A DNA stretch of 64,000 nucleotides from Hymenobacter siberiensis (GTDB lineage: Bacteria > Bacteroidota > Bacteroidia > Cytophagales > Hymenobacteraceae), in assembly GCF_018967845.1 (NCBI RefSeq), contig NZ_JAHLZZ010000001.1, forward strand, positions 310,001 to 374,000, given 5' to 3'. This document shows, in pieces, positions 1 through 64,000 of the stretch (position 1 is its first letter; every line of letters begins with the position of its first letter). The translations under genes were made by a program, and so were the position numbers. The notes under the pieces are model-generated. The model searched no databases, had not been told where the DNA came from, and was given only the letters and a program-made list of their open reading frames with translations.

Positions 1-28
1 TTTTCCATGTGGAAAACGGCCTTTTCTT

Positions 29-45
29 AGGTAGCGGGGACTGGA
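29..45. other. attL core: 17-bp copy of the tRNA 3' end
   Basis: AGGTAGCGGGGACTGGA is identical to 6996-7012, which lies in the intact initiator tRNA. Tyrosine integrases of genomic islands commonly target tRNA 3' ends and leave such a duplicated core. Similarity continues to the left for about 15 bases with a small gap. Confidence 0.85.
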
Positions 46-170
46 GTACAACCTACATTTCTAGGCCGATTGCGAACGACTGAAAAAGCAGCCCAATTAT
101 GCTGTAAACAGCTTTTTGCTACCTTCCTTGTCGGGCTAAATCGGGCTGAATACGGTTAAAATGTCGCAGT

Positions 171-206
171 GTGTACCCTTACGTGTACCCCGGCAAGGGT
201 ACACAC
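171..206. repeat. left candidate integrase arm sites
   Basis: GTGTACCCTTACGTGTACCC at 171-190 contains two GTGTACCC units 10 bases apart, followed by an inverted GGGTACAC. The same pair (one mismatch) occurs at 6933-6952 near the other end. Inside-the-end paired repeats at both termini fit arm-binding sites for the N-terminal domain of a tyrosine integrase; this role is inferred. Confidence 0.55.
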
Positions 207-240
207 CCTATATTTATAGCGGCAACTACAGACACACTTT

Positions 241-1509
241 ATGGCAACCGTTTCCTTTCACCTGAAAGAGCCGGGGGTAGACCGCCCCACGGCCATTTAT
301 GCCCTGCTGACCATTGACCGGCGGCACCGCATCAAAGTCTACACCGGGCGAAGCATTCACCCCGACAAGTGGATAAAGGCCGAACAGCGGGCGCAAGTGC
401 GGGGCAAGGGCAACGAGCTAAACGGACTGCTGAACGATGCGCTGAGCGATATGGAAAAGCAGTTGCTTTTAACCCATGCCGAAAGCCTAGCCACCGGCAC
501 CTTGCCCACGGCCGCCGCCCTACGCGAAGCCGCCGCGCCTGAACGCCCCGACGAGCCCGCGCCCGTTCCGGTGGGCGGGTTGTTCTGGCAACGCTATGAG
601 GAATGGGTAGACTACACCCGCGCCGCTGGCACCGTTCGCACCGCACAAGCACACGCCACCGCCGGGCGGCACCTTCGGGAGTTCAGCCAAGCACAGGGTT
701 ACGCTATTGACTTTGACACCCTCACGCCCACCGTGGGCGATAGGTGGGCCGCTTACCTGCTGAACGTGGCCGGGCTCACTGACAACACAATAAACAAGCA
801 TTTGGGCCGCCTCAAATCCTTTATGAAGTGGGCAGCCAAACGAGGCTACACTGACAACGCCGCTCTAACACAAGTAACGTGGGCGCGGCGCGAGCCCGAC
901 GTAATGGCCCTGAGCGCGGCCGAACTGGTTGCCCTCGAAACCCTACCGCTTGCCATAGGCTCCCGCCTTGAGAAAGCCCGCGCTTGGTTCCTGCTGGCTT
1001 GCTATAGTGGCTTGCGGTACTCCGACCTCGTAAGCATCAAGCCGCAACACCTGCGCCCCGCCACGGCTACGCTTCCGGCTCACTTGCGCCTGACCGCAAA
1101 GAAAACCCGCGCCGTGGTGAACGTGCCACTGAGCGCCCGCGCCCTTGAAATCGTAAACCGGCTGCTGGCCGGTGAGCTTGCCACGGTAAAGAGTGGGCCA
1201 ATTACAAACCCGGTGCTAAATCGCTTCCTAAAAGAGCTGGGCAAGCTGGCCGGTATTGATTCGCCTATCGAAGTAATCCGATACCGGGGCGGCATTGCCG
1301 ACGTTACTACAGCCCCCAAATATGAGAAGCTGACTGTGCACACAGCCCGTAGAACCTTTGTAACCCTGAATCTTGGCAAGGGCATGAGCGCCGAGTTTGT
1401 AATGAAGCTGACCGGCCACACTTCGTACAAGTCCTTTCAGCGTTACGTGAACCTCACGCCGCAACGAGTAGCCGAAGAATTTGCCCGTTTCCACGAAATG
1501 CCAGAATAG
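241..1509 (+). CDS. tyrosine-type site-specific recombinase (integrase)
   Basis: Catalyses integration and excision of the element. The 422-residue protein has the layout of Bacteroidota integrases: an N-terminal arm-binding region (about 1-90), a SAM-like core-binding domain (about 110-210) and a C-terminal catalytic domain. The catalytic residues can be placed: R259 in CYSGLRYSD, H367 and R370 in VHTARR, H393 in LTGHTS and nucleophile Y402 in RYVNL. It lies directly inside the left end, next to the att core and the paired GTGTACCC repeats, as usual for tRNA-targeted islands. Length is normal and all five catalytic residues are intact, so the element may still be mobile. Confidence 0.95.
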   Translation: MATVSFHLKEPGVDRPTAIYALLTIDRRHRIKVYTGRSIHPDKWIKAEQRAQVRGKGNELNGLLNDALSDMEKQLLLTHAESLATGTLPTAAALREAAAPERPDEPAPVPVGGLFWQRYEEWVDYTRAAGTVRTAQAHATAGRHLREFSQAQGYAIDFDTLTPTVGDRWAAYLLNVAGLTDNTINKHLGRLKSFMKWAAKRGYTDNAALTQVTWARREPDVMALSAAELVALETLPLAIGSRLEKARAWFLLACYSGLRYSDLVSIKPQHLRPATATLPAHLRLTAKKTRAVVNVPLSARALEIVNRLLAGELATVKSGPITNPVLNRFLKELGKLAGIDSPIEVIRYRGGIADVTTAPKYEKLTVHTARRTFVTLNLGKGMSAEFVMKLTGHTSYKSFQRYVNLTPQRVAEEFARFHEMPE

Positions 1510-1512
1510 ACA

Positions 1513-2544
1513 ATGGGACATCATGTAGTAGGCAATACCACCCGCGTTGATATTGCTAGAGCGGAGAGCATTGTCGGGATAGTTAGTACACTCAATCCCG
1601 ATGTAAAAGAATCGATTACAAGTTTCGTAGCTGAATTTTATACAGTATGGGCGAATGGCGTTTTGGGTCAGTCAAACTTTCACGATGAGGTTGTTAAAGT
1701 AGGGCGCACATTTAAAAAATTGCTTGATAACAATCCAGACGACGCGGCTGACCTAGCCGATGCTTTTTGCTTAGCTATCCGGCTTGAAATAGACAGAATA
1801 GAAGATGAAGCCAGCAACTATATACCAAGCACCGCCCCGCTGCCTGATTCACCCCAAGAGATTGCAATGTGGCTGGCGGCGCAAGGCCAGGTCCGCAAGG
1901 ACAAAGCAGTTGAAATTCTATGGGGAATCTTACCACCTTTTGAAGAGGCATCTACTGCCCGTAATAGAGCTGTTTACTACCGTAATAAGTTGGGAGCAAC
2001 TATCCAGCTTTACCAATATGCTCGCGCTTTTTATGAGGCCCATATGCCTAAACAGTTTGCCATTCGCCCCAACCTGCCAGCCTATTACACCGCTCCCCTA
2101 GCGGTGGGAGTGCAATCCATATCCCCGAATAAAAGCACCACCCCGGCTACTGTTACGGTTAGCTCGAAAGCCACGATAGCCGAGCTTTGCATATCTCCAT
2201 TTACGCCAGCAGACCTGAGCAATCTATTGCAGCATCTGCGCCTTATTGATTCACGGGGTAATTGCTTGACAAACGATTTAAGAGGCAAAGCACAGGGCTT
2301 GCGAAGCAAATTCACAGCTGCATACCGCGTGCTACATCGGCGGGGGTTAATGGACTCTACTTCTAATAATGCCGAATGGGTAAACGCTTTTCATATTGCT
2401 TATGGGGCCGCAATTGGTGAAACGGCCCAAAACATAGAGTTAACCGGTCACGGCAAAGCTGCGGCTACTTCATCATTGCCTTTCAAAAAAGGAGTAGATG
2501 AAGCTGAGACATGGGTGAGTGATTGGCGGGAAAATCAATCTTAA
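1513..2544 (+). CDS. hypothetical protein downstream of the integrase
   Basis: A 343-residue soluble protein with no signal peptide, no membrane segment and no motif I recognise. It begins three bases after the integrase stop, so the two are probably co-transcribed. Base composition is clearly more AT-rich than the integrase. The middle (about 95-175) is helical and charged; the C-terminal 30 residues are acidic and aromatic. Its position suggests an accessory or cargo protein of the element, but the sequence does not show what it does. Confidence 0.7.
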   Translation: MGHHVVGNTTRVDIARAESIVGIVSTLNPDVKESITSFVAEFYTVWANGVLGQSNFHDEVVKVGRTFKKLLDNNPDDAADLADAFCLAIRLEIDRIEDEASNYIPSTAPLPDSPQEIAMWLAAQGQVRKDKAVEILWGILPPFEEASTARNRAVYYRNKLGATIQLYQYARAFYEAHMPKQFAIRPNLPAYYTAPLAVGVQSISPNKSTTPATVTVSSKATIAELCISPFTPADLSNLLQHLRLIDSRGNCLTNDLRGKAQGLRSKFTAAYRVLHRRGLMDSTSNNAEWVNAFHIAYGAAIGETAQNIELTGHGKAAATSSLPFKKGVDEAETWVSDWRENQS

Positions 2545-2667
2545 AAGGACTTTTAACACCTTCTATTGACCCCTATTGCCTGCTAATACAAGCCTTTTTC
2601 ATTAGCGGGCAATAGGTGTAATTGCTTTGCATCACTCGACCGACACACTCCCCGGCGGGCCACATAA

Positions 2668-3012
2668 ATGCAAGTAATTATCCCCGTAGGCGTTACTTAC
2701 GCCCAAATGCTCGATGACTTTAGAGCGTTAATCCGACACGAGCGAAGCGCCGCCCCAGTTGCTACCGCCGCTGGCACCCCGCCCGCCGACGAGCTACTGA
2801 GCATCCGAGAAGCGGCCGAAATGTTAGGCGTGACCATCCAAACGGTACACGAATGGAAACGGCGCGGGCTGCTCAAGTATCACAAGCTGGGAAGCCGCAC
2901 CTACATTAAAAAGACCGATGTGTTGGCTGCTTTGCAAGGGCACCAACGGAGCGAGAAGCCGGGCAAGGGTGCCACGGCCCGCAAAGGTTCACAACGGCCC
3001 GCAGTAGCCTAA
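2668..3012 (+). CDS. helix-turn-helix DNA-binding protein (excisionase-like)
   Basis: A 114-residue protein whose centre (about 45-92) is a MerR-like winged helix of the excisionase family: LLSIREAAEMLGV, then TVHEWKRRGLL, then a basic wing KLGSRTYIKKTDVLAAL. The tail is Lys/Arg-rich. In islands of this type such proteins act as recombination directionality factors or control the next genes. It sits just upstream of the Rep-like gene (13 bases apart). Whether it is a directionality factor or a plain regulator cannot be decided from sequence. Confidence 0.8.
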   Translation: MQVIIPVGVTYAQMLDDFRALIRHERSAAPVATAAGTPPADELLSIREAAEMLGVTIQTVHEWKRRGLLKYHKLGSRTYIKKTDVLAALQGHQRSEKPGKGATARKGSQRPAVA

Positions 3013-3025
3013 TGCGCCCCGGCTC

Positions 3026-3943
3026 GTGTACGATAACGCCGCCCTGCACCTGACCTTGCCCGGCAACGACCCCGGCGCGGAACAGCGGCTTGCCAATTCC
3101 GTTGCCTTTGCCGAATCGGACGGCCAGCCCGACGAGCGCGGCCGAATCGGGGCAGCTTACCGAGGATTGCGGTTGAAGTACGCCCCGGCTACCGGCTTTC
3201 TACAGGTTCGCGGCTCCCTTCACACCTTCGCCCACGGCCACAATCTGGGCACCTTCACCGCAGCCGAGGCGCGGGCCGCCTGCGCCGAGTTGGCGGGCGT
3301 ACTCGATGTGCCGCCCGAACGGCTAACGGTGCACCGTTTAGAGGTTGGCCTGAACCTTCCTGTAGCTGATTCGCCGCGCCAGTTCCTCGAAAGCCTTGCC
3401 AGTCACAAAAACAGCCCGTTTGTGGCACTCAAACCACCGGCCGGGGCCGCCCGCCCATTAGAGTACGGGGCGCACCATGCGGCGTATCGGCTGAAATTCT
3501 ACGACAAAGGACTCTACAGCCGACTACAGGGCCGCCACCCGCCCAACACCGCCGCCCCGCACTTGCTGCGCTACGAGGTTGTTTTTGAACGGAAGCGGCC
3601 CATGCTCACCGTAACCGGCCTGTCAGAATTGACCCTTGCCGACCTACCCCGCCCGCCGGTAATGGCTGCCTTTGCCAATCACCTGCGCCTTCATTGGAAC
3701 GCCACCCAACGCCGACAACACATGAACTACGCCGACCTCTCCCTTGCTGATGCCGCCCTACTACACGCCGCTACGGACGTTGCTTTTTGGGAAGCCATGC
3801 GAGCCACGCAAGCCCGTAGCACCTACACCCGCAACAAGGCCAAAGCCACGGCCCTACTGCGCGAGCGCACCGAGCCGCACCCCTACGATGCCGTTTTTGC
3901 CCGCGAGCTGGCAAGCATTACCCAACTGGCTGCCGCTGCCTGA
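3026..3943 (+). CDS. putative replication initiator (phage/plasmid Rep-like)
   Basis: A 305-residue protein starting at GTG 3026, 13 bases after the HTH gene. It contains a His-Gly-His pair (H70, H72 in FAHGHNLG), as in the metal-binding motif of HUH endonucleases, and further on a KFYDKGLYSR segment with two Tyr, followed by LLRYEVVFERK. This order resembles the replication proteins of filamentous-phage type (gene II/X, CRI) found in small Bacteroidota elements. If correct, it nicks and replicates the excised circle. I cannot confirm the family by search. Alternatives: a relaxase-like protein or a protein of unknown function. Confidence 0.55.
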   Translation: MYDNAALHLTLPGNDPGAEQRLANSVAFAESDGQPDERGRIGAAYRGLRLKYAPATGFLQVRGSLHTFAHGHNLGTFTAAEARAACAELAGVLDVPPERLTVHRLEVGLNLPVADSPRQFLESLASHKNSPFVALKPPAGAARPLEYGAHHAAYRLKFYDKGLYSRLQGRHPPNTAAPHLLRYEVVFERKRPMLTVTGLSELTLADLPRPPVMAAFANHLRLHWNATQRRQHMNYADLSLADAALLHAATDVAFWEAMRATQARSTYTRNKAKATALLRERTEPHPYDAVFARELASITQLAAAA

Positions 3944-4117
3944 CCGCTGCCCATAAATGGGGGTGTTTGCCACCCTTGTAATCAATTGGCAAACCACCTT
4001 TTCAGGCAGCACCCCGGCTAGGGTAATCCACCCGGCCCCACAACCCCCAAATCATCATTTCACCGCGAGTCGGGCACCCCTAAAAAGGGCACCCCGGCCC
4101 CCTCATGCCCTTACCCA

Positions 4118-4603
4118 ATGCTCATAATATTCAAAGAAGGCCGTTACCTACACCAGATTCAAGGCGCGAGCCGCTATTACGTCAGCAAATGCGGGGCTAT
4201 CTACTCCGAAAGGTCAAAGCGGCTGCTACGGCCCACCCCGCAAACGGATGGGTACCTACAAACGGGCCTAAAAATGGATGATGACAGTTATGCGCGGCCG
4301 TTGGCCCACCGTGTAGTCGCCCTGCAATTCGTCCACAACCCCGACCCCGAGCACAAGCTGTACGTGAACCACAAAAACGGCAATAAAAACGATGGCCGCG
4401 CTTGCAATCTGGAATGGGTAACGGCAAAGGAGAACGACACTCACGCAAGGGAAACGGGCCTTTCACCGCGCTATACACAAGCCGCCGCCTTGCCGATTAT
4501 TCGCGGATTCTGTGCACCTGTGAAGGACTACCAAGCAAAACCGCGCTCTTACCACTTCGAGCCGGTGCCTACTTCGTGCTCAAAACCCGACACCAATGCT
4601 TAG
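4118..4603 (+). CDS. HNH endonuclease (homing type)
   Basis: A 161-residue protein with an N-terminal NUMOD4-like part (YYVSKCGAIYSE) and an HNH domain: LAHRVVALQF, VNHKNGNKNDGRACNLEWVT, then AKENDTHA. This is the usual form of phage-associated HNH homing endonucleases, which cut DNA and can spread into allelic sites. The stop overlaps the start of the next gene by eight bases. It may be a selfish passenger or may serve the element, for example in cutting competitor DNA. Confidence 0.88.
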   Translation: MLIIFKEGRYLHQIQGASRYYVSKCGAIYSERSKRLLRPTPQTDGYLQTGLKMDDDSYARPLAHRVVALQFVHNPDPEHKLYVNHKNGNKNDGRACNLEWVTAKENDTHARETGLSPRYTQAAALPIIRGFCAPVKDYQAKPRSYHFEPVPTSCSKPDTNA

Positions 4604-4973
4604 CGGGCCGAAACTGTACCCCACTGGCTGGGCGCTCTTTATCGCCGTTTCCGAACGTCAGGCCCGCCGCCGGGTGAGTAGGGCCAACGGACTACCAAGC
4701 GGGGCGGTAATTGTGCTCGTTACAGTGGCCGCGCTGCATGAATTAGGTGGAATTATCACCCCGAAGCAGCTATACGAGGCCCGTTTAATGTCCCCGAGCC
4801 TCCTACGGAAGTACCTGGCGCGGCTGGTAAAGGCGGGGCTGGTCGAACGCTACACCCACCGGGGCCGCGCCCGCCTACGGATTACCCTTGCCGGCGCTGG
4901 TATCGTCATGCAGTATCAGCGGCACCTTTTAGGCGGGGCACGGCAATACGAACGCAAACAGTCAATCGATTAA
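4596..4973 (+). CDS. winged-helix (MarR-like) transcriptional regulator
   Basis: A 125-residue protein; residues about 35-105 form a winged helix: VAALHELGGIITPKQLYEA, then SPSLLRKYLARLVKAGLVER as recognition helix, then YTHRGRARLRITLAG as wing. The start overlaps the end of the HNH gene, so the two are translationally coupled. Probably a regulator of the element's genes; its target is unknown. Confidence 0.7.
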   Translation: MLSGPKLYPTGWALFIAVSERQARRRVSRANGLPSGAVIVLVTVAALHELGGIITPKQLYEARLMSPSLLRKYLARLVKAGLVERYTHRGRARLRITLAGAGIVMQYQRHLLGGARQYERKQSID

Positions 4974-5263
4974 AATCTACGCAAGCCAATTGAAAGCCCA
5001 ACCCCCTCCCCGTTTTACCTCACAGAAGAAACCGCCCGGCCTATCGGCCGCCAAGCCTGCCGCCTTCATGCTCACCTGCTACCAACGTAGCAGAAGCCAA
5101 ATGAGGAAACAGTTGAATTTATAGCCTCAATGCTTCGGGCCAGGGCCGCTGTTTATCAAAACGTTATGGGCTGCAAATAGCACGTAACTATCAAATCAAT
5201 TTGAACGATACCTGTCCAGGATTCGTAAACATTGACTAGATTTGTGAAACGCTACACGAAAAA

Positions 5264-5294
5264 GGGGCAGCCCAGCATACAGCCAGACTGCCCC
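5264..5294 (-). terminator. terminator of the 39-residue peptide gene
   Basis: GGGGCAG (5264-5270) pairs with CTGCCCC (5288-5294); on the minus strand the stem is followed by TTTTT. It lies 17 bases past the stop of the small gene. Confidence 0.75.
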
Positions 5295-5310
5295 AATCAA
5301 ACTATCGGAG

Positions 5311-5430
5311 TTACCGGAGTACATGAGTGATTAAGAAAAGGCCAACGCCTTTACCTAAGCCACCCATTAACCCTAAAAAGACAGCTACAGCAGCCGCTTT
5401 CAGTAGTTTTAACACACGATCCTTTTTCAT
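5311..5430 (-). CDS. 39-residue single-span membrane peptide
   Basis: Reading the minus strand from ATG 5430 gives a 39-residue peptide that begins MKKDRVLKLLKAAA, has one hydrophobic, Gly-rich segment (about 12-34) and ends in ITHVLR. The basic N-terminus followed by a single hydrophobic helix is typical of small membrane or toxin-like peptides. It has its own terminator and a possible -7 box (5560-5567), which supports a real gene. No antitoxin gene or antisense RNA is obvious, although the hairpin at 5469-5506 lies in its leader. Function unknown. Confidence 0.6.
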   Translation of the reverse strand: MKKDRVLKLLKAAAVAVFLGLMGGLGKGVGLFLITHVLR

Positions 5431-5468
5431 AGAGTCAGAAGAAAGGGTGTTACAGCCACCCACTTCTT

Positions 5469-5506
5469 GAAGCCCCTGTGTCGCCAAACGCAGGGGCTTC
5501 GCTTTT
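5469..5506 (+). terminator. strong hairpin terminator
   Basis: GAAGCCCCTG (5469-5478) and CAGGGGCTTC (5491-5500) form a 10-bp stem followed by GCTTTT on the plus strand. No plus-strand gene ends nearby, so it may end a small RNA or read-through from 4973. It also lies in the leader of the minus-strand peptide gene. Confidence 0.65.
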
Positions 5507-5559
5507 CCCCCAATTGAGGATAAACGACACCCGGTGTGGGACTACTCGTGTGATATTGA

Positions 5560-5567
5560 CAAAGATA
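5560..5567 (-). promoter_or_regulatory. possible -7 box for the small peptide gene
   Basis: The minus strand reads TATCTTTG, matching the Bacteroidota TAnnTTTG box, 130 bases before the ATG at 5430. No good TTTG box is seen at the usual distance, so this is weak. Confidence 0.3.
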
Positions 5568-5600
5568 CCATAAGGCGCAAGGGGGATTGCTCATATGAAT

Positions 5601-5632
5601 AGCTTTTTTATTCGCTCTTTTTTAGCTAAGCC
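5601..5632. repeat. 32-base AT-rich segment shared with 51664-51695
   Basis: 31 of 32 bases match the segment upstream of nrdB; both start AGCTTTTTTATTC and end TTTTTTAGCTAAGCC. See the second copy. Confidence 0.75.
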
Positions 5633-5974
5633 TGCACTTTTTTCAACTAATTAATACCATGCCCTCCTCCGCTGGTTACACGAAAATGCGGTGTAGGTAC
5701 GCGGATTGACCTACGGGGTATTCTGCCAGCCATGCCCCAACGTGGGCAACCGAACCCTCTGAGCCCGGTGCCCCTCCGTCGAGTGCCACCGCCCCCACTG
5801 AGCACATCCTGACAGAAGCCACGCCACCGGCTGCCAGCAGTGGGCAAGGGCAACGGAGAAAGTCAGCGAGATAAGGGGAGCCCCACCGCAAGCAGATTCA
5901 GGGCAACTCATTCGCTGCTGTATTTTCACCGATTCTACGGGTACCCAAGTTTCTGATGCTCCTTAAAAGTATAG

Positions 5975-6006
5975 AAAAAGCCCAGACTCACCAGTCGGGG
6001 CTTTTT
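5975..6006. terminator. bidirectional terminator
   Basis: AAAAAGCCC (5975-5983) and GGGCTTTTT (5998-6006) form a stem flanked by A and T runs, so it can act on both strands. It separates the empty stretch from the lipoprotein gene. Confidence 0.75.
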
Positions 6007-6081
6007 CGCGCCCATAATCTTGCAACTGATTAATGGTATTCTATATTCGGGCCGATGTTGTAGTCCTCCTTATCCCAACTT

Positions 6082-6555
6082 ATGCGGAAAATCATAGTTC
6101 CCACAATCAAAGCGTTTAGCCTCTGTATTGCCTTAGTGGCTTGCGGACATTCTACCGCTTCTGCGCCACCTAATCAAAAATCTAAAGACCCAAATGCAGG
6201 CAAGCACCAACTAGCCAAAAATGACCCTAGGACTTGGCAAACGTATCCTGTAGTTGTCCTTGTGGCCACTAAATATCGGATTGGTGTTGATACGACTGCG
6301 CAGCTTATTCGGAGCTTTGAGGAGCGTTTTAACGGATTAGGACAAGATACATTCTTGTCTGGGATGGAAACATTATTGCCCGTAACATATAATCGCTATG
6401 AGGAGAATACGGCCACTGCAGTTGATGACTCGGCTTTTTTCTTGGAGCAAAGCAAGCGTTTTGGCCTTCCCCCATCTCTGATTGCAAGCCTTATTATTGA
6501 TTTCTACACAATAGGAGGAAGCAATCGTACTTACCCCGAATCATCTTCACAATGA
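6082..6555 (+). CDS. lipoprotein of unknown function
   Basis: A 157-residue protein with a lipoprotein signal: basic start MRKII, hydrophobic stretch and lipobox LVAC with Cys at 21. The rest is soluble with no motif I recognise. Its stop overlaps the next ATG (ATGA at 6552-6555), so the two form a small operon ending at the terminator 6775-6809. Base composition is AT-rich like other cargo of the element. A surface-exclusion or phage-resistance role is possible but unsupported. Confidence 0.7.
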   Translation: MRKIIVPTIKAFSLCIALVACGHSTASAPPNQKSKDPNAGKHQLAKNDPRTWQTYPVVVLVATKYRIGVDTTAQLIRSFEERFNGLGQDTFLSGMETLLPVTYNRYEENTATAVDDSAFFLEQSKRFGLPPSLIASLIIDFYTIGGSNRTYPESSSQ

Positions 6556-6773
6556 GTAATTCACCTAAAACCATCCTGCTTGCACTCGGAGTTTTGTGGG
6601 GCTGTGCCACATTATTTTTCATGCATCAGATTAGCAAAAATGGTCGATACCAAACTGCCTACGGAGGCATAATATTGGATACAAGAACGGGAGCCACGTA
6701 TAGGATTAACGGGGGCGGGAATTCGCCACTTCCATTGACTGAGTTAAGCCAGCCCGTAGAGGACGACGAATAA
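6552..6773 (+). CDS. small membrane protein
   Basis: A 73-residue protein with one N-terminal hydrophobic segment (about 8-26, LLALGVLWGCATLFF) and a short exported acidic tail. It overlaps the preceding lipoprotein by four bases and is followed directly by a terminator. I do not recognise it; the pair probably works together at the envelope. Confidence 0.65.
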   Translation: MSNSPKTILLALGVLWGCATLFFMHQISKNGRYQTAYGGIILDTRTGATYRINGGGNSPLPLTELSQPVEDDE

Positions 6774-6774
6774 A

Positions 6775-6809
6775 AAAAAGCCCCGACACATTACGCGCCG
6801 GGGCTTTTT
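6775..6809 (+). terminator. terminator of the lipoprotein/membrane pair
   Basis: AAAAAGCCCCG (6775-6785) pairs with CGGGGCTTTTT (6799-6809), an 11-bp stem with A and T runs on both sides, starting at the stop codon of the small membrane gene. Confidence 0.85.
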
Positions 6810-6932
6810 GCACCAGTGGCTGAGTTGGCAACTACAAACCTTACTGGCTAGGTAAAGATAAGCAAAGACGCCCTTTACCTCTCCCTTGCTGGCACCTGTG
6901 AGAACCACCGCCAACAAGCAAAAAGTTAGGGC

Positions 6933-6952
6933 GTGTACCCCTACGTGTACCC
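6933..6952. repeat. right candidate integrase arm sites
   Basis: Two GTGTACCC units 10 bases apart, matching 171-190 in 19 of 20 positions and in the same orientation. Located about 45 bases inside the right att core, they mirror the left end. Confidence 0.55.
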
Positions 6953-6960
6953 TTGAAAAG

Positions 6961-6995
6961 AAAAAAGGCCGTTTCCAGATTGGAAACGGCCTTTT
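6961..6995 (-). terminator. terminator of the initiator tRNA gene
   Basis: A 15-bp stem (6963-6977 with 6981-6995, three-base loop) followed on the minus strand by TTTTTT, starting one base after the tRNA CC end. It lies on the element side of the att core, so the element seems to bring its own copy of the tRNA terminator. Confidence 0.85.
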
Positions 6996-6996
6996 A

Positions 6997-7071
<75 letters not shown>

Positions 7072-7085
7072 CTGTTTTGGTGTTA

Positions 7086-7117
7086 CAAAGGTAGCACAAG
7101 TTTTTGGCCGATACAAG
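7086..7117 (-). promoter_or_regulatory. promoter of the initiator tRNA
   Basis: On the minus strand CTTG (7117-7114), 20 bases, then TACCTTTG (7093-7086): a close match to the Bacteroidota -33/-7 promoter. Transcription would start a few bases before the mature tRNA. Confidence 0.7.
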
Positions 7118-7256
7118 CCTGCCAACTGCATTTCTGCTACGACACGGGCATTTATCAATCCAACACAAGGGTGGTAAGCTGGTTATCCGAGTGTTAAGCC
7201 CTCATAAAAGTTTCGGCTGAAGGCTTTGCGGTTGGCTAATGGGCAGCAACCACCGC

Positions 7257-8357
7257 TTAGGAAGCCTTGCGGTACCGGAAGCGGTTCTTGAGCCGGTCGA
7301 GGGGTTCTTCCACGAAATGCCAGGATGCGGCGGCCAGCCCGGCCAGCACCGGGCCCAGCACCAGCAGCGTGGGCAGCGGCCCCATCCAGGCGGCGCGCCC
7401 GGCGGCATCGGGCACGAAATGATACACCAGCCGCTGCCAGAATACGAACAGGGGCAGGTGGTAGAGGTAGAGGCCATAGCTGCGCTGGCCCAGCCATTGC
7501 ATGGCCGGCTTGGTGAGGCCCAGACGCCGGCCGGCCGCAGGCACATGCAGCAGCCAGCCAATGGTGAGGAAATCGGCCAGGGCCAACACCGAGCCCTCAC
7601 TTACGGCCCACGCGGCAGCCCACGGGCCGGGGTCGAGTGCAAAACGGAGCGCGGTCCAGCTCAGCCAAGCCAGCAGCACATAGCGCCCCCGTGCTAGCCG
7701 GACCAACCAGGGCGCTCCCTCAGCCAGGCAAAGCACGCCGCCCAAGGCAAACAAATCGAGGCTGGACGGCAACAGCAAATGCACCATATCCAGCTGCACC
7801 CACAGTGCCCACAGCACCCGGAAGCACCAGCCGGCAAGGGCCAGTGCCAGCAGGCCCTGCAGGCGGCGGCCCAGCAATCCCAAGGCAAAGGGCCACAATA
7901 AGTAAAACTGTGCCTCAACGGCAATAGTCCAGAAATGGCCGATGCCATCGCCCCAGCCTTTTGCTTTATAAATCAACACGTTATTTATCAACAGCAGAAA
8001 CCAGCCGGGGTGCTCATGCAGGGTGGCCAGCGGCAGCAGCGCGCCGCCCGCCAGCGCCAGGTAATAGGCTGGCACAATGCGTAGTGCCCGCCGCACATAA
8101 AATGTGCGTACCCGTGGCCACCACCGGCCTGGCGCGCCTGCATAAGCCCCGTAGCGCCAGACAATGCCTGACACGAGGTAGCCGCTAAGCACGAAAAACA
8201 GGCTCGGCCCGATTTCACCAAGCGGAAAGGGCGGCCGCACCCAGTGCTGAAGCACCACCACGCCCACTGCCACGGCCCGCAGGCCATTGAGCTCGGGCCG
8301 AAAGACGAGGGTAGTAGCAGACGCAGGCAAGGGCATAACCAACAGATGGGCCCGCAA
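7257..8357 (-). CDS. acyltransferase family membrane protein (OafA/YrhL-like)
   Basis: A 366-residue integral membrane protein of the acyltransferase 3 family, which moves acetyl or other acyl groups to surface polysaccharides or lipids. The N-terminus carries FRPELNGLRAVAVGVVVLQHW, with the conserved R-x-x-A and His of the first helix, then FFVLSGYLVSGIVW; about ten hydrophobic segments follow, ending in a short basic tail. ATG 8357 is used, but the Met at residue 8 is equally possible. It is divergent from the MFS gene at 8462 and shares a 104-base upstream region with it. The acceptor is unknown. Confidence 0.88.
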   Translation of the reverse strand: MRAHLLVMPLPASATTLVFRPELNGLRAVAVGVVVLQHWVRPPFPLGEIGPSLFFVLSGYLVSGIVWRYGAYAGAPGRWWPRVRTFYVRRALRIVPAYYLALAGGALLPLATLHEHPGWFLLLINNVLIYKAKGWGDGIGHFWTIAVEAQFYLLWPFALGLLGRRLQGLLALALAGWCFRVLWALWVQLDMVHLLLPSSLDLFALGGVLCLAEGAPWLVRLARGRYVLLAWLSWTALRFALDPGPWAAAWAVSEGSVLALADFLTIGWLLHVPAAGRRLGLTKPAMQWLGQRSYGLYLYHLPLFVFWQRLVYHFVPDAAGRAAWMGPLPTLLVLGPVLAGLAAASWHFVEEPLDRLKNRFRYRKAS

Positions 8358-8461
8358 AATACGCGCCCCTGGGACAGCGCAGGCCGGGTCCTGCTTTGTG
8401 CCGACCTTTGCGGCCCGCCTACTAGGTGGGTAGTGCCCCGGTTTGCTTTGCCTGTTTGCTT

Positions 8462-9718
8462 ATGTCTGATAAACGCTCGCCCGCACTGGGCTTCATTTTC
8501 ATCACCATCCTGATTGATGTTATCGGGCTGGGCATCATCATTCCGGTGGTACCCAAGCTCATTCAGCAGCTAACGGGCGAAGGGCTGAGCCGGGCGGCGA
8601 TTTATTCGGGCTGGCTGACGTTTGCCTACGCGGCGGCGCAGTTTTGCTTCGCGCCGGTGGTGGGCGGGCTCAGCGATAAGCTGGGGCGGCGGCCGGTGCT
8701 GCTGGCCGCGCTGCTGGGTTTGGGGCTCGACTACGTATTTCTGAGTTTTGCGCCCACGCTGGCCTGGCTGTTTGTGGGGCGCGTGGTGGCGGGCATCACG
8801 GGGGCCAGCTTCACTACAGCCACGGCTTACATTGCCGATATCAGTACGCCCGAGAAGCGGGCCCAGAACTTTGGAATGGTGGGCGCGGCGTTTGGCATTG
8901 GCTTCATCATCGGGCCGGCCATTGGCGGGCTGCTGGCCGGCTACGGGGCGCGGGTACCATTTATGGCGGCGGCGGGGCTGAGCTTGTGCAATTTCCTGTA
9001 CGGCTTTTTTGTGCTGCCGGAGTCGCTGCCCCCCGACAAGCGCCGGCCGTTTCAGTGGCGACGGGCCAACCCCGTGGCCTCGCTGCTGCGGCTGGGCAAG
9101 TACCCCGCCACGCTGGGCCTGGTGGCCGCGCTGGTGCTGCTGTACCTGGCGGGCTCGGCCACGCAGTCGGTCTGGACGTTTTACACCATGCTCAAGTTTG
9201 GCTGGACCGAGCGGCTGGTGGGCATTTCGCTGGCCGTGGTGGGGCTGTGCACGGGGCTGGTGCAGGGCGGCCTGGTGCGGGTGGCCATTCCGAAGCTGGG
9301 CGCGGCCCGGGCCATCGTTATCGGGTTGCTGTGCTACACGGTGGGCTTCGTGCTGTTTGCCTTCGCCTCCCAGGGCTGGCTGATGCTCGCCTTCATTGCC
9401 CCCTATTGCCTGGGCGGCATTGCGGGGCCGGCGCTGCAAAGCACCATTTCGGGCCAGGTGCCAGCCACCGAACAGGGCGAGCTGCAGGGCGCACTCACCA
9501 GCCTCATCAGCGTAACGGGCGTAGTGGGGCCATTGATGATGAGCTACTTGTTTGGCGAATTTACCCGCAAAGGGGGCCCGGTTTATTTTCCGGGAGCGCC
9601 CTTCATGCTGGGGGCGGTACTGGCGCTGGGCAGCGTGGCGCTGGCCGTGTATTCGCTCAAAAAGCATCCACCGGTGGCCATCGGTGCGGCTGTGGCTGAG
9701 GCGATACCGGCGCACTAG
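8462..9718 (+). CDS. MFS transporter, TetA-like (TCR/Tet family)
   Basis: A 418-residue proton-coupled exporter with twelve predicted membrane segments. The N-terminal [18 protein letters not shown] and the loop 2-3 motif [14 protein letters not shown] are typical of the TCR/Tet group of the major facilitator superfamily, as is the [11 protein letters not shown] segment. Members export tetracycline or other small molecules; the substrate here is not shown. The start is set at MSDKRSP (8462); longer readings upstream lack a signal. No tetR-type repressor lies nearby. Confidence 0.88.
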
Positions 9719-9781
9719 CCGCGCAACTGCCCCGCCGCAACCGCCGGATGGGCCTTACTTTACTGCTCAATCTCTTCGCCT

Positions 9782-10207
9782 ATGATGCCCGAACCTCCGC
9801 AGTCGCTGCTTCAGCTTGCCCACCGCCCCGATTTGGGCATTCTGGTGGGCCGCTGGGCGTATCAGCCAGTGCAGCCCGAACTTCCGGCGGTGTATCAGCA
9901 CGTTGAGACCGTGGCGCTGGCAGAAAACTGCCGGTTCTGGCTCCAGGATATCCGCCGCCGCACCCTCAACGACCCGCAGACGACGGCCTGGCTGCTCAAC
10001 GACTTTTTTCCCGGCATGGCCCGACGGCTGGGCGGCCGGCTGTTTGTAGCCTACCTGGTGGGGCCTACTTTGCAAGAGGCCATCCTGCAGCAGCCCGGCT
10101 ACATATCGGCCGAGGCCTATGACGGCAAGCCCTTCGCCATCTCGTTTTTTGGCGATGAGGGCGAAGCCATTCGCTGGCTGCAAATGCAGCAGAGCGGACT
10201 CTACTAA
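9782..10207 (+). CDS. SpoIIAA/STAS-like small protein
   Basis: A 141-residue soluble protein. It resembles stand-alone STAS-like proteins of Cytophagales: a first strand (GILVGRWAYQP), a central RFWLQDIRRRTLNDP, and an end FFGDEGEAIRWLQ that parallels the end of the protein at 24377-24805 (FETEETALAWLE). No phosphorylatable Ser of anti-sigma antagonists is evident. Function unknown. It stands alone between the MFS gene and its own terminator. Confidence 0.6.
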   Translation: MMPEPPQSLLQLAHRPDLGILVGRWAYQPVQPELPAVYQHVETVALAENCRFWLQDIRRRTLNDPQTTAWLLNDFFPGMARRLGGRLFVAYLVGPTLQEAILQQPGYISAEAYDGKPFAISFFGDEGEAIRWLQMQQSGLY

Positions 10208-10225
10208 TTTTTTTCAGCTTACAAG

Positions 10226-10252
10226 ACCCCTTTTTCAGCTCGAAAAAGGGGT
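10226..10252 (+). terminator. terminator after the STAS-like gene
   Basis: An 11-bp stem (10226-10236 with 10242-10252, ACCCC then T run paired to A run then GGGGT) followed by TTTT. Confidence 0.85.
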
Positions 10253-10298
10253 TTTTGCTTTACCGGAAATCTTTTTCCAGAACCAGTCGTTTCATAAT

Positions 10299-10332
10299 TA
10301 CGAAACTTTCGTAGATTTACGACATAATCGTA
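10299..10332. promoter_or_regulatory. two tandem BlaI-type operators
   Basis: Two 15-bp palindromes of the form TACGA-N5-TCGTA lie at 10299-10313 and 10318-10332, centres 19 bases apart, directly upstream of the BlaI gene (ATG 10342). A TAGATTTA at 10312-10319 could be the -7 box, so bound repressor would cover the promoter. Autoregulation through paired dyads is normal for BlaI/MecI; the sites here are read from sequence only. Confidence 0.7.
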
Positions 10333-10341
10333 TTGCTCCTA

Positions 10342-10722
10342 ATGGCCACGTCCCTCGAACGCCTCACCCAACCCGAAGAAGACGCCCTGCGCGTGCTCTG
10401 GCCGCTGCCCGCCGGCGGCTTTGTTAAAGACGTGCTCGACGGCCTGCCCGCGCCGCCCCCGCCCTACACCACGCTGGCCAGCACCCTGCGCAACCTGGAG
10501 CGCAAGGGCTACGTGCGCAGCGAAAAGCTGGGCAACTCCTACCGCTTCGTGCCCCTGATAACGGCCGACGACTACCAGCGTCGCTCGCTGGGTACACTCG
10601 TAAAGCAGCATTTTCAGAACTCCTACAAGGACCTGGTGTCGTTTTTCGCGCAGGAAAACAAGGTGAGCACCGAGGATTTGCAGGAGATTATCCGGCTCAT
10701 CGAAAGCAAAAAGGAGGATTAG
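10342..10722 (+). CDS. BlaI/MecI/CopY family transcriptional repressor
   Basis: A 126-residue repressor. The N-terminal winged helix spans about 5-75 (LTQPEEDALRVLWPLPAGGF, then YTTLASTLRNLERKGYVRSE), followed by a helical dimerisation part (LVKQHFQNSYKDLVSFFAQE). These proteins hold a peptidase-sensor operon off until cleaved by the partner BlaR1-like protease. The partner is encoded next (10725), with an AGGAGG ribosome site inside the end of this gene. Start at ATG 10342 rather than an upstream TTG because it lies just past the operators. Confidence 0.9.
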   Translation: MATSLERLTQPEEDALRVLWPLPAGGFVKDVLDGLPAPPPPYTTLASTLRNLERKGYVRSEKLGNSYRFVPLITADDYQRRSLGTLVKQHFQNSYKDLVSFFAQENKVSTEDLQEIIRLIESKKED

Positions 10723-10724
10723 CC

Positions 10725-12083
10725 ATGTCGATGTGGACGCCCATCCTGCTGTACCTGCTGAAGGCCAACGTGGCGCTACTGCTGTTTGCGGCGGCTTATT
10801 TCGGGCTGCTGCGGCGGCTCACGTTCTTCACCCTGAACCGGGCTTATCTGGTGTTTGCGCTGCTGTTTGCGGCCGGGTACCCGGCCCTGCCCCTGCCGGC
10901 GCTGCTGCCGGCCGAGGCCACTCCCACCGTAGTCTTTGCGTTGGTGGGGACTACGGGGGCCGCCCCCGGTGCCGCTCCGGCGGGGCCCGCGGCCCCAGCG
11001 GTAGATTGGGCCGCCGTGGGAGTGGCCTTGTACGCGGCGGGCGTGGCCGTGCTGCTGGCCCGGCTGCTGGGGCAGCTGCTGGCGCTGGGGCGGCTGCGAG
11101 CGCGGGCGCGGCCGGTGGTGGCCCACGGCCTGCCGGTGCGGGCGCTGGCCGAGGCCGTCAGCCCGTTTTCCTTCTGGCAAACCATTTACCTGAACCCCGC
11201 GCTGCACCCCGCCCCCGAGTTGGCCGCCGTGCTGCGCCACGAGCAGGTGCACGTACGCCAGTGGCACACCCTGGACGTGCTGCTGGCCCAGCTGGCCCTG
11301 GCAGTGGCCTGGTGCAACCCGGCGGCGTGGCTGCTGCGCCGCGCCCTGCTCGACAACCTCGAATACCTGGCCGATGAGGCCGTGCTCAAAACCGGCCTAG
11401 TTGACCGCCGCGCTTACCAATACAGCCTGCTGCGCCTCAGCCACGCAGCGGCGGCTCCTTCTCTCGTTTCCTCTTTCACATTTCCAACCCTCAAAAACCG
11501 TGTACTTATGATGAATTCTCCGGCTTCCGCATTGGCCCACTCCGGGCGCTACCTGCTGGCCCTGCCGTTGGCCTTGGGTCTGGCCGTGGGCGTGGGCGCG
11601 GTGCTGTCGCCCGCTGCCGCCGCGCCGGCAACCCTGGCGGCCGCGCCCGGCCCGGCCGTGTACTACCTCGATGGCAAGCTGAGCGACAAAGCCACGGTGG
11701 ATGCCCTTGACTCCAAAAGCATTGTTTTCATGAACGTGCTGAAGGAAGAAACGGCCCGTAAGGTATTTGGCTCGGCGACGGGCGGCGTGGTTATCGTGGT
11801 CACGAAAGCCCACGATAACGCGGCCGAGGTGCGGGCGCTGAACGACAAAATTGCCAAAGTGGCCCCGCTGGTGCCCGGCACCGAAACGAAGGCCGAAGTG
11901 AATGTACTCACGCCAACCGCCCTGGCTTACATCACCAAAACCCACCCCAACTCGCGCATCATCGGCGTTACAAAGCTGAGCTACCCCAGCACGGGAGAAG
12001 TGCGCTACAAAGTGCAGCTGGCCGAAGGCACCCGGCCGCACTACGCCTACTTTGATGAGAAAGGCAACGCGGTGAAGCCGTAA
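10725..12083 (+). CDS. BlaR1/MecR1-like M56 peptidase sensor
   Basis: A 452-residue membrane metallopeptidase. Four hydrophobic segments occur (about 6-30, 35-55, 80-110 and one near 280). The zinc motif HEQVH is at 172-176 in the cytoplasmic loop, as in BlaR1, followed by the conserved EYLADEAV. After the last span the periplasmic part has GGVVIVVTK, a plug-like motif often seen in Bacteroidota M56 proteins, instead of a penicillin-binding domain. So the signal is probably not a beta-lactam. It would cleave the BlaI-type repressor encoded directly upstream. AGGAGG at 10712-10717 precedes the ATG. A terminator follows. Confidence 0.88.
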   Translation: MSMWTPILLYLLKANVALLLFAAAYFGLLRRLTFFTLNRAYLVFALLFAAGYPALPLPALLPAEATPTVVFALVGTTGAAPGAAPAGPAAPAVDWAAVGVALYAAGVAVLLARLLGQLLALGRLRARARPVVAHGLPVRALAEAVSPFSFWQTIYLNPALHPAPELAAVLRHEQVHVRQWHTLDVLLAQLALAVAWCNPAAWLLRRALLDNLEYLADEAVLKTGLVDRRAYQYSLLRLSHAAAAPSLVSSFTFPTLKNRVLMMNSPASALAHSGRYLLALPLALGLAVGVGAVLSPAAAAPATLAAAPGPAVYYLDGKLSDKATVDALDSKSIVFMNVLKEETARKVFGSATGGVVIVVTKAHDNAAEVRALNDKIAKVAPLVPGTETKAEVNVLTPTALAYITKTHPNSRIIGVTKLSYPSTGEVRYKVQLAEGTRPHYAYFDEKGNAVKP

Positions 12084-12111
12084 TGGCCCGTTAGAAACCG
12101 CGGACCGCAAG

Positions 12112-12141
12112 AGCCGCTTCCGCAACTGGGAGCGGCTTTTT
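12112..12141 (+). terminator. terminator of the BlaI/BlaR1 operon
   Basis: AGCCGCT (12112-12118) pairs with AGCGGCT (12131-12137), followed by a T run. Confidence 0.75.
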
Positions 12142-12217
12142 CATGTCTGCCAATGAAGCTAGCGCTGTTACTTGGGCTCTTTGTTGCTCTTTTGCAGTAA
12201 CGTAACGCTTTGCTTTT

Positions 12218-14311
12218 ATGAACAACCGATACCTCTCGGCCGGAACGGCGGCCCTGCTGGCCCTGGCAGGCTGCACCAGTACCAAGCCCGCCGCCGTGAC
12301 TACGGCCGCTGCCGCGCCGGTAGCGACGGCCGCCCCAGCCCCCAAAGGCGTGGGCCTCGACATGGCCGACATTGACCGCTCGGTGAATCCGTGCGAGGAC
12401 TTCTTTCAGTTTTCGGGCGGCAACTGGCTGCGGGCCAACCCTATTCCGAGCTACGCCAGCAGCTGGGGGCCGCGCAACCTGCTGGGCAACCGCACCCAGG
12501 ATTTGCTGCGTAAGATTCTGGAGGACGCGGCGGCCAACCGCAACGCCGCGCCGGGCAGCAACGCCCAGAAAGTGGGCGACTTCTACGCCAGCGCCATGGA
12601 CACCGTGGCCATCGACCGGACCGGCCTCGCGCCGCTGAAACCGGAGCTGGACCGCGTGGCCGCCGTGCGCAACGCGACCGGCCTGCGCGCCGAAATTGTG
12701 CGCCTGCAGGAGCTGGGAGCCAGTCCGTTTTTCCGGGCCGGGGTGGACGTGGACGAGAAAAAAACCACGCAATATGCCGTGCAGATGAACCAGAGCGGCC
12801 TCACGCTGCCCAACCGCGACTTCTACTTTAAAACCGATGCCCGCACCGAGAAGGTGAAAGCCGCCTACCGCGCCTACATGACGCAGGCATTTGAGCTGCT
12901 GGGCGCGGCCCCCACCGTGGCCAAACTCGACGCGGCTACAGTGGAGCGCATTGAAACGCGCCTGGCCAAGGCCTCGCGCACGCCCGTGGAGCTGCGCGAC
13001 CCGCAGGCCAACTACAACAAGCTGACCGTGGCCGCCGCCCAACAGCGCTACCCTGTGCTCGACCCCAAGAGCCTGCTGACGGGCATGCAGCTGGGCAAGG
13101 CGCAGGAAATCATTATCGGTCAGCCGGCTTTCTTCGATGAGGTGAACGCGGTGCTGAAAACCGAAACGCTACCCGACCTCAAAACCTACCTGCGCTGGCA
13201 CCTGGTGCGCTCGGTGGCGTCGGCAATGCCCACGCCGTATGCCGAGGCGGCCTTCCGCTACAGCCAGGCCCTGACCGGGGCCAAGCAGCAGGCCCCGCGC
13301 TGGAAACGCATGCAGGCCGCCACGGACCAGAGCCTGGGCGAGGCCTTCGGGCAGCTGTACGTGGACCAGGCTTTCTCGCCCGAGGCCAAGGCCAAGGCGC
13401 TGGAAATGGTGGCCAACATCAAGGCCAGCATGGCCGAGCACATCCAGACCAACACCTGGATGAGTGCGCCCACCAAGGCCGAAGCCCTGAAAAAGCTGAA
13501 CGCGCTGCGGGTAAAAATCGGCTACCCCGATGTGTGGAAGGACTATTCGGCCCTGCCCATTGCCCGCGAGAGCTACCTGACGAATCTGCTGGCGGCCCGG
13601 CGGTGGGAAAACCGGCGCGAGGCGGCCAAGTTTGGCGGGCCCATCGACCGCAACGAGTGGGGCATGACGCCGCCCACCATCAACGCCTACTACAACCCGC
13701 CGATGAACGAAATCGTGTTTCCGGCCGGCTACCTGCAGCCTCCGTTCTTCGACCCCAAGGCCGATGATGCAATCAACTACGGGGCCATTGGCGGGGTGAT
13801 GGGCCACGAAATGACCCACGGCTTCGACGACCAGGGCCGGCAGTACGACTCCGAAGGCAACCTGCGCGACTGGTGGACGCCGGCCGACGCGGCCGAGTTC
13901 ACGCAGCGCGCCGCCATTGTGGGCAAGCAATACAGCGCCTTCTCGCCCCTCGATTCGGTGCACGTGAATGGCCAACTCACGATGGGCGAAAATCTGGCCG
14001 ATTTCGCCGGCCTCACCGTGGTGTACGGGGCCCTGGAGAAGCAATTGCAGCAGCGCTACGGCAGCGGCCCGCGCCCCAGCTACGACGGCTTCACGCCCGA
14101 GCAGCGCTACTTCCTGAGCTGGGCCCAGCTGCGCCGCCAGAATATTCGCCCCGAGGCCCTGCGCCAGCAAATTGCCACCGACCCGCACTCGCCCGGCCAG
14201 TACCGCACCATCGGCCCGCTGATGAATATGCCGCAGTTTCAGCAGGCCTTTGGCTGCCCCGAAGGAAGCAAGATGACCCGCAGCACGGCCGACCGCGCCG
14301 TGATTTGGTAA
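12218..14311 (+). CDS. M13 family zinc metallopeptidase lipoprotein (PepO/neprilysin-like)
   Basis: A 697-residue lipoprotein endopeptidase. The signal ends in lipobox LAGC (Cys 19). The mature N-terminal domain has DRSVNPCEDFFQFSGGNW, typical of M13. The zinc site is HEMTH at 530-534 (in VMGHEMTHGFDD), the third ligand is in ENLADFAG, and the C-terminus ends in the usual VIW after CPEGSKM. Full family length. It degrades peptides in the periplasm or at the cell surface. It is transcribed alone, 134 bases after the BlaR1-like gene. Confidence 0.95.
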   Translation: MNNRYLSAGTAALLALAGCTSTKPAAVTTAAAAPVATAAPAPKGVGLDMADIDRSVNPCEDFFQFSGGNWLRANPIPSYASSWGPRNLLGNRTQDLLRKILEDAAANRNAAPGSNAQKVGDFYASAMDTVAIDRTGLAPLKPELDRVAAVRNATGLRAEIVRLQELGASPFFRAGVDVDEKKTTQYAVQMNQSGLTLPNRDFYFKTDARTEKVKAAYRAYMTQAFELLGAAPTVAKLDAATVERIETRLAKASRTPVELRDPQANYNKLTVAAAQQRYPVLDPKSLLTGMQLGKAQEIIIGQPAFFDEVNAVLKTETLPDLKTYLRWHLVRSVASAMPTPYAEAAFRYSQALTGAKQQAPRWKRMQAATDQSLGEAFGQLYVDQAFSPEAKAKALEMVANIKASMAEHIQTNTWMSAPTKAEALKKLNALRVKIGYPDVWKDYSALPIARESYLTNLLAARRWENRREAAKFGGPIDRNEWGMTPPTINAYYNPPMNEIVFPAGYLQPPFFDPKADDAINYGAIGGVMGHEMTHGFDDQGRQYDSEGNLRDWWTPADAAEFTQRAAIVGKQYSAFSPLDSVHVNGQLTMGENLADFAGLTVVYGALEKQLQQRYGSGPRPSYDGFTPEQRYFLSWAQLRRQNIRPEALRQQIATDPHSPGQYRTIGPLMNMPQFQQAFGCPEGSKMTRSTADRAVIW

Positions 14312-14323
14312 TCAACCGCTGCC

Positions 14324-14447
14324 GCGCGTCTGCGACGCGCTGCCGCCTGGCTTCCAGCCTGTGACTCGGGCATTGAAGCCGTTGCCGAACGCAGCCTTTA
14401 CCCGAGCCGCAGGCTCGGAACCAGTGGGCAGCGCGTCGCAGACGCGC
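14324..14447. repeat. inverted repeat with 21-bp perfect arms
   Basis: 14324-14344 is the exact reverse complement of 14427-14447 (GCGTCTGCGACGCGC core). Between them is a smaller hairpin around GAGCC/GGCTC. It starts 13 bases after the peptidase stop. Probably a palindromic repetitive element. Confidence 0.8.
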
Positions 14448-14476
14448 GCCAGCGGGGATGCCTGATTATCGTTCGC

Positions 14477-14512
14477 AAAGAAGCTCCGGTGCCCACGCAT
14501 CGGAGCTTCTTT
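14477..14512. terminator. bidirectional terminator
   Basis: AAAGAAGCTCCG (14477-14488) and CGGAGCTTCTTT (14501-14512) form a 12-bp stem with T-rich ends on both strands, before the T9SS protein gene. Confidence 0.75.
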
Positions 14513-14563
14513 ATGCTGCTATACTTACCCCGGCATTCTACCAATGGCACACCATTCCTTTTC

Positions 14564-16291
14564 ATGAAACACCTTTCCTCTCTGCTACGCGGCGGCCTCT
14601 CTGCTGCGCTTTTGGTTCTTATGTGGCTGGCGGGGCCGGCGGCGCGGGCGCAGGCCCCGGCCTGGCAGTCACTCATAACCCCGAGCCAGGCGGCAGGCTA
14701 TAATGGTTCTGGAACAAGCGCCACGGCGACCGATGCCAGCGGCAATGTATTTGTGGTGGGCAGCTTTACCGGCACGGTCAGCTTTGGTACCACCACCCTC
14801 ACTAGCGCCGGGGGCAGCGATGCCTTTGTAGCCAAGTGGAGCCCGACCACGGCCACATTCATGTGGGCCCAGCGCATAGGCGGGCCTAACCTGGACGGGG
14901 CAGTGGCCGTGGCGGTGGCCGGTACCGGCGTGTACGTGGCCGGGGATTTTTCAAGTACAGCCAGCTTCGGCGGACAGGCCCTGACCAGCGCGGGCGGTAC
15001 CGATGCGTATGTGGCCAAGCTCACGGACCTGGGTGCCACCGGCACGTTTGTCTGGGTGCAACGCGCCGGCGGCTTCTCCGACGACCGCGCCACCGACCTA
15101 GCCCGCACCGGGGCCGACCTGTACGTGGCGGGGTCGTTTTCGGGCACCGACGCCAGCTTTGGCACTCGAACCCTGCTGAACAGCGGGGGTGCCGATGCTT
15201 TTGTGGCCAAGCTCACGGACCTGGGCACCGCCAGCACGTTTGTCTGGGCGCAACGGGCCGGGGGCACGGGCGTCGACGGCGCATGGGCCGTGGCTGCCAG
15301 CGGTACCAATGTGTACCTCGCGGGCTATTTCAACAGCGCCTCGGCCAGCTTTGGCAGCACGCAGCTCAGCATTGGCAGCCCGGGCGGGAACAACTACGAT
15401 GGCTTCGTGGCTAAGCTCACGGACCAGGGCGCAACGGGCAGCTTTGTGTGGGCGCAGGCGGCCGGCGGCACCGGGCGCGACGAGGCCTGGGCCGTGGCCG
15501 TGAACGGGGCCAATGTGTACGTGGCCGGCTACTTTGCGGGAGCAGCCTGCTTCGGCAGCACCACGCTCACCAGCGCCGGGGGCTACGATGCCTTCGTGGC
15601 CAAGCTCACCGATGCTGGCCCTACCGGCGGCTACGCATGGGCCCAGCGGGCCGGCGGCACCGGCGATGACCAAGCCCAGGCCCTGGTGGTGGCAGGCACT
15701 GCCGTGTACATGGCCGGCGGCTTCGATAGCCCCACGGCCACGTTCGGCCCCAACACCTTGACCAATGCCGGCGTGGTAGCCTCCGATGTCTTTGTTGGCC
15801 GCCTCACCGATGCCGGCCCTACCAGCAACTTTGCCTGGGCCCAACAAGCCGGCGGCACCAGCAGCGATAATGCGACTGCGCTGTGGATAAGCGGCCAGCA
15901 GCTGCTGGTGGGCGGTTCGGCCAGGCCCCCGGCCAGCTTCGGCAGCTTCGCCATTCCCGGCCCTAGCGGTTCCCCGGAGAGCACCAGCTTCCTGGCCTCC
16001 CTCACAGACCCCACCCTCACCGCCACCATGGCCGCACAAGGCACCCTGAGTTTCTCCCTGGCTCCCAACCCTGCCCGCGCCGCCACCACCCTCACGATGC
16101 CCGGCGTGCCCGGCACCGCCACGGCCATTCTCACCCTGCGCGATGCCCTGGGCCGGGCGGTGCAGACGACCATCGTGACGCTGCCCACCGCCGGCCTACG
16201 CCACGAGCTTAGCCTTACCGGGCTGCCCGCCGGCATCTACGCCGTGCAGGCCGGCAAGGCCATGGCTGCCCGCCGTCTGGTGGTGGAGTAA
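14564..16291 (+). CDS. secreted beta-propeller-like repeat protein with T9SS sorting domain
   Basis: A 575-residue secreted protein. A signal peptide (MKHLSSLLRGGLSAALLV, cleaved near ARAQA) is followed by about seven repeats of 55-60 residues, each with a variant of VYVAGxF, ASFGxxxL, GGxDAFVAKL and FVWAQRAGG, as in SBBP-type beta-propeller repeats. The last 80 residues are a type IX secretion C-terminal domain (FSLAPNPA, LPAGIYAVQ, RRLVVE). It is probably exported through the T9SS and anchored or released at the surface. The ligand is unknown. Start chosen at the Met opening the signal peptide. Confidence 0.85.
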   Translation: MKHLSSLLRGGLSAALLVLMWLAGPAARAQAPAWQSLITPSQAAGYNGSGTSATATDASGNVFVVGSFTGTVSFGTTTLTSAGGSDAFVAKWSPTTATFMWAQRIGGPNLDGAVAVAVAGTGVYVAGDFSSTASFGGQALTSAGGTDAYVAKLTDLGATGTFVWVQRAGGFSDDRATDLARTGADLYVAGSFSGTDASFGTRTLLNSGGADAFVAKLTDLGTASTFVWAQRAGGTGVDGAWAVAASGTNVYLAGYFNSASASFGSTQLSIGSPGGNNYDGFVAKLTDQGATGSFVWAQAAGGTGRDEAWAVAVNGANVYVAGYFAGAACFGSTTLTSAGGYDAFVAKLTDAGPTGGYAWAQRAGGTGDDQAQALVVAGTAVYMAGGFDSPTATFGPNTLTNAGVVASDVFVGRLTDAGPTSNFAWAQQAGGTSSDNATALWISGQQLLVGGSARPPASFGSFAIPGPSGSPESTSFLASLTDPTLTATMAAQGTLSFSLAPNPARAATTLTMPGVPGTATAILTLRDALGRAVQTTIVTLPTAGLRHELSLTGLPAGIYAVQAGKAMAARRLVVE

Positions 16292-16292
16292 G

Positions 16293-16440
16293 GCCGTCAT
16301 TGCGAGCGCAGCGACGCAATGACGGCCTCTTTTACGCGACAAGCCCCGACACGATGCAGTGCCGGGGCTTGTCGCGTAAAAGAGCGTCTGGTGTTCACAG
16401 GACGGATTGCCACGCTTCACTGCGTTCCGCTCGCAATGAC
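16293..16440. repeat. nested hairpin repeats
   Basis: Three nested inverted repeats: 16293-16304 with 16315-16326 (12 bp); 16327-16348 with 16363-16384 (22 bp, perfect); and an outer GTCATTGCGAGCG (about 16296-16308) matched by CGCTCGCAATGAC ending at 16440. It fills the space between the convergent T9SS gene and the aromatic operon and may end both transcripts. Confidence 0.8.
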
Positions 16441-16446
16441 AGGTGC

Positions 16447-17529
16447 CTACCCTTCCATCACCTTATTCTGGCGGCTGATGGATTCCAGGTGCACGGCGGC
16501 CAGGTACTGCTCCACGAAATCAGTGGTGAGGCCCACTGATGCGCCCTGGCGCTGGGCGCGTTCCAGCACCTCGTTCCAGCGGCTGGTCTGGAGGATGGTG
16601 ATGTCGTTTTCCTTCTTGTACAGACCAATTTTTTCGGCCACGGCCATTCGGCGGCCCAGCAGCTGCATCACCTCGGCATCGAGCTGATTGATTTGTTCGC
16701 GCAGGCCGGTGAGGGCCGAAAGGAATTCCTGCGCGTTGGTGGTTTCGTGCCGCCACACCAGGTTCTGAATCAGGTCGCGCAGCACTTCCGGAATGATTTG
16801 CTGCTTGGCATCGCTCCAGGCATTGTCGGGGTCGATGTGGCTTTCAATCATGTTGCCATCGAAGCCCAGGTTGAGGGCCTGCTGGGCCACGGCCGCCAGC
16901 GTATCGCGCCGGCCGCAGATGTGGCTGGGGTCGCAGAGCAGCGGCATTTCGGGCATCCGGCGCTTCATCTCAATGGGCAGGTGCCACATCGGCGCGTTGC
17001 GGAAGTCGGTGTTGCCGTAGCTCGAAAAACCCCGGTGAATGAGGCCGACGTGCGTGAGGCCGGCCTTTTGCAGGCGCTCCACGGCGCCCACCCACAGCTC
17101 CAGCTCGGGGTGAATGGGGTTTTTCACCAGCACCGGCACGTCCACGCCGCGCAGCACGTTGGCAATTTCCTGCACCGAAAACGGGTTGCCCGTGGTGCGT
17201 GCGCCCACCCATAGGATGTCCACGCCGAAGGCCAGGCAGTCTTCTACGTGCTTGGCCGTGGCCACTTCCACGGCAATGGGCAGGCCGGTCAGCTCACTGG
17301 CCTTCTTGAGCCAGGGCAGCCCCTTGGTGCCCACGCCCTCGAAGCCGCCGGGCTTGGTGCGGGGTTTCCAGATGCCGGCGCGCAGGGCCTGCACCTTGCC
17401 GGTAGCAGCCAGCCGCTGGCAGGTTTCGAGCACCTGCTCCTCGGTTTCGGCCGAGCATGGGCCGGAAATGAGGTAGGGCTTGTCGTCGGGCTGACGATTG
17501 AAGAGGGCGGATTTCATGGTTGGGTTCAT
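16447..17529 (-). CDS. bifunctional DAHP synthase / chorismate mutase
   Basis: A 360-residue fusion. Residues about 10-265 form a type I 3-deoxy-7-phosphoheptulonate synthase of the single-domain kind (LISGPCSAETEEQVLE, then RAGIWKPRTKPGGFEG, then CDPSHICGRRD). Residues about 270-355 form an AroQ-type chorismate mutase (LREQINQLDAEVMQLLGRRM, VAEKIGLYKKEN). It feeds erythrose 4-phosphate and PEP into the shikimate pathway and turns chorismate into prephenate, the substrate of the two neighbours. Last gene of the aromatic operon. The Met at residue 5 is an alternative start. The mutase domain probably also mediates feedback control. Confidence 0.93.
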   Translation of the reverse strand: MNPTMKSALFNRQPDDKPYLISGPCSAETEEQVLETCQRLAATGKVQALRAGIWKPRTKPGGFEGVGTKGLPWLKKASELTGLPIAVEVATAKHVEDCLAFGVDILWVGARTTGNPFSVQEIANVLRGVDVPVLVKNPIHPELELWVGAVERLQKAGLTHVGLIHRGFSSYGNTDFRNAPMWHLPIEMKRRMPEMPLLCDPSHICGRRDTLAAVAQQALNLGFDGNMIESHIDPDNAWSDAKQQIIPEVLRDLIQNLVWRHETTNAQEFLSALTGLREQINQLDAEVMQLLGRRMAVAEKIGLYKKENDITILQTSRWNEVLERAQRQGASVGLTTDFVEQYLAAVHLESISRQNKVMEG

Positions 17530-17566
17530 GGTATTGCTTTTTTAGTGTTGATTGATTTTAGCTGTC

Positions 17567-17687
17567 GAAGCTGTTTAGAAAGTCCCCGAACGGTCATGCA
17601 GCGCGCAGCGAAGCATCTTTACCTCGGAAGTAATCAGATTAAGTATTGAGATAGAGATGCTTCAATTGCGCTCAGCATGACGTTATT
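17567..17687. repeat. chimeric hairpin repeat
   Basis: The left part (GAAGCTGTTTAGAAAGTCCC, on to GGTCATGC, 17567-17600) matches the repeats at 35391 and 39576. The right part (GTCATGCAGCGC and AAGCATCTTT, with its inverse ending GCTCAGCATGAC near 17681) belongs to the family at 28625 and 30753. So it appears to join two families. Confidence 0.7.
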
Positions 17688-17714
17688 TTTCTTCGTTCTC
17701 TTTTTTAAATCCTC

Positions 17715-18560
17715 TCACGGCAAAATTTTCCGAATGTGGTTGGCCTGCCGAATCTGTTCCGTTAGCCCCTCGTAGTCTTCCCGCGCCAGCAGCTCGCGCA
17801 GGTGCTGTAATTGGTACAGGTGCTCATCGAGCACATCGAGCACGTTGAGCCGGTTTTGCCGGAAAATCGGCACCCAGGTCGCCGGCGCACTCTTGGCCAG
17901 CCGCACCGTCGACTCAAATCCGCCGCTGGCCAGGTCGAAAATCTGCTGTTCCTCCTTCTCCTTTTCCAGCACCGTGAGCGCCAGGGCAAATGAGGTAATG
18001 TGCGAGATATGCGAAACGTAGGCCGTGTGCAGGTCGTGTGCCGCCCCATCGAGGTACAGCAGTCGCATGGGTAGCGCCTGGAACAGCTTTTCGACCAGCT
18101 GCACGGCGTCGGGGTCGCTAGCAGCCACGTCGCACAGCACCACCGTTTTACCCTCAAACAGCCCCAAAATGGCCGCTTCCGGCCCCGAATGCTCGGTACC
18201 TGCCATGGGGTGCGCAGCCACAAAACGGCCCCGCTGCGGGTGCCCGGCCACGGCCGCCAGCAGCGCCTGCTTGGTCGAGCCCACGTCGATAACCACCTGC
18301 TTTGGGGTGATGAGGTCGAGCACCGGCGGCAGTACGGCTACCATAGCATCCACAGGTACGGCTACCACCACGAGGTCGGCGCGGCGCACGGCGGCCGTCA
18401 GGTCGGTTTCGATTTCATCGACCAAGCCTAATTCCAAAGCACGCCGGGCGTGGGCCGGGCTGTTTTCAACCCCGATGAGGTGCTGCGCCAGCCCGTGCTG
18501 CCGCAGGCTCAGTGCCAGCGAACCGCCGATAAGGCCCAGTCCGATGATGGTGACGGTCAT
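17715..18560 (-). CDS. tyrA: prephenate dehydrogenase
   Basis: A 281-residue NAD-dependent enzyme that oxidises prephenate to 4-hydroxyphenylpyruvate, the tyrosine branch. The N-terminal Rossmann motif is VTIIGLGLIGGSLALSL; then VVVAVPVD, IDVGSTKQAL and AAHPMAGTEHSGPEAA, the His-containing prephenate motif. The C-terminal part is helical, as in the family. Length is normal. It lies between the aminotransferase and the DAHP synthase-mutase gene, all in one direction. Confidence 0.93.
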   Translation of the reverse strand: MTVTIIGLGLIGGSLALSLRQHGLAQHLIGVENSPAHARRALELGLVDEIETDLTAAVRRADLVVVAVPVDAMVAVLPPVLDLITPKQVVIDVGSTKQALLAAVAGHPQRGRFVAAHPMAGTEHSGPEAAILGLFEGKTVVLCDVAASDPDAVQLVEKLFQALPMRLLYLDGAAHDLHTAYVSHISHITSFALALTVLEKEKEEQQIFDLASGGFESTVRLAKSAPATWVPIFRQNRLNVLDVLDEHLYQLQHLRELLAREDYEGLTEQIRQANHIRKILP

Positions 18561-18562
18561 TT

Positions 18563-18663
18563 GAGTTAGGAGTTAAGAGTTGCGGGGGAAGTTGGGTGTA
18601 AGTGCTAAGAGCTTAGGATTCTGCCAGAGTCAACTCTTACTTTTAACCCATAACTCTTAACCC
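18563..18663. repeat. hairpin of the GTTAAGAGTT family between tyrA and the aminotransferase
   Basis: GAGTTAGGAGTTAAGAGTT (18563-18581) is matched in inverse by AACTCTTAC...TTAAC and AACTCTTAAC (18632-18661). The aminotransferase stop (18605) lies inside it. The same family lies between rplU and rpmA and after the gene at 30945. Confidence 0.7.
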
Positions 18664-19807
18664 TCAGAACCGCCTCGCGCAGCAGCGCTTCCGGCTGGCA
18701 CAGGCTGGCCCGGATGTAGCCGAGCCCATTGCTCCCAAAAATGCCGCCCGGCGTAAGGAACACCCGCGCTTCGGCCAGCACGGCATCGCTCAGGGCGTAG
18801 CCATCGGCGAAACCAGCCGGCACCGCCGCCCAAATGAACAAGCCTGTCTGGCCCGGCGCGGGCTGGCAGCCTAGGGCGCGCAGCAGCTCCAGCACCAGCT
18901 CACGGCGGGCGCGGTAAGTGGCATTGAGCTCCCGGAACCATTCGTCGCCCAGCGCCAGGGCGGCCACGGCGGCCTGCTGCACCGGCAGAAACATGCCCGA
19001 GTCCATGTTGCTCTTGAAGCGGAGCACGTTGGCGATGACATCGGCGCGGCCGGCGAGCAGGCCAACGCGCCAACCCGCCATGTTATGGCTCTTGCTGAGC
19101 GAGTTCAGCTCGATAGCCACTTCGCGGGCCCCGGGCACGGCCAGCAGGCTCACGGGCGGCGTCTCGTTCAGGATAAAGCCATAGGGATTGTCGTGAACGA
19201 GCAGAATGTTGTGGGCCGTGGCAAAGGCCACCAGGCGCGTCAGAAACGGCAAATCGGCGGCCGTGCCGGTGGGCATGTGTGGATAGTTCACCAGCATGAG
19301 CTTCACCCGCGAGAGGTCGGTAGCGGCCAGCGCATCTAAATCGGGCAGCCAGCCGGCGGCCTCGGTCAGGTCGTACTCGCGCACCTCGGCCCCGCATATT
19401 TCGGCCACGGCGCGGTAAGTCGGGTAGCCGGGGTTGGGGATGAGCACGGCATCACCCGCTTCCAGAAACGTCATCCCGATGTGCATCAGGCCCTCTTTCG
19501 AGCCCAGCAGCGGCAGGATTTCAGCAGTTGGGTCGAGCGCCACGCCGTAATGCCGCTGGTAGAATTCGGCCATCGCCCCGCGCAGGGCCGGCGTGCCCTG
19601 GTAGCCCTGGTAGCCGTGCGCGGTGGGCTGCGCGGCCGAAGCAGCCAGCGCCGCAATCACGCTGGGATGCGGTGGCAAATCGGGACTGCCAATACCCAGG
19701 CTGATGATGTTGGCCCCGGCCGCATTGAGCGCGGCCAGCTCGCGGAGCTTGCGTGAGAAGTAGTATTCGCCGGTGTGGGCTAAGCGGCTGGCAATGGGGA
19801 TGTTCAT
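18605..19807 (-). CDS. class I/II PLP-dependent aminotransferase of the aromatic operon
   Basis: A 400-residue fold-type I aminotransferase. Visible landmarks: IISLGIGSPDLPPHPSV, HGYQGYQGTPALR, the PNPGYPTY loop, NYPHMPTG, the PLP lysine in NSLSKSHNMAGWRVGLL and the carboxylate-binding Arg near YIRASLC. Set between pheA and tyrA, it most likely transaminates phenylpyruvate and hydroxyphenylpyruvate, or prephenate. The last 20 residues (after LLREAVLRV) are read from the hairpin repeat at 18563-18663, so the natural C-terminus probably ended near there. Confidence 0.88.
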   Translation of the reverse strand: MNIPIASRLAHTGEYYFSRKLRELAALNAAGANIISLGIGSPDLPPHPSVIAALAASAAQPTAHGYQGYQGTPALRGAMAEFYQRHYGVALDPTAEILPLLGSKEGLMHIGMTFLEAGDAVLIPNPGYPTYRAVAEICGAEVREYDLTEAAGWLPDLDALAATDLSRVKLMLVNYPHMPTGTAADLPFLTRLVAFATAHNILLVHDNPYGFILNETPPVSLLAVPGAREVAIELNSLSKSHNMAGWRVGLLAGRADVIANVLRFKSNMDSGMFLPVQQAAVAALALGDEWFRELNATYRARRELVLELLRALGCQPAPGQTGLFIWAAVPAGFADGYALSDAVLAEARVFLTPGGIFGSNGLGYIRASLCQPEALLREAVLRVKSYGLKVRVDSGRILSS

Positions 19808-19834
19808 GTGTAACGGTTGAAGCAGTTTGGGTAA

Positions 19835-20008
19835 ACTCCCCTCCTTACTAAGGAGGGGATGTTTTCGCGTAGCGAAAACGAGGGTGGTTGGGGGCGTTGG
19901 CTTCGTTGGAAATTATCGCATAATCAATCGTTCGGGTGTCGTTCAACGCCCTAACCACCCCAGCCGGCGCTTTGCGCCGGCATCCCCTCCTTGGTAAGAA
20001 GGGGAGTG
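19835..20008. repeat. 174-bp hairpin repeat overlapping the pheA 3' end
   Basis: Arms of about 64 bases: ACTCCCCTCCTTACTAAGGA, GGGTGGTTGGGG and GGCGTTG on the left are mirrored by CAACGCC, CCACCCC and CCTTGGTAAGAAGGGGAGT on the right. Each arm also contains a small hairpin (TTTTCGCGTAGCGAAAA; CCGGCGCTTTGCGCCGG). The pheA stop codon (19951) lies in the right arm. Confidence 0.85.
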
Positions 20009-20871
20009 TCGTCGCCCATTGCCTCGGCCATGCTGCCGCGCCGGTAGGCTCCCAGCACCCGTAGCTCCTCCGTCACGGGGGCTAAATCCTGCAGCAGAGC
20101 TGTCAGTTGGCTCATTTCTTCAAACTCCACATCGGCATGGAAGCCGTAGTGCCAGGCCCCTACCGGGGTACGAGCATGCCCGGGCCGGGGGCACGATTGC
20201 AGCTTGCTCAAATTCAGGCCCTGCGCGGCCACGCGGGCCAGCACGGCGGCCAGGCTGCCGGGCGCGTGCGGCGCACAGAAATAGAGCGAGGCTTTATCGG
20301 CCAGCGGGTCGGACTGCACCGTCGCCGCCCGCTCCAGCACCAGGAAACGGGTGTAGTTGTGCGGGTCGTCGTGGATGGCGGGGGCCAGGATTTGCAGGCC
20401 GAACTGCTCGGCGGCCTGGGCGCCGGCCACCACGGCTACGCCCAGCGTGCGCTGCTCGGCCAGAAGCTGGGCGCTGTGGCCGGTATCGTCGGTTTCCACC
20501 AGCTTCCAGCGCGGGTATTGGTCCAAGAACTCGCCGCACTGGCGCAGGGCCATGGGGTGCGAGTGCACGGCCCGCACGTCGGCCAGCGTGGTGCCGGGCA
20601 GCGCCAGCAGGTGCTGATGAATGGGCAGGTACACCTCGCCGGTCACGCGCACGGCGTGGCGCTCCAGCAGCAGGTAGTTGGGCAGAATGCTGCCGGCCAA
20701 CGAGTTTTCCATGGCCATAAGACCAGCATCGGCGGTGCCGCTAACGACGTGCGCCACCACCGCGCCGAAGGTGGCGCACGGCAGCAGCGCCGGCTGCGCG
20801 CCGAAATACTGCCGGGCCGCCACTTCGTGGAAGCTTCCCTGAAAACCCTGGATGGAAACGTGCTGGAGCAT
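19951..20871 (-). CDS. pheA: prephenate dehydratase
   Basis: A 306-residue enzyme turning prephenate into phenylpyruvate. The catalytic domain (about 1-180) has SIQGFQGSFHEVAA, AMENSLAGSILPNY, VHSHPMALRQC and YTRFLVLE, including the Thr of the TRF motif. An ACT domain follows (about 195-275, with LNLSKLQSCPRP), giving phenylalanine feedback. First gene of the operon, 24 bases after an attenuator terminator and behind two Phe/Tyr-rich leader peptides. The last 18 or so residues (from DDTPLLTKEG) come from a hairpin repeat. Confidence 0.95.
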   Translation of the reverse strand: MLQHVSIQGFQGSFHEVAARQYFGAQPALLPCATFGAVVAHVVSGTADAGLMAMENSLAGSILPNYLLLERHAVRVTGEVYLPIHQHLLALPGTTLADVRAVHSHPMALRQCGEFLDQYPRWKLVETDDTGHSAQLLAEQRTLGVAVVAGAQAAEQFGLQILAPAIHDDPHNYTRFLVLERAATVQSDPLADKASLYFCAPHAPGSLAAVLARVAAQGLNLSKLQSCPRPGHARTPVGAWHYGFHADVEFEEMSQLTALLQDLAPVTEELRVLGAYRRGSMAEAMGDDTPLLTKEGMPAQSAGWGG

Positions 20872-20894
20872 GATACGTGAGACTATTGAGCAAT

Positions 20895-20924
20895 AAAAAA
20901 GGGCCTTCGCTGTGCGATGGCCCT
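20895..20924 (-). terminator. attenuator terminator upstream of pheA
   Basis: On the minus strand AGGGCC-A-TCGC-ACA-GCGA-A-GGCCCT, a 10-bp stem with one A-A mismatch and a three-base loop, is followed by TTTTTT (20900-20895). It lies between leader peptide 2 and pheA. Confidence 0.9.
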
Positions 20925-20972
20925 GAGTTTGTTGGCAGGCAGTGTAGTGGTTAACACTGGCAACAAAGGGCC
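20919..20972 (-). promoter_or_regulatory. antiterminator of the pheA attenuator
   Basis: On the minus strand GGCCCTTTGTTG (20972-20961) can pair with CAACAAA plus GGGCC (20934-20919, four-base bulge), helped by AGTGT/ACACT inside. This uses the 5' arm of the terminator, so the two structures exclude each other. The upstream arm codes for the last residues of leader 2, so a ribosome at the leader stop (20951) blocks it and a ribosome stalled at the Phe/Tyr codons leaves it free. Confidence 0.75.
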
Positions 20973-21049
20973 GGCTTCTTCAGATAGAAGAAGTAATAGC
21001 AATAGGTAAAAAAGACGTGGTGCAGGGTGGTCATCGAAAAACCGGGCAT
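20951..21049 (-). CDS. Phe/Tyr-rich leader peptide 2 of the aromatic operon
   Basis: ATG 21049 opens 32 codons ending TAA at 20951. Residues 10-25 read HHVFFTYCYYFFYLKK: eight Phe or Tyr in ten codons. It is preceded by GGGAGG (21065-21060) 10 bases before the ATG and followed by an antiterminator/terminator pair. Its codon content matches the products of the operon (Phe and Tyr), as in the pheA leader of enteric bacteria. Charged tRNA-Phe and tRNA-Tyr levels would set where the ribosome pauses. An internal ATG at 21034 is an alternative start. Confidence 0.88.
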   Translation of the reverse strand: MPGFSMTTLHHVFFTYCYYFFYLKKPALCCQC

Positions 21050-21122
21050 TAAAAAAGCACCTCCCGAAGAACGAGCGGCGCTGGAGAAGTTTGTGGGAGT
21101 TAGCTACAAACGGCGGCTCGTT

Positions 21123-21176
21123 CTACGCGGTGGCGTAGAAGGTATAATAGCCAAAAAAGTAGCGCGTCTGGAACAT
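21123..21176 (-). CDS. Phe/Tyr-rich leader peptide 1 of the aromatic operon
   Basis: ATG 21176 opens 17 codons, MFQTRYFFGYYTFYATA, ending TAG at 21123: eight of 17 residues are Phe or Tyr. It lies about 14 bases after the expected start of transcription from the promoter at 21196-21226. Downstream, AACGAGC beginning at its stop can pair with GCTCGTT (21070-21076), and GGGAG (21099-21095 in plus coordinates) can pair with the CTCCC/GGGAG at the start site of leader 2. It may be a second sensing stage. Confidence 0.75.
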   Translation of the reverse strand: MFQTRYFFGYYTFYATA

Positions 21177-21195
21177 GGTTAAGGCGTTTGCAGCT

Positions 21196-21226
21196 GCAAG
21201 GTAAGGCCGGATTTGGGAAAAGCAAA
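21196..21226 (-). promoter_or_regulatory. probable promoter of the aromatic operon
   Basis: On the minus strand TTTG (21226-21223), 19 bases, then TACCTTGC (21203-21196), one base off the Bacteroidota TAnnTTTG box. Transcription would start near 21190, just before leader peptide 1. Confidence 0.55.
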
Positions 21227-21296
21227 TGGAATCGTCGTGCTGGGTTTCTCCATCAAAGTACCACCATAACCCAAACGCCCCAAATCCGGTTTACCC
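21200..21296. repeat. inverted repeat between the divergent aromatic operon and OYE gene
   Basis: CCGGATTTGGG (21207-21217) is mirrored by CCCAAATCCGG (21279-21289), and GGTAA before it by TTACC after it. It overlaps the operon promoter, so it could be a regulatory dyad or a further hairpin repeat. Confidence 0.6.
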
Positions 21297-21325
21297 AGCT
21301 TCGCATCTCCTCTAGTATTTATTCC

Positions 21326-22417
21326 ATGGTTAAGCTATTTGAACCCCTCGCCCTGCGCGGCGTTGTCCTAAAAAACCGCATTGTGGTATCGCCTATGTGC
21401 CAATACAGCGCCGAAGACGGCCTGGCCAACGACTGGCACCTCGTGCACCTGGGCAGCCGCGCCGTGGGCGGAGCCAGCCTCATTATTCAGGAAGCCACCG
21501 CCGTATCGCCCGAGGGCCGCATCAGCCCCGAAGACCTCGGTATCTGGAAAGATGAGCACGTGCCCATGCTCCAGCGCATCAACGCCTTCATCACGGCGCA
21601 GGGCAGCGTGCCCGGCGTGCAGCTGGCCCACGCCGGCCGCAAGGCCAGCACCTACCGGCCGTGGTCGGGCGAGGGCGTGGTGCCCGAAAGCGATGGCGGC
21701 TGGCCGGTAGTCGGCCCCAGCGACACCGCGTTCAACGACAATTATCCGGTGCCCACGGCCCTCGACGCGGCCGGTATTCAGAAGGTGATTGCCGATTTCC
21801 GCGCCGCCGCCCAACGGGCACTCACGGCAGGCTTCAAGGTGATTGAACTGCATGCAGCCCACGGCTACCTACTGCACGAGTTTCTGTCGCCGCTGAGCAA
21901 CCAGCGCACCGATGCCTATGGCGGCACCTTCGAAAACCGCGTCCGGCTGCTGCTGGAAGTAGTGGCCGCCACCCGCGAGGTATGGCCCGAAGACCTGCCC
22001 CTAATCGTGCGCCTCTCCGTGACGGACTGGACCGAAGGCGGCTGGAACGCCGACGAATCGGTGCAGCTGTCGGCCCTGCTCAAAACGCGCGGCGTGGACC
22101 TGATTGACTGCTCCACGGGCGGCAACGTGCCCAAAGCGCCCATTCCCGTAGGGCCCGGCTACCAGGTGCAGTTTGCCGAGCGCATTAAGGAAGAAACCGG
22201 GATGCTGACCGGCGCGGTAGGCCTCATCACCACGCCGGCCGAGGCCGAAGCCATTGTGGCCAGCGGCCAGGCCGACCTTGTGCTGCTGGCCCGCGAGTTC
22301 CTGCGCGAGCCGTATTTCCCGCTCTTCGCGGCGCAGGATTTGGGCGCGGAGGTGGTGTGGCCGGCACAGTATGAGCGCGCTAAGCCGCGCGTGGCTTCGG
22401 CAGCTGGACAGCGGTAA
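21326..22417 (+). CDS. NADH:flavin oxidoreductase, old yellow enzyme (YqjM-like)
   Basis: A 363-residue FMN enzyme that reduces activated C=C bonds with NADPH. The N-terminus KLFEPLALRGVVLKNRIVVS and PMCQYSAEDG mark the YqjM subgroup, with the regulatory Cys in MCQY. HAGRKAS, the catalytic ELHAAHGYLLHEF with His pair, and VGLITTPAEAE with the FMN phosphate site follow. The natural substrate is unknown. ATG 21326 is the start; longer readings upstream cross the aromatic-operon promoter. The stop lies directly before a hairpin repeat. Confidence 0.93.
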   Translation: MVKLFEPLALRGVVLKNRIVVSPMCQYSAEDGLANDWHLVHLGSRAVGGASLIIQEATAVSPEGRISPEDLGIWKDEHVPMLQRINAFITAQGSVPGVQLAHAGRKASTYRPWSGEGVVPESDGGWPVVGPSDTAFNDNYPVPTALDAAGIQKVIADFRAAAQRALTAGFKVIELHAAHGYLLHEFLSPLSNQRTDAYGGTFENRVRLLLEVVAATREVWPEDLPLIVRLSVTDWTEGGWNADESVQLSALLKTRGVDLIDCSTGGNVPKAPIPVGPGYQVQFAERIKEETGMLTGAVGLITTPAEAEAIVASGQADLVLLAREFLREPYFPLFAAQDLGAEVVWPAQYERAKPRVASAAGQR

Positions 22418-22501
22418 GTAGCACGGACTTTTAGTCCGCGGGTTCCAGCCATTCACATTTTTTTCAATGCTGTGGACTCGCGGACTAAAAGTCCGCGCTA
22501 C
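22418..22501. repeat. hairpin repeat between OYE and DinB genes
   Basis: 22418-22440 and 22479-22501 are inverse copies with one mismatch (GTAGC, CGGACTTTTAGTCCG core; each arm is itself palindromic). The convergent stop codons of both neighbours abut or lie in it (DinB stop 22498). Confidence 0.85.
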
Positions 22502-23040
22502 GTGCTTTGCACCCACTTCGCCGTTACCAGCAGCTGGCCCAGGTGGCGCGTGGTGTGCTCAGCCGCATGCACCAGCAGGCCCACGACGGTGGACGGCAGC
22601 TGCGCCCGGCCCACGCCGCGTGTTTCTGACAACGTAGCCTCGTCGGTGCTGCGAAGCTGCGCCAGGGCGCTATCAACCTGCGCGTCGAAGCGCTGCACCA
22701 GCGTCTGCACCATATCAGATTCAATGGCCAGCGGCGGATTTTCAGCGGCCAAGGCAGCCAGCTGGCTTTCCGAGAGCGCCTCGGCGCGGGCGTAGGTGAA
22801 GGTGCGGTCGAGCACGCCGGCCAGGTGCTGGAGGTGGAAGCCCACGGAGGCCACACCGCCGGGCCGCTCGTTGAGCAGCGCGGGCGGGAAGCCGCGCAGC
22901 GCCTTAGTCAGCTCTTCGCGGGCTTGCAGCAGGGCGTGAGCCACGGGCTGAAGCAGCGGCGGCACGGCGGGAAGTGGGCCGCGTAGCCATACTTCGCGGG
23001 TTGCAAGCGGCGGCGGGGACGGGAACGTTAGGCTACTCAT
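22498..23040 (-). CDS. DinB family protein
   Basis: A 180-residue four-helix bundle of the DinB/YfiT superfamily, which usually binds a metal by three His. Candidate ligands are in VGFHLQHLAGVLDRT and HAAEHTTRHLGQLL. Many members are thiol-dependent transferases or damage-induced proteins; the reaction here is not shown. Length fits the family. It is divergent from lysA, 48 bases apart. The stop codon TAG lies in the hairpin at 22418-22501. Confidence 0.85.
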   Translation of the reverse strand: MSSLTFPSPPPLATREVWLRGPLPAVPPLLQPVAHALLQAREELTKALRGFPPALLNERPGGVASVGFHLQHLAGVLDRTFTYARAEALSESQLAALAAENPPLAIESDMVQTLVQRFDAQVDSALAQLRSTDEATLSETRGVGRAQLPSTVVGLLVHAAEHTTRHLGQLLVTAKWVQST

Positions 23041-23075
23041 TGGTTGTACCGTATTCGGAGCGGCTGCTTAGGCCG

Positions 23076-23083
23076 TACTTTTG
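23076..23083 (+). promoter_or_regulatory. -7 box of lysA (possible leaderless transcript)
   Basis: TACTTTTG matches TAnnTTTG and ends five bases before the lysA ATG (23089), so transcription would start at or next to the start codon. A -33 box is not clear. Confidence 0.5.
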
Positions 23084-23088
23084 TAATT

Positions 23089-24324
23089 ATGTCAGGTATT
23101 AACGATGCGCTGCGCGCTGCGGCCGACCAGTTCGGCACCCCTCTTTACGTGTATAATGCGGCCACCATCACGGGGCAGTACAAAAAACTGGTTAAAGCCT
23201 TTGCGGGCCATAAAACCCGTTTTTTCTACGCTTGCAAGGCGCTGAGCAACGTAGCCATTCTACGCCACATCCACAGCCTGGGCTCGGGACTGGACTGCGT
23301 GAGCATCAACGAAGTACGACTGGGGCTGCATGTGGGCTTCGCACCGGAGAACATTCTGTTTACGCCCAACAGCGTGACGTTTGAGGAACTGGTGGAAGCC
23401 AAGGACTTGGGCGTGAATCTCAACATTGATAATATCTCACTACTGGAGCGGTTCGGGGCCACGTTTGGCGGCTCGTATCCGGTGTGCGTACGCCTGAACC
23501 CGCATATTGAGGCGGGCGGCAACTACAAGATTCAAACCGGCCACATCGACTCCAAGTTTGGCATCAGCATCCATCAGCTGCGGCACCTGGAGCGCGTGGT
23601 GAAGGGCACTGGCCTGCACGTACGCGGCCTGCACATGCACACGGGCTCCGAAATCAAGGACGTGGGCGTGTTCCTGCGCTCGCTCGAAATCCTGTTCGAC
23701 GCCGCCGGCCGCTTCCCCGACCTGGATTTTCTGGACCTCGGCTCGGGCTTCAAAGTGCCCTACAAGCCCGGCGACCCCGAAACCGACGTGACCACGCTGG
23801 GCGTGCAGGTGGCCGAAGCCTTCAAAACCTTCGAGAAAGAATATGGCCGCCCGCTGGAATGCTGGTTCGAGCCCGGCAAGTACCTGGTGAGCGAAGCCGG
23901 CTCCCTGCTGGTGAGCGTGGCCGTGGTGAAGCAAACCACTGCCACGGTGTTCGCGGGCGTGAACTCGGGCTTCAACCACCTGATTCGGCCCATGTTCTAC
24001 GACAGCTACCACCACATCAGCAACCTGACCAACCCCACCGGCACGGGGCGGCTCTATACCGTGGTGGGCAATATCTGCGAGACGGATACCTTCGCCTGGG
24101 ACCGGCTGCTACCCGAAATCCACGAAAACGACCTGCTGGCCTTCCACAACGCCGGGGCCTACGGCTTCGAGATGAGCAGCAGCTTCAACTCGCGCACCCG
24201 CCCCGCCGAAGTACTACTGGACGCCAGCGGCGAGCTCCGCCTGATTCGCAAGCGCCAGACGTTTGAAGACCTACTTGCCGGGCAGATTGACGTAGCGGCC
24301 GGAGTGCCGGCGCAGGCCGAGTAA
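23089..24324 (+). CDS. lysA: diaminopimelate decarboxylase
   Basis: A 411-residue PLP enzyme that decarboxylates meso-diaminopimelate to lysine. Fold-type III marks: the PLP lysine in FFYACKALSN, HMHTGSEI, LDLGSGFKVPY, EPGKYLVSEAG with the Arg/Glu substrate site replaced by the shorter Bacteroidota form, and CETDTFAWDR with the partner-subunit Cys, then NAGAYGFEMSS. Close length to the family. Start at MSGINDALR, right after a TACTTTTG promoter box. It stands alone. Confidence 0.93.
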   Translation: MSGINDALRAAADQFGTPLYVYNAATITGQYKKLVKAFAGHKTRFFYACKALSNVAILRHIHSLGSGLDCVSINEVRLGLHVGFAPENILFTPNSVTFEELVEAKDLGVNLNIDNISLLERFGATFGGSYPVCVRLNPHIEAGGNYKIQTGHIDSKFGISIHQLRHLERVVKGTGLHVRGLHMHTGSEIKDVGVFLRSLEILFDAAGRFPDLDFLDLGSGFKVPYKPGDPETDVTTLGVQVAEAFKTFEKEYGRPLECWFEPGKYLVSEAGSLLVSVAVVKQTTATVFAGVNSGFNHLIRPMFYDSYHHISNLTNPTGTGRLYTVVGNICETDTFAWDRLLPEIHENDLLAFHNAGAYGFEMSSSFNSRTRPAEVLLDASGELRLIRKRQTFEDLLAGQIDVAAGVPAQAE

Positions 24325-24376
24325 CCATACGCTGTCCTTAGCCTGCGGCCAGCGCCCACCGCTCCAACCAGTTTAT

Positions 24377-24805
24377 CTAGTGCTGACCGCTCATCGACTC
24401 CAGCCAGGCCAAGGCCGTTTCTTCGGTTTCAAAGGAGCGGTAGGTGTGGGGCAGGCTGCGGTTGGACAGCACAAACTGATTCATGGCGAGGCGGGCGAAC
24501 ACATCCTGCGCCACCAGGGCGGCGCCGTAGCGGTAGCCGTGCTCGTGCACGGCGCGGGGCAGCCATTCCTCACTCATCCAGGTTTGCTCGATGGAAGTAT
24601 AGGGCGACATCAGGCGCTGGTCAATCATGGCGCGCGACCAGCGGTGGCGGCTCATGGCCTGCATGAGGTGGGTTAGAATGGCCCGAAACTGCACAATATC
24701 ACGCGGGCCGGCTTTGTAATCGAGCCGCAGATAGCCCGAGGCTTCTTCCCAAATGCGCCCGGCGCTGTTTTCAAAATAAAGGGAACGGGACACAGGCGAC
24801 GACAT
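24377..24805 (-). CDS. SpoIIAA/STAS-like small protein (paralog)
   Basis: A 142-residue soluble protein of the same loose family as 9782-10207 and the remnant at 38406-38578. It starts SPVSRSLYFENSAGRIW, has LRLDYKAGPRD, and ends LPHTYRSFETEETALAWLE. Such stand-alone proteins are numerous in Hymenobacter-like genomes; their role is unknown. Start set at MSSPVS; an upstream Met is possible. It is convergent with lysA. Confidence 0.65.
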   Translation of the reverse strand: MSSPVSRSLYFENSAGRIWEEASGYLRLDYKAGPRDIVQFRAILTHLMQAMSRHRWSRAMIDQRLMSPYTSIEQTWMSEEWLPRAVHEHGYRYGAALVAQDVFARLAMNQFVLSNRSLPHTYRSFETEETALAWLESMSGQH

Positions 24806-24982
24806 CAACTTAAGAATCAAAACCAATGGCATTGGCCCGGCCTCCGGCCCAAAAGCCTGGTTCCGGGCCAACGCCCGCGTGTCCTAACCAAATAACCCCG
24901 GCCGGGGTTATTCTTTGGGCGATTTTTTATTGAGATGCCCGCACCTACTGCCCAAAGCCGGATGCGGCATCAGGGCGCCGGG

Positions 24983-26328
24983 CTATGCTTCATCCTTCGG
25001 TGCTGCGCCCCGGAAAGCGTCCAGCTTCGCCACGGCGGGCAGTTGCACGGGCCGGTTCTCTTTGGCCGACAGGTAGATGGCTTCCATGATGCGCTGGTCC
25101 TGCAGGCCTTCCTCGCCGGGGGTGCAGGGCGTTTTGTTCTGGCGCACGCACTCGGCCATGTGGTCCATTTCGAGGGCAAACTGGTCTTTCTGCGGGTCGT
25201 TGGGCGTTTCCTTAACCTGCTGGCCATCGGGGGCGTGAATGCGCTCCTGGTGCAGGCCGTGGTAGGGGAATGCGGGGTCCATTTTGATGCTGCCGGTTTC
25301 GGCATACACCGTGTAGCTCTTGTTGTTGAAAGAGCCGTAGCCCGTCATGCACTGCGAAATGGCGCCGCTGGGAAAGCGCAGCGTGAAGCTCACGTTCTCT
25401 TCAATTTCCTTGAACCGGTCGTCGCCCGGCGTGCTGTAAATCTGGGCCGAAACCTCGGTGGGCTCCTCGCCCAGCAGGAAGCGCGTGGTGTTGAGGCAGT
25501 ACAGGCCCACGTCGGGGAGCGAGCCGCCGCCGGCCAGCGCCTTTTTGTGCCGCCACTGCTGGTCGTGGGCCTGGTTCTGGGTGTTCATCATCTGCAGCAT
25601 CTTGGTGGCGCCGTAGGTTTTGGCGCGCACCTGTTTCATGGCCGCCCGGTTCAGGGGCTCGCACTGAATGCGGTAGGCAATCGTAAGTTTTTTGCCGGCT
25701 TTTTTGCAGGCCTCAATCATTTCCTCGCACTCTTTCACGGAGTTGGTCATCGGCTTTTCGCAGAGAATGTGCTTGCCGGCCTTGGCCCCGCGCAGCGTAA
25801 ATTCGTGGTGCATGGAGTTGGGCAGCACAATGTAAATCATCTCCACTTCGGGGTTGTCCTTGAGCTTATCGTAGGTCTGATACGAGTAGCAGCTGCTTGG
25901 TTTAATGCCATACTGCTTGGCCACCTTGGCCATTTTGTCGGCGTCGCCACTCACCAGCGCTACCGGCCGGGCGTGCTTGCTTTTGCCGAAGGCGGGCAGT
26001 ATCTCATTGAGCGTGAGGTGTCCCAGACCCACCAGCGCGTAGCCCACGCGGCGGTCGGGCGCGTCGGGGTTGAAGGGTTCGGCCCCTTTGGGGTCGGTGG
26101 GCGCTTCGAGGAGCGGCAGCTTGATATCGAGCGGGCCGGTAGCGGGCGCGGCGGCAGCTTCGGCGGCTTGGTGGGCTTCGGAGGCGGCGATGGGCGGTGC
26201 CTGCTGGCCACACCCACGGCCAGCAGGCACCGCCCGGCGTGGTTGATAAAATGACGGCGCGACTCGTCGTAGCCGTTTTCGACTTCGGCACTGAAGGCGG
26301 TATTGAAAGCAGTGTTTTCCTGGAACAT
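24983..26328 (-). CDS. Gfo/Idh/MocA family oxidoreductase, apparently frameshifted after its Tat signal
   Basis: The main frame (24983-26230, 415 codons) is a NAD(P)-dependent sugar oxidoreductase like glucose-fructose oxidoreductase: Rossmann motif YALVGLGHL, then the catalytic HILCEKPMTNS (EKP) and GGGSLPDVGLYCLN with the D-x-x-x-Y/H pair. Upstream in another frame, ATG 26328 opens a Tat signal (ESRRHFINHAGRCLLAVGVA). The frames would join as GVA-GQQAPPIA if one G were added near 26203-26215. So either a one-base deletion (real or from sequencing) separates the export signal from the enzyme, or a GTG start at 26230 gives a cytoplasmic form. The intact protein would be periplasmic. Confidence 0.8.
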
Positions 26329-26516
26329 GGGGTTGGGGCAGGGAAAGGCGGGGATTGGGTATCAGCAGGGTTGCTTACGTGCCCGGCCGGGACTAAAGCT
26401 GCCCCGTGCCACCGTGCGGCTGGGCTTATTGTCCCGGTTTTACGCAAGTATTTCCAACCAATAAAACCCTAGTATATTTAGCCCCGCATTGGGTTTACTC
26501 ACTTTTTAACTTGCTG

Positions 26517-28607
26517 ATGAAGGACTTTACTCGCTCGTTTTTTCCCATTATTGTTGCCTTAGCCGCCGGTAGTCTGGTTCCGGCCCTAGCGCAGGCCCAA
26601 ACGGCCGTCACGTCCATTGGCACCATCCAGGGCACCGGGGCGGTGGCCACGACGGGCACCTATACCATTGAGGGCGTGGTGACTAGCGTGTACGCCGACC
26701 TGAGCCCAGCCGGCTTCTACATACAGAACGACGCGGCCAGCGCCGACGGCAACCCCACCACTTCCGATGCCCTGTTTGTGGTGCAAACCAGCCCCACGGT
26801 GGCCGTGGGCAACCGCCTGCGCATTACCGGCGCGGTGCAGGAAGGCCCCGCCTCCCCGTCGTTCAACCAGGCCGTGCTCACCTCGCCCACCATCACGGTG
26901 CTGGCAGCCAGCAGTGCCCAGCCCGCCTTCTCCATCATCGACAACGCCACGTTCTCGGTGGCCGACGCCGAGCCGCTGGAAGGCATGCGGGTGCAGTTTT
27001 CGGCCCCAATTACGGTGTCGGACGTAGCCGCGCTGAAATCGCGCGGCGAGCTGAACATTTCCCTGCGCGGCCTCGTGTACCAGCCCACACAGTTCGTGGA
27101 CCCCAACGACAACCCCGCCAGCGGCACCAGCAGCAGCGGCACCAGCAACGTGCCCGCCGTGAACGCCTACCAGGCCGACAACGTGAACAAAAGCCTGCTG
27201 CTGGACGACGGCCGCGCCGCCACCAACCCCACCCCCATCCCCTACCTCGACGCTACCACCCAAACCACGCGGGTGGGTAGCACCGTGGCCAGCCTGCGCG
27301 GCATCATGGGCTACGGCAGCAGCAAGTGGCGCATCCAGCCCCTGGCCGGGGCCGACGCGCCGGCCGTGATTTCGGTGCGCCCGCCGGTGCCCACCTTCGG
27401 GCCGACTGACGTGAAAATCGCCAGCATGAACGTGCTCAATTTCTTCAACGGCGACGGCCTGGGGGCGGGCTTCCCCACCTCGCGCGGGGCCAAAACGCTG
27501 GCCGACTTCCAGCGCCAGCGCAGCAAAATTCTCGTGGCCCTGTCCCAGATGAATGCCGACGTGCTGGGCCTGATGGAGGTGGAGAACGACGGCACCGGGG
27601 CCAACTCGGCCGTGCAGGACCTGGTGAACGGCCTCAACCAGCTCATGGGCGCGGGCACCTACGCCTTCGTGAACGATGGCGGCGCCAACGCCCAGCCCAA
27701 CGATACCGACCTCATTCACTGCGTTATCCTCTACAAACCGGCGGCGGTAACGCTCTACGGCCCGGCCCTGCTGGTAACGACAACCGGCATTTTTGAGCGC
27801 CCGCCGCTGGCCCAGATTTTCATTACCAACCGCGCCACGGCCGCCCGCGACACGTTTGCGCTCGTCGTCAACCACCTCAAGTCGAAAGCCAGCGGCACCG
27901 GGACCAACGCCGACCAGGGCGACGGCCAGGGTGCCTCCAACCCGCGCCGCAAGAGCCAGGCCACGGGCCTGGTGCAATTCATCAACACCGTGGTGAAGCC
28001 CGCAGGCACGCGCTACGTGGTGAGCGTGGGCGACTACAACGCCAACTACGAGGAAGACCCGATGGACATTATGCGGGCCGCCGGCTTCGTGCTGCCCAGC
28101 CCCGCCAGCAGCGCCTCCTACCTATTCAACGGCCTGAGCGGCAGCCTCGACCACGCCGTGCTCAGCGACAACCTGGTGAGCCACGCGGCCGTGGAAAAGT
28201 GGCACATCAATGCCAGCGAGCCCGAGTTTCTGGAGTATAGCATAGCCGGCGCGGCCACCGACATCACCAGCCCCTTCCGCTCTTCCGACCACGACCCGGT
28301 GCTCATCGGACTGTATTTCCGCACCACCGTCACGGCCACCGGCCGGGCCACCACGGGTGGGCAAATCGACATTTTCCCCAACCCCGCGCCCGGCGCGTTC
28401 AACCTCCGCCTCAGCGGCTTCGCGGCGCAGCCGATGACGCTGGAAGTGATATCGGTACTGGGCCAGCAACTGCTCGCGCTGCACGGCACGGCCGAGGAAC
28501 TGCAGGCTGCAATTGGGCCGCGCACGGCGCGGCTGGCGGCCGGCACCTACGTACTGCGCCTGAGCGGCACCGGTTTCAGCCAGGTGCAGCGCGTGGTGAA
28601 ACTGTAG
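26517..28607 (+). CDS. secreted endonuclease/exonuclease/phosphatase family protein with T9SS domain (ExeM-like)
   Basis: A 696-residue secreted nuclease. A signal peptide (to ALAQAQ) is followed by an OB-like domain (about 25-290: SIGTIQGTGA, EGVVTSVYAD, GFYIQNDAA), then an endonuclease/exonuclease/phosphatase domain (about 300-615: KIASMNVLNFFNG, GLMEVEND, VNHLKSKA, VGDYNANYEEDP, SSDHDPVLI, with the catalytic Glu, Asp, Asn and His), and a C-terminal T9SS sorting domain (DIFPNPAPG, LAAGTYVLRL). It likely degrades extracellular DNA for nutrients or in biofilm. A paralog lies at 36284-38347. Start chosen at the signal-peptide Met. Confidence 0.92.
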   Translation: MKDFTRSFFPIIVALAAGSLVPALAQAQTAVTSIGTIQGTGAVATTGTYTIEGVVTSVYADLSPAGFYIQNDAASADGNPTTSDALFVVQTSPTVAVGNRLRITGAVQEGPASPSFNQAVLTSPTITVLAASSAQPAFSIIDNATFSVADAEPLEGMRVQFSAPITVSDVAALKSRGELNISLRGLVYQPTQFVDPNDNPASGTSSSGTSNVPAVNAYQADNVNKSLLLDDGRAATNPTPIPYLDATTQTTRVGSTVASLRGIMGYGSSKWRIQPLAGADAPAVISVRPPVPTFGPTDVKIASMNVLNFFNGDGLGAGFPTSRGAKTLADFQRQRSKILVALSQMNADVLGLMEVENDGTGANSAVQDLVNGLNQLMGAGTYAFVNDGGANAQPNDTDLIHCVILYKPAAVTLYGPALLVTTTGIFERPPLAQIFITNRATAARDTFALVVNHLKSKASGTGTNADQGDGQGASNPRRKSQATGLVQFINTVVKPAGTRYVVSVGDYNANYEEDPMDIMRAAGFVLPSPASSASYLFNGLSGSLDHAVLSDNLVSHAAVEKWHINASEPEFLEYSIAGAATDITSPFRSSDHDPVLIGLYFRTTVTATGRATTGGQIDIFPNPAPGAFNLRLSGFAAQPMTLEVISVLGQQLLALHGTAEELQAAIGPRTARLAAGTYVLRLSGTGFSQVQRVVKL

Positions 28608-28624
28608 CTTTACGTTGAGCTAGA

Positions 28625-28735
28625 AGAACGTCATGCCGAGCGGAGCCGCGAGGCATCTCGCTTGTGGTAGTAACCCCGGCGTTTGGGTTTACTGCTGCAC
28701 GCGAGATGCCTCGGCTCCGCTCGGCATGACGTTCT
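28625..28735. repeat. hairpin repeat, GTCATGC/GCATCTC family
   Basis: 28625-28661 is matched in inverse by 28701-28735 (AACGTCATGCCGAGCGGAGC ... GAGGCATCTCGC) with few differences, arms about 36 bp, loop about 40. Related copies lie at 17594-17687 and 30753-30858. Confidence 0.85.
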
Positions 28736-28785
28736 GCTTTGTTCGCACGATGTTTTTTGTCTGATAGATAGAAACCCCCATTCCG

Positions 28786-29394
28786 ATGGCCATTAAGCCC
28801 CGCCGCAAGCCCACCGTCCTCCGCAAGCCCACCCATTTCCCCGCCGAAAACGTGGCCGAGCGCTGGGATGCCCGCCACCTGCTGGGCCATACCGAGTTCG
28901 ATGAGTTCCACTTCGTGAGCTGCGATTTCAGCGGGGCCGATTTCAGCCGGCTGCGGTTCACCGACTGCCTCTTTGAGCACTGCAACCTGAGCTCGGCCAA
29001 GCTGGCGGGTACGGCTCTGCAAAACGTGGCTTTTGCCGATTGCAAGCTGCTGGGCCTGCAGTTCACGGCCTGCCGCGACATGCTGTTCGGGGTGCATTTC
29101 GACCAGTGCCAGCTGCGCTACGCCTCGTTTGCGGGGCGCGTGATGCCGGGCACGCGCTTCGTGGGCTGCACGCTGGAAGAAGCCGATTTTGCCGATGCCG
29201 ACCTTTCGGCGGCCGTGTTCCAGGGCTGCGCGCTGACCGGGGCCACGTTCCAGAACACGCGGCTGGCCGAGGCGGATTTCCGCAGTGCCACCGGCTTCGT
29301 CATCGACCCCGAAAGCAACGTCATCACCGGGGCGCATTTCACGCTGAGCGGCCTGCTGGGCGTGGTAGCCAAGTACAATCTGGTGGTGGAGTAA
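28786..29394 (+). CDS. pentapeptide repeat protein (Qnr-like fold)
   Basis: A 202-residue protein built of A(D/N)LxF-type pentapeptides from about residue 45 to 185: CDFSGADFSRLRF, CNLSSAKLAG, ADFADADLSAAVF, TRLAEADFRSATGF. This folds as a right-handed quadrilateral beta-helix. Qnr and MfpA proteins of this kind mimic DNA and protect gyrase, and the short helix-breaking segment near the middle is similar, but many pentapeptide proteins have other or unknown roles. No resistance claim can be made from sequence alone. Transcribed alone. Confidence 0.85.
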   Translation: MAIKPRRKPTVLRKPTHFPAENVAERWDARHLLGHTEFDEFHFVSCDFSGADFSRLRFTDCLFEHCNLSSAKLAGTALQNVAFADCKLLGLQFTACRDMLFGVHFDQCQLRYASFAGRVMPGTRFVGCTLEEADFADADLSAAVFQGCALTGATFQNTRLAEADFRSATGFVIDPESNVITGAHFTLSGLLGVVAKYNLVVE

Positions 29395-29698
29395 GCCCGG
29401 GTCAGACACCGCCGGAGAATTCGCAAAAGCCCCCCTTTTTAGCCAGAAAACCGGCTTTCCCTGTTGACCAAACTTCCGGTTTCGATTTCGGCTAGTAAAT
29501 TGCGTTCGAATTCCCATCTCTGCCCGAAAGCCACCGCCTGACGACCAGACGAGCTCCCTACTTTCGGTTACTTGTCAGCACCCCGCGCCGCAGTACGGTT
29601 GGGCCCTGCGGCCCTCGTTTTCGGCCGGGCCAGAATCCGTCGCCGCTGGCCGCACTTGCCAGCGCGCGGGTATTTTCTCACTTCGCTACAACGACCAG
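29395..29698. other. 304-base non-coding stretch upstream of the LacI-type gene
   Basis: No gene, terminator or clear promoter is seen. TACTTTCG near 29560 is the nearest approach to a -7 box. It may hold the operator of the regulator but I find no convincing palindrome. Confidence 0.4.
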
Positions 29699-30736
29699 AT
29701 GGCCAATCGCCGCGCTTCCATTACCGACCTGGCTAAAACGCTAGGCCTCTCGCCTTCCACTATTTCCCGCGCCCTCTCCGACCACGACGACGTGAGCGAG
29801 GCCACCAAGGCCCGCGTGCGCCAGCTGGCCGAGGAGATGCACTATCAGCCCAATCAGCTGGCCGCCGCCCTGCGCCGGGGCCGCAGCAACACGCTGGGCG
29901 TGCTGGTGCCGCACATCACGGGGCACTTTTTCCCGCAGGTGGTGCACGGCATCGCCACCGAGGCCGCCAAGCTGGGCTTCAACGTGATGATTTGCCAGTC
30001 GAACGAGGACGCCCAGCAGGAACAGAAGAACATCGACCTGCTGATGAACTCGCAGGTCGAGGGCATCCTGGTTTCGCTGGCCAACACTACGCAGAGCTTC
30101 GGCCACTTCGAGGCGGTGCGCCAGCAGAACATCCCGCTGGTATTTTTCGACCGCATGGTGGAGGATTTCCAGGGCAGCAACGTGAGCGCCGTGGTGATTG
30201 ACGACTACCAGGGCGCTTATCAGGTCGTGACGCACCTTATCGAGCAGGGCTGCACGCGCATCGCGCACTTCACCGGCCCACTGCGCCTGAGCATCCACAA
30301 AAACCGCCACCAGGGCTACCGCGACGCCCTCACGGCCCACGGCCTGCCCGTGGACGATAACCTGATTGCCTGCTTCGAACTGAACCAGAAGAACGGGGCC
30401 CAGGCCATGCGCCAGCTCCTGAAGCTGCCCCAGCGCCCGGACGGCGTATTTTCGAGCAACGACATGGCCGCCGTGGGCGCCCTGCAAGTAGTGAAAGCGC
30501 AGCGCCTGCGCGTGCCCGAAGACGTAGCCATCGTGGGTTTCAGCAACGAGATGTTCACGTCCCTCACCGAGCCCATGCTCAGCAGCGTGGACCAGCGCTG
30601 CGAGCAAATGGGCAAAACGGCGGTGCAGCTGCTGCAGAAAATGCTGAAAAGCGGCCCCAACCGCACCGGCCCGCCCAAGCCCATTGTGCTCAAGCCCAAG
30701 CTGCTGGTACGCGAGTCGTCGCAGAAACGGCGGTAG
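29699..30736 (+). CDS. LacI family transcriptional regulator
   Basis: A 345-residue regulator. The N-terminal helix-turn-helix and hinge are clear: SITDLAKTLGLSPSTISRAL, then VSEATKARVRQLAEEMHYQP and the hinge LAAALRRGRSNTLGVLVP. A periplasmic-binding-protein-like sensor follows (about 60-335: MVEDFQGSNV, FTGPLRLSIHKNR, GVFSSNDMAAVGAL). It probably responds to a sugar. No sugar operon lies next to it, so its targets are elsewhere. Confidence 0.93.
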   Translation: MANRRASITDLAKTLGLSPSTISRALSDHDDVSEATKARVRQLAEEMHYQPNQLAAALRRGRSNTLGVLVPHITGHFFPQVVHGIATEAAKLGFNVMICQSNEDAQQEQKNIDLLMNSQVEGILVSLANTTQSFGHFEAVRQQNIPLVFFDRMVEDFQGSNVSAVVIDDYQGAYQVVTHLIEQGCTRIAHFTGPLRLSIHKNRHQGYRDALTAHGLPVDDNLIACFELNQKNGAQAMRQLLKLPQRPDGVFSSNDMAAVGALQVVKAQRLRVPEDVAIVGFSNEMFTSLTEPMLSSVDQRCEQMGKTAVQLLQKMLKSGPNRTGPPKPIVLKPKLLVRESSQKRR

Positions 30737-30752
30737 CAAACAAAAGTCAAAA

Positions 30753-30858
30753 GGCCGTCATGCAGAGCGTAGCAAAGCATCTTTACTGCTCAACGCAACT
30801 CAATTGAAAAGATGAGTGACTGCGGTAAAGATGCTTCGCTGCCCTCTGCATGACAGCC
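30753..30858. repeat. hairpin repeat, GTCATGC/GCATCTT family
   Basis: 30753-30786 (GGCCGTCATGCAGAGCGTAG ... CATCTTTAC) is mirrored by 30825-30858 with a few mismatches. It lies between the LacI gene and the MFS gene. Confidence 0.85.
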
Positions 30859-30944
30859 TGTATTTCTCCTTTCCTCGTCGAAAGCCGTAGGAAGTCATTT
30901 GTGCTGCTTCGCTGTTATCAATGGCGAAATACCCTTGCCGCCAG

Positions 30945-32606
30945 ATGTCTGATTCCGTCGCTACGTCCCCTGCTCCCCCCGCCCAAGTCACGCTCTGGAC
31001 CCCGTTCATGTACGCCCTGTTCCGGGCCATCTGGATTGCGGGGCTGGTGAGCAACGTGGGCACCTGGATGCAGAACGTGGCCGGCGTGTGGTTTGTGACC
31101 ACCCTCACCACCTCGGCCCTACTGGTGGCCCTGATGCAGACGGCCACCTCGCTGCCGGCCTTTCTGCTGAGCATGCCGGCCGGCGTGATGGCCGATTTGG
31201 TGGACCGCCGCCGGCTGCTGCTCCTCACGCAGGGCTTTATGGCGATGGTGGCCACGGGGCTGGGCGTGCTCACGTTGAATAACGGCATTTCGGCCTATGG
31301 GGTGCTGGGCTTCACGTTTTTGCTGGGCATGGGCGCGGCGCTCAATGCGCCCATCTGGCAGGCCATTGCCACGGAGCTAGTGCCGCGCCCGGCGCTGGGG
31401 TCGGTCATTACGCTCAACGGAGTGAGCAACAACATTGCGCGGGCCATTGGGCCGGCCATTGGCGGGGCCATTATCGCGTATTATTCGTCGGGCTGGGTGT
31501 TTTTGCTGAACGGGGTGTCGTTTCTGGGCACCTGGGCAGTGGTGTATTTCTGGAAGCGCCAGCCCACCGTGACCAGCGGACCGGCCGAGAACTTTATTGG
31601 GGCACTGCGGGCCGGCATGCGCTACGTGCAGTATTCGCCGGCCATTTATGGGGTGCTGGCACGCACGTTTGCGTTTTCGTTTGGGGCGGCGGCCATGTGG
31701 GGGCTGGTGTCGGTGGTGGTGGCGCGGCGGCTGCACCTCAGCTCGGGACACTACGGCGTGATGCTCTCGTGGCTGGGCGCGGGAGCCGTAACGGGGGCCT
31801 TGCTGATGGGCCGGGCCGGCTCGCGGCTCAATTTCAACCAGCGGGTGCTGCTGGGCGTGCTGGCTTTTGTGGGCACTAACGTGGCGCTGGCGCTGGTCAA
31901 TCAGATTTTTATTCTATACGCGGTGATGTTCGTGTCGGGCATTGCCTGGCTGCTGGTGATGACCAGCTTCAGCACCACCGTGCAGCTGAGCGTGCCCCGC
32001 TGGGTGCAGGCCCGGGTTATCAGCGTGTACATGCTGGTGTTTCAGGCCGGCTTATCGGTGGGCAGCCTGGTTTGGGGCGAGCTGGCCGACCATCTTTCGC
32101 TCCGCACCTCGCTGCTGACCGCCGCCGGCTGGATGCTGGCCAGCACCCTGCTGGCCGTGCCCTTCCCCATGCGCTCGGCCGAGGGCCTGAACCTGGACCC
32201 CGCCGATGACCGCCCGCACACCGTGGACGAGGATGCCATCGACCCCGACAGTGGCCCCGTGATGGTTACCATCGAGTACCACGTCGAGCCGGCCAATTGG
32301 GGCGCCTTCCACGCGGCCGCCGCCCAGCTCAAGCGCCTGCGCCTGCGCGATGGGGCCTTGCGCGCCGGCGTATTTGCCGATGTGGCCCACCCCACGCGCA
32401 TTTCCGAGTTCTTTTACGTGGCCACCTGGGGCGAGCACCAGCGCCAGTACCACCGCTTCACCCGCGAAGACCAAGTGGTGGAAGCCGCCGTGCGCCGCCT
32501 GCACTCCGGCCCCGACGCACCCCGCGTGACGCACCTGCTGGCCTTCCCCGCCACCTCCAACGTGGAAGTAGCCACGCCCATAGCCACGCTGGAAAGCCAG
32601 CGCTAA
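30945..32606 (+). CDS. MFS transporter fused to a C-terminal ABM-like domain
   Basis: A 553-residue protein. Residues about 15-415 form an MFS_3 (enterobactin-exporter-like) transporter: GLVSNVGTWMQNVAGVWFV, then MPAGVMADLVDRRRLLL, and a further six spans. Residues about 440-545 form a soluble ferredoxin-like domain (VMVTIEYHVEPANWGAFHAA, FFYVATWGEHQRQYHR), like the antibiotic biosynthesis monooxygenase fold seen at the end of some MFS_3 proteins. The export substrate is unknown. ATG 30921 is an alternative start eight codons earlier. Confidence 0.88.
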   Translation: MSDSVATSPAPPAQVTLWTPFMYALFRAIWIAGLVSNVGTWMQNVAGVWFVTTLTTSALLVALMQTATSLPAFLLSMPAGVMADLVDRRRLLLLTQGFMAMVATGLGVLTLNNGISAYGVLGFTFLLGMGAALNAPIWQAIATELVPRPALGSVITLNGVSNNIARAIGPAIGGAIIAYYSSGWVFLLNGVSFLGTWAVVYFWKRQPTVTSGPAENFIGALRAGMRYVQYSPAIYGVLARTFAFSFGAAAMWGLVSVVVARRLHLSSGHYGVMLSWLGAGAVTGALLMGRAGSRLNFNQRVLLGVLAFVGTNVALALVNQIFILYAVMFVSGIAWLLVMTSFSTTVQLSVPRWVQARVISVYMLVFQAGLSVGSLVWGELADHLSLRTSLLTAAGWMLASTLLAVPFPMRSAEGLNLDPADDRPHTVDEDAIDPDSGPVMVTIEYHVEPANWGAFHAAAAQLKRLRLRDGALRAGVFADVAHPTRISEFFYVATWGEHQRQYHRFTREDQVVEAAVRRLHSGPDAPRVTHLLAFPATSNVEVATPIATLESQR

Positions 32607-32630
32607 TGCGGTTTTACGGTATATTTCTCT

Positions 32631-32696
32631 AGTTAAAAGTTGAGCGTTAAAAGTTAAAAGGACAAGTTTTTAACTTTTAACGCTCAACTTTTAACT
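32631..32696. repeat. perfect 29-bp hairpin of the GTTAAAAG family
   Basis: 32631-32659 and 32668-32696 are exact inverse copies with an eight-base loop. AT-rich arms (AGTTAAAAGTTGAGCGTTAA...). It follows the MFS gene. Confidence 0.9.
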
Positions 32697-32814
32697 TCGG
32701 AGTTGTTTAAAAACTGCACACTAAGTAAGGAACTGCTCTAAGGCGGTTTCGCGGCCCCAGACTGGCGGGGTATTGGCACCGGCGGCGGCCAACCCCTCCG
32801 GGCCCGCAGCCGCG

Positions 32815-33096
32815 CTACGCCGGATTAATGGCCGGACTACGCTCCCAGAGCTGCTTCAGAAACTCCTGCTCGGCCAGCCACTGGCCCTGCCGCCCCAGCA
32901 GCCACTGCTCCGTTTTTTCGTCCTGCGGCGCTTCGGCTACCCGGCCCAGGGGCTTGAGGCGGCCAGCGGCAAAAGCCAGGCAGGCCCGGAAATCCTCCGG
33001 CTCCAGTGCGGGATGAGCGGCCTGAATTTCGTCAGCACTCAACCCGGAAGCCAGCCACTCAAGCACTTGCCACACGGGGTAGCGCAGCCCGCGCAC
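32815..33096 (-). CDS. DUF433 domain protein lacking a normal start
   Basis: The frame reads MRGLRYPVWQVLEWLASG from a GTG at 33096, then ADEIQAAHPALEPEDFRACL, the DUF433 fold, plus a 45-residue basic tail. In DUF433 proteins about 20 residues precede this point; here they are present in frame (ITIHPAICEGQPTV, from about 33140) but with no ATG or GTG before the upstream stop. So it is either started at a rare codon, translated from the late GTG without its first strand, or a decayed antitoxin. No DUF5615 toxin partner follows. Compare the intact copy at 45727-45972. Confidence 0.55.
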   Translation of the reverse strand: MRGLRYPVWQVLEWLASGLSADEIQAAHPALEPEDFRACLAFAAGRLKPLGRVAEAPQDEKTEQWLLGRQGQWLAEQEFLKQLWERSPAINPA

Positions 33097-33204
33097 GGTG
33101 GGCTGCCCTTCGCAGATGGCCGGGTGAATGGTGATGCGGGGAATGGCTGGGGAATTCCTGCCCCAAAGTACCGCAGCGCGCCGAAATGCGCCACCCCAGG
33201 TACG

Positions 33205-33843
33205 CTACAGCAGCCGTTCCAAATCGCCGGGCTGGTTGATGCGCAGCGGCGCTTCGGCCTCGCTGAGCCGGCCAAAGCCGTAGGTGGCGAAGATGAACGG
33301 CACGCCGGCCGCCGCGCTGGCGGCCAGGTCGCCGGGCGTGTCGCCCACGTACACGGGTGCCTGCAGGTCGTATTCGGCAACGATTTCTCGGATGTTCTCC
33401 GATTTTGGCAGCAGCCTGGTACCGAAGCACTGGTGGCCTTCAAAGTAGCGGGCCAGCCCGCTGTGCCTGAAAAAGCCCTCCACGTAGCCCAGCTGGCAGT
33501 TGCTCACGATGAAAAGCCGGTAGCCCTGATTCAGCAGGTAACGAAGGGCCGTTTCGAGGCCGGGATAGAGCGTGCCGCCGTGCTCTACGGCGGCGGCCAG
33601 CTCCTGCCGGGCGCAGAGGGCGCGGTATTCTTCGAGCTTATCGGCGGGCAGGTTGGGAAACAGGCGCTCGTATACCACGGTATAGGGCTGGCCGGTCACG
33701 GCCTGCACCTGGGCCAGGGTCACATCATTTTCAATGTAGTCAACGCTGTTTTTAGCAGCCTGGAAGGCCCGGGTGATGGCCACCGAGGCATCCCACAGGG
33801 TGCCGTCGAGGTCAAATATTACGCTGTCGAAATGGTCGGGCAT
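33205..33843 (-). CDS. HAD family hydrolase (phosphoglycolate phosphatase-like)
   Basis: A 212-residue phosphatase. Motif I is VIFDLDGTLWD (nucleophile Asp 10 and Asp 12), motif II IVSNCQLGY (in place of Ser/Thr), motif III the Lys in LLPKSENI, and motif IV VYVGDTPGDLAAS. The helical cap inserts after motif I, as in the PGP/beta-phosphoglucomutase group. Substrate unknown. Start ATG 33843. Confidence 0.9.
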   Translation of the reverse strand: MPDHFDSVIFDLDGTLWDASVAITRAFQAAKNSVDYIENDVTLAQVQAVTGQPYTVVYERLFPNLPADKLEEYRALCARQELAAAVEHGGTLYPGLETALRYLLNQGYRLFIVSNCQLGYVEGFFRHSGLARYFEGHQCFGTRLLPKSENIREIVAEYDLQAPVYVGDTPGDLAASAAAGVPFIFATYGFGRLSEAEAPLRINQPGDLERLL

Positions 33844-33896
33844 GGGAGCGGATTGAGCGCCGGCAAAGGCAATGGGGGCCGGCAGAAAGCGGGCGC

Positions 33897-34664
33897 TTAT
33901 TCATACAAATCCTGCGGGTCGGCGGCGGCCAGCTCCACCAGGAATTGGGCAATGTTGGTGGTCACGGCTTCGAGGAAGGCCGCACCTTTTTCGGCGTTGG
34001 CGGCGGCGGGGTTGCCCACGCCGGTATCGGCCGAAACCTGGCTCCACTCGCGCTGGGCCCAGGCCCAGCCCTGGCGCAGCGCCGCAATGCGGAACTGCCG
34101 GGCCGCGCCGTTGCCGGCTTCGCTCAGGGGGCTCACCAGGTCGGGCGTGAGGTGGAGCATCACGCTGGTTTCCAGCTCATCGGCATGGTCGCCGGGGGCC
34201 GAGAAGTACTGATTGCGGTCGGCGGCCTTGAACCAGTTGAGGGTGCTGAGGAATACGTTGGGGAAATCGGCCTGCAGCTCGCGCAGAATCTGGCGGAAGT
34301 CGTTGCCGCCATGGCCGTTCAAAATCACCAGCTTCGGGATGCCCTGCCGGGCCAGCGTGTGCACAATATCGCCCAAAATGGCCAACTGGGTGCTGGGGTT
34401 CAGGTTCATGTCGAGGGTGATATCGAGCTGGCCGGTGTTCACCCCAAACGGAATGCAGGGCAGCACCACCACCTTCGCGCCCTGGTCCCAGGCCTTGCGG
34501 GCGGCCTCGGCGGCCACATAGTCCGCCTGAATGTTGTCGGTGGCGTAGGGCAGGTGGTAGTTGTGGGCCTCGGTGGCACCCCAGGGCAATATGACCACTT
34601 CATAGTTGGCCTCCTGAACGGTCTTCCAGGTGGTTTCGGCGAGGATGTAGGGACGGGGCGCCAT
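33897..34664 (-). CDS. creatininase family protein
   Basis: A 255-residue metal-dependent amidohydrolase fold. Marks are VILPWGATEAHNYHLPYATD with the conserved Glu, His and Asp ligands, VLPCIPFGVN, and VILNGHGGND. Family members include creatininase and enzymes of riboflavin/F420 or mycofactocin pathways, so the reaction is not settled. Spacing of about 50 bases to the HAD gene and 30 to the acetyltransferase suggests one transcript. Confidence 0.88.
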   Translation of the reverse strand: MAPRPYILAETTWKTVQEANYEVVILPWGATEAHNYHLPYATDNIQADYVAAEAARKAWDQGAKVVVLPCIPFGVNTGQLDITLDMNLNPSTQLAILGDIVHTLARQGIPKLVILNGHGGNDFRQILRELQADFPNVFLSTLNWFKAADRNQYFSAPGDHADELETSVMLHLTPDLVSPLSEAGNGAARQFRIAALRQGWAWAQREWSQVSADTGVGNPAAANAEKGAAFLEAVTTNIAQFLVELAAADPQDLYE

Positions 34665-34694
34665 GGCGGGAATGGGGAAATAGAAGAAGGGTAC

Positions 34695-35246
34695 TTATGC
34701 CGCCCCGAGCCGCTCCAGCAGCACGATGGGCTGGTTGTGGTAGGTGGCGCGGGCGTATTCGCGGTAGCCAAATTTGGCCGCCAGGCGCAGCGAGGGCTCG
34801 TTTTCGGGGTGAATGATGCACACGGTACGCACCGGCCCAAAGTGGCTTTCGCCCCAGGCCAGTACGGCTTCTACCGCCTCCGAGGCATAGCCCCGGCCGT
34901 GAATGGCCGGGTCCAGCACCCAGCCGATTTCCGGGGTGTCGCCCAGAGGCGGCTCAAGGTCGCGCTTCAGGTGCAGAAATCCTACGGCCCCCACAAACCG
35001 GCCACTGGCCTTTTCCTCTACTGCCCAGAACCCGTAACCCGTTAGCAGCCAATGGCCGGAACTGCGCAGCACCAGCTTCCATACTTCCTCGGCGGGCATG
35101 GGCTCGGGGGTGAAATAACGGTGGTAGGCCAGCTGCCGGCTCATGGCAAACCAGGCATCAAAATCATCGGCGCGGAAGCCCCGCAAACGCAGGCGGCTGG
35201 TTTCCAGCACCGGCACTACCGAGGGAGGTGTGTGGGGTAAAGACAT
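34695..35246 (-). CDS. GNAT family N-acetyltransferase (RimJ/RimL-like)
   Basis: A 183-residue acetyltransferase: LETSRLRLRGFRADDFDAWF at the N-terminus, EIGWVLDPAIHGRGYASEAV as the acetyl-CoA pyrophosphate loop (R/Q-x-x-G-x-G/A type), and VCIIHPENEPSLRLAAKFGY as the C-terminal motif. It acetylates an amino group on a protein or small molecule; the acceptor is not shown. First gene of the group down to 33205. Confidence 0.9.
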   Translation of the reverse strand: MSLPHTPPSVVPVLETSRLRLRGFRADDFDAWFAMSRQLAYHRYFTPEPMPAEEVWKLVLRSSGHWLLTGYGFWAVEEKASGRFVGAVGFLHLKRDLEPPLGDTPEIGWVLDPAIHGRGYASEAVEAVLAWGESHFGPVRTVCIIHPENEPSLRLAAKFGYREYARATYHNQPIVLLERLGAA

Positions 35247-35390
35247 GGTGGCAACTTACGGCCGGCCGGGCAAATCTTCGGCTTTCCTGAAACCAGAAGC
35301 TCCCGCACCAAAACGCACTACCCTACCACGAGCCACTATTATCGTTGCCACTGTCGAAGCCGCCGCCGCCGGTGTCGTTGGAGGAAATAT

Positions 35391-35480
35391 CGAAGCTGTT
35401 TAGAAGGTCCCCGAACGGTCATGCAGAGCGCTGCGCTCTGCATGACCGTTCGGGGACCTTTTGTGACTTTCTAAACAACT
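35391..35480. repeat. perfect 27-bp hairpin, GTCCCCGAACGGTCATGC family
   Basis: 35404-35430 and 35434-35460 are exact inverse copies around a three-base loop; outer parts (GCTGTTTAGAA / TTTCTAAACA) add a second stem. A near-identical element lies at 39576-39660 and a half copy at 17567-17600. Confidence 0.92.
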
Positions 35481-35553
35481 CCATTATCAGAAGGAAAGCA
35501 GGCGGAGGTTTGGGAGCGGCAAGTCAGCCGCCCACTGGCAGCTTCCGTGCCAG

Positions 35554-36114
35554 CTACGCCGCCTGGGTCACGGCTTCCACGGCGCGCTCGAAGCGCGGGC
35601 GGCCTTCGGCATCGGTACCGGCGGCCACGAAGCCGTTGCGAAGCAGCACCTGCTGGGCGGCGGGGTTGTCGGCGGGCGGGTGGGCAATGAGCTGGCGCAC
35701 CAGACCCGTATCGGCGGCCTGCTGCACCAGGCCGGCCACCAGCTCGGTGCCGAGGCCCTGCCCACGCCAGTCGGCCGCGATGGAATAGGTAATTTCGGCC
35801 ATGCCATCGGCCGTGGGCCGGCCCAGGAAGCCGCCCGCGCCCACCAGGGTGCGGGGCGCGGTGTCGTCGGCTTTGCGCAGGGCGTACCAGCCGTACCAGC
35901 CAGCGGCATCGCGCCCGCCGGCCGTGAGCTGCTCCAGCACATGCTCCTGCGTGGGGCGGTCGTGCTGGGCGGGGGGCCAGTCGGTGGGCAGGGCCGCGCC
36001 CAGGAGCAGGGGGAAATACTGGGGCTTGTGGAGCGCGGCCGTGAGCAGCGCGCGGCTGGCGGCAAGAATCTGGAGGTGCGGGGTGTGGGTGATGAGCGGA
36101 ATCATAGGCTGCAT
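35554..36114 (-). CDS. GNAT family N-acetyltransferase
   Basis: A 186-residue acetyltransferase: MIPLITHTPHLQILAASRAL, then LVGAGGFLGRPTADGMAEI, SIAADWRGQGLGTELVAGLV as acetyl-CoA loop, and NPAAQQVLLRNGFVAAG. Start at 36114 or three codons later (36105); further upstream Met are in the wrong context. Transcribed alone, divergent from the nuclease at 36284. Confidence 0.85.
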   Translation of the reverse strand: MQPMIPLITHTPHLQILAASRALLTAALHKPQYFPLLLGAALPTDWPPAQHDRPTQEHVLEQLTAGGRDAAGWYGWYALRKADDTAPRTLVGAGGFLGRPTADGMAEITYSIAADWRGQGLGTELVAGLVQQAADTGLVRQLIAHPPADNPAAQQVLLRNGFVAAGTDAEGRPRFERAVEAVTQAA

Positions 36115-36283
36115 TATACGGCGCAAATGGCCGGTGGGCGGCCCGGGGGCAGCATTTTTAGGCGTGGGCGGGCCAGGAAAAGGCCGGAACGCTATTTTAT
36201 TAAGCCCAAATTGAATAATTAACAAAGTTCAGCCCTTCCGAATATCTTTACTACCCACGCCCCTGCACTTTTCATCCCGCGCT

Positions 36284-38347
36284 ATGTACTTCAAAATCTT
36301 ACTCTACACGGCTATCCTGCTGGCAACCCACACGGCTAGCGCTACTTCCATTGGCTCCATTCAGGGCACGGGCGCGGCGGCCAGGGCCGGCACCTACACC
36401 GTGGAGGCGATTGTGACGGGCATTTACGCCAGCCTGAAACCGGCCGGCTTCTACATTCAGGACGATAACGCCACCGCCGATGGCAACCCCGCTACTTCCG
36501 ACGCGCTGTTCGTGGTGCAGGCCGACCCCAACGTGAAGGTGGGCGACAAAGTGCGCGTGACCGGCACGGTGCACGAAGACGATGCCGCCCCCTCCTTCGG
36601 CCAGGCCGTGCTGATGGAGGCAGCCTTCACGGTCATTTCTTCGGGCAATGCGCTGCCCGATTTTGTGCGCCTCGTCAACAGCGAGTTTGCGGCCGACAAG
36701 GCGGAGCGCTACGAAGGCATGCGGGTGAAATTCACCGCGCCCCTCACCGTCACCGACAACTACAGCCTGCAGCAGCGCGGCGAGCTCACGGTATCGGCCG
36801 AAGGCCTGACCTACCAGGCCACGCAGTTCATCGACCCCAACGACAACCCCGCCACCGGCACCAGCAGCAGCGGCACCAGCAACCTGGCCGCCGTGAATGC
36901 CTACCAGGCCGCCAACGACCGCCGCAGCCTGGTGCTGGACGATGGCAGCTCGGCCACCAACCCCTCCCCCACACCCTACCTCGATGCCCGCTTCCGCACC
37001 GTGCGAATCGGCAGCACGCTGAGCGACATGGGCGGCATTCTGGGCTATGGCTACGGACAATGGCGCCTGCAGCCGCTGGCCGGGGCCGAGACCCCCGTCA
37101 TTAGCGTAGTCCGGCCGCTGACGCCGCCCGCCTTCGGCCCGCTCGATTTGAAGCTGGCCAGCTTCAACGTGCTCAACTACTTTAATGGCGACGGGGCGGG
37201 CGGCGGCTTCCCCACGCCGCGCGGGGCCAAAACGGCCGCCGACTTCCAGCGCCAGCGCGCCAAAATCATCCTCGCCCTCGCCCAAATGAACGCCGACATC
37301 GTGGGCCTCACCGAGATTGAGAACGACGGCAACGGTTCCACGGCCGCCATTCAGGACCTGGTAGATGGCCTGAACAAGGCCGTGGGCGCGGGCACCTACA
37401 TCTTCGTGAACGACGGCAACGCCGAGCGCCAGACCAACAATACCGACCTTATTCATTGCGCCATCATCTACAAGCCGGCCGTGGTGAGGCCACTGGGGCC
37501 GCCCATGGTGGCCACCGTGCCGGGCGTGTTCGAGCGGCCGCCGCTGGCGCAGGTGTTCATCACCCGGCGCAAGGAACGGCCCGATACCGTGGGCTTTATC
37601 GTGAACCACTTCAAGAGCAAGAGCAGCGGCAGCGGGGCCAATGCCGACCAGCACGACGGCCAGGGCGGCTCCAATGCCCGCCGCAAGGACCAGGCCGTGG
37701 CCCTGGTCGAGTTCATCAACAAAACCGTGATGCCGGCTGGGGCCGCGCGCATCGTGAGCGCCGGCGACTACAACGCCAACTACGAGGAAGACCCCATCGA
37801 CATTATGCGGGCCGCCGGGCTGGTGCCGGCCACGCCGCCCACCAGCGCATCGTATGTGTTCAAGGGCCTCACCGGCTCGCTCGACCATGCCGTGGTGACG
37901 CCCAACCTGGTGGGCTTCGTGGATGTGCAGAAGTGGCACATCAACTCGGCCGAGCCCAGCGTGCTCGAATACGACCAGGCCGGCGAAGCCACCGACCTCA
38001 CCTCGCCCTTCCGCTCTTCCGACCACGACCCGGTGCTGATTGGGGTGAATTTCGCGGGCATTCGCAACGCGACGGCCGACCGTGCGGCCAACCGCCTGTT
38101 TGTGTACCCCGGGCCGGCCGCCGGGCCGCAGCCGTTCAGCCTGGACGGCGTGCCCGCCAGCGCCGGCACGCTCACCCTGGATTTTGCCCTGCCCCAGGGC
38201 GGCATCCGCCTGCTCTCGCTGCACGGCACACCGGCCATGCTGGGCGGCCAGCTCAACGGCTACACGGCCCACCTCGCACCGGGCATTTATGTAGTGACGC
38301 TACGCGGGCTGGGCTATCAGAAAATCCAGCGGGTGATGAAGGAGTAG
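36284..38347 (+). CDS. secreted endonuclease/exonuclease/phosphatase family protein, paralog of 26517-28607
   Basis: A 687-residue protein, similar along its length to the nuclease at 26517-28607: signal peptide (to ASA), OB-like domain (SIGSIQGTGAAA, VEAIVTGIYA, GFYIQDDNA), nuclease domain (KLASFNVLNYFNGDG, GLTEIEND, VNHFKSKS, AGDYNANYEEDP, SSDHDPVLI). All catalytic landmarks are kept. The C-terminal domain has diverged: the PNP motif of T9SS signals is replaced by YPGPAAG, though LAPGIYVVTLRG remains. It may still be a sorting domain. The two copies are 7.7 kb apart, so not a recent tandem duplication. Confidence 0.9.
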   Translation: MYFKILLYTAILLATHTASATSIGSIQGTGAAARAGTYTVEAIVTGIYASLKPAGFYIQDDNATADGNPATSDALFVVQADPNVKVGDKVRVTGTVHEDDAAPSFGQAVLMEAAFTVISSGNALPDFVRLVNSEFAADKAERYEGMRVKFTAPLTVTDNYSLQQRGELTVSAEGLTYQATQFIDPNDNPATGTSSSGTSNLAAVNAYQAANDRRSLVLDDGSSATNPSPTPYLDARFRTVRIGSTLSDMGGILGYGYGQWRLQPLAGAETPVISVVRPLTPPAFGPLDLKLASFNVLNYFNGDGAGGGFPTPRGAKTAADFQRQRAKIILALAQMNADIVGLTEIENDGNGSTAAIQDLVDGLNKAVGAGTYIFVNDGNAERQTNNTDLIHCAIIYKPAVVRPLGPPMVATVPGVFERPPLAQVFITRRKERPDTVGFIVNHFKSKSSGSGANADQHDGQGGSNARRKDQAVALVEFINKTVMPAGAARIVSAGDYNANYEEDPIDIMRAAGLVPATPPTSASYVFKGLTGSLDHAVVTPNLVGFVDVQKWHINSAEPSVLEYDQAGEATDLTSPFRSSDHDPVLIGVNFAGIRNATADRAANRLFVYPGPAAGPQPFSLDGVPASAGTLTLDFALPQGGIRLLSLHGTPAMLGGQLNGYTAHLAPGIYVVTLRGLGYQKIQRVMKE

Positions 38348-38405
38348 CGGCCCCGGCCTGGCCAATGGCAGCAGCCCGATGCTAATGCCCGGAACCTTTG
38401 GCGCA

Positions 38406-38578
38406 ATGATTTCCCCTTTGCCCAGCCTGTACTTTGCGCACAATGCGGGCGAGGTGCTGATGGCCCCCGCCGGCGTTCTGCGCACTAGCTGGTATCGTCC
38501 GACGTGCAGGGTCTGCCGCCCACGTATCGCTCTTTTGATGATGAAGCGGCGGCCGTGCGCGGGCCGGCAGCGGCTTAA
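38406..38578 (+). pseudogene. remnant of a SpoIIAA/STAS-like gene with internal deletion
   Basis: The first 31 codons (MISPLPSLYFAHNAGEVLM, then LRTSWY) match the start of the protein at 24377-24805 (LYFENSAGRI, LRLDY). From 38504, in another frame, VQGLPPTYRSFDDEAAAV and a stop at 38576 match its end (SLPHTYRSFETEETAL). About 75 central codons are missing, and the tail is changed. So this is a decayed paralog. Confidence 0.7.
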
Positions 38579-39495
38579 TCGAACACGTAGCGGTGGGAGC
38601 GCGCCGGGGCCGGCGGCATGGGCTCGCCCACCATTTCCAGCAGGGAGGCTTCAATGGTGTGGCTCATGGCATTCAGGGCCAAATCGTTGTCTTCCAACCC
38701 AAAAGGCTCCTCGATTTCGCGCATAATGGCATCCAGCGCCATAAACGTGTAGCCCACAAAGGCCACGATGAGCGGCGTAATCCAGCCGGTGCTGTCCACC
38801 AGCCCAAATGGCAGCAGGAAGCAGTAGAGGTACACCGTGCGGTGCAGCAGCACGCTGTAGGTGTACGGAATGGGCGTGTTGGCCAGCCGCTCGCAGGCCC
38901 CCAGAATATCGGCGAGCTGGTTGAAATGGTGGTCGAAGGCCAGCTGGATGGTGGTATCGAGCTGGCCGGCTTCGCGGCCCTGCTGCACCCAGCGGCTCAT
39001 GGCCAGCAGTAGCTGCACGGGCTGGAAGGTGGCCGCCCGCGTGGCTTCGGCCAGGGGCGCGGGCAGCAGGCGGGCCAGGTCGGGGCCGGCCTCGGTGCGC
39101 CGGAGCTGGTGCTTGAGCGCGTAGGTGAAGGCGATGAGCAGCCGCACGAATGCCCGGGGCCCTGCCGCGCCCGCCGGCTGCCCGCTCAGCGTGAGGGCCT
39201 GCCGGGCCAGCGAGCGGGTGGTGTTCAGCAGTGCCCCCCACTGCTTGCGGCCCTCCCAGAAACGGTCGTAGCTGGCATTGTTGTAAAAGCCCAGAAAGAT
39301 GGCCAGCGTGAAACCGAACAGCGTGAAGGGCGCGGCACTTAGCGGCACTTTGTAGTAGGGCAGTTCTACGTGGGCGGCCACTACCGCCACAGAAAGCCCC
39401 AACAGCACCAGCAGGCGCGGCAGTATCTGGGGCAGCACCGAGCCGTGCCAGGCCAGGAGCAGGCGAAACCAATTGTCTTTCTCACGAATAATCAT
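38575..39495 (-). CDS. bestrophin family channel protein
   Basis: A 306-residue membrane protein of the bestrophin/UPF0187 family, pentameric anion channels. Marks are MIIREKDNWFRLLLAW, LGFYNNASYDRFWEGRKQWG and the C-terminal EIEEPFGLEDNDLALN acidic motif. About four membrane segments. It likely passes chloride or other ions across the inner membrane. The stop overlaps the end of the STAS-like remnant on the other strand. Confidence 0.92.
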   Translation of the reverse strand: MIIREKDNWFRLLLAWHGSVLPQILPRLLVLLGLSVAVVAAHVELPYYKVPLSAAPFTLFGFTLAIFLGFYNNASYDRFWEGRKQWGALLNTTRSLARQALTLSGQPAGAAGPRAFVRLLIAFTYALKHQLRRTEAGPDLARLLPAPLAEATRAATFQPVQLLLAMSRWVQQGREAGQLDTTIQLAFDHHFNQLADILGACERLANTPIPYTYSVLLHRTVYLYCFLLPFGLVDSTGWITPLIVAFVGYTFMALDAIMREIEEPFGLEDNDLALNAMSHTIEASLLEMVGEPMPPAPARSHRYVFD

Positions 39496-39575
39496 GCCCC
39501 GGTGTACGGGCAGCGTAGGTAAAGCAACTGGCCAAGGCAGTAAAACTGCGCTTGTGGCGCGGCATAAAAGTGGAA

Positions 39576-39660
39576 GTTGTTTAGCAAGTCACAGAAAGTC
39601 CCCGAACGGTCATGCTGCGCTGCGCGCAGCATGACCGTTCGGGGACTTTCTAAACAGCTT
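39576..39660. repeat. perfect 27-bp hairpin, GTCCCCGAACGGTCATGC family
   Basis: 39594-39620 and 39624-39650 are exact inverse copies around a three-base loop, with an outer stem (AAGTTGTTTAG / CTAAACAGCTT). Sister of 35391-35480. Confidence 0.92.
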
Positions 39661-39790
39661 CCACAAATGCTTTCATGGAGGAGGGAAGTATACCGTGGAA
39701 GATGACGTAAAAATAGTCTGCTACCCCCCAAACCAAACCAGCCGCCCCCGGTACCGGGAGCGGCTGGCCGACTCTATCTCGAACCGGGCG

Positions 39791-40498
39791 CTAGTATACC
39801 TCCTTCTGGAAGCCGAAGGCCCGCAGCACGCCGCGCTGGGCATCCTCGTCGGGGTAGTTGGCCTTGATGCTGCCCACCAGCGAGCCCAGGGCCACGCGCA
39901 GGGGCGCTTCGAGAGCATTTTTCTGGCCCACGGCGGCCGAGGCCGCGCCGCGCAGCTCGCCGCTGTCTTTGGCCAGCTGGGCGTATTCGGTGGCGATGGG
40001 CTGCCAGACGGCCGTGCCGAATTTCTTCTTGTCGTACTTGTGGGCCGTGAGGGCGGCCACCAGCTTGCCCAGCGCGCCGGCGCGGGCCGTGCGGCCGGTG
40101 GGCAGGCGGAAGTTTTTGCCCTCGCGCACGATGCCAAACTCGGCGTAGTAGGCCTCGCCGCCGTCCTCGTCGTGGTCTTCGGCGAGGTAGCCTTTCACGA
40201 AGCCCAGGTTTTTGGTGATGAGCTTGTCGAGCGTTTTCAGGCGGTTGGCCTGCGGGCTGCGGCCGTCGCCGGCCTCGTCGGCGGTGTTCAGGCTGGCGGC
40301 GTAGGCGGCGGCCTGGCTGCTAAAGGCGGCCTTGCTCACGAAGAGCAGCGCGGGTAGCTCGGCGGCGAGCCAGGCTTTGGCGGCGGCGGTGCCCAGCGTG
40401 GCGAGGGCCAGCTGGCTGGTGGGCAGCCGTTCTTTCTTGTTGGGCTTGGCTGGGGTAGCGACAGTAGCAGCCGAAGCGCCGGGTGTGGTAGGCGACAT
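39791..40498 (-). CDS. hypothetical protein, Ala/Lys-rich
   Basis: A 235-residue soluble protein. After a low-complexity start (MSPTTPGASAATVATPAKPN) come helices rich in Ala, Lys and Leu (SQLALATLGTAAAKAWLAAE, NRLKTLDKLITKNLGFVKGY) and a conserved-looking end GVLRAFGFQKEVY. I do not recognise the family. The minisatellite at 40580-40743 lies in its upstream region. Confidence 0.6.
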   Translation of the reverse strand: MSPTTPGASAATVATPAKPNKKERLPTSQLALATLGTAAAKAWLAAELPALLFVSKAAFSSQAAAYAASLNTADEAGDGRSPQANRLKTLDKLITKNLGFVKGYLAEDHDEDGGEAYYAEFGIVREGKNFRLPTGRTARAGALGKLVAALTAHKYDKKKFGTAVWQPIATEYAQLAKDSGELRGAASAAVGQKNALEAPLRVALGSLVGSIKANYPDEDAQRGVLRAFGFQKEVY

Positions 40499-40579
40499 GA
40501 AAATGGGGTAAAAAGGTTGAAAATGAAAGGGATTCAACCGCCAATGTATCGCAATTCCCGCCCATTTCCTACCCGCCGC

Positions 40580-40743
40580 CCGCCCCGTAGCCCAAACGGA
40601 TGCCCGACCGTACTCCGGGGCCGCCCCGTAAGCCAGTTGGGTGCCCGTTTGCCTCGTGGGGCCGCCCCGTAAACCAGTCGGGCACCCGAATACCTCGCGG
40701 GGCAGTCCCGTAAGCCAGTCAGGCACCCGAATACCTCGTGGGG
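40580..40743. repeat. minisatellite: four 41-bp tandem units
   Basis: Units at 40580-40620, 40621-40661, 40662-40702 and 40703-40743, each starting near CCGCCCCGTA and ending CTCGTGGGG or similar, with a partial fifth unit. The last two units are the most alike and the first the most diverged. Confidence 0.88.
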
Positions 40744-40796
40744 CCGCCCCAGCCACCCCCGGCGCGAAAGCGGCTGGGGAAGCTTGAAGTTTCTGT

Positions 40797-40913
40797 TTAT
40801 CGGTGCGTCACCAGCAGCGTGCGCGACAATTCCAGGTATGAGTGATGCGCAAACAGCTTCGTGAGCTGCGGCAGAAACTCCCGGAAAAGCGCCAATAAAT
40901 CGTTCGTACTGAT
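40797..40913 (-). pseudogene. C-terminal part of the split DUF5615 toxin
   Basis: Reading the minus strand from the IS boundary gives ATC then STNDLLALFREFLPQLTKL and a tail ending LVTHR with TAA at 40797. Joined to the part at 45470-45730 through the shared GAT target copy, it restores an uninterrupted DUF5615 frame of about 124 codons (LLLVSTGNI + STNDLLALF). It has no start of its own, so it is not expressed as such. Confidence 0.85.
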
Positions 40914-40965
40914 TGTAGTACTCCCCAAAAGCTGGACAGGTTAAGCGGGCTAGCTTAGCTCGATT

Positions 40966-41250
40966 ATGACCCCAAAACGCACCCGCCGTCGCTATACGGC
41001 CGAGTTCAAAGCCGAGGTGGCGCTGGCCGCGCTCACCGAGCGCCAACCGCTGGCTGAGTTGGCCGCTCACTATCAGTTGGCCACGGCCCAAATCACGCGC
41101 TGGAAGCTGCAGCTGCGCGAACAAGCCGTTCAGGTCTTTGCCGAAGCCCCTGCTTCCGTTGCGCCAGCCCCCGATGTGGAGCCGCTCTACGCGGCCATCG
41201 GGCGATTGCAAATGGAAAATGTGCTGCTAAAAAAAACGCTACCCCGATGA
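40966..41250 (+). CDS. IS3-family transposase OrfA (copy 1)
   Basis: A 94-residue HTH protein: RRYTAEFKAEVALAALTE, LAELAAHYQLATAQITRWK and a C-terminal leucine-zipper-like segment (YAAIGRLQMENVLLKKTL). It binds the IS ends. The run of eight A near the end of the gene, before an ATGA overlap with orfB, is the usual site for -1 frameshifting that makes the OrfAB transposase. Confidence 0.92.
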   Translation: MTPKRTRRRYTAEFKAEVALAALTERQPLAELAAHYQLATAQITRWKLQLREQAVQVFAEAPASVAPAPDVEPLYAAIGRLQMENVLLKKTLPR

Positions 41251-42110
41251 GCACGACCCAGCAACGCGCTCTGGTGCAGTCCCCAGACCCAGCTGGCGGC
41301 TCGGTGACTGCCCGCTGCCAGGCCCTGGGCCTGGCGCGCAGCAGCTTCTACTACCAGCCCTGCGGGGAAAGCGCCGATAATCTCCACCTCATGCGCCTGC
41401 TCGATGAGGAGTTCACCACGCACAACTTCAAGGGTGTACTCGGCCTGCGCGACCACCTGCGCCTGGCCGGGCACGCCGTCAACGAGAAGCGCGTGCGCCG
41501 CCTCGTGCGCCTGATGGGCCACGAGCCGATTTACCCCAAGCCGCGATTGTCCATTCCTGGTCAAGGTGTTACGCCCTATCCCTACCTGCTGCGCGACCGC
41601 CCGGCCACCGCTCCGAATGAGGTCTGGAGCACGGACATCACCTATGTGCCCATGGCCAAGGGCTTTCTTTACCTGGCCGCCGTTTTGGACTGGCACTCGC
41701 GCTACGTGCTCAGTTGGCAACTCTCCAACTCGCTCGACGTCGGCTTTTGCCTGCAAGCCCTGGCCGATGCCCTGCGCGTAGCCCCCGCCCCGTACATCTT
41801 CAACTCCGACCAGGGCAGCCAATTCACCAGCCTGGCCTACGAGCAGGCCCTATTGGCCGCCGGCTGCCGCATCAGCCGCGATGGTCGGGGCCGCGCCACC
41901 GACAATGCCTTCATCGAACGCCTCTGGCGCACCGTCAAATGGGAGCATATCTACCTCAACCCCGCCGACGACGGCCGGCACCTACACCAGCAATTACACG
42001 CGTACTTTGCTTACTACAATCACCGCCGGCCCCACCAAAGTCTCGGGGGCCAAACGCCCGCCCACGTCTACCGAACCAATCAAACATTCAACCATAACCA
42101 TATTACTTAA
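41247..42110 (+). CDS. IS3-family transposase OrfB (copy 1)
   Basis: A 287-residue integrase-core protein. The DDE residues lie in VWSTDITYVP, IFNSDQGSQFTS and DNAFIERLWRTVKWE; HRRPHQSLGGQTP is the usual C-terminal motif. Full length and intact. It overlaps orfA by four bases. Confidence 0.94.
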   Translation: MSTTQQRALVQSPDPAGGSVTARCQALGLARSSFYYQPCGESADNLHLMRLLDEEFTTHNFKGVLGLRDHLRLAGHAVNEKRVRRLVRLMGHEPIYPKPRLSIPGQGVTPYPYLLRDRPATAPNEVWSTDITYVPMAKGFLYLAAVLDWHSRYVLSWQLSNSLDVGFCLQALADALRVAPAPYIFNSDQGSQFTSLAYEQALLAAGCRISRDGRGRATDNAFIERLWRTVKWEHIYLNPADDGRHLHQQLHAYFAYYNHRRPHQSLGGQTPAHVYRTNQTFNHNHIT

Positions 42111-43230
42111 CATGCCCCGCTAAACTGTCCAGTTTTTGGGGAGTAGTACAATCTAACAGCTTATTTACCTGATAGCCCAGCGTCTTGCTGAACTGCTTCT
42201 CAATTAGGACGTGGATAGCATAAGCTAAAGCCAGCATAAGTAATATGACAGCCGCTAACAACAGGTATTTGTTAGTATGACCAGCCAAGTTGCGGAAGAG
42301 AACAAATCCGATGGTAGCATGCAGCAAGTAAAGCGGGTAGGTCAAGGCCCCCAGATAGCTGAGCCAGTTATACTGTAGATTGATTTTCCGGTACGCTACC
42401 AGCGCAAATAGCACAAACATTACCGTAATCACGGCCGCTACTATCGGGAAGGAAAATGGCACTTGGAACAACTTGCTATAGGTACTGGCTGTGGCCCGAA
42501 CGCAACGAAGTGAAAGCATATAGGATGCTACGAGTAGCGCATACAGCTTCCAAGGCGTGAACAGCTTTCTTTGAAGCAGGTAAAACACCATGCCCGCAGC
42601 AAAAAATGGGCTGTAGTCGGTGATGAAAAGGCGAAAGAAACCGCCTTTCATACCTGGGCCTGGTCCTACCAACGCCGAGCATAGCAGCCATAGCGCCAGA
42701 AATAAATCCAGGCGTTTCATCAGGCCATAGCCGATGAGCACACTGATGAGGAAGTAGAACACAATCTCATAGCTGAGCGTCCAATACGAACCATCGAGCG
42801 GGAAGTAGCTAAAAAACTCTTCCAGCATGGTCATATTATATGCGTAGAGCTTAGTTCCCACTTTCAGTTGGTGTAGCAGGCCAGCACCACCTGAATGCGC
42901 ATAGTCCCAACTCACCACCAGGAAGGTTAGAGTGCAGCTCACCCAGAAGGCAGGATATAGGCGCGTTACTCGGGAAAGAAAAAACTGCCGGACACTTTTC
43001 TTATAAGCGGACATGAGCACCACGTAGCCGCTTATAATGAAGAAGAGCTCAACACCCATGTAACCGTATTGTGTTATGCCTTCTATTTCTTCGTACTGAA
43101 TCGGGGACTGCTTGTTGAAATGAAAGCCGACGAAGGTGTAGTGATAGATGACAACAGATAGTGCAGCTACAAACCGCATTAAATCGATTTCGTGATAGCG
43201 AAGCGGGGCCTTGTGTGGTTCTTGTTCCAA
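42103..43230 (-). CDS. acyltransferase family protein, 3' end cut by the IS
   Basis: A membrane acyltransferase 3 protein: HEIDLMRFVAALSVVIYHY, FFIISGYVVLMSAYK, ten or so membrane spans (SYEIVFYFLISVLIGYG, LGALTYPLYLLHATIGFVLF) and HVLIEKQFSKTLGY near the end. The last natural codons run to 42151; from there the frame enters the IS end and stops at 42103, so about 16 foreign residues replace the true tail. It may still work. More AT-rich than neighbours, so acquired; likely modifies a surface polysaccharide. Confidence 0.85.
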   Translation of the reverse strand: MEQEPHKAPLRYHEIDLMRFVAALSVVIYHYTFVGFHFNKQSPIQYEEIEGITQYGYMGVELFFIISGYVVLMSAYKKSVRQFFLSRVTRLYPAFWVSCTLTFLVVSWDYAHSGGAGLLHQLKVGTKLYAYNMTMLEEFFSYFPLDGSYWTLSYEIVFYFLISVLIGYGLMKRLDLFLALWLLCSALVGPGPGMKGGFFRLFITDYSPFFAAGMVFYLLQRKLFTPWKLYALLVASYMLSLRCVRATASTYSKLFQVPFSFPIVAAVITVMFVLFALVAYRKINLQYNWLSYLGALTYPLYLLHATIGFVLFRNLAGHTNKYLLLAAVILLMLALAYAIHVLIEKQFSKTLGYQVNKLLDCTTPQKLDSLAGHVK

Positions 43231-43293
43231 GTAGAAAGGGTTGTTTAGTCTGGCTTACAAACTTACAGGTTTGTATAGTAAAACTTATGCGGC

Positions 43294-44232
43294 TTAATTA
43301 GCGGGATTCGCGTGCTCGTGTGCGAGATAAGCCCGGTGTGGGCTGCGGACGCGCAGGTTATGCAGCCCGCAGGCCACCACCATGACCGTATCGCGAAACC
43401 AGTCGCCGCGGACCCGCAGCTTGTCGCGCACCATGCGCAAGCGTTTGATGCCACTGTGCACGTGCTCAATCACCACGCGTAAGGGACTCAGCAGCTGGTT
43501 GTAAAGTTTCTGGGAAAAGGTCAGTTCGCCCTTCGGGGGCTTCTTGTGCGGCATCTCGACCAGCACCCCCGGCGGGCGATGGCCGAGCAAACCCAAATCC
43601 TGCCGCAGCACGCTGCCCGCCGGCAGGTGCAAGGGGTATTCGTCGGCCACTTTTTTGTCGTGCATGCGCCCTGATTCCGTGGGCGAGAGGTAGTGCAGAT
43701 ACTGCGTATCGTCGCACAAGGTGTTGTTTTTCAAGGCATGGACTTTTTTTTAGCACTATACTCTTCTTCTTGCCCTTCCCGGTCCGCGTTGCGCGGGATA
43801 CCGCGTTCCACCCCGTCGTAGGTAAAGATCTTATCGGGGTGCGCGGCCAGGCGCTGTGCCAGTTGCGCGCCGTCGCGCACGGGCGACAGGCCGCGGGCGG
43901 CCAGCGTTTGGTTGAGCACGTTGAGCAACGGGCCCGTCAGGCGGCTGACGCGGGTCTGCGAAACGCCAAAGCTGGCGGCTTGGTACTCTTGCAACGAATT
44001 GGTTTTGAGATAGTTCAGCAAGAAGAAAAGCTTCGTGTCGGTACCGGACAAGGTCGCATTGGCCCGCTCCCGATGGGCCGGGATGCGCCGCCGGGTGCCG
44101 TCGAGGGTGTGGTAGCGCTGATGCCGTTCCCAACGGGGCGCAAAGTCGGTGAGCAGGTCGTCAAATTCGGCGGGCAGCAGACTGGTTAAGGCCAGAAACT
44201 GCGTCGGCCGCTCGCGTAGGGCCAAATAATTC
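43294..44232 (-). pseudogene. IS5-family transposase fragment with frameshift
   Basis: A DDE_Tnp_4-type transposase in two frames. Frame 1 (44225-43731) has FLALTSLLPAEFDDLLTDF, YQAASFGVSQTRVSRL and the first Asp in YDGVERGIPRN. Frame 2 (ending 43294) has HDKKVADEYPLHLP, DLGLLGH with the second Asp and VVIEHVHSGIKRLRMVRD with the Glu. They meet at eight A on the minus strand (43751-43744), where a -1 slip joins KKK to VHALKNNTL. The 5' end is cut off by IS3 copy 2 at 44233, so it cannot be expressed normally. Confidence 0.8.
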
Positions 44233-44284
44233 TGTAGTACTCCCCAAAAGCTGGACAGGTTAAGCGGGCTAGCTTAGCTCGATT

Positions 44285-44569
44285 ATGACCCCAAAACGCA
44301 CCCGCCGTCGCTATACGGCTGAGTTCAAAGCGGAGGTGGCGCTAGCCGCCCTCACCGAGCGCCAGCCATTGGCCGAGCTGGCCGCTCACTACCAATTGGC
44401 TACCGCTCAAATCACCCGTTGGAAGCTGCAACTGCGTGAGCAGGCCACCCAGGTTTTCACCGAAGCGCCTGCGGCCGGCACGCCCTTACCCGACGTCGAG
44501 CCCCTCTACGCGGCCATCGGTCGGTTGCAAATGGAAAACGCGCTGCTAAAAAAAACGCTACCCCGATGA
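44285..44569 (+). CDS. IS3-family transposase OrfA (copy 2)
   Basis: 94 residues, near-identical to copy 1 except in the linker (TEAPAAGTPLPD in place of AEAPASVAPAPD) and one zipper residue. Same A-run and ATGA overlap with orfB. Confidence 0.92.
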   Translation: MTPKRTRRRYTAEFKAEVALAALTERQPLAELAAHYQLATAQITRWKLQLREQATQVFTEAPAAGTPLPDVEPLYAAIGRLQMENALLKKTLPR

Positions 44570-45429
44570 GCACGGCCCAACAACGGGTCCTGGTTCAGGC
44601 CTCGGACCCGGCCGGTAGCTCGGTCGCCGCTCGCTGCCAGGCCCTAGGCCTGGCCCGCAGCAGCTTCTACTACCAGCCCTGCGGAGAAAGTGCTTACAAC
44701 CTGGAGCTCATGCGCCTGCTCGATGAGGAGTTTACCGACCACAACTTCAAAGGAGTGCTCGGCCTGCGCGACCACCTGCGCCTGGCCGGCCACGCCGTCA
44801 ATGCCAAGCGCGTGCGCCGCCTCGTGCGCCTGATGGGCCACGAGCCGATTTATCCCAAACCGCGCTTGTCCATTCCTGGTCAAGGCGTTACGCCCTACCC
44901 GTACCTACTGCGGGACCGCCCGGCCACCGCCCCGAAGGAGGTATGGAGTACCGACATCACGTACGTGCCCATGGCCAAGGGCTTTCTCTATCTGGCCGCC
45001 GTGCTCGACTGGCACTCGCGCTACGTGCTCAGCTGGCAGCTCTCCAACACGCTCGACGTGGACTTTTGCCTGCAAGCCCTGGGCGATGCGTTGCGCCATG
45101 CTCCGGCTCCCTACATCTTCAACTCCGACCAGGGCAGCCAGTTCACCAGCCTCGCCTACGAACAAGCTTTGCTGGACGCCGGCTGCCGCATCAGCCGCGA
45201 CGGCCGCGGCCGCGCCACCGACAATGCCTTCATCGAACGCCTCTGGCGCACGGTCAAATGGGAACATATCTATCTTAACCCGGCCGATGACGGCCAGCAC
45301 CTGCACCAGCAATTAACCGCGTACTTTGCCTACTACAATCATCGCCGACCCCATCAAAGTCTCGGGGGCCAAACGCCCGCCCACGTCTACCAAACCAACA
45401 CAACATTCAATCATAACAATATTACTTAA
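44566..45429 (+). CDS. IS3-family transposase OrfB (copy 2)
   Basis: 287 residues with the DDE motifs STDITYVP, NSDQGSQFTS and FIERLWRTVKWE intact. A few substitutions relative to copy 1 (for example NLELMRLLDEEFTDH in place of NLHLMRLLDEEFTTH). Confidence 0.94.
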   Translation: MSTAQQRVLVQASDPAGSSVAARCQALGLARSSFYYQPCGESAYNLELMRLLDEEFTDHNFKGVLGLRDHLRLAGHAVNAKRVRRLVRLMGHEPIYPKPRLSIPGQGVTPYPYLLRDRPATAPKEVWSTDITYVPMAKGFLYLAAVLDWHSRYVLSWQLSNTLDVDFCLQALGDALRHAPAPYIFNSDQGSQFTSLAYEQALLDAGCRISRDGRGRATDNAFIERLWRTVKWEHIYLNPADDGQHLHQQLTAYFAYYNHRRPHQSLGGQTPAHVYQTNTTFNHNNIT

Positions 45430-45469
45430 CAAGCCCCGCTAAACTGTCCAGTTTTTGGGGAGTAGTACA

Positions 45470-45730
45470 GATGTTGCCCGTCGAAACGAGTAGCAGCTTG
45501 TAGGGCTGGCCGTGGAGCAGGAAGCTGTTCACAAAGTCGGCGTCTTTGGTGATGACGATGCGCTGCTCCGCCATCGAGAGCCGGGTGATGCTGCCGTCCT
45601 GTGTCTGGTTGGCCGCCGGCAGGTCGAGCGTGTGCAGGCAGTCGCAGCCGGTGTGGAAGGCCAGAAAATCGGCCAACCGCTTCGGCAGCTGCGCATCGAT
45701 CAGAAACCGCAGCGGCTCGGCGGGGCTCAC
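45470..45730 (-). pseudogene. N-terminal part of the split DUF5615 PIN-like toxin
   Basis: GTG 45730 opens a DUF5615 (Mut7-C/PIN-like) frame: LRFLIDAQLPKRLADFLAF, CLHTLDLPAANQTQDGSI, and VITKDADFVNSFLL with the acidic active-site residues, then KLLLVSTGNI. At the next base the composite transposon interrupts it; read-through would add 15 foreign residues and stop at 45422. The rest of the gene lies at 40797-40913. The GTG overlaps the antitoxin stop (GTGA), the usual coupling of this toxin-antitoxin pair. Confidence 0.88.
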
Positions 45731-45972
45731 GACGCCAGCCGGAAGATGGACCGCACTTGCAGCATGTCGGCCGCGTAGGCCTGGCAGGCGCGCAGGTCCT
45801 CGGCCTCCAAATCGGGGTAGTCGGCCAGGATTTCGGCTTCCGTCATGCCGGAGGCCAGGTATTCGAGCACGTTTTGCACGGGGTAGCGCAGGCCGCGCAC
45901 CGTGGGCTGCCCGTGGCAGATGTTCGGGTCGATGGTAATGCGCGGGTGGGCGGTGGAGCGAGGCGTTTCCAT
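45727..45972 (-). CDS. DUF433 antitoxin of the split pair
   Basis: An 81-residue protein: METPRSTAHPRITIDPNICH, then GQPTVRGLRYPVQNVLEYL and EAEILADYPDLEAEDLRACQ, the DUF433 fold with a winged-helix-like DNA-binding part. DUF433 genes upstream of DUF5615 genes are regarded as VapBC-like toxin-antitoxin pairs. The toxin is broken here, so the antitoxin is now solitary; it may still repress its promoter or protect against a related toxin elsewhere. Confidence 0.85.
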   Translation of the reverse strand: METPRSTAHPRITIDPNICHGQPTVRGLRYPVQNVLEYLASGMTEAEILADYPDLEAEDLRACQAYAADMLQVRSIFRLAS

Positions 45973-46165
45973 GCAGCTAAGGTACGCCCGGCCCCACGGC
46001 CCCCAGCGCCACCCCCGCCGCCCCCGGCGCGCCAGCGGCTGGAAGAAGCTGGAGTTTCTTGCAATTCCGCGTGGGTTTCCCCCAAAAAAAACCAGCCGCT
46101 CCCGGGGCGGAAGCGGCTGGCGAAGCATTAGAAGCTGCACTTCGGAAAGTACTTAACGATGCTTT

Positions 46166-47215
46166 TTATACAGTCAAAAAATTATCAAATAAGTCAATCA
46201 AGTCTTGTTCCGAAACAACTCCACTCGTTGAAACTTCGTGAATAGGTTGTTTATAGGAGTTAAAAAGCTGGTCCTTAACACTGCTAGGATTTCGTGAACT
46301 GACAGTTATCGATGTACCAGGCCTGTCAAAATACTTTTTTATGGCCTTTTTCAGATGCGGCTCTGCTTCCATTGAATTGCCTAGAATTACGAGCTTATCC
46401 ACTTTCGCCAGAGTTACTTCAAAGCACCTATAATATTCGGACAGAACGTTGTCGTTCTTTACGATTTCTTCCTTCATATCAGGGTTGTTAAAAACCATCA
46501 CCGGTTCACGGTTCTCCGTGTTTTCTCTGGTCTTATATGTTTTTCCATATCGTTTAGTAAAACGATAAGAACCGTGGATATGAGCTAGAATAAGGTCGTT
46601 CCGATATACGTAGGGCGGCTCCAACTCCAGCAAGTCTTGGTAGGACGCCGAATTTATAAATGCATCCGAAAAGATGAAACCTGATGGCCTTTTGGTAAAA
46701 ATCGTATCCAAAATGCCGTCATAATTAGTCGTAAATATTCTCACTTTTCCTAAACTGCGTTCAGAAATAGTATCTGTCACGCTACCAGGAAAAACCGGAA
46801 AGAAGTTCCTAATCTTACCGTACGCCTCGCTCTTTTGGTGTTCCTGAAATTCCTGGGCTATTTCTCGAATCTTGCTAAGCAAGAATCCGTCAAATACAGA
46901 TTTTAAGCGTTCTAAGTCTTCAGGAGTCAGTATTTGTTCAAAACCAGTCATACTAGAGAACAAATTGATGACTGTATAAATCATCCTTATAAGTTCTTCA
47001 TGAGACACCCTAATCCCCCTCTGTTTGAACTGCTCACTTAATTCTTTAAAAACTTCGTCAAACTTTTTCCAAAGCGCAGTAATAGCTATGATACTATCCG
47101 CAGTACCTCGCTTTTCAATCAATTGTTCTGGTGTTTCTTGACCTGTTAAATGTTTACGAATTATCGATTCAACCATATAGTTGAAACCATTACCAACTAG
47201 GAATGCTACTTTCAT
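46166..47215 (-). CDS. SIR2-like domain protein (putative NADase, possible defence gene)
   Basis: A 349-residue protein with the marks of the SIR2-like family: FLVGNGFNYMVE at the N-terminus (glycine-rich NAD site), RIFTTNYDGILDTIF (TTN-x-D motif), ILAHIHGSYRFT (catalytic-type His) and LVILGNSMEAEPHL near the end. In several antiphage systems such domains break down NAD after infection; others have no known role. It has no obvious partner gene. Strongly AT-rich compared with flanking genes and next to the toxin-antitoxin pair and transposon, so probably acquired. Confidence 0.75.
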   Translation of the reverse strand: MKVAFLVGNGFNYMVESIIRKHLTGQETPEQLIEKRGTADSIIAITALWKKFDEVFKELSEQFKQRGIRVSHEELIRMIYTVINLFSSMTGFEQILTPEDLERLKSVFDGFLLSKIREIAQEFQEHQKSEAYGKIRNFFPVFPGSVTDTISERSLGKVRIFTTNYDGILDTIFTKRPSGFIFSDAFINSASYQDLLELEPPYVYRNDLILAHIHGSYRFTKRYGKTYKTRENTENREPVMVFNNPDMKEEIVKNDNVLSEYYRCFEVTLAKVDKLVILGNSMEAEPHLKKAIKKYFDRPGTSITVSSRNPSSVKDQLFNSYKQPIHEVSTSGVVSEQDLIDLFDNFLTV

Positions 47216-47258
47216 TTTCTGGGGTAGACTTATTACAGATGAAATGTTTATGGCAATA

Positions 47259-47289
47259 AAAAGCCGGTAGTTGTTGACTACCGGCTTTT
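47259..47289. terminator. terminator after nrdA
   Basis: AAAAGCCGGTAG (47259-47270) and CTACCGGCTTTT (47278-47289) form a perfect 12-bp stem; T-rich on the minus strand, just past the nrdA stop (47299). Confidence 0.88.
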
Positions 47290-47298
47290 AAATTTTCC

Positions 47299-49680
47299 TT
47301 ACGACCCACAGGCCTCGCAGTCCTCCGGGTTATCCAGCGAGCAGCTCATGTCGCTTTGGTTCTGCTCAATCAGGGCCAGAGGCTCCAGGGTTTCGGCGGC
47401 TTGCTTTTCCACCGTGAACTTGATGGCGTCGGCGGCGGCTTTGGTGCGCAGGTAGTACATGCCGGTTTTCAGGCCGCGCTTCCAGCTGTGGAAGTGCATG
47501 CTGGTGAGCTTGCCGAAGTTCACGTTTTGCACGTGCAGGTTCAGGCTCTGGCTCTGGCAGATGTAGGCCCCGCGGTCGGCGGCCTGGTCGATGATGCGGC
47601 GCTGCGAAATCTCCCACACCGTCTTGTACAGGTCTTTGATGTGCTGCGGGATGCGGGCAATGCCCTGCACCGAGCCGTTGGCCGCGATGATTTCCTGCTT
47701 CATGCCGTCGTTCCAGAGGCCCAGGGCCACCAGGTCTTTCAGCAGGTGCTTGTTCACCACCATAAACTCGCCGCTGAGCACGCGGCGCACGTAAATGTTG
47801 CTCGTGTAGGGCTCAAACGACTCGTTGTTGCCCAGAATCTGGGCGGTGCTGGCCGTGGGCATGGGCGCCACCAGCAACGAGTTGCGGGCTCCGTGCTTCA
47901 CCACTTCGGCGCGCAGGCTTTCCCAGTCCCAGCGGCCCGAGTCGGGCACCACGTTCCAGAGGTCGAACTGGAACTTGCCCTGGCTCAGGGGCGAGCCGGG
48001 GAAGGTTTCGTAGTAGCCGTCCTTGATGGCGAGGTCCTTCGAGGCCGTCATGGCCGCGAAGTAGATGGTTTCGAAGATATCCTTGTTCAGGCCCGAGGCT
48101 TCGTCGCTCTCGAAAGGCATGCGCAGGGCAATGAACGTATCGGCCAGGCCCTGCACGCCCAGCCCGATGGGCCGGTGGCGGAAGTTCGACTTCGCGGTTT
48201 CGGGCACCGGGTAGTAGTTCACGTCAATCACCTTGTTCAGGTTCAGCGTGGCCTGGTAGGTCACCTCGTACAGCTTGTCGTGGTCAAAGGTGATGTTGCC
48301 CTGTGCATCGGTCACGAGGTAGCGGGGCAGCGCCAGCGAGGCCAGATTGCACACCGCGATTTCGTCCTTGTCGGTGTACTCAATAATCTCGGTGCACAGG
48401 TTCGAGCTCTTAATCGTGCCCAGGTTCTGCTGGTTCGATTTGCCGTTGGCCGCGTCCTTAAACAGCATGTAGGGCGTGCCCGTCTCGGTCTGGCTTTCCA
48501 GAATGGCGAACCACAGCTCCTGCGCCTTGATGGTCTTGCGACCCCGGCCTTCGCGCTCGTACTTCAGGTACAGCTTCTCGAACTCGGGGCCCCAGGTGGT
48601 GTCCATGCCGGGGCACTCGTGGGGGCACATCAGCGTCCAGTCGCCGTTTTCCTCCACGCGCTTCATGAACAGGTCAGGCGTCCACATGGCGTAAAACAGG
48701 TCGCGGGCGCGCATTTCCTCCTTACCGTGGTTCTTCTTCAGGTCCAGGAATTCGAAAATATCGGCGTGCCAGGGCTCCAGGTAAATGGCGAACGCGCCCT
48801 TGCGCTTCCCGCCGCCCTGGTCCACGTAGCGGGCCGTGTCGTTGAATACCTTCAACATCGGCACCAGCCCGTTCGACTGCCCATTGGTCCCCTTGATGTA
48901 GGAGCCCGTGGCCCGCACGTTGCTCACCGACAAGCCAATGCCGCCCGCCGACTGCGAAATCAGCGCGCAGTTCTTCAAGGTGTCATAAATGCCGTCGATG
49001 GAGTCGTCCTTCATCGTGAGCAGGAAGCAGCTCGACATCTGCGGCTTCGGCGTACCCGCGTTGAACAGCGTGGGCGTAGCGTGGGTAAACCACCGCTCGC
49101 TCAGCAGATTGTAGGTCTTCAGTACCGACTCAATGTCATCCTTGTGGATGCCCACCGACACGCGCATCAGCATGTGTTGGGGCCGCTCCACCACCTTGCC
49201 CTCCAGGCGCAGCAGGTAGGAGCGCTCCAGCGTCTTAAAGCCGAAGAAGTCGTAGTTGTAGTCGCGGTCGTAAATAATGGCCGAGTCCAGGGTATGGGCA
49301 TTCTTATGAATTATCTCCCACACGTCGGTGGCCAGCAGCGAAGCATTGTCGCCGTTCTTAGGGTCTTCATAAGTGTACAGCCGCTTCATGGTCGAAGAGA
49401 AGGACTTACTCGTCACCTTGTGCAGGTTGCTCACCGCGATGCGGGCCGCCAGAATAGCGTAGTCCGGGTGCTTGGTGGTGAGCGAGGCGGCTGTCTCGGC
49501 GGCCAGGTTGTCGAGCTCCACGGTGGTCACGCCGTCGTAGATGCCGTCAATCACCTTCATGGCCACGACAATCGGCGACACGAAATCCATGTTCAAACCG
49601 TAGCACAGTTTCTCAATCCGGGCCGTGACTTTATCAAACTTCACGGATTCGCGACGACCGTCGCGTTTAATTACTAGCAT
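47299..49680 (-). CDS. nrdA: ribonucleoside-diphosphate reductase, alpha subunit (class Ia)
   Basis: A 793-residue subunit that makes deoxynucleotides with NrdB. An N-terminal ATP-cone ([19 protein letters not shown]) gives allosteric control. The active site has the conserved [11 protein letters not shown] and [13 protein letters not shown] with its redox Cys, the radical-site [19 protein letters not shown], and the C-terminal tail ends in EDCEACGS with the C-x-x-C redox pair. More similar in layout to the eukaryotic-type enzyme, as is NrdB. Start at MLVIKRDG; the longer reading upstream has no family support. nrdB lies 0.9 kb upstream with a lipoprotein gene between. Confidence 0.96.
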
Positions 49681-50092
49681 ACCAGTAGTGTTTTGGTGTG
49701 GGTTTTTGCGTATAGAAAGTAGCCGGCGCGGAACCAGTCCGGCGGCAAGTCGTTCATTCAGTAGTGAAAGGGCAGAGCGGGAGGCAGCGAGCTGTGGCGG
49801 CCCGCCGGTATTCAACCCCGGAAATTACCGCTTGTGTTTCCGAAGGACAAGGAAAAAATGGGGAAGTTTTCCACATACCGCCAAACGGGCCCGCCCGGCC
49901 GCTTTTTCAAGTAATCGAGCGTCAAAAAGGATAATAGCAAGTATTCTATTTGGCTGATTTGCCGGTTAGCAGCACCGACTAGCCTTGGCTGACACGTCAG
50001 TATCGCGCTCAAGTCGACTGACTTGGCAAGCTTATGCTGCATGACCGCCCGCAGCAGAGAGGAACAGGCCGTTACTCATCCCAACCCACCAT

Positions 50093-50149
50093 TTACCGCA
50101 ACGCGGTTGCCCGAAATCTTTCTGATTTCGGGCAACCGCGTTGCGGTAA
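50093..50149. repeat. perfect 26-bp hairpin
   Basis: 50093-50118 and 50124-50149 are exact inverse copies with a five-base loop (TTACCGCAACGCGGTTGCCC ... core). It lacks a T run. It lies just after the small lipoprotein gene. Confidence 0.92.
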
Positions 50150-50167
50150 TTACCAACTGGTCAATTA

Positions 50168-50476
50168 TTAGCGTTGTATCTGCCGTATTCTCAACCGCGT
50201 ACCGCCACAACAGGCGCACATGCGCAGGTTCTCGTAGGTCGTGTACTTGAGGCAGACATTTAGCCCAGCCTGTTGGAACCCTGCCGGTAGCGAGTCAGGT
50301 GGCAGCGTAGCATTTCCGGCCAACTGAAGCAAAAAGCCATTCTGGTCGCAACCGTTGCGCCCCCGTATCACGGTGGCATTCTGGTAGCCCTCGCCGCAAG
50401 GCGAGGAGGCTGATTTGTTGCAGGCGGCCAAGCCGACCAACAGCAAAAGCGAAACAAAGAACCGGCGAGCTAGCAT
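50168..50476 (-). CDS. small Cys-containing lipoprotein
   Basis: A 102-residue lipoprotein: MLARRFFVSLLLLVGLAAC with lipobox LAAC (Cys 19). The mature part has six further Cys (SSPCGEGYQN, NGCDQNG, LNVCLKY, MCACCGGTRL), suggesting disulphides or metal binding. Many Cytophagales have similar short lipoproteins of unknown role. It lies between nrdB and nrdA in the same direction, 75 bases after nrdB, so it may be co-transcribed with nrdB. Confidence 0.75.
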   Translation of the reverse strand: MLARRFFVSLLLLVGLAACNKSASSPCGEGYQNATVIRGRNGCDQNGFLLQLAGNATLPPDSLPAGFQQAGLNVCLKYTTYENLRMCACCGGTRLRIRQIQR

Positions 50477-50551
50477 GGCAAGAGCAGTGTAGGTTTCGCT
50501 AGCAGCATTTGCTACCTGACCGCCACCACTCCCCAGCCGTTGCATCGGGGC

Positions 50552-51511
50552 TTAGAAATCCTCGTCGAGCGAGAACACGTTGTCGTTGCGCTCGCTCATC
50601 ACGCCGGCTTTCTGGTACTCGGCCACGCGCTTCTCGAAGAAGTTCGTCTTGCCCTGCACCGAAATCATTTCCATGAAGTCGAAGGGGTTAGTGACATTGT
50701 AGATTTTGGCGCAGCCCAACGACACCAGCAGGCGGTCGGCCACAAACTCGATGTATTGGGCCATGGTCTTGGCGTTCATCCCGATGAGGCTCACGGGCAG
50801 GGCATCGGTCACAAACTCTTGCTCGATGCGCACGGCGTCGGCGATGATGGCTTGCACCCGCTCCTCGCTCAGCTTGTTCTGCAGGTAACTGTAGAGCAGG
50901 CAGGCGAAGTCGCAATGCAGGCCCTCGTCGCGCGAAATCAGCTCGTTCGAGAACGTGAGGCCGGGCATCAGGCCGCGCTTTTTCAGCCAGAAAATAGAGC
51001 AGAACGAGCCTGAGAAGAAAATACCTTCCACGGCCGCGAAGGCGATGAGGCGCTCGGCAAAGTTCTCGGAGTTAATCCATTTCAGGGCCCACTCGCCTTT
51101 CTTCTGCACGGCGGGCACGGTTTCGAGGGCGTTGAAGAGGTAGTCTTTCTCCTTAGGGTCTTTGATGTAGGTATCAATCAGCAGCGAATACGTCTCGCTG
51201 TGAATGTTTTCCATCATAATCTGGAAGCCGTAGAAGCAGCGCGCCTCGGGCATCTGCACCTCCTGCATGAAATTCACGGCCAGGTTTTCGTTCACGATGC
51301 CATCGGAGGCCGCGAAGAAGGCCAGCACGTGCTTAATGAAGTGGCGCTCGTTGTCGTTCAGGTTGTTCCAGTCTTTCTGGTCCTGGCTCAGGTCGATTTC
51401 TTCGGCCGTCCAGAACGAGGCCTGCGACTTCTTGTAAAACTGCCACACCTCATCGTTCTGGATGGGGAAAAGCACGAATCGGTTGGGGTTTTCGGCGAGG
51501 AGCGGCTCCAT
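50552..51511 (-). CDS. nrdB: ribonucleoside-diphosphate reductase, beta subunit (class Ia)
   Basis: A 319-residue di-iron protein. The layout is that of eukaryote-like R2: [37 protein letters not shown] with Glu/His ligands, [15 protein letters not shown] with the radical Tyr at 94 and further ligands, and [13 protein letters not shown]. The C-terminal VFSLDEDF is the peptide that binds NrdA. It supplies the tyrosyl radical. A TATATTTG box (51623-51630), a 15-bp palindrome (51581-51595) and two DnaA boxes lie upstream. Confidence 0.96.
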
Positions 51512-51580
51512 AATATTTCAGGGTATTGTTAGCGGTTTTCGGCGTGGAAGTCGGCAGGCTAACCCGCTTGTTCGGGCAGA

Positions 51581-51595
51581 TGTTTGACTCAAACA
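51581..51595. promoter_or_regulatory. 15-bp palindrome in the nrdB leader
   Basis: TGTTTGACTCAAACA is a perfect 7+1+7 palindrome, about 28 bases downstream of the nrdB -7 box and 70 before the start codon. A possible operator; the regulator is unknown. Confidence 0.45.
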
Positions 51596-51622
51596 CCAGA
51601 AATGCAGCCAGCCTTCCAACAC

Positions 51623-51630
51623 CAAATATA
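51623..51630 (-). promoter_or_regulatory. -7 box of nrdB
   Basis: The minus strand reads TATATTTG, an exact TAnnTTTG. The nearest TTG lies 16 bases upstream, short of the usual 19-21. Confidence 0.5.
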
Positions 51631-51663
51631 AGCCCGCAAGCCAGGCCAATTGCCCACCCGATT

Positions 51664-51695
51664 AGCTTTTTTATTCACTCTTTTTTAGCTAAGCC
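51664..51695. repeat. 32-base AT-rich segment shared with 5601-5632
   Basis: AGCTTTTTTATTCACTC then TTTTTTAGCTAAGCC; one base differs from the copy in the integrative element. It lies upstream of nrdB between its promoter and the DnaA boxes. Confidence 0.75.
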
Positions 51696-51791
51696 CACAT
51701 TTTTTTCAGGTCATTTGCAATGGTTTTTGCCGGGTTTCTTAGCTGAGCTGAGCAGGGAAATGTTCTTCAAAATCAGTCATTTCGCTGCCAC

Positions 51792-51816
51792 TTATCCACA
51801 TTATCACTGTGGATAA
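51792..51816. promoter_or_regulatory. two inverted DnaA boxes
   Basis: TTATCCACA (51792-51800) and TGTGGATAA (51808-51816) are perfect DnaA-box matches facing each other, seven bases apart. They lie upstream of nrdB and about 140 bases before the rplU promoter. Confidence 0.75.
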
Positions 51817-51956
51817 ACCTACTTGTCCCCAAACCAGCCAATTTACGGGCCGATTTACCTCATTTTTTAATCTTAGCTTAATCTGCGCTCCGTTCACGCG
51901 GAGGCCCTTTTGGGACGGCTGACCCCAGCCAGCCAATGATGATTAAGAACTTAGGG

Positions 51957-51988
51957 TTTGCATTTCCCGAATCAAAGTCGTACTTTTG
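51957..51988 (+). promoter_or_regulatory. promoter of rplU-rpmA
   Basis: TTTG (51957-51960), 20 bases, then TACTTTTG (51981-51988): an exact Bacteroidota promoter, 32 bases before the rplU start. Confidence 0.85.
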
Positions 51989-52020
51989 CCTTCCCATTTC
52001 AGAAAAACCCGCGAAAGCTG

Positions 52021-52326
52021 ATGTACGCAATTGTTAACATAGCTGGCCAGCAGACCAAGGTTGAGGCCAACAAATTCGTTTACGCTCACAAACTGGCCGG
52101 CAACGTTGGCGACGTCGTAACGCTGGGCAACGCCCTGCTGACCGATGACAACGGCACCATTACCGTTGGTGCTCCCGAGCTAAGCGTAGCCGTAACCGGC
52201 ACTATCCTCGCCCATGTAAAAGGCGACAAAGTTCTGGTCTTCAAGAAGAAGCGCCGCAAAGGCTACCAGAAGATGAACGGCCACCGCCAGTCGTTCACGA
52301 AAGTAATGATTAACAGCATCGGCTAA
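52021..52326 (+). CDS. rplU: 50S ribosomal protein L21
   Basis: A 101-residue ribosomal protein: MYAIVNIAGQQTKVEANKF, then AHVKGDKVLVFKKKRRKGYQ and the C-terminal GHRQSFTKVMINSI that contacts 23S rRNA. Start at ATG 52021, 32 bases after a clear promoter. Followed by rpmA, as in most bacteria, but with a hairpin repeat between them. Confidence 0.97.
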   Translation: MYAIVNIAGQQTKVEANKFVYAHKLAGNVGDVVTLGNALLTDDNGTITVGAPELSVAVTGTILAHVKGDKVLVFKKKRRKGYQKMNGHRQSFTKVMINSIG

Positions 52327-52331
52327 GGTCA

Positions 52332-52423
52332 GTTATGAGTTAAAAGTTAGGAGTTAAGAGTTGGCAGCAAGCTGATTCGCATCCTAACAGCCAACTCTTA
52401 ACTCCTAACTTTTAACTTATAAC
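52332..52423. repeat. hairpin repeat inside the rplU-rpmA operon
   Basis: 52332-52364 and 52391-52423 are inverse copies with one mismatch (33-bp arms built of GTTAAAAGTTAGGAGTTAAG units; 26-base loop). Same family as 18563 and 32631. It sits six bases before the rpmA start. Confidence 0.92.
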
Positions 52424-52428
52424 TCAAG

Positions 52429-52704
52429 ATGGCTCACAAGAAAGGTGTCGGCTCGTCCAACAACGGCCGCGAATCGCATTCCAAACGTCTCGGCGTGAAA
52501 ATTTTCGGTGGTCAGGCTCTCGTAGCTGGCAACATCATCGTGCGTCAGCGCGGCACGGCCCACCACCCCGGTGCCAACGTTGGCATGGGCAAGGACCACA
52601 CGCTGTTCGCCCTCGTTGACGGTGAAGTGCAGTTCCGCAAGGGCCGTAAAGACCGTTCGTTCGTAACGGTTATTCCCCGCGAAGTAGTATCGGTTCCGGC
52701 TTAA
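52429..52704 (+). CDS. rpmA: 50S ribosomal protein L27
   Basis: A 91-residue ribosomal protein: [20 protein letters not shown], then [17 protein letters not shown] and [17 protein letters not shown]. The N-terminus reaches the peptidyl-transferase centre and shows no cleavable leader of the Firmicute kind. Second gene of the operon, with a terminator after it. Confidence 0.97.
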
Positions 52705-52723
52705 TTGCCTGTCCCTTCTTACT

Positions 52724-52757
52724 AGAAAAGGCTGCCTCTTTCGGGGCAGCCTTTTCT
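52724..52757 (+). terminator. terminator after rpmA
   Basis: AGAAAAGGCTGCC (52724-52736) pairs with GGCAGCCTTTTCT (52745-52757), a perfect 13-bp stem ending in T-rich sequence. Confidence 0.9.
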
Positions 52758-52793
52758 GCGTTGGAGTAGTTGTAAGAGTGGCAGCACCGAAGC

Positions 52794-53495
52794 CTACCGC
52801 CGGCCTTGGCGGGGACTGTGCGGCTGGTTCACGAGGTACACGCGCAGGTTGAGCTGGGCGGCCACGTCCCACGGCGGGCGCACGGTGGCATCGGCGGTGT
52901 AAGCCGGCGGAGCCTGAATGCCCAGACCGGCGTTCAAATCGTAGAGCAGGCGGCGGCCTGGCCCCCGGTGCTGCGTACCGCAAAGCACGAACACGCCGGG
53001 CGTGAAGCGGGCAGTAGGCCGGGCTTTGCGGCCCCGCCCGCGCACGGCCAGCTGGGAAAGCTCGGCGCTGCCTTCCAGGGCCAGGTAGTTGCCCCAGGGA
53101 GTGGCGCTGCTGGCTTCGTTGAAGTAGTAGCGCGTACCTACGCTCACATCGGTGGTAGGCGTGGGCAGGGCGGTGGCCCCACGGCGGCCCCGTGGGGCAC
53201 GGCCGGCCGATATGTCGGCTTCGGCCAGCGCGTAGAGGCTGAGATGGGGCTTCAACCGGTATTCGATGCCAAAGGATGAGGGCAGCACTATCTGCCAGGT
53301 ACCGCTGCTACCGGGCAGGCAGAAAAGATGCGTGAGCCGCATCCCGGCTTTGAGGGCCAGCTTAGGCTGCGTAAGCGCGGCCGGCAGCGCCGGCACCGAC
53401 TGAGCGAGGGCCGTTTGGGCATGAACCGCACCGGTGAAACCGGCGGGCAGGATGGCGCTCAATACCAACGTCCTTAAAATACGGGCTGCCAACAT
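52794..53495 (-). CDS. exported protein, probable outer-membrane beta-barrel
   Basis: A 233-residue protein with a signal peptide (MLAARILRTLVLSAILPAG, cleaved after AVHAQ). The mature part has alternating strands ending in aromatic residues (GIEYRLKPHLSLYALAEADI, VSVGTRYYFNEA, NYLALEGSAEL, AAQLNLRVYLV), as in eight-stranded outer-membrane barrels. No specific family seen. Confidence 0.65.
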   Translation of the reverse strand: MLAARILRTLVLSAILPAGFTGAVHAQTALAQSVPALPAALTQPKLALKAGMRLTHLFCLPGSSGTWQIVLPSSFGIEYRLKPHLSLYALAEADISAGRAPRGRRGATALPTPTTDVSVGTRYYFNEASSATPWGNYLALEGSAELSQLAVRGRGRKARPTARFTPGVFVLCGTQHRGPGRRLLYDLNAGLGIQAPPAYTADATVRPPWDVAAQLNLRVYLVNQPHSPRQGRR

Positions 53496-53730
53496 GGATA
53501 TGCGGAGAATTCGCCTGACAAGTGCAGAAAGCAGTTTAACCGCAATGGCTTTAACCTTAATTTTCAGCGGTTAAGCAATATCGGGCTTAATCTGTGATTG
53601 TCCAACTACCGCTGGCTGAGCAGCATTAATCGGCATGCCGAAGCGCATGAATTCCATCTGAAAGCAGGCCGGCAGCAACGGAAGGAATGTCTTCTGGGCT
53701 ATGGGCAGCTGCGGATGCCGCTGTGGCAGC

Positions 53731-54504
53731 TTACTGAACAGGTATGAGCGGGTATAATACCGGCTTGCTGGGGCTGGCGTCCAGCTCCAGGCTGGTGATT
53801 TGGATGTTGAGCAGGTAGAGGCCGTCTTCGACTTCATCGGGCACGAAGATGAGCTCAGTGATGGTGGCTTCGCGGCGGGGCTGGGCGGGATACTGCCAGA
53901 AGGCGTGGTGGGCCAGGAGCTGGCCGGCGTCTTCTTCGCGGTCTACGCTGGGGAGGTCGAGGAGGAAGTGCCGGACGTTGTTTTCGGCCAGCCACTCGGC
54001 CAGAGCGGGCTCGGTGTATGTGGGATTGGTGCCGGAGTAGTGGCGCTGGCGCTTGGCCGCGTCGTTGGGCAGGGTGCGGAGGACGAGTGCCTCGGCAATG
54101 GTGCGGTCGGGCTGGGCCCTGAGGGCGGCCTGCACGTCGGCAAGCATGACGACCAGGTCGCCGTTGGGCTGGGGCACCGGGGCTACGCTCACGAGCCGGG
54201 CCACGAACAGGAAGCGGCGCAGGCACTGGTTGAGCGTGATGGCGGGGTCGGGCGAGATGTGGCCGTAGCACTCGGTGTGCGTGCCGTTGCCGTGCGGCGT
54301 GACGTGGATGCGCTGGTAGTTGGTGCTGCCGCCCAGCGCCACGCTGCCCACAAAGCTGCCCACCCGAATGGTATCGAACTGCACGGGCTCGGCCCAGAAG
54401 CAATTCACCTGGTCCTCGCCGGGTTTTAAGGGTAGAGAGATGTCGAGGGGCGCGGCGGGGTCGTAGGTGTAGGAGCGGCCGGCAAAGGGAAAGGTGGGGA
54501 ACAT
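53731..54504 (-). CDS. cyclase family protein (kynurenine formamidase-like fold)
   Basis: A 257-residue metal hydrolase. The family motif H-x-G-T-H-x-(D/E)-x-x-x-H appears as HGNGTHTECYGHIS; the earlier LDISLPL and the later FLLDLPSVDRE also fit. In this family kynurenine formamidase and isatin hydrolase are known; the substrate here is not shown. The second Asp of the motif is Glu. Transcribed alone. Confidence 0.85.
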   Translation of the reverse strand: MFPTFPFAGRSYTYDPAAPLDISLPLKPGEDQVNCFWAEPVQFDTIRVGSFVGSVALGGSTNYQRIHVTPHGNGTHTECYGHISPDPAITLNQCLRRFLFVARLVSVAPVPQPNGDLVVMLADVQAALRAQPDRTIAEALVLRTLPNDAAKRQRHYSGTNPTYTEPALAEWLAENNVRHFLLDLPSVDREEDAGQLLAHHAFWQYPAQPRREATITELIFVPDEVEDGLYLLNIQITSLELDASPSKPVLYPLIPVQ

Positions 54505-54649
54505 TTGGCTGGCGGGTTGAAGGGAATTCGATTGGAAATTTCTCGCAGAGGTGCGCAGAGGAAAAACGCGGAGGTACGCAGAGCGAGAATCACCTGTTAA
54601 AACTACTATAAATTACTTGCAACTAATTGATTAATATGATTCTACTTGC

Positions 54650-55312
54650 TCAGCATGACGTTTCGGTAGCAGCCGCCAGCCCGTTCAGAATCTGACTGAT
54701 TTCGGCAGCGCGGCTGATGATAATGAGGTGTCCGCCCGGCAGCTGGTACTGGCTGTGCGCGGCTCCGTTGGGCAGTAGCCGGTCGGTGGTGCCGTGGATG
54801 CGGATGGCCGGCGGGGTGGACCGCCCCGGCCACTGCAACAGCCGCGCAATGGCCCACCGCGTGAAAGGCAGGTCGGTATCGCGCAGTATCTGGCGCAGCA
54901 ATTCGTGGTCGCGGCCATTTTTCACCCCGAAAAACCATTGGGCCACGCGCGGCAGCCGAGGCAGGAGCTGCGGCGGCACCAAGTGGTGCAGTCCGGTGGC
55001 ACGGGCCAGCCGCCCCAACCAGGGCAGCTCCGCGGGCCCCGTGAAGCTGGAAACCAATACCACTCGCGCCAGGGGCCGCAGCTGAGCTACTTCCAGGGCC
55101 AGCACGCCGCCGAACGAAACGCCGACCAGCCAGCAAGCCTGCCCCTCGGGCACCGCAGCCGCCAAACGGGCCGCGTAGGCGGGGAGCAATTCGGCCGGGC
55201 CTTGCGGCGGCAGCCAGCGCAAGACGTGTACTTCGCCTTGCAGACGCAGCAACTGGAACACCCGCTCATCGGCCCCAAGACCGGGAATGAGGTAAAAAAC
55301 GGGCGCGGCCAC
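54650..55312 (-). CDS. alpha/beta hydrolase
   Basis: A 220-residue alpha/beta hydrolase. The oxyanion loop is in FYLIPGLGADERVF; the nucleophile elbow is GVSFGG (Ser 66); the acid and His are probably in IHGTTDRLLP and LPGGHLIIIS. Likely an esterase or lipase-like enzyme with a soluble substrate. The next gene upstream (55321) is eight bases away, so the two form an operon. Confidence 0.85.
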   Translation of the reverse strand: MAAPVFYLIPGLGADERVFQLLRLQGEVHVLRWLPPQGPAELLPAYAARLAAAVPEGQACWLVGVSFGGVLALEVAQLRPLARVVLVSSFTGPAELPWLGRLARATGLHHLVPPQLLPRLPRVAQWFFGVKNGRDHELLRQILRDTDLPFTRWAIARLLQWPGRSTPPAIRIHGTTDRLLPNGAAHSQYQLPGGHLIIISRAAEISQILNGLAAATETSC

Positions 55313-55320
55313 GGCGGGCG

Positions 55321-55755
55321 CTAGGTATCGAGACGCACGAACACGCCTTCGAGGTAGAAGATGTTGTGCGGCTGTGGGTCGTCGGGGTCGTCGTCGTCCA
55401 GCTCGCCATCCTCAGTGGCGGGGTAGGTCACGGACAGCTTCAGGGCCACGCTGGGCAGGGGCACGGGCGGCTGGTCGTCGGAATTGTATTCGAGCAGGGC
55501 GGGCCAGTTGGCGGTGGCCAGGGCGTCGGCTACTTCTTCCTGGAGGGCTTCGGCGCGGGTGTGAGCGAGGCTGAGAAGGGTATCGAGGGCTTTGAAGGGC
55601 AGCGCGAGGTGGAAGAAATGGGTGTCGTTGTCGAAAAACGTGGTGGCCCACACGGTCACATCGTCGGTATTATCGAAGACGATGGCCACGACGTGAATCT
55701 GCTCCACGAAGAAGTCGGCGTCGTCGGCAATGCTGTCGCTCAGTAGTTTGACCAC
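55321..55755 (-). CDS. hypothetical acidic protein
   Basis: A 144-residue acidic protein with no signal peptide. It has VVAIVFDNTDDVTVWATTFF and a C-terminal acidic run (EDGELDDDDPDDPQ) before IFYLEGVFVRLD. No family recognised. The GTG start at 55755 lies at the edge of a repeat (55748-55915), so a later start is possible. Confidence 0.6.
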   Translation of the reverse strand: MVKLLSDSIADDADFFVEQIHVVAIVFDNTDDVTVWATTFFDNDTHFFHLALPFKALDTLLSLAHTRAEALQEEVADALATANWPALLEYNSDDQPPVPLPSVALKLSVTYPATEDGELDDDDPDDPQPHNIFYLEGVFVRLDT

Positions 55756-55915
55756 AGATTAAATGGATTTGACCACAGATTGAGTGGATTTCAACGGATG
55801 AAACAGGTTTTTTGTGGTTCGGCGCAAATGTAAAGCGAAGCCATCAGGTCATGTCGGACGGAACCCCGGAAAATCTGTTTCATCCATCGAAATCCACTTA
55901 ATCGGTGGTCGTGGT
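55748..55915. repeat. hairpin repeat of the ACCACAGATT family
   Basis: GACCACAGATT occurs twice (55750-55782), and GATTGAGTGGATTTCAACGG ... GATGAAACAG is mirrored by CTGTTTCATC ... AAATCCACTTAATC and GGTGGTC (55874-55910). It supplies the end of the HemW gene and the start of the gene at 55755. A related element is at 59989-60152. Confidence 0.75.
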
Positions 55916-57043
55916 CTGAAACAGCTCCAGCGTGATGTGGTCAGCCAGCAGTTTGCCCGCATCGGTCAAGGTAAGCACTTCGTTTTGGATAGTGGCCCAG
56001 CCGCTGGCTTGCAGCTCGGCGAGGTAGGTGGCGCGGGTGGCGGGCAGGTCGAGGCCGTGGTGGGTGCGCAGGTGGGCCAGGTCGCAGCCCCGGGCGGTGC
56101 GCAGGGTGGTGAGCAGGTACTCGTTGGCGCGGTCGGTGGCGGTGAGCTGGTCGAGGGTCACGGGCACTTCGCCGCGCTCGAGCACGGCGGCCACGTACTG
56201 CGGGTTGTTGGCGAGGGTGAACTGGCGGTTCTGGCCGTCGTAGCTGTGGGCGCTGGGGCCCAGGCCGAGGTAGGGAACCCCGCGCCAGTAGTTGGCATTG
56301 TGGCGGCTCTCGCGGCCGGGCTGGCAGAAATTACTGATTTCGTACTGTGTGTAGCCGTGGCCGCGCATGGCGGCCAGCAGCATTTCAAACTGCGTGGCCA
56401 CAAACTCATCGGGCGCGGGCTTGAAAGTGCCCTTCTGCAACCGATGCCCAAAGGCCGTGCCCGGCTCAATGGTGAGCGCATAGGCCGAAACGTGCGGCAC
56501 CCCCAGCGCAAAGGCATTGGCCAAATCGGCTTCCCAGATGTGATGGCCGGGCGCGGGCACCCCGTATATCAGGTCGATGGAGATATTCTCGAAGCCCGCA
56601 TCCTGAGCGCGGCGCACGGCGGTGGTGGATTCCTCGGCGGTGTGGGCGCGGTTCATCATCCGCAGGTGCGGCTCGTAGAAGCTTTGCAGGCCGATGCTGA
56701 GGCGGTTGATACCGGCCTGGCTCAGCTCGCGCAGCTTGGCGGCGCTGAGGTCGTCGGGATTGGCTTCGAGGGTGATTTCGGCCTGTGCCGCAACCGCGAA
56801 GTGGCGGTGAATGGCCGTAAAAATCTGCGCCAGCTCATCGGCCGTGAGCAGGGAAGGCGTGCCGCCGCCGAAGTAGATGGTTTCTAACGCCACGCCCGCG
56901 CCGAGATAGTCGCGCCGCAGCTCAATTTCCCGCACGATGGCCTCGACCAGACGGCTTTTCAGCCCCAGCGAAGTGCTGAAGTGGAAGTCGCAGTAGTGGC
57001 AGGCCTGCTTGCAGAAGGGGATGTGGAGATAGAGACCGGCCAT
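55898..57043 (-). CDS. hemW: radical SAM heme chaperone HemW
   Basis: A 381-residue radical SAM protein of the HemN/HemW group. The cluster motif is PFCKQACHYCDFHF (Cys 11, 15, 18), followed by IYFGGGTPSLL and EANPDDL. The lack of the fourth Cys of true HemN (CDFH in place of CxxC-xC) and the length point to HemW, which hands heme to respiratory enzymes. The C-terminal end FQTTTTD is read from the hairpin repeat at 55748-55915. Start at MAGLYLHIPF (57043). Confidence 0.9.
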   Translation of the reverse strand: MAGLYLHIPFCKQACHYCDFHFSTSLGLKSRLVEAIVREIELRRDYLGAGVALETIYFGGGTPSLLTADELAQIFTAIHRHFAVAAQAEITLEANPDDLSAAKLRELSQAGINRLSIGLQSFYEPHLRMMNRAHTAEESTTAVRRAQDAGFENISIDLIYGVPAPGHHIWEADLANAFALGVPHVSAYALTIEPGTAFGHRLQKGTFKPAPDEFVATQFEMLLAAMRGHGYTQYEISNFCQPGRESRHNANYWRGVPYLGLGPSAHSYDGQNRQFTLANNPQYVAAVLERGEVPVTLDQLTATDRANEYLLTTLRTARGCDLAHLRTHHGLDLPATRATYLAELQASGWATIQNEVLTLTDAGKLLADHITLELFQTTTTD

Positions 57044-57064
57044 GTTTTCAGTTAACAATGAGCA

Positions 57065-57205
57065 GTTATACTCGTCTCGAAGTAGGGTGCGGGGCCTGCC
57101 CCCGCCCGTCGTTGAACGGTATCGTTGAAACAGTGCGAACGACGGGCGGGGGCAGGCCCCGCACCCTACTTCGCTTTTCGCAAGCTACTTCGTGACGAGT
57201 ATAAC
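57065..57205. repeat. 141-bp MITE-like element
   Basis: Outer 12-bp inverted ends (GTTATACTCGTC at 57065-57076, its inverse ending 57205) enclose a perfect inverted repeat of 36 bp (57078-57113 with 57138-57173; GCGGGGCCTGCCCCCGCCC core) with a 24-base loop. No coding capacity. Confidence 0.85.
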
Positions 57206-57339
57206 AGTGAACCCGATTTGTATACAGAAGATGCCCGCCCAGACCACAAAGATACCGCCTGACCGCACGACAGAGCGCAACTTTATCCGAGGGGCTACCT
57301 TCGGGAAATTAAACGCTGGCTTTCGCGTTGTGCTTCCGA

Positions 57340-59196
57340 ATGATGAGGGTTCTACTGCGCTTTTGGGTACTGACGCTGCTGCTGGCTGGCCTGACCAGCC
57401 CGGCCGCCCACGCCCAAACGCCCAGCCTCGACCCCAACGTGCCCAACCAGCCCGGCCTGGCCACCCCTACCCTGCCGCCCCGCGCCACGCCGGCCTCGGC
57501 CGCCGCCACGCGCCGGGTGCTGGCCCACCCGCGCCTGCTGGTGCTGGAGGCCGAAGCCGCCGACCGGCCGGTGCTGCGCCGCTACAAGGTACGGGCCAGC
57601 GTGCCCGATTCCCTCAGTGCGCTGCGCGCAGTGCGCGAGCTGGTGCTGGGCCTGCAGGGCGATGCCTACCTCACGGCCTCGGCCGATGAGCTGCACTGGA
57701 GCCGCGATACCGTGCGGGTGCGCCTGTACGTGGGCGAGCAGTTCCGCTGGGCCTACTTGCGCAACGGCAACCTCGGCGATGGCCTGCTGACCCGAGCCGG
57801 CTACCGCGAGAAGTTTTTCCGAGGCACGCCCTTCGTGCCCGAAGACTGGGTGAAGCTGCAGGAGCGCATCCTGACCGAAGCCGAAAACCAGGGCTTCCCC
57901 TTTGCCACGGTCGGCCTCGATTCCATTCACCTGAACGGACACGACATTTCGGGCCGCGTGGTGCTGAAGCGCGGCCGCGTGGTGGTATTCGACTCGCTCC
58001 AGATTGTGGGCAACAGCAAGACCAAGAAGCGCTTCCTGACCAAATACCTCCAGATTTTTCCCGGCCAGCCCTTCAGCCAGCAGCGCGTGGCCGCCGCCGC
58101 CCAGTTGCTGCGCCAGCTGCCCTACCTAAAGCTGCGCGCCGAGCCCGAAGTGCGCTTCGCCCTGGGCCGGGCGCGGGTGTACCTGCTGCTCGACGACCGG
58201 CCCAGCAACCAGTTCGACGCCATTGTGGGCATTTTGCCGAACGCCAACGCCAACCAGACCGGCGTGCAGTTCACCGGCGACGTCACCATCAACCTGCGCA
58301 ACATCAAGGGCGGCGGCAAGCAGCTGGGCCTGCAATGGCGCAAAACCGACGCTATTTCACAGCTTCTCGATGCCCAGTACGTGCACCCCAATTTCTTCGG
58401 CACGCCGCTCGAAGTATCGGCCACGTTCAACCTCTACAAGCAAAACGAGGCGTTCACCACCACCCGGCCCCGCGTGCAGGTTACCTACCCCACGGCGCGG
58501 GCGGGCCGCATCAGCTTCTTTGCCGAGCAACGGGCATCGTTTGTTGATGCGCTGAAAGACACCACAGTACTGCCCGCCAACCTCGATTCGCAGTACAATT
58601 CCTACGGCTTGTCCTACGCCTGGGCCAACCTCGACGACCTGTTTTTTCCGCACCGGGGCAGCTTGCTGAATGTGCAGTCGGCCCTGGGCACCAAAACCAT
58701 CACCAAAAACGCCCAGCTTCGGCCCGAGCTGTACGCGGGCATCCCGCTTAGCTCCACACAGTACTCGTTCGGGCTGCGCGCCGAGCGTTACTTCCCCGTG
58801 AAGCGGGCGGGCGTGCTGCTACTACGCCTGCGGGGCGAGGGCCTGCTCAATTCGCGCCTTTTTGTCAACGACCTGTTCCGACTGGGCGGGCTGAATTCAT
58901 TGCGCGGCTTTAATGAGAACCAGTTTTACACCAGTTCCTATGCCGTGGCTACGGCCGAGTTCCGGCAGTTCATCGGGCCGGATTCCTACGCGTTTCTGTT
59001 TGCCGACCAGGCCTACCTGCGCCACGATATCGACAACGACCGGTTCAATGACCAGCCCACCGGCGTGGGTGCGGGCCTGAGCTTTCGCACGGCGGCGGGT
59101 TTGTTCCAATTCGTGTACTCGGTAGGCCGGGCTAACAATCAGGCATTTGAGCTAAAATCCTCCAAAATTCACTTTGGTCTGACAAGTAGGTTTTAA
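57340..59196 (+). CDS. Omp85-family outer-membrane protein (BamA/TamA-like)
   Basis: A 618-residue outer-membrane protein. Signal peptide (VLLRFWVLTLLLAGLTSPAA, cut near AHAQ), then POTRA-like domains (about 95-290: VRARLYVGEQFRWAYL-like strands, VVFDSLQIVGNSKTKKRFL) and a C-terminal 16-strand barrel (about 300-618) with LNSLRGFNENQF, the conserved RGF loop, and an aromatic C-terminus (GLTSRF). It probably inserts or translocates outer-membrane proteins or lipids. Smaller than BamA (five POTRA), closer to TamA. Start at MMRVLL. Confidence 0.88.
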   Translation: MMRVLLRFWVLTLLLAGLTSPAAHAQTPSLDPNVPNQPGLATPTLPPRATPASAAATRRVLAHPRLLVLEAEAADRPVLRRYKVRASVPDSLSALRAVRELVLGLQGDAYLTASADELHWSRDTVRVRLYVGEQFRWAYLRNGNLGDGLLTRAGYREKFFRGTPFVPEDWVKLQERILTEAENQGFPFATVGLDSIHLNGHDISGRVVLKRGRVVVFDSLQIVGNSKTKKRFLTKYLQIFPGQPFSQQRVAAAAQLLRQLPYLKLRAEPEVRFALGRARVYLLLDDRPSNQFDAIVGILPNANANQTGVQFTGDVTINLRNIKGGGKQLGLQWRKTDAISQLLDAQYVHPNFFGTPLEVSATFNLYKQNEAFTTTRPRVQVTYPTARAGRISFFAEQRASFVDALKDTTVLPANLDSQYNSYGLSYAWANLDDLFFPHRGSLLNVQSALGTKTITKNAQLRPELYAGIPLSSTQYSFGLRAERYFPVKRAGVLLLRLRGEGLLNSRLFVNDLFRLGGLNSLRGFNENQFYTSSYAVATAEFRQFIGPDSYAFLFADQAYLRHDIDNDRFNDQPTGVGAGLSFRTAAGLFQFVYSVGRANNQAFELKSSKIHFGLTSRF

Positions 59197-59407
59197 GCCG
59201 CCAACTACCGGGCAGGTAGCATAATTGCGCCATTTCGTCCGGAAATTCAGACAAGAACCCTACTTCCAGCCAGCTTGGCGGAAATCAAAAAAGTTCCCTG
59301 AAAACACCGCCAATGTGACTGATATTCAGCACAGATAAGCCCTGATTCAGATTGGTACATCATTTGTAATAGCAAGACCGAAGCCGCTCTAAAGCCGGCC
59401 CCTTGCC

Positions 59408-59794
59408 ATGAAACTTATCAGCTCGAAATTCATCCATAGCATTGCCCCTCAGCTTGACCTGCTCAACACCATTGGTGGTGGGGTGGCCCAGCCGCAGCTC
59501 CGCGTAGACCAGCACCCGAAAGGCGTGATTGTGCGCGTGGCCATGCCCACCGTAACCGCCGACAGCTTTCGCGTAGTGCTCAACCAGCAGAAGCTCACCG
59601 TATTTGGCGAGTACCGCCACGAGCCCGACGATAAGCTGGCCGCCCCACTGTTCGTGCAGACCCTGGACCTGCCCGCCAACCTCGACGTGGGCCGCATCGA
59701 CGCCATTCACGAAGGCCAGGAGCTGCGGGTCCGCATTCCGTTCCTGAATCCGGATGGCCGGCAGCGCGAAATCGACATCAAGCGCAACGAGTAG
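59408..59794 (+). CDS. Hsp20/alpha-crystallin family protein
   Basis: A 128-residue small heat-shock-like protein. The alpha-crystallin domain covers about 28-125: PQLRVDQHPKGVIVRVAMP, VLNQQKLTVFGEYR, FVQTLDLPANLDVGRIDA and ELRVRIPFLNPDGRQ. The usual A-x-x-x-n-G-v-L motif appears as EGQELRVRIP, and the IXI tail is replaced by EIDIKRNE. It would bind unfolded proteins. Transcribed alone. Confidence 0.85.
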   Translation: MKLISSKFIHSIAPQLDLLNTIGGGVAQPQLRVDQHPKGVIVRVAMPTVTADSFRVVLNQQKLTVFGEYRHEPDDKLAAPLFVQTLDLPANLDVGRIDAIHEGQELRVRIPFLNPDGRQREIDIKRNE

Positions 59795-59810
59795 AGCCAA
59801 CCGCCAGCGA

Positions 59811-59841
59811 GAGCCGGCGGCCAATGATTGGCCGCCGGCTC
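59811..59841. repeat. perfect 15-bp hairpin after the Hsp20 gene
   Basis: GAGCCGGCGGCCAAT and its exact inverse with a one-base spacer. Not followed by a T run, so not a standard terminator. Two direct copies of GCCGGGACCGACCGGC follow (59874-59889, 59909-59924). Confidence 0.75.
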
Positions 59842-59988
59842 CGTGGCCGCTCCTCGCCACCGCTTTTTATAACGCCGGGACCGACCGGCACCGCAGTCCA
59901 CTAATATTGCCGGGACCGACCGGCCGAAAACAACCAAATTTCCGGGTTTTAACTCTTGAGCCACCGCCCACAGCGGTGGTTTTGCTTT

Positions 59989-60152
59989 GGACCACGGATT
60001 TTAGCGGATTTCACGGATTTTGTGGTCGATTGCAGGCACAAAGACCAATGAAAAAAGGCTCGCCACATGGCGAGCCTTTTTCGTGTTCAATGGATTGATG
60101 GCCGACTACAAAATTCGTGAAATTTGCTAAAATCCGTACTAATCCGTGGTCC
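59989..60152. repeat. hairpin repeat of the ACCACGGATT family
   Basis: GGACCACGGATTTTAGCGGA and TTTCACGGATTTTGT at the left are mirrored by CGTGAAATTTGCTAAAATCC and AATCCGTGGTCC at the right. It contains a terminator hairpin (60052-60081). The membrane-protein stop at 60139 lies in the right arm. Confidence 0.8.
60052..60081. terminator. bidirectional terminator
   Basis: AAAAAGGCTCGCCA (60052-60065) and TGGCGAGCCTTTTT (60068-60081): a 14-bp stem with a two-base loop, usable on both strands. Confidence 0.85.
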
Positions 60153-60471
60153 CGAACAAGGGGATAATCAGCACGAAGCTCATCAGCACGGCCAGGTAAA
60201 ACCAGCCCATCATCTGGCTGCGGTAGCGGCGCGGCAGGCGGTTACTGAGCACCAGCATGGCCGCGATGACCAGGGTGAGGTGCGCCACAAAAAACACCAT
60301 CGTCTTCACCCAATTGCTCACAATGGTATTCTCAGGCTGGTTCTGGTTGGCTTCGCCCAGGCCCGAGGTGAGGAACTGCAGGCCATAGAAGGCCACGGTT
60401 TCGAAGGCGATGAAGAGCCCCAGGCCCACCAGCAGCGCCGGCCCGGACGATTTTTCGGAGACATCGGCCAT
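60139..60471 (-). CDS. small membrane protein
   Basis: A 110-residue protein with three predicted membrane spans (LLVGLGLFIAFETVAFYGLQ, TMVFFVAHLTLVIAAMLVL, GWFYLAVLMSFVLIIPLF). No known family. Five bases separate it from the VF530 gene, so the two are one operon. The last three residues (TTD) and stop come from the repeat at 59989-60152. Confidence 0.7.
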   Translation of the reverse strand: MADVSEKSSGPALLVGLGLFIAFETVAFYGLQFLTSGLGEANQNQPENTIVSNWVKTMVFFVAHLTLVIAAMLVLSNRLPRRYRSQMMGWFYLAVLMSFVLIIPLFGTTD

Positions 60472-60476
60472 GATGC

Positions 60477-60752
60477 TTACGGGCGGGGGCGGCCCTGCAC
60501 TTCCGCGCTGCGGGCCTTGATGTACAGCTCCTCGACCTTGGCACGGGCCCAGGGCGTGCGGCGCAAAAACGTGAGGCTGGACTTGATGCTGGGGTTATCG
60601 GCGAAGCAGTTCATGCGCAGGCGCTCATCGAGCTCGGGCCACCCGTAGGCGGCCACGAGGTACTCCAGAATCTGCGCCAGCTTCACGCCGTGCAGCTCGC
60701 TGATGAGGTGGCCGATTTCGTCGCGGGCATCGGCGGCGCGGAGGAAAGACAT
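60477..60752 (-). CDS. VF530 family DNA-binding protein
   Basis: A 91-residue protein of the VF530/DUF2132 family: LHGVKLAQILEYLVAAYGWP, then NCFADNPSIKSSLTFLRRTP and WARAKVEELYIKA. The family is alpha-helical and binds DNA in vitro; its cellular role is unknown. Start at MSFLRAAD; an upstream Met is not supported. First gene of a two-gene operon. Confidence 0.88.
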   Translation of the reverse strand: MSFLRAADARDEIGHLISELHGVKLAQILEYLVAAYGWPELDERLRMNCFADNPSIKSSLTFLRRTPWARAKVEELYIKARSAEVQGRPRP

Positions 60753-60849
60753 AGGCGAATTTAGGGGGCTGAAAGCACAAAGTTCGCGAAAAGCAGGGAC
60801 CCGGCGCACGATGGCGCCCGGCGCGGCGTTATTTTTGGAGTCCCTGCCT

Positions 60850-61707
60850 ATGCCGCCACTGTCCAGCACCGCTCCTGTTGCCCCACCCGCCGCCCGTCGG
60901 CGGCCGTGGCGGCGCGGCCTGCTGGCTGCCGTTTTGCTGGCCCTGCTGTTGGGCGGCGCCTACTACCTGCGTCACCAGGTGCAGCTGAACCGCTACGCCC
61001 GCCGGGCCTGGGCCACATTTACCAAAAATGGCCTCACCGGCCGCGAAAAAACGCCGCTGCTGGCCGGCTACTCCGTGCACGGCATCGACGTTTCGTCGTA
61101 CCAGGGCCGCATCGACTGGCCCGAGGTGGCCCGCAACCGGGTACGGTTTGCCTTCATCAAGGCCAGCGAGGGCGCTACGCTGCGCGACCCGCGCTTTGCC
61201 CGCAACTGGCGCGAGGCCCGCAAAGCCGGGGTGCTCTGTGGGGCCTACCACTACTTCCTGCCCAACCGCGACGGCAAGCTGCAGGCCGACTTATTTGCCA
61301 AAATAGTCCCCCTCGCCCCCGGCGACCTGCCGCCCGTGCTCGACGTGGAAGCCGCCAATTTCCACGACGTGGCCGTGCTGCGGCGCGAGGTGGCCCGCTG
61401 GCTGCGCCTCATCGAGGCGCACTACGGCGTGCGGCCCATCCTCTATTCCAACCACAGCTTCTACAAGCGCCACCTCGCCGGGCACTTCGACGACTACCCA
61501 CTCTGGCTGGCCCACTACGAGGTGGAGCGCCCCACCCTGCCCCCCAGCAAGTGGATAATCTGGCAGCATTCCGACGAAGCCTACGTGCCCGGCATTCGTG
61601 GCGTGGTCGATTTCAACGTTTTTAAGGGCAATTTTGAGTCATTGCAGGCCTTGCGCATTCCGGCCATCGGGCCGTCGCAGCCGGCCCGCGCTGGCAAAGC
61701 CAAATAA
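60850..61707 (+). CDS. glycoside hydrolase family 25 lysozyme
   Basis: A 285-residue N-acetylmuramidase. A proline-rich start and one membrane segment (about 27-45, LLAAVLLALLLGGAYYL) anchor it, with the GH25 domain outside (about 80-265): GIDVSSYQGRIDWPEV with the first catalytic Asp, FAFIKASEG, GAYHYFLP, PVLDVEAANF with Asp and Glu, and WQHSDEAYVPGI. It cleaves peptidoglycan in the periplasm. Start at MPPLSST. Divergent from the VF530 gene. Confidence 0.9.
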   Translation: MPPLSSTAPVAPPAARRRPWRRGLLAAVLLALLLGGAYYLRHQVQLNRYARRAWATFTKNGLTGREKTPLLAGYSVHGIDVSSYQGRIDWPEVARNRVRFAFIKASEGATLRDPRFARNWREARKAGVLCGAYHYFLPNRDGKLQADLFAKIVPLAPGDLPPVLDVEAANFHDVAVLRREVARWLRLIEAHYGVRPILYSNHSFYKRHLAGHFDDYPLWLAHYEVERPTLPPSKWIIWQHSDEAYVPGIRGVVDFNVFKGNFESLQALRIPAIGPSQPARAGKAK

Positions 61708-61710
61708 AAA

Positions 61711-61755
61711 AGCCGCCCGGCCCATCATTCCGCAAGGAATGTGGACCGGGCGGCT
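61711..61755 (-). terminator. hairpin terminator between the lysozyme and MXKDX-type genes
   Basis: AGCCGCCCGG ... ATTCC (61711-61730) and GGAAT ... CCGGGCGGCT (61736-61755) form a long stem; on the minus strand it is followed by TTTTTT. Confidence 0.8.
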
Positions 61756-61774
61756 GGCCCGCAAGTTGCAAAAA

Positions 61775-62005
61775 CTACATTTTGCCCTTGGTCATCTTGC
61801 CGCTGTGCATTTTGCCGCTGTGCATCTTGCCACCTTTGGCTTCCATCTTGTTCTCTTTCATCTCCATCTTCTTGGTCTCCATTTTCTCTTCCGATTTGGA
61901 TTCCATTTTGCCATCCTTGGCCATCGGCTTAGTACCTTGAGCACTGGCATTGAAGCAGCAGGTGGCAAAAGCGAGGGCAGCTACGATTTTGAGGGATTTG
62001 TTCAT
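61775..62005 (-). CDS. exported Met/Lys-rich repeat protein (pentapeptide MXKDX-like)
   Basis: A 76-residue protein with a signal peptide (MNKSLKIVAALAFATCC, cut near ASAQ). The mature part is a low-complexity string of Met every five or so residues with Lys, Glu and Ser (MAKDGKMESKSEEKMETKK), ending in GKMHSGKMHSGKMTKGKM with Met and His. It resembles short MXKDX-repeat periplasmic proteins. Met/His content suggests metal (for example copper) binding, which is inference. Transcribed alone with a terminator. Confidence 0.75.
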   Translation of the reverse strand: MNKSLKIVAALAFATCCFNASAQGTKPMAKDGKMESKSEEKMETKKMEMKENKMEAKGGKMHSGKMHSGKMTKGKM

Positions 62006-62074
62006 GGGATTGTTTGAAAAAAGGGGTTATGAGAGAATTATGGCCGAAAGGTTATCACCGAAAATAAAGGTTGG

Positions 62075-62512
62075 ATGAAGTTGAATAGACAAGCCAAAAT
62101 TATGCACCTCGGGGTGTTACCCCTTTTAGTTCTGCTAGTCCTGGTGCTGGCTTCCTGCGGCAGCAGCCACAGCGTGAGCAAGGGCACCAAAGGCGCACGG
62201 GGCACTACCCAGTCGGGCCTGGGCTCTTACTACGCCGACAAGTTTAACGGCCGACCCACCGCCAGCGGCAGTACCTACCGCCCCGGCCAAATGACCGCCG
62301 CCCACAACACGCTGCCCTTCGGCACGCTCATCCGCGTCACCAACACCCGCAACGGCCGCTCCGTCGACGTGACCGTGACCGACCGCGGCCCGCACACCAA
62401 AGGCTACATCGTGGATGTATCGCGCCGCGCCGCCGTGCAGCTCGATATCATCCAGGCCGGGGTAGTGCCGGTGCAGGTTACCGTCATCCGCGAAGCCGCC
62501 GACAATCATTAG
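62075..62512 (+). CDS. RlpA-like septal ring lytic transglycosylase lipoprotein
   Basis: A 145-residue lipoprotein: lipobox LASC, then a double-psi beta-barrel (about 48-138) with GSYYADKFNGRPTASG, LPFGTLIRVTN and VTVTDRGPHTKGYIVDVS, the conserved Asp and His-like active-site region. RlpA cuts glycan strands lacking stem peptides. No SPOR domain, so it is the short form. The Met at residue 10 is an alternative start that would make a better signal peptide. Confidence 0.9.
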   Translation: MKLNRQAKIMHLGVLPLLVLLVLVLASCGSSHSVSKGTKGARGTTQSGLGSYYADKFNGRPTASGSTYRPGQMTAAHNTLPFGTLIRVTNTRNGRSVDVTVTDRGPHTKGYIVDVSRRAAVQLDIIQAGVVPVQVTVIREAADNH

Positions 62513-62571
62513 GCCGCCGGCCCTTTTTCACTTCTCAATCGTTCATCCCCCACCCCACCGGCCTCCCTGCC

Positions 62572-62769
62572 ATGAATATCCGCAAAAAAGTAACCTGGAC
62601 GCTCCCGCCCGCCACCAACCGCTACGCCGCCCTCGACCTATGGGTGCCCGCCGCCGAAGACGAAGACTGGTCCGATGATGAAATTCAGTACGTCATTACC
62701 GAAGTAGTGGAAGCCGAAACCGATGCCGCCGGCCTCGAAATCCTGGCCTGGTACAGCAAAATTGTGTAG
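62572..62769 (+). CDS. small hypothetical protein
   Basis: A 65-residue protein: NIRKKVTWTLPPATNRYAAL followed by an acidic part (AAEDEDWSDDEIQYV) and ILAWYSKIV. No family known to me. It follows rlpA by 59 bases and is ended by a strong terminator, which supports it being a real gene. Confidence 0.6.
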   Translation: MNIRKKVTWTLPPATNRYAALDLWVPAAEDEDWSDDEIQYVITEVVEAETDAAGLEILAWYSKIV

Positions 62770-62804
62770 CGGCAATCAATCCGGCTATTTATCAGGACAC
62801 TACA

Positions 62805-62850
62805 CCGCCTTCCACTTGCTATTGCAGCAAGCCTGGAGGGCGGCTTTTTT
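62805..62850 (+). terminator. terminator after the small gene
   Basis: CCGCC-TTCCA-TTGCT pairs with AGCAA-TGGA-GGGCGG, followed by TTTTTT (62845-62850). Confidence 0.8.
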
Positions 62851-62973
62851 ACGTCCATTGGTGCAAAGCCAGGGCAATGCCCGGAGATAGGCAATACCTG
62901 CCAATAAAACTTTGCAACTATTTTTTATTTATAAATCAATTTTTTAAATAGTTTATTAAATAATATTTAATTG

Positions 62974-62981
62974 TATTTTTG
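62974..62981 (+). promoter_or_regulatory. -7 box of the terminal hydrolase gene
   Basis: TATTTTTG matches TAnnTTTG, in an AT-rich stretch (62915-62980) that could act as an upstream element. The -33 box is weak (TTTA). Confidence 0.5.
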
Positions 62982-63047
62982 ACTTGCAAGCATTCATAAA
63001 AGCGCTGTTACGCTACCTGATTCTGCAAAACATATTTAATCAATACA

Positions 63048-64000
63048 TTGGCCAACAAGTACTTACTGCCGTCGTTCATTGTCCTGTTAATGGTATGCCT
63101 GCTGAATCCAGCCCAGGTTCAGGCAGCTCCCGTTGAAACCCGCGAAGCGCCCGCTTACAAAACCGAGCAGATACATGTGAGTAGCCCCAGCAGCCCCGCG
63201 CCCGAAATAGGCCTGGGCGGCACCCTCCGCACTCCCTGGGGCGCGGGTCCGTTTCCGGCCATCGTGCTGCTGCCCGACGTGCATTCTCCCGCCCCCGCTA
63301 CGGATGACTATAGCCTGCTGAATGCCTTGGCCGACTACCTAACCCGGCAGGGCGTGGCCGTGCTGCGCCTCGATGACCGGGGCACCGGCCACTCAGTGGG
63401 AGTGGCCGCCGCTACCTCGGGCACCCAATTGGTGGCCGATGCCCAATCGGCCATGGCCTACCTGCGGGCCCGGCCAGGCATCGACCCGCTGCGCGTGGGC
63501 CTGCTGGGACACGGCGAAGGGGCCAACGTGGCTTTGCTGGCCGGAGCGGGGGCCGCCGCGCCGGCTTTCCTGGTGGCATTGGGGGCGGCCGACGTGAATG
63601 GGCAGGAGCTGCTGGCCCGGCAAACCTCGCTGGTAAACCAGCCCGGCGAGCCCGATACCGCCCAAATTGCCTGGGCTACCCAGGTAGCGCGGGCAATGAC
63701 CGCGGCCCGGCACGAAGCCAAAAAGCTGCTGGCCACCGGGGCCAATCCCGCCCAAACCCAGCTCCACATTGCCCAGGAGCAGCTGCGCCTGACCACCGAA
63801 GCCCGCAAGCGCAACGATGCACTGTATAAGCGCCAGTACGCGCTGCTCGAAATCATTCGCCAGACGGCCGACAATGCCCAGGCGCAGGCCATCGTGGCCA
63901 ATATGCTGAAGCAGATTTATCCGGTGATGAGCCCGGCGGCGGCGCAGGTCCGGGCCGGCCAGCTCACCAGCCCGTGGTATCGCGCCTTCCTCACGTTCAA
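63048..64000 (+). CDS. alpha/beta hydrolase, exported, incomplete at the window end
   Basis: An open frame runs from after a stop at 63018-63020 to the last base. From TTG 63048 it reads a signal peptide (LANKYLLPSFIVLLMVCLLN, cut near VQA); ATG 63090 is a shorter choice. The body has GLGGTLRTPWGAGPFPAIVL, VAVLRLDDRGTGHSVG and the nucleophile elbow GLLGHGEGAN with His-Gly-Glu where most have Ser (G-H-G-E-G), then a helical cap (LHIAQEQLRLTTEARKRND). So it is an alpha/beta hydrolase of the exported DUF3887/BAAT-like kind with an altered elbow, or a non-catalytic relative. Confidence 0.75.
   Translation, partial: MANKYLLPSFIVLLMVCLLNPAQVQAAPVETREAPAYKTEQIHVSSPSSPAPEIGLGGTLRTPWGAGPFPAIVLLPDVHSPAPATDDYSLLNALADYLTRQGVAVLRLDDRGTGHSVGVAAATSGTQLVADAQSAMAYLRARPGIDPLRVGLLGHGEGANVALLAGAGAAAPAFLVALGAADVNGQELLARQTSLVNQPGEPDTAQIAWATQVARAMTAARHEAKKLLATGANPAQTQLHIAQEQLRLTTEARKRNDALYKRQYALLEIIRQTADNAQAQAIVANMLKQIYPVMSPAAAQVRAGQLTSPWYRAFLTF

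Follow-up and report, generated by a model that had tools for sequence, protein, structure and literature searches.

The pheA operon of Hymenobacter siberiensis is very probably preceded by two complete ribosome-mediated transcription attenuators arranged in series, as judged from the sequence and its comparison with relatives. Within the window, by which we mean the whole 64,000-nucleotide stretch analysed here, both attenuators lie on the minus strand and fit within about 280 bases (21176-20895). A sequence-only reading of this DNA had described one complete attenuator; all of its parts proved real, but the element is the second of two in series. A further Phe/Tyr leader, with its own predicted antiterminator and terminator, lies directly upstream and was absent from that reading. 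This leader came to light when the sequences ahead of pheA in relatives were searched for small open reading frames (sORFs) rich in Phe/Tyr codons, which occurred at two positions. A single Phe/Tyr attenuator looks ordinary for the class, and the series arrangement, kept over most of the genus, appears to be the part that deserves attention.

The operon begins with pheA (prephenate dehydratase, PF00800; 19951-20871, minus strand), followed on the same strand by a class I/II aminotransferase gene (PF00155; 18605-19807), tyrA (prephenate dehydrogenase, PF02153 and PF20463; 17715-18560), and a gene for a DAHP synthase-chorismate mutase type II fusion (DAHPS/CM; PF00793 and PF01817; 16447-17529). 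This gene order is common to relatives and was unchanged in the named Hymenobacter loci long enough to show it. The earlier description of a four-gene Phe/Tyr operon is thus borne out by domain matches and by the order kept in relatives.

The downstream attenuator encodes leader peptide 2 (LP2; MTTLHHVFFTYCYYFFYLKKPALCCQC plus stop, 27 codons; 20951-21034, minus strand). It had been read as a 32-codon peptide (21049-20951, minus strand), the translation of which places FFTYCYYFFY at codons 13-22. That peptide, the antiterminator, and the terminator are all present where they had been placed, but the start at 21049, one base past the U-run of terminator 1, is not the conserved one; relatives keep the ATG at 21034 (MTTLHHV...). 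Within the reading frame, CTTCTTC (20993-20987) is predicted to pair with GAAGAAG (20981-20975) in a stall-site hairpin (20975-20993, minus strand), for which both folding and covariation speak: its end pair is C-G in 34 cases, G-C in 4, and U-A in 3, and 92.5% of cells are paired. This hairpin would explain the conserved Lys-Lys of LP2 and, since it ends just before the antiterminator arm, need not compete with that arm. Antiterminator 2 (20919-20972, minus strand), predicted from folding and from the comparison of own with swapped arms described below, joins GGCCCTTTGTTG (20972-20961) to CAACAAACTCAGGGCC (20934-20919). The latter overlaps the 5' arm of intrinsic terminator 2 (20895-20924, minus strand), which consists of a covarying hairpin at 20924-20900 (-16.5 kcal/mol) and a run of six U (20900-20895). 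Over the 98 nt from 20990 to 20893 the folding energy is -31.9 kcal/mol, where shuffled versions average -20.3 (z = -4.24), and the same stretch without the terminator 3' arm takes up the antiterminator fold (z = -4.79). In ribosome-placed folding of the window, antiterminator 2 is only mildly favored (0.52 with the ribosome stalled versus 0.39 at the stop codon).

The upstream attenuator encodes leader peptide 1 (LP1; MFQTRYFFGYYTFYATA plus stop, 17 codons; 21123-21176, minus strand), which is kept in relatives. Folding and covariation point to a 1:2 stem (21121-21140, minus strand) between TTCTACGC (21140-21133), at the Phe13-Tyr14 codons, and GCGTAGAA (21128-21121), around the stop codon. 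Because this stem spans both sites, a ribosome stalled at Phe13-Tyr14 would disrupt it, as in the classical four-segment design. Antiterminator 1 (21070-21122, minus strand) is predicted to pair 21122-21108 with 21083-21070, on the same kinds of evidence as antiterminator 2. Intrinsic terminator 1 (21051-21082, minus strand) is formed by AGCGCCGCTCG and CGGGAGGTGCT (21082-21056; -14.2 kcal/mol) with six U behind them (21056-21051), and it too covaries. The 141-nt leader of attenuator 1 gave a folding z of -2.36 (4/200 shuffles equal or better), and the piece ending before the terminator 3' arm gave -3.93; pieces of terminator 1 alone folded like shuffles (z -1.00 and -0.40, with 31 and 57 of 200 shuffles equal).

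Conservation was assessed in a genus sample in which 107 of 120 genomes were matched. Two of these were excluded (G114, a weak 34-residue match, and G107, the main match of which was without the N-terminus), and 105 were read. The 13 genomes that gave no pheA match with this protein include near-complete ones and may have lost pheA or carry a very divergent copy. Pooling with named loci (excluding the partial L040 and L041) and merging of identical regions reduced 146 loci to 108 distinct regions, 105 of which are from Hymenobacter or from MAGs labelled Hymenobacter or Hymenobacteraceae. Two leaders precede pheA in 82 of these 105 regions and one leader in 23. Both leaders reach at least six Phe/Tyr in ten codons in 80 of the 82 tandem regions, and L113 and L135 each have one leader at five.

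The sample beyond Hymenobacter comprised 137 regions: all 32 matched genomes of other genera in the family, 64 of the 67 matched in other families of the order (G204, G239, and G199 excluded), 13 of 20 in other orders of the class, and the best-scoring 28 of 77 in other classes of the phylum. In the family, leaders are present in 4/4 regions of g5, all of them tandem, in 8/8 of g3, one of them tandem (L245), in 7/8 of g4, and in 12/12 of g6. Other families of the order have leaders in 5/64 regions at a score of at least six, with five more at five of ten taken as background; the other orders of the class have them in 11 of the 13 sampled (10 single and one tandem, L292). The 28 regions ahead of pheA sampled from other classes, which were the best-scoring ones and mostly from few families, contained no such leader. 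Phe/Tyr leaders also occur in the named outsiders L039 (Chitinophagaceae), L044 (Chitinophagales), and L045 (Prevotella); no terminator was called in L045, and a second upstream sORF in L039 has a weak terminator only. The tandems of L245 and L292 may represent independent origins of the same design.

Codon content sets these leaders apart. Among ATG-initiated sORFs of 8-60 codons on both strands of the window, LP1 (seven) and LP2 (eight) are the only ones with at least six Phe/Tyr in ten codons. In 36 named Hymenobacter or Hymenobacteraceae loci (L003-L038; 725,612 bases, both strands), 60 sORFs scored at least six, and all were pheA leaders. A chance origin was rejected on this rarity and on the fold z-scores. 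Over the 82 Hymenobacter pairs, LP1 contains on average 3.7 Phe and 4.0 Tyr, and LP2 contains 4.8 Phe and 4.0 Tyr. Both residues occur in the final five codons of the run in 81/82 LP1 and 77/82 LP2 peptides, so a shortage of either Phe or Tyr alone should halt the ribosome at about the required position. In the Phe/Tyr columns, codon position 1 is near-invariant, and position 2 (Phe to Tyr) and position 3 (synonymous) vary. A Shine-Dalgarno-like site was found ahead of LP1 in 2/82 and ahead of LP2 in 0/82 of these pairs; the phylum Bacteroidota is largely without Shine-Dalgarno starts.

A terminator was called where a hairpin reached -6 kcal/mol or better and a T-run of three or more followed. 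By this measure, terminators stand behind LP1 in 82/82 and behind LP2 in 81/82 Hymenobacter tandem regions. The exception is L006, the LP2 of which is without a stop codon, its peptide extending to 51 codons through the terminator region. T-runs of at least five follow in 79/82 (LP1) and 81/81 (LP2), and median terminator energies, other genera included, are -17.1 (LP1) and -15.4 kcal/mol (LP2).

As the antiterminator register shifts by one column between clades (judged by eye), fixed-column counting was replaced by a comparison of own with swapped arms, using one representative per cluster (alignment score of about 0.72; L174, L245, L292, L163, and L039 are representatives from outside Hymenobacter) and 5,000 permutations. 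Own antiterminator arms paired better than swapped arms at LP1 (-13.7 versus -10.0 kcal/mol; z -4.6, n = 12), at LP2 (-16.5 versus -13.8 kcal/mol; z -5.3, n = 20), and at single leaders (-14.0 versus -8.4 kcal/mol; z -8.5, n = 20). The corresponding terminator z values were -6.0, -8.1, and -10.7, and the real value was reached by 0/5,000 permutations in each of these six tests. Helices seen at LP1 were AACGAGC/GCTCGTT, GTCGGG/CCCGAC, GTCGAG/CTCGAC, and CCGAGG/CCTTCGG. Applied to the 1:2 stem, the same test gave p = 0.0002 for LP1 (12 representatives), a marginal p of 0.025 for single leaders, and a negative result for LP2 (p 0.85), where the cut arms did not correspond to the position of the LP2 hairpin.

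Covariation could be counted directly for the remaining stems. In the LP1 1:2 stem, 3/8 pairs changed on both sides and 89.1% of cells were paired; for this stem and the terminator together (31-region alignment), 92.2% of cells were paired, and five pairs had both partners changed, where shuffles averaged 2.0 (0/500 as high). In the LP2 hairpin and terminator (48-region alignment), 93.3% of cells were paired and both sides had changed in 29 cells against a shuffled mean of 10.4 (0/500 shuffles), but as many LP2 pairs with such double changes (five) arose in 143/500 shuffles. Kinship alone can lift such counts over shuffles without any structure, but helices slid along the LP1 and LP2 alignments were 18-73% paired, which speaks against a kinship artefact here. 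The sequence-only reading had proposed a search of Hymenobacteraceae relatives for conserved Phe/Tyr codons and covarying stems; both are present, and they back the attenuator logic and the dual sensing of Phe and Tyr that it had put forward.

These results also bear on whether only one of the two attenuators works, with the other being the decaying relic of a duplication. Such decay would fit the 23/105 Hymenobacter regions with one leader, the L006 LP2 with neither stop codon nor called terminator, and the 19 nt common to the two terminator tails of L018, as could follow from recent copying. We consider it unlikely, however: antiterminator and terminator covary at both leaders, terminators follow both almost without exception (82/82 and 81/82), and a relic would hardly last across tandem regions whose PheA identities range over 59-100%. 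Two working attenuators remain the preferred reading, although two are not essential, because 23 Hymenobacter regions have one.

The history of the tandem state was followed on a tree of 98 columns of the PheA N-terminus, in which 77/158 inner branches are open and f11-f19 rows are included as outgroups. On this weak tree the Hymenobacter and g5 rows (86 tandem, 23 single) cluster with an SH-aLRT of 92, and the tandem label changes seven times, two of the changes being forced by well-supported branches. Single-leader rows fall within the genus in several places, and L245 stands apart on a long branch. One gain with several losses fits this tree without being proved by it. Since the commonest single leader within Hymenobacter, MFSNRYFFGFYYFTPPA, resembles LP1, LP2 is probably the leader lost in that type. 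Descent of the two attenuators from one duplicated element was looked for but not demonstrated, with the bases after the two U-runs matching at 0.44 within and 0.39 between genomes. In L018, the tails of terminators 1 and 2 share 19 identical bases at the U-run (CTTTTTTATTGCCCAATTC), as after local gene conversion or duplication. In L013, L016, and L018, long inverted repeats of about -72 to -82 kcal/mol lie between attenuator 2 and pheA and resemble small mobile repeat elements.

Folding with a ribosome placed on the leader is consistent with a switch at each position. A ribosome placed at the last Phe/Tyr codon is predicted to leave the terminator 5' arm sequestered (probability > 0.5) in 81/82 LP1 and 76/81 LP2 leaders of Hymenobacter; one placed at the stop codon does so in 2/82 and 8/81. 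The LP1 effect is strong relative to shuffles (on average 5.5% of shuffles as high). The LP2 effect is weak against dinucleotide shuffles (mean 0.63 versus 0.53, an average of 29% reaching the real value) because the arms are GC-rich, and the case for the LP2 antiterminator rests on covariation. Ribosome offsets in this analysis were cut at 13 nt by design; left uncut, most LP2 offsets in Hymenobacter lie at 11-14 nt and most LP1 offsets at 15-20 nt, and 12 are outliers. The ribosome footprint used for the geometry was taken from general background. A footprint of 12-15 nt from the P site is cited in an account of Salmonella (PMC3641672).

We propose that, in each attenuator, a ribosome would translate a short peptide with seven (LP1) or eight (LP2) Phe/Tyr codons in ten. 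With ample charged tRNA-Phe and tRNA-Tyr, the ribosome would reach the stop codon and mask the antiterminator 5' arm, and the terminator would form and act in vivo. When Phe or Tyr is scarce, the ribosome would stall on the last Phe/Tyr codons with its leading edge about 13 nt ahead; the antiterminator arm would then be exposed and could pair with the terminator 5' half, and RNA polymerase would continue. The LP2 ATG follows the terminator 1 U-run after 16 nt in the window (median 19, range 5-30, in 86 tandem regions), and because this gap is so short, a polymerase at LP2 would normally be past terminator 1. Barring a promoter within attenuator 1, the second switch would be reached only past the first, and the operon would be on only if both switches permit transcription. 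Because a polymerase at switch 2 would have passed switch 1, the two read-through probabilities should multiply, which would give less leak and a steeper and wider response. As an arithmetical illustration, an assumed rise in read-through from 0.1 to 0.7 would be 7-fold for one attenuator alone and 49-fold for two in series.

A private LP2 promoter inside attenuator 1 would make the switches parallel rather than serial, and the sequence is compatible with one. We regard such a promoter as quite unlikely, given the gap of just 5-30 nt between U-run 1 and the LP2 start codon in the 86 regions. In addition, the 130 nt ahead of LP2 contain no copy of TAnnTTTG, which we take to be the Bacteroidota-type -7 motif, in any Hymenobacter region. 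This test is weak, since LP1 must have a promoter ahead of it and the motif is rare (5) there as well. No clear promoter motif was found in the sequence upstream of LP1. Upstream of single leaders, TAnnTTTG occurs 27 times within 150 nt, and 18 of these begin 21-30 nt before the ATG, a position that suggests a promoter with a very short 5' end.

That the leader might instead be a T-box, a riboswitch, or a protein-bound RNA in which the Phe/Tyr codons are incidental would suit a structured RNA with terminators, but this is very improbable: what is conserved is Phe/Tyr content, with synonymous and Phe-to-Tyr exchange; the stall geometry fits translation; and no Rfam family matched this region at its gathering score, the five matches obtained at E values up to 10 lying far under theirs. 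A T-box, riboswitch, or other Rfam element was rejected for the window, where only a tRNA passes its gathering score. Membership in the Rfam Phe_leader family (RF01859) was likewise rejected, with 0 matches in the genome itself at E <= 0.001 and no gathering-score match in the window; among 14 control genomes, those of E. coli and L. lactis matched, one over the cut-off. The label "pheL-type" given earlier to attenuator 2 therefore holds by analogy and not as family membership.

The anatomy of both leaders has the elements of a ribosome-mediated attenuator, namely a Phe/Tyr-rich reading frame, intrinsic-type terminators, and a predicted arm-sharing antiterminator (weak at LP2 on folding alone). 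In the enteric pheL/pheA, trpL, and hisL systems, a short reading frame rich in codons for the end product is followed by an antiterminator and a terminator with one arm in common, and the stop codon places a terminating ribosome over the antiterminator. The Hymenobacter leaders are like these in their short reading frames, arm-sharing antiterminator/terminator pairs, and blocking stop codon positions. Unlike them, Hymenobacter has two attenuators in series, would sense both Phe and Tyr in keeping with an operon that makes both, and shows neither an RF01859 match nor a Shine-Dalgarno-like start.

Tandem leaders have been described elsewhere. The Salmonella mgtCBR leader is presented as a singular example of tandem attenuators that respond to different signals, ATP and proline, which act additively through stem-loops unlike intrinsic terminators (PMC3641672). 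As outlined in that source, it resembles the Hymenobacter arrangement in having two short reading frames in one leader, one of which senses proline by stalling. In Hymenobacter, by contrast, both peptides appear to read the same Phe/Tyr signal, so that the two-signal character of mgtCBR is not seen, and each is followed by an intrinsic-type terminator. The mefA/msrD system has two erythromycin-responsive leader-peptide attenuators, MefAL and MsrDL, on one transcript in what its authors call a "double-lock system" (PMC10314930). According to that account, the two systems share same-signal attenuation by two leader peptides on one transcript. They differ in the signal, amino acids versus a drug, and in placement, both Hymenobacter attenuators preceding the first gene and MsrDL lying after mefA and acting on msrD only.

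Within the phylum, work on Flavobacterium psychrophilum has reported hints of leader-peptide attenuation before amino acid operons; it also describes structured elements that precede pheA and hisG, are shared among Flavobacteriaceae, and have no Rfam matches (PMC9723704). The pheA element resembles ours in its gene and in matching no Rfam family; it differs in that the account, as far as it goes, describes no peptide, stem, or tandem arrangement. Small reading frames reminiscent of leader peptides are mentioned for Bacteroides (PMC7366714), and a survey of leader genes covers many phyla, including Bacteroidetes, with no tandem case in the portion consulted (PMC4833913). The surprise attached earlier to an attenuator in Bacteroidota is thereby weakened, given this Flavobacteriaceae precedent, leaders in much of the class as sampled, and a trp leader in the same genome. 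Among the matches listed in titles and abstracts of the open-licence literature, we found neither a same-signal tandem attenuator before a biosynthetic operon nor a report on such Hymenobacter leader peptides. This is not proof that the tandem arrangement is novel, because subscription papers were outside that scope.

We are evenly divided on the broader proposition that serial same-signal attenuation is a conserved design over most of the genus, in which two independent tests of translation on a single nascent transcript, with multiplying outcomes, would make a thresholded, low-leak switch for Phe/Tyr synthesis. Such a switch would be the translational equivalent of riboswitches in tandem and would stand as evidence of tight transcription-translation coupling in a phylum with few Shine-Dalgarno starts. 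If it is true, the 82 distinct Hymenobacter sequences would show what a second attenuator for the same signal buys, with the 23 single-leader relatives as controls. The ribosome would have to trail RNA polymerase closely enough to decide termination twice, and to do so without Shine-Dalgarno-like starts, which would bear on the reach of transcription-translation coupling outside Proteobacteria. The operon, which makes both Phe and Tyr, would also have in its leaders a simple sensor of the two.

Other amino acid genes of the same genome were inspected for comparable leaders. The 600 bases preceding the ilvD domain showed none. Upstream of hisG (L299), a possible leader with HHDHH (MTIFTALLCAVAAAPLTGRRAVAGVHHDHHLWEAGLCAGC) has no T-run of at least five behind it, and a his leader is not established. 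Upstream of trpE (L300; G000:C1, around 3422400), MNSHRTSQAWWWQLRNIGPACLCA plus stop forms a trp leader built in the same way and is followed by AAAGCCCGGCCCACAGCCGGGCTTTTTTT; it is the only such leader in the 600 bases inspected.
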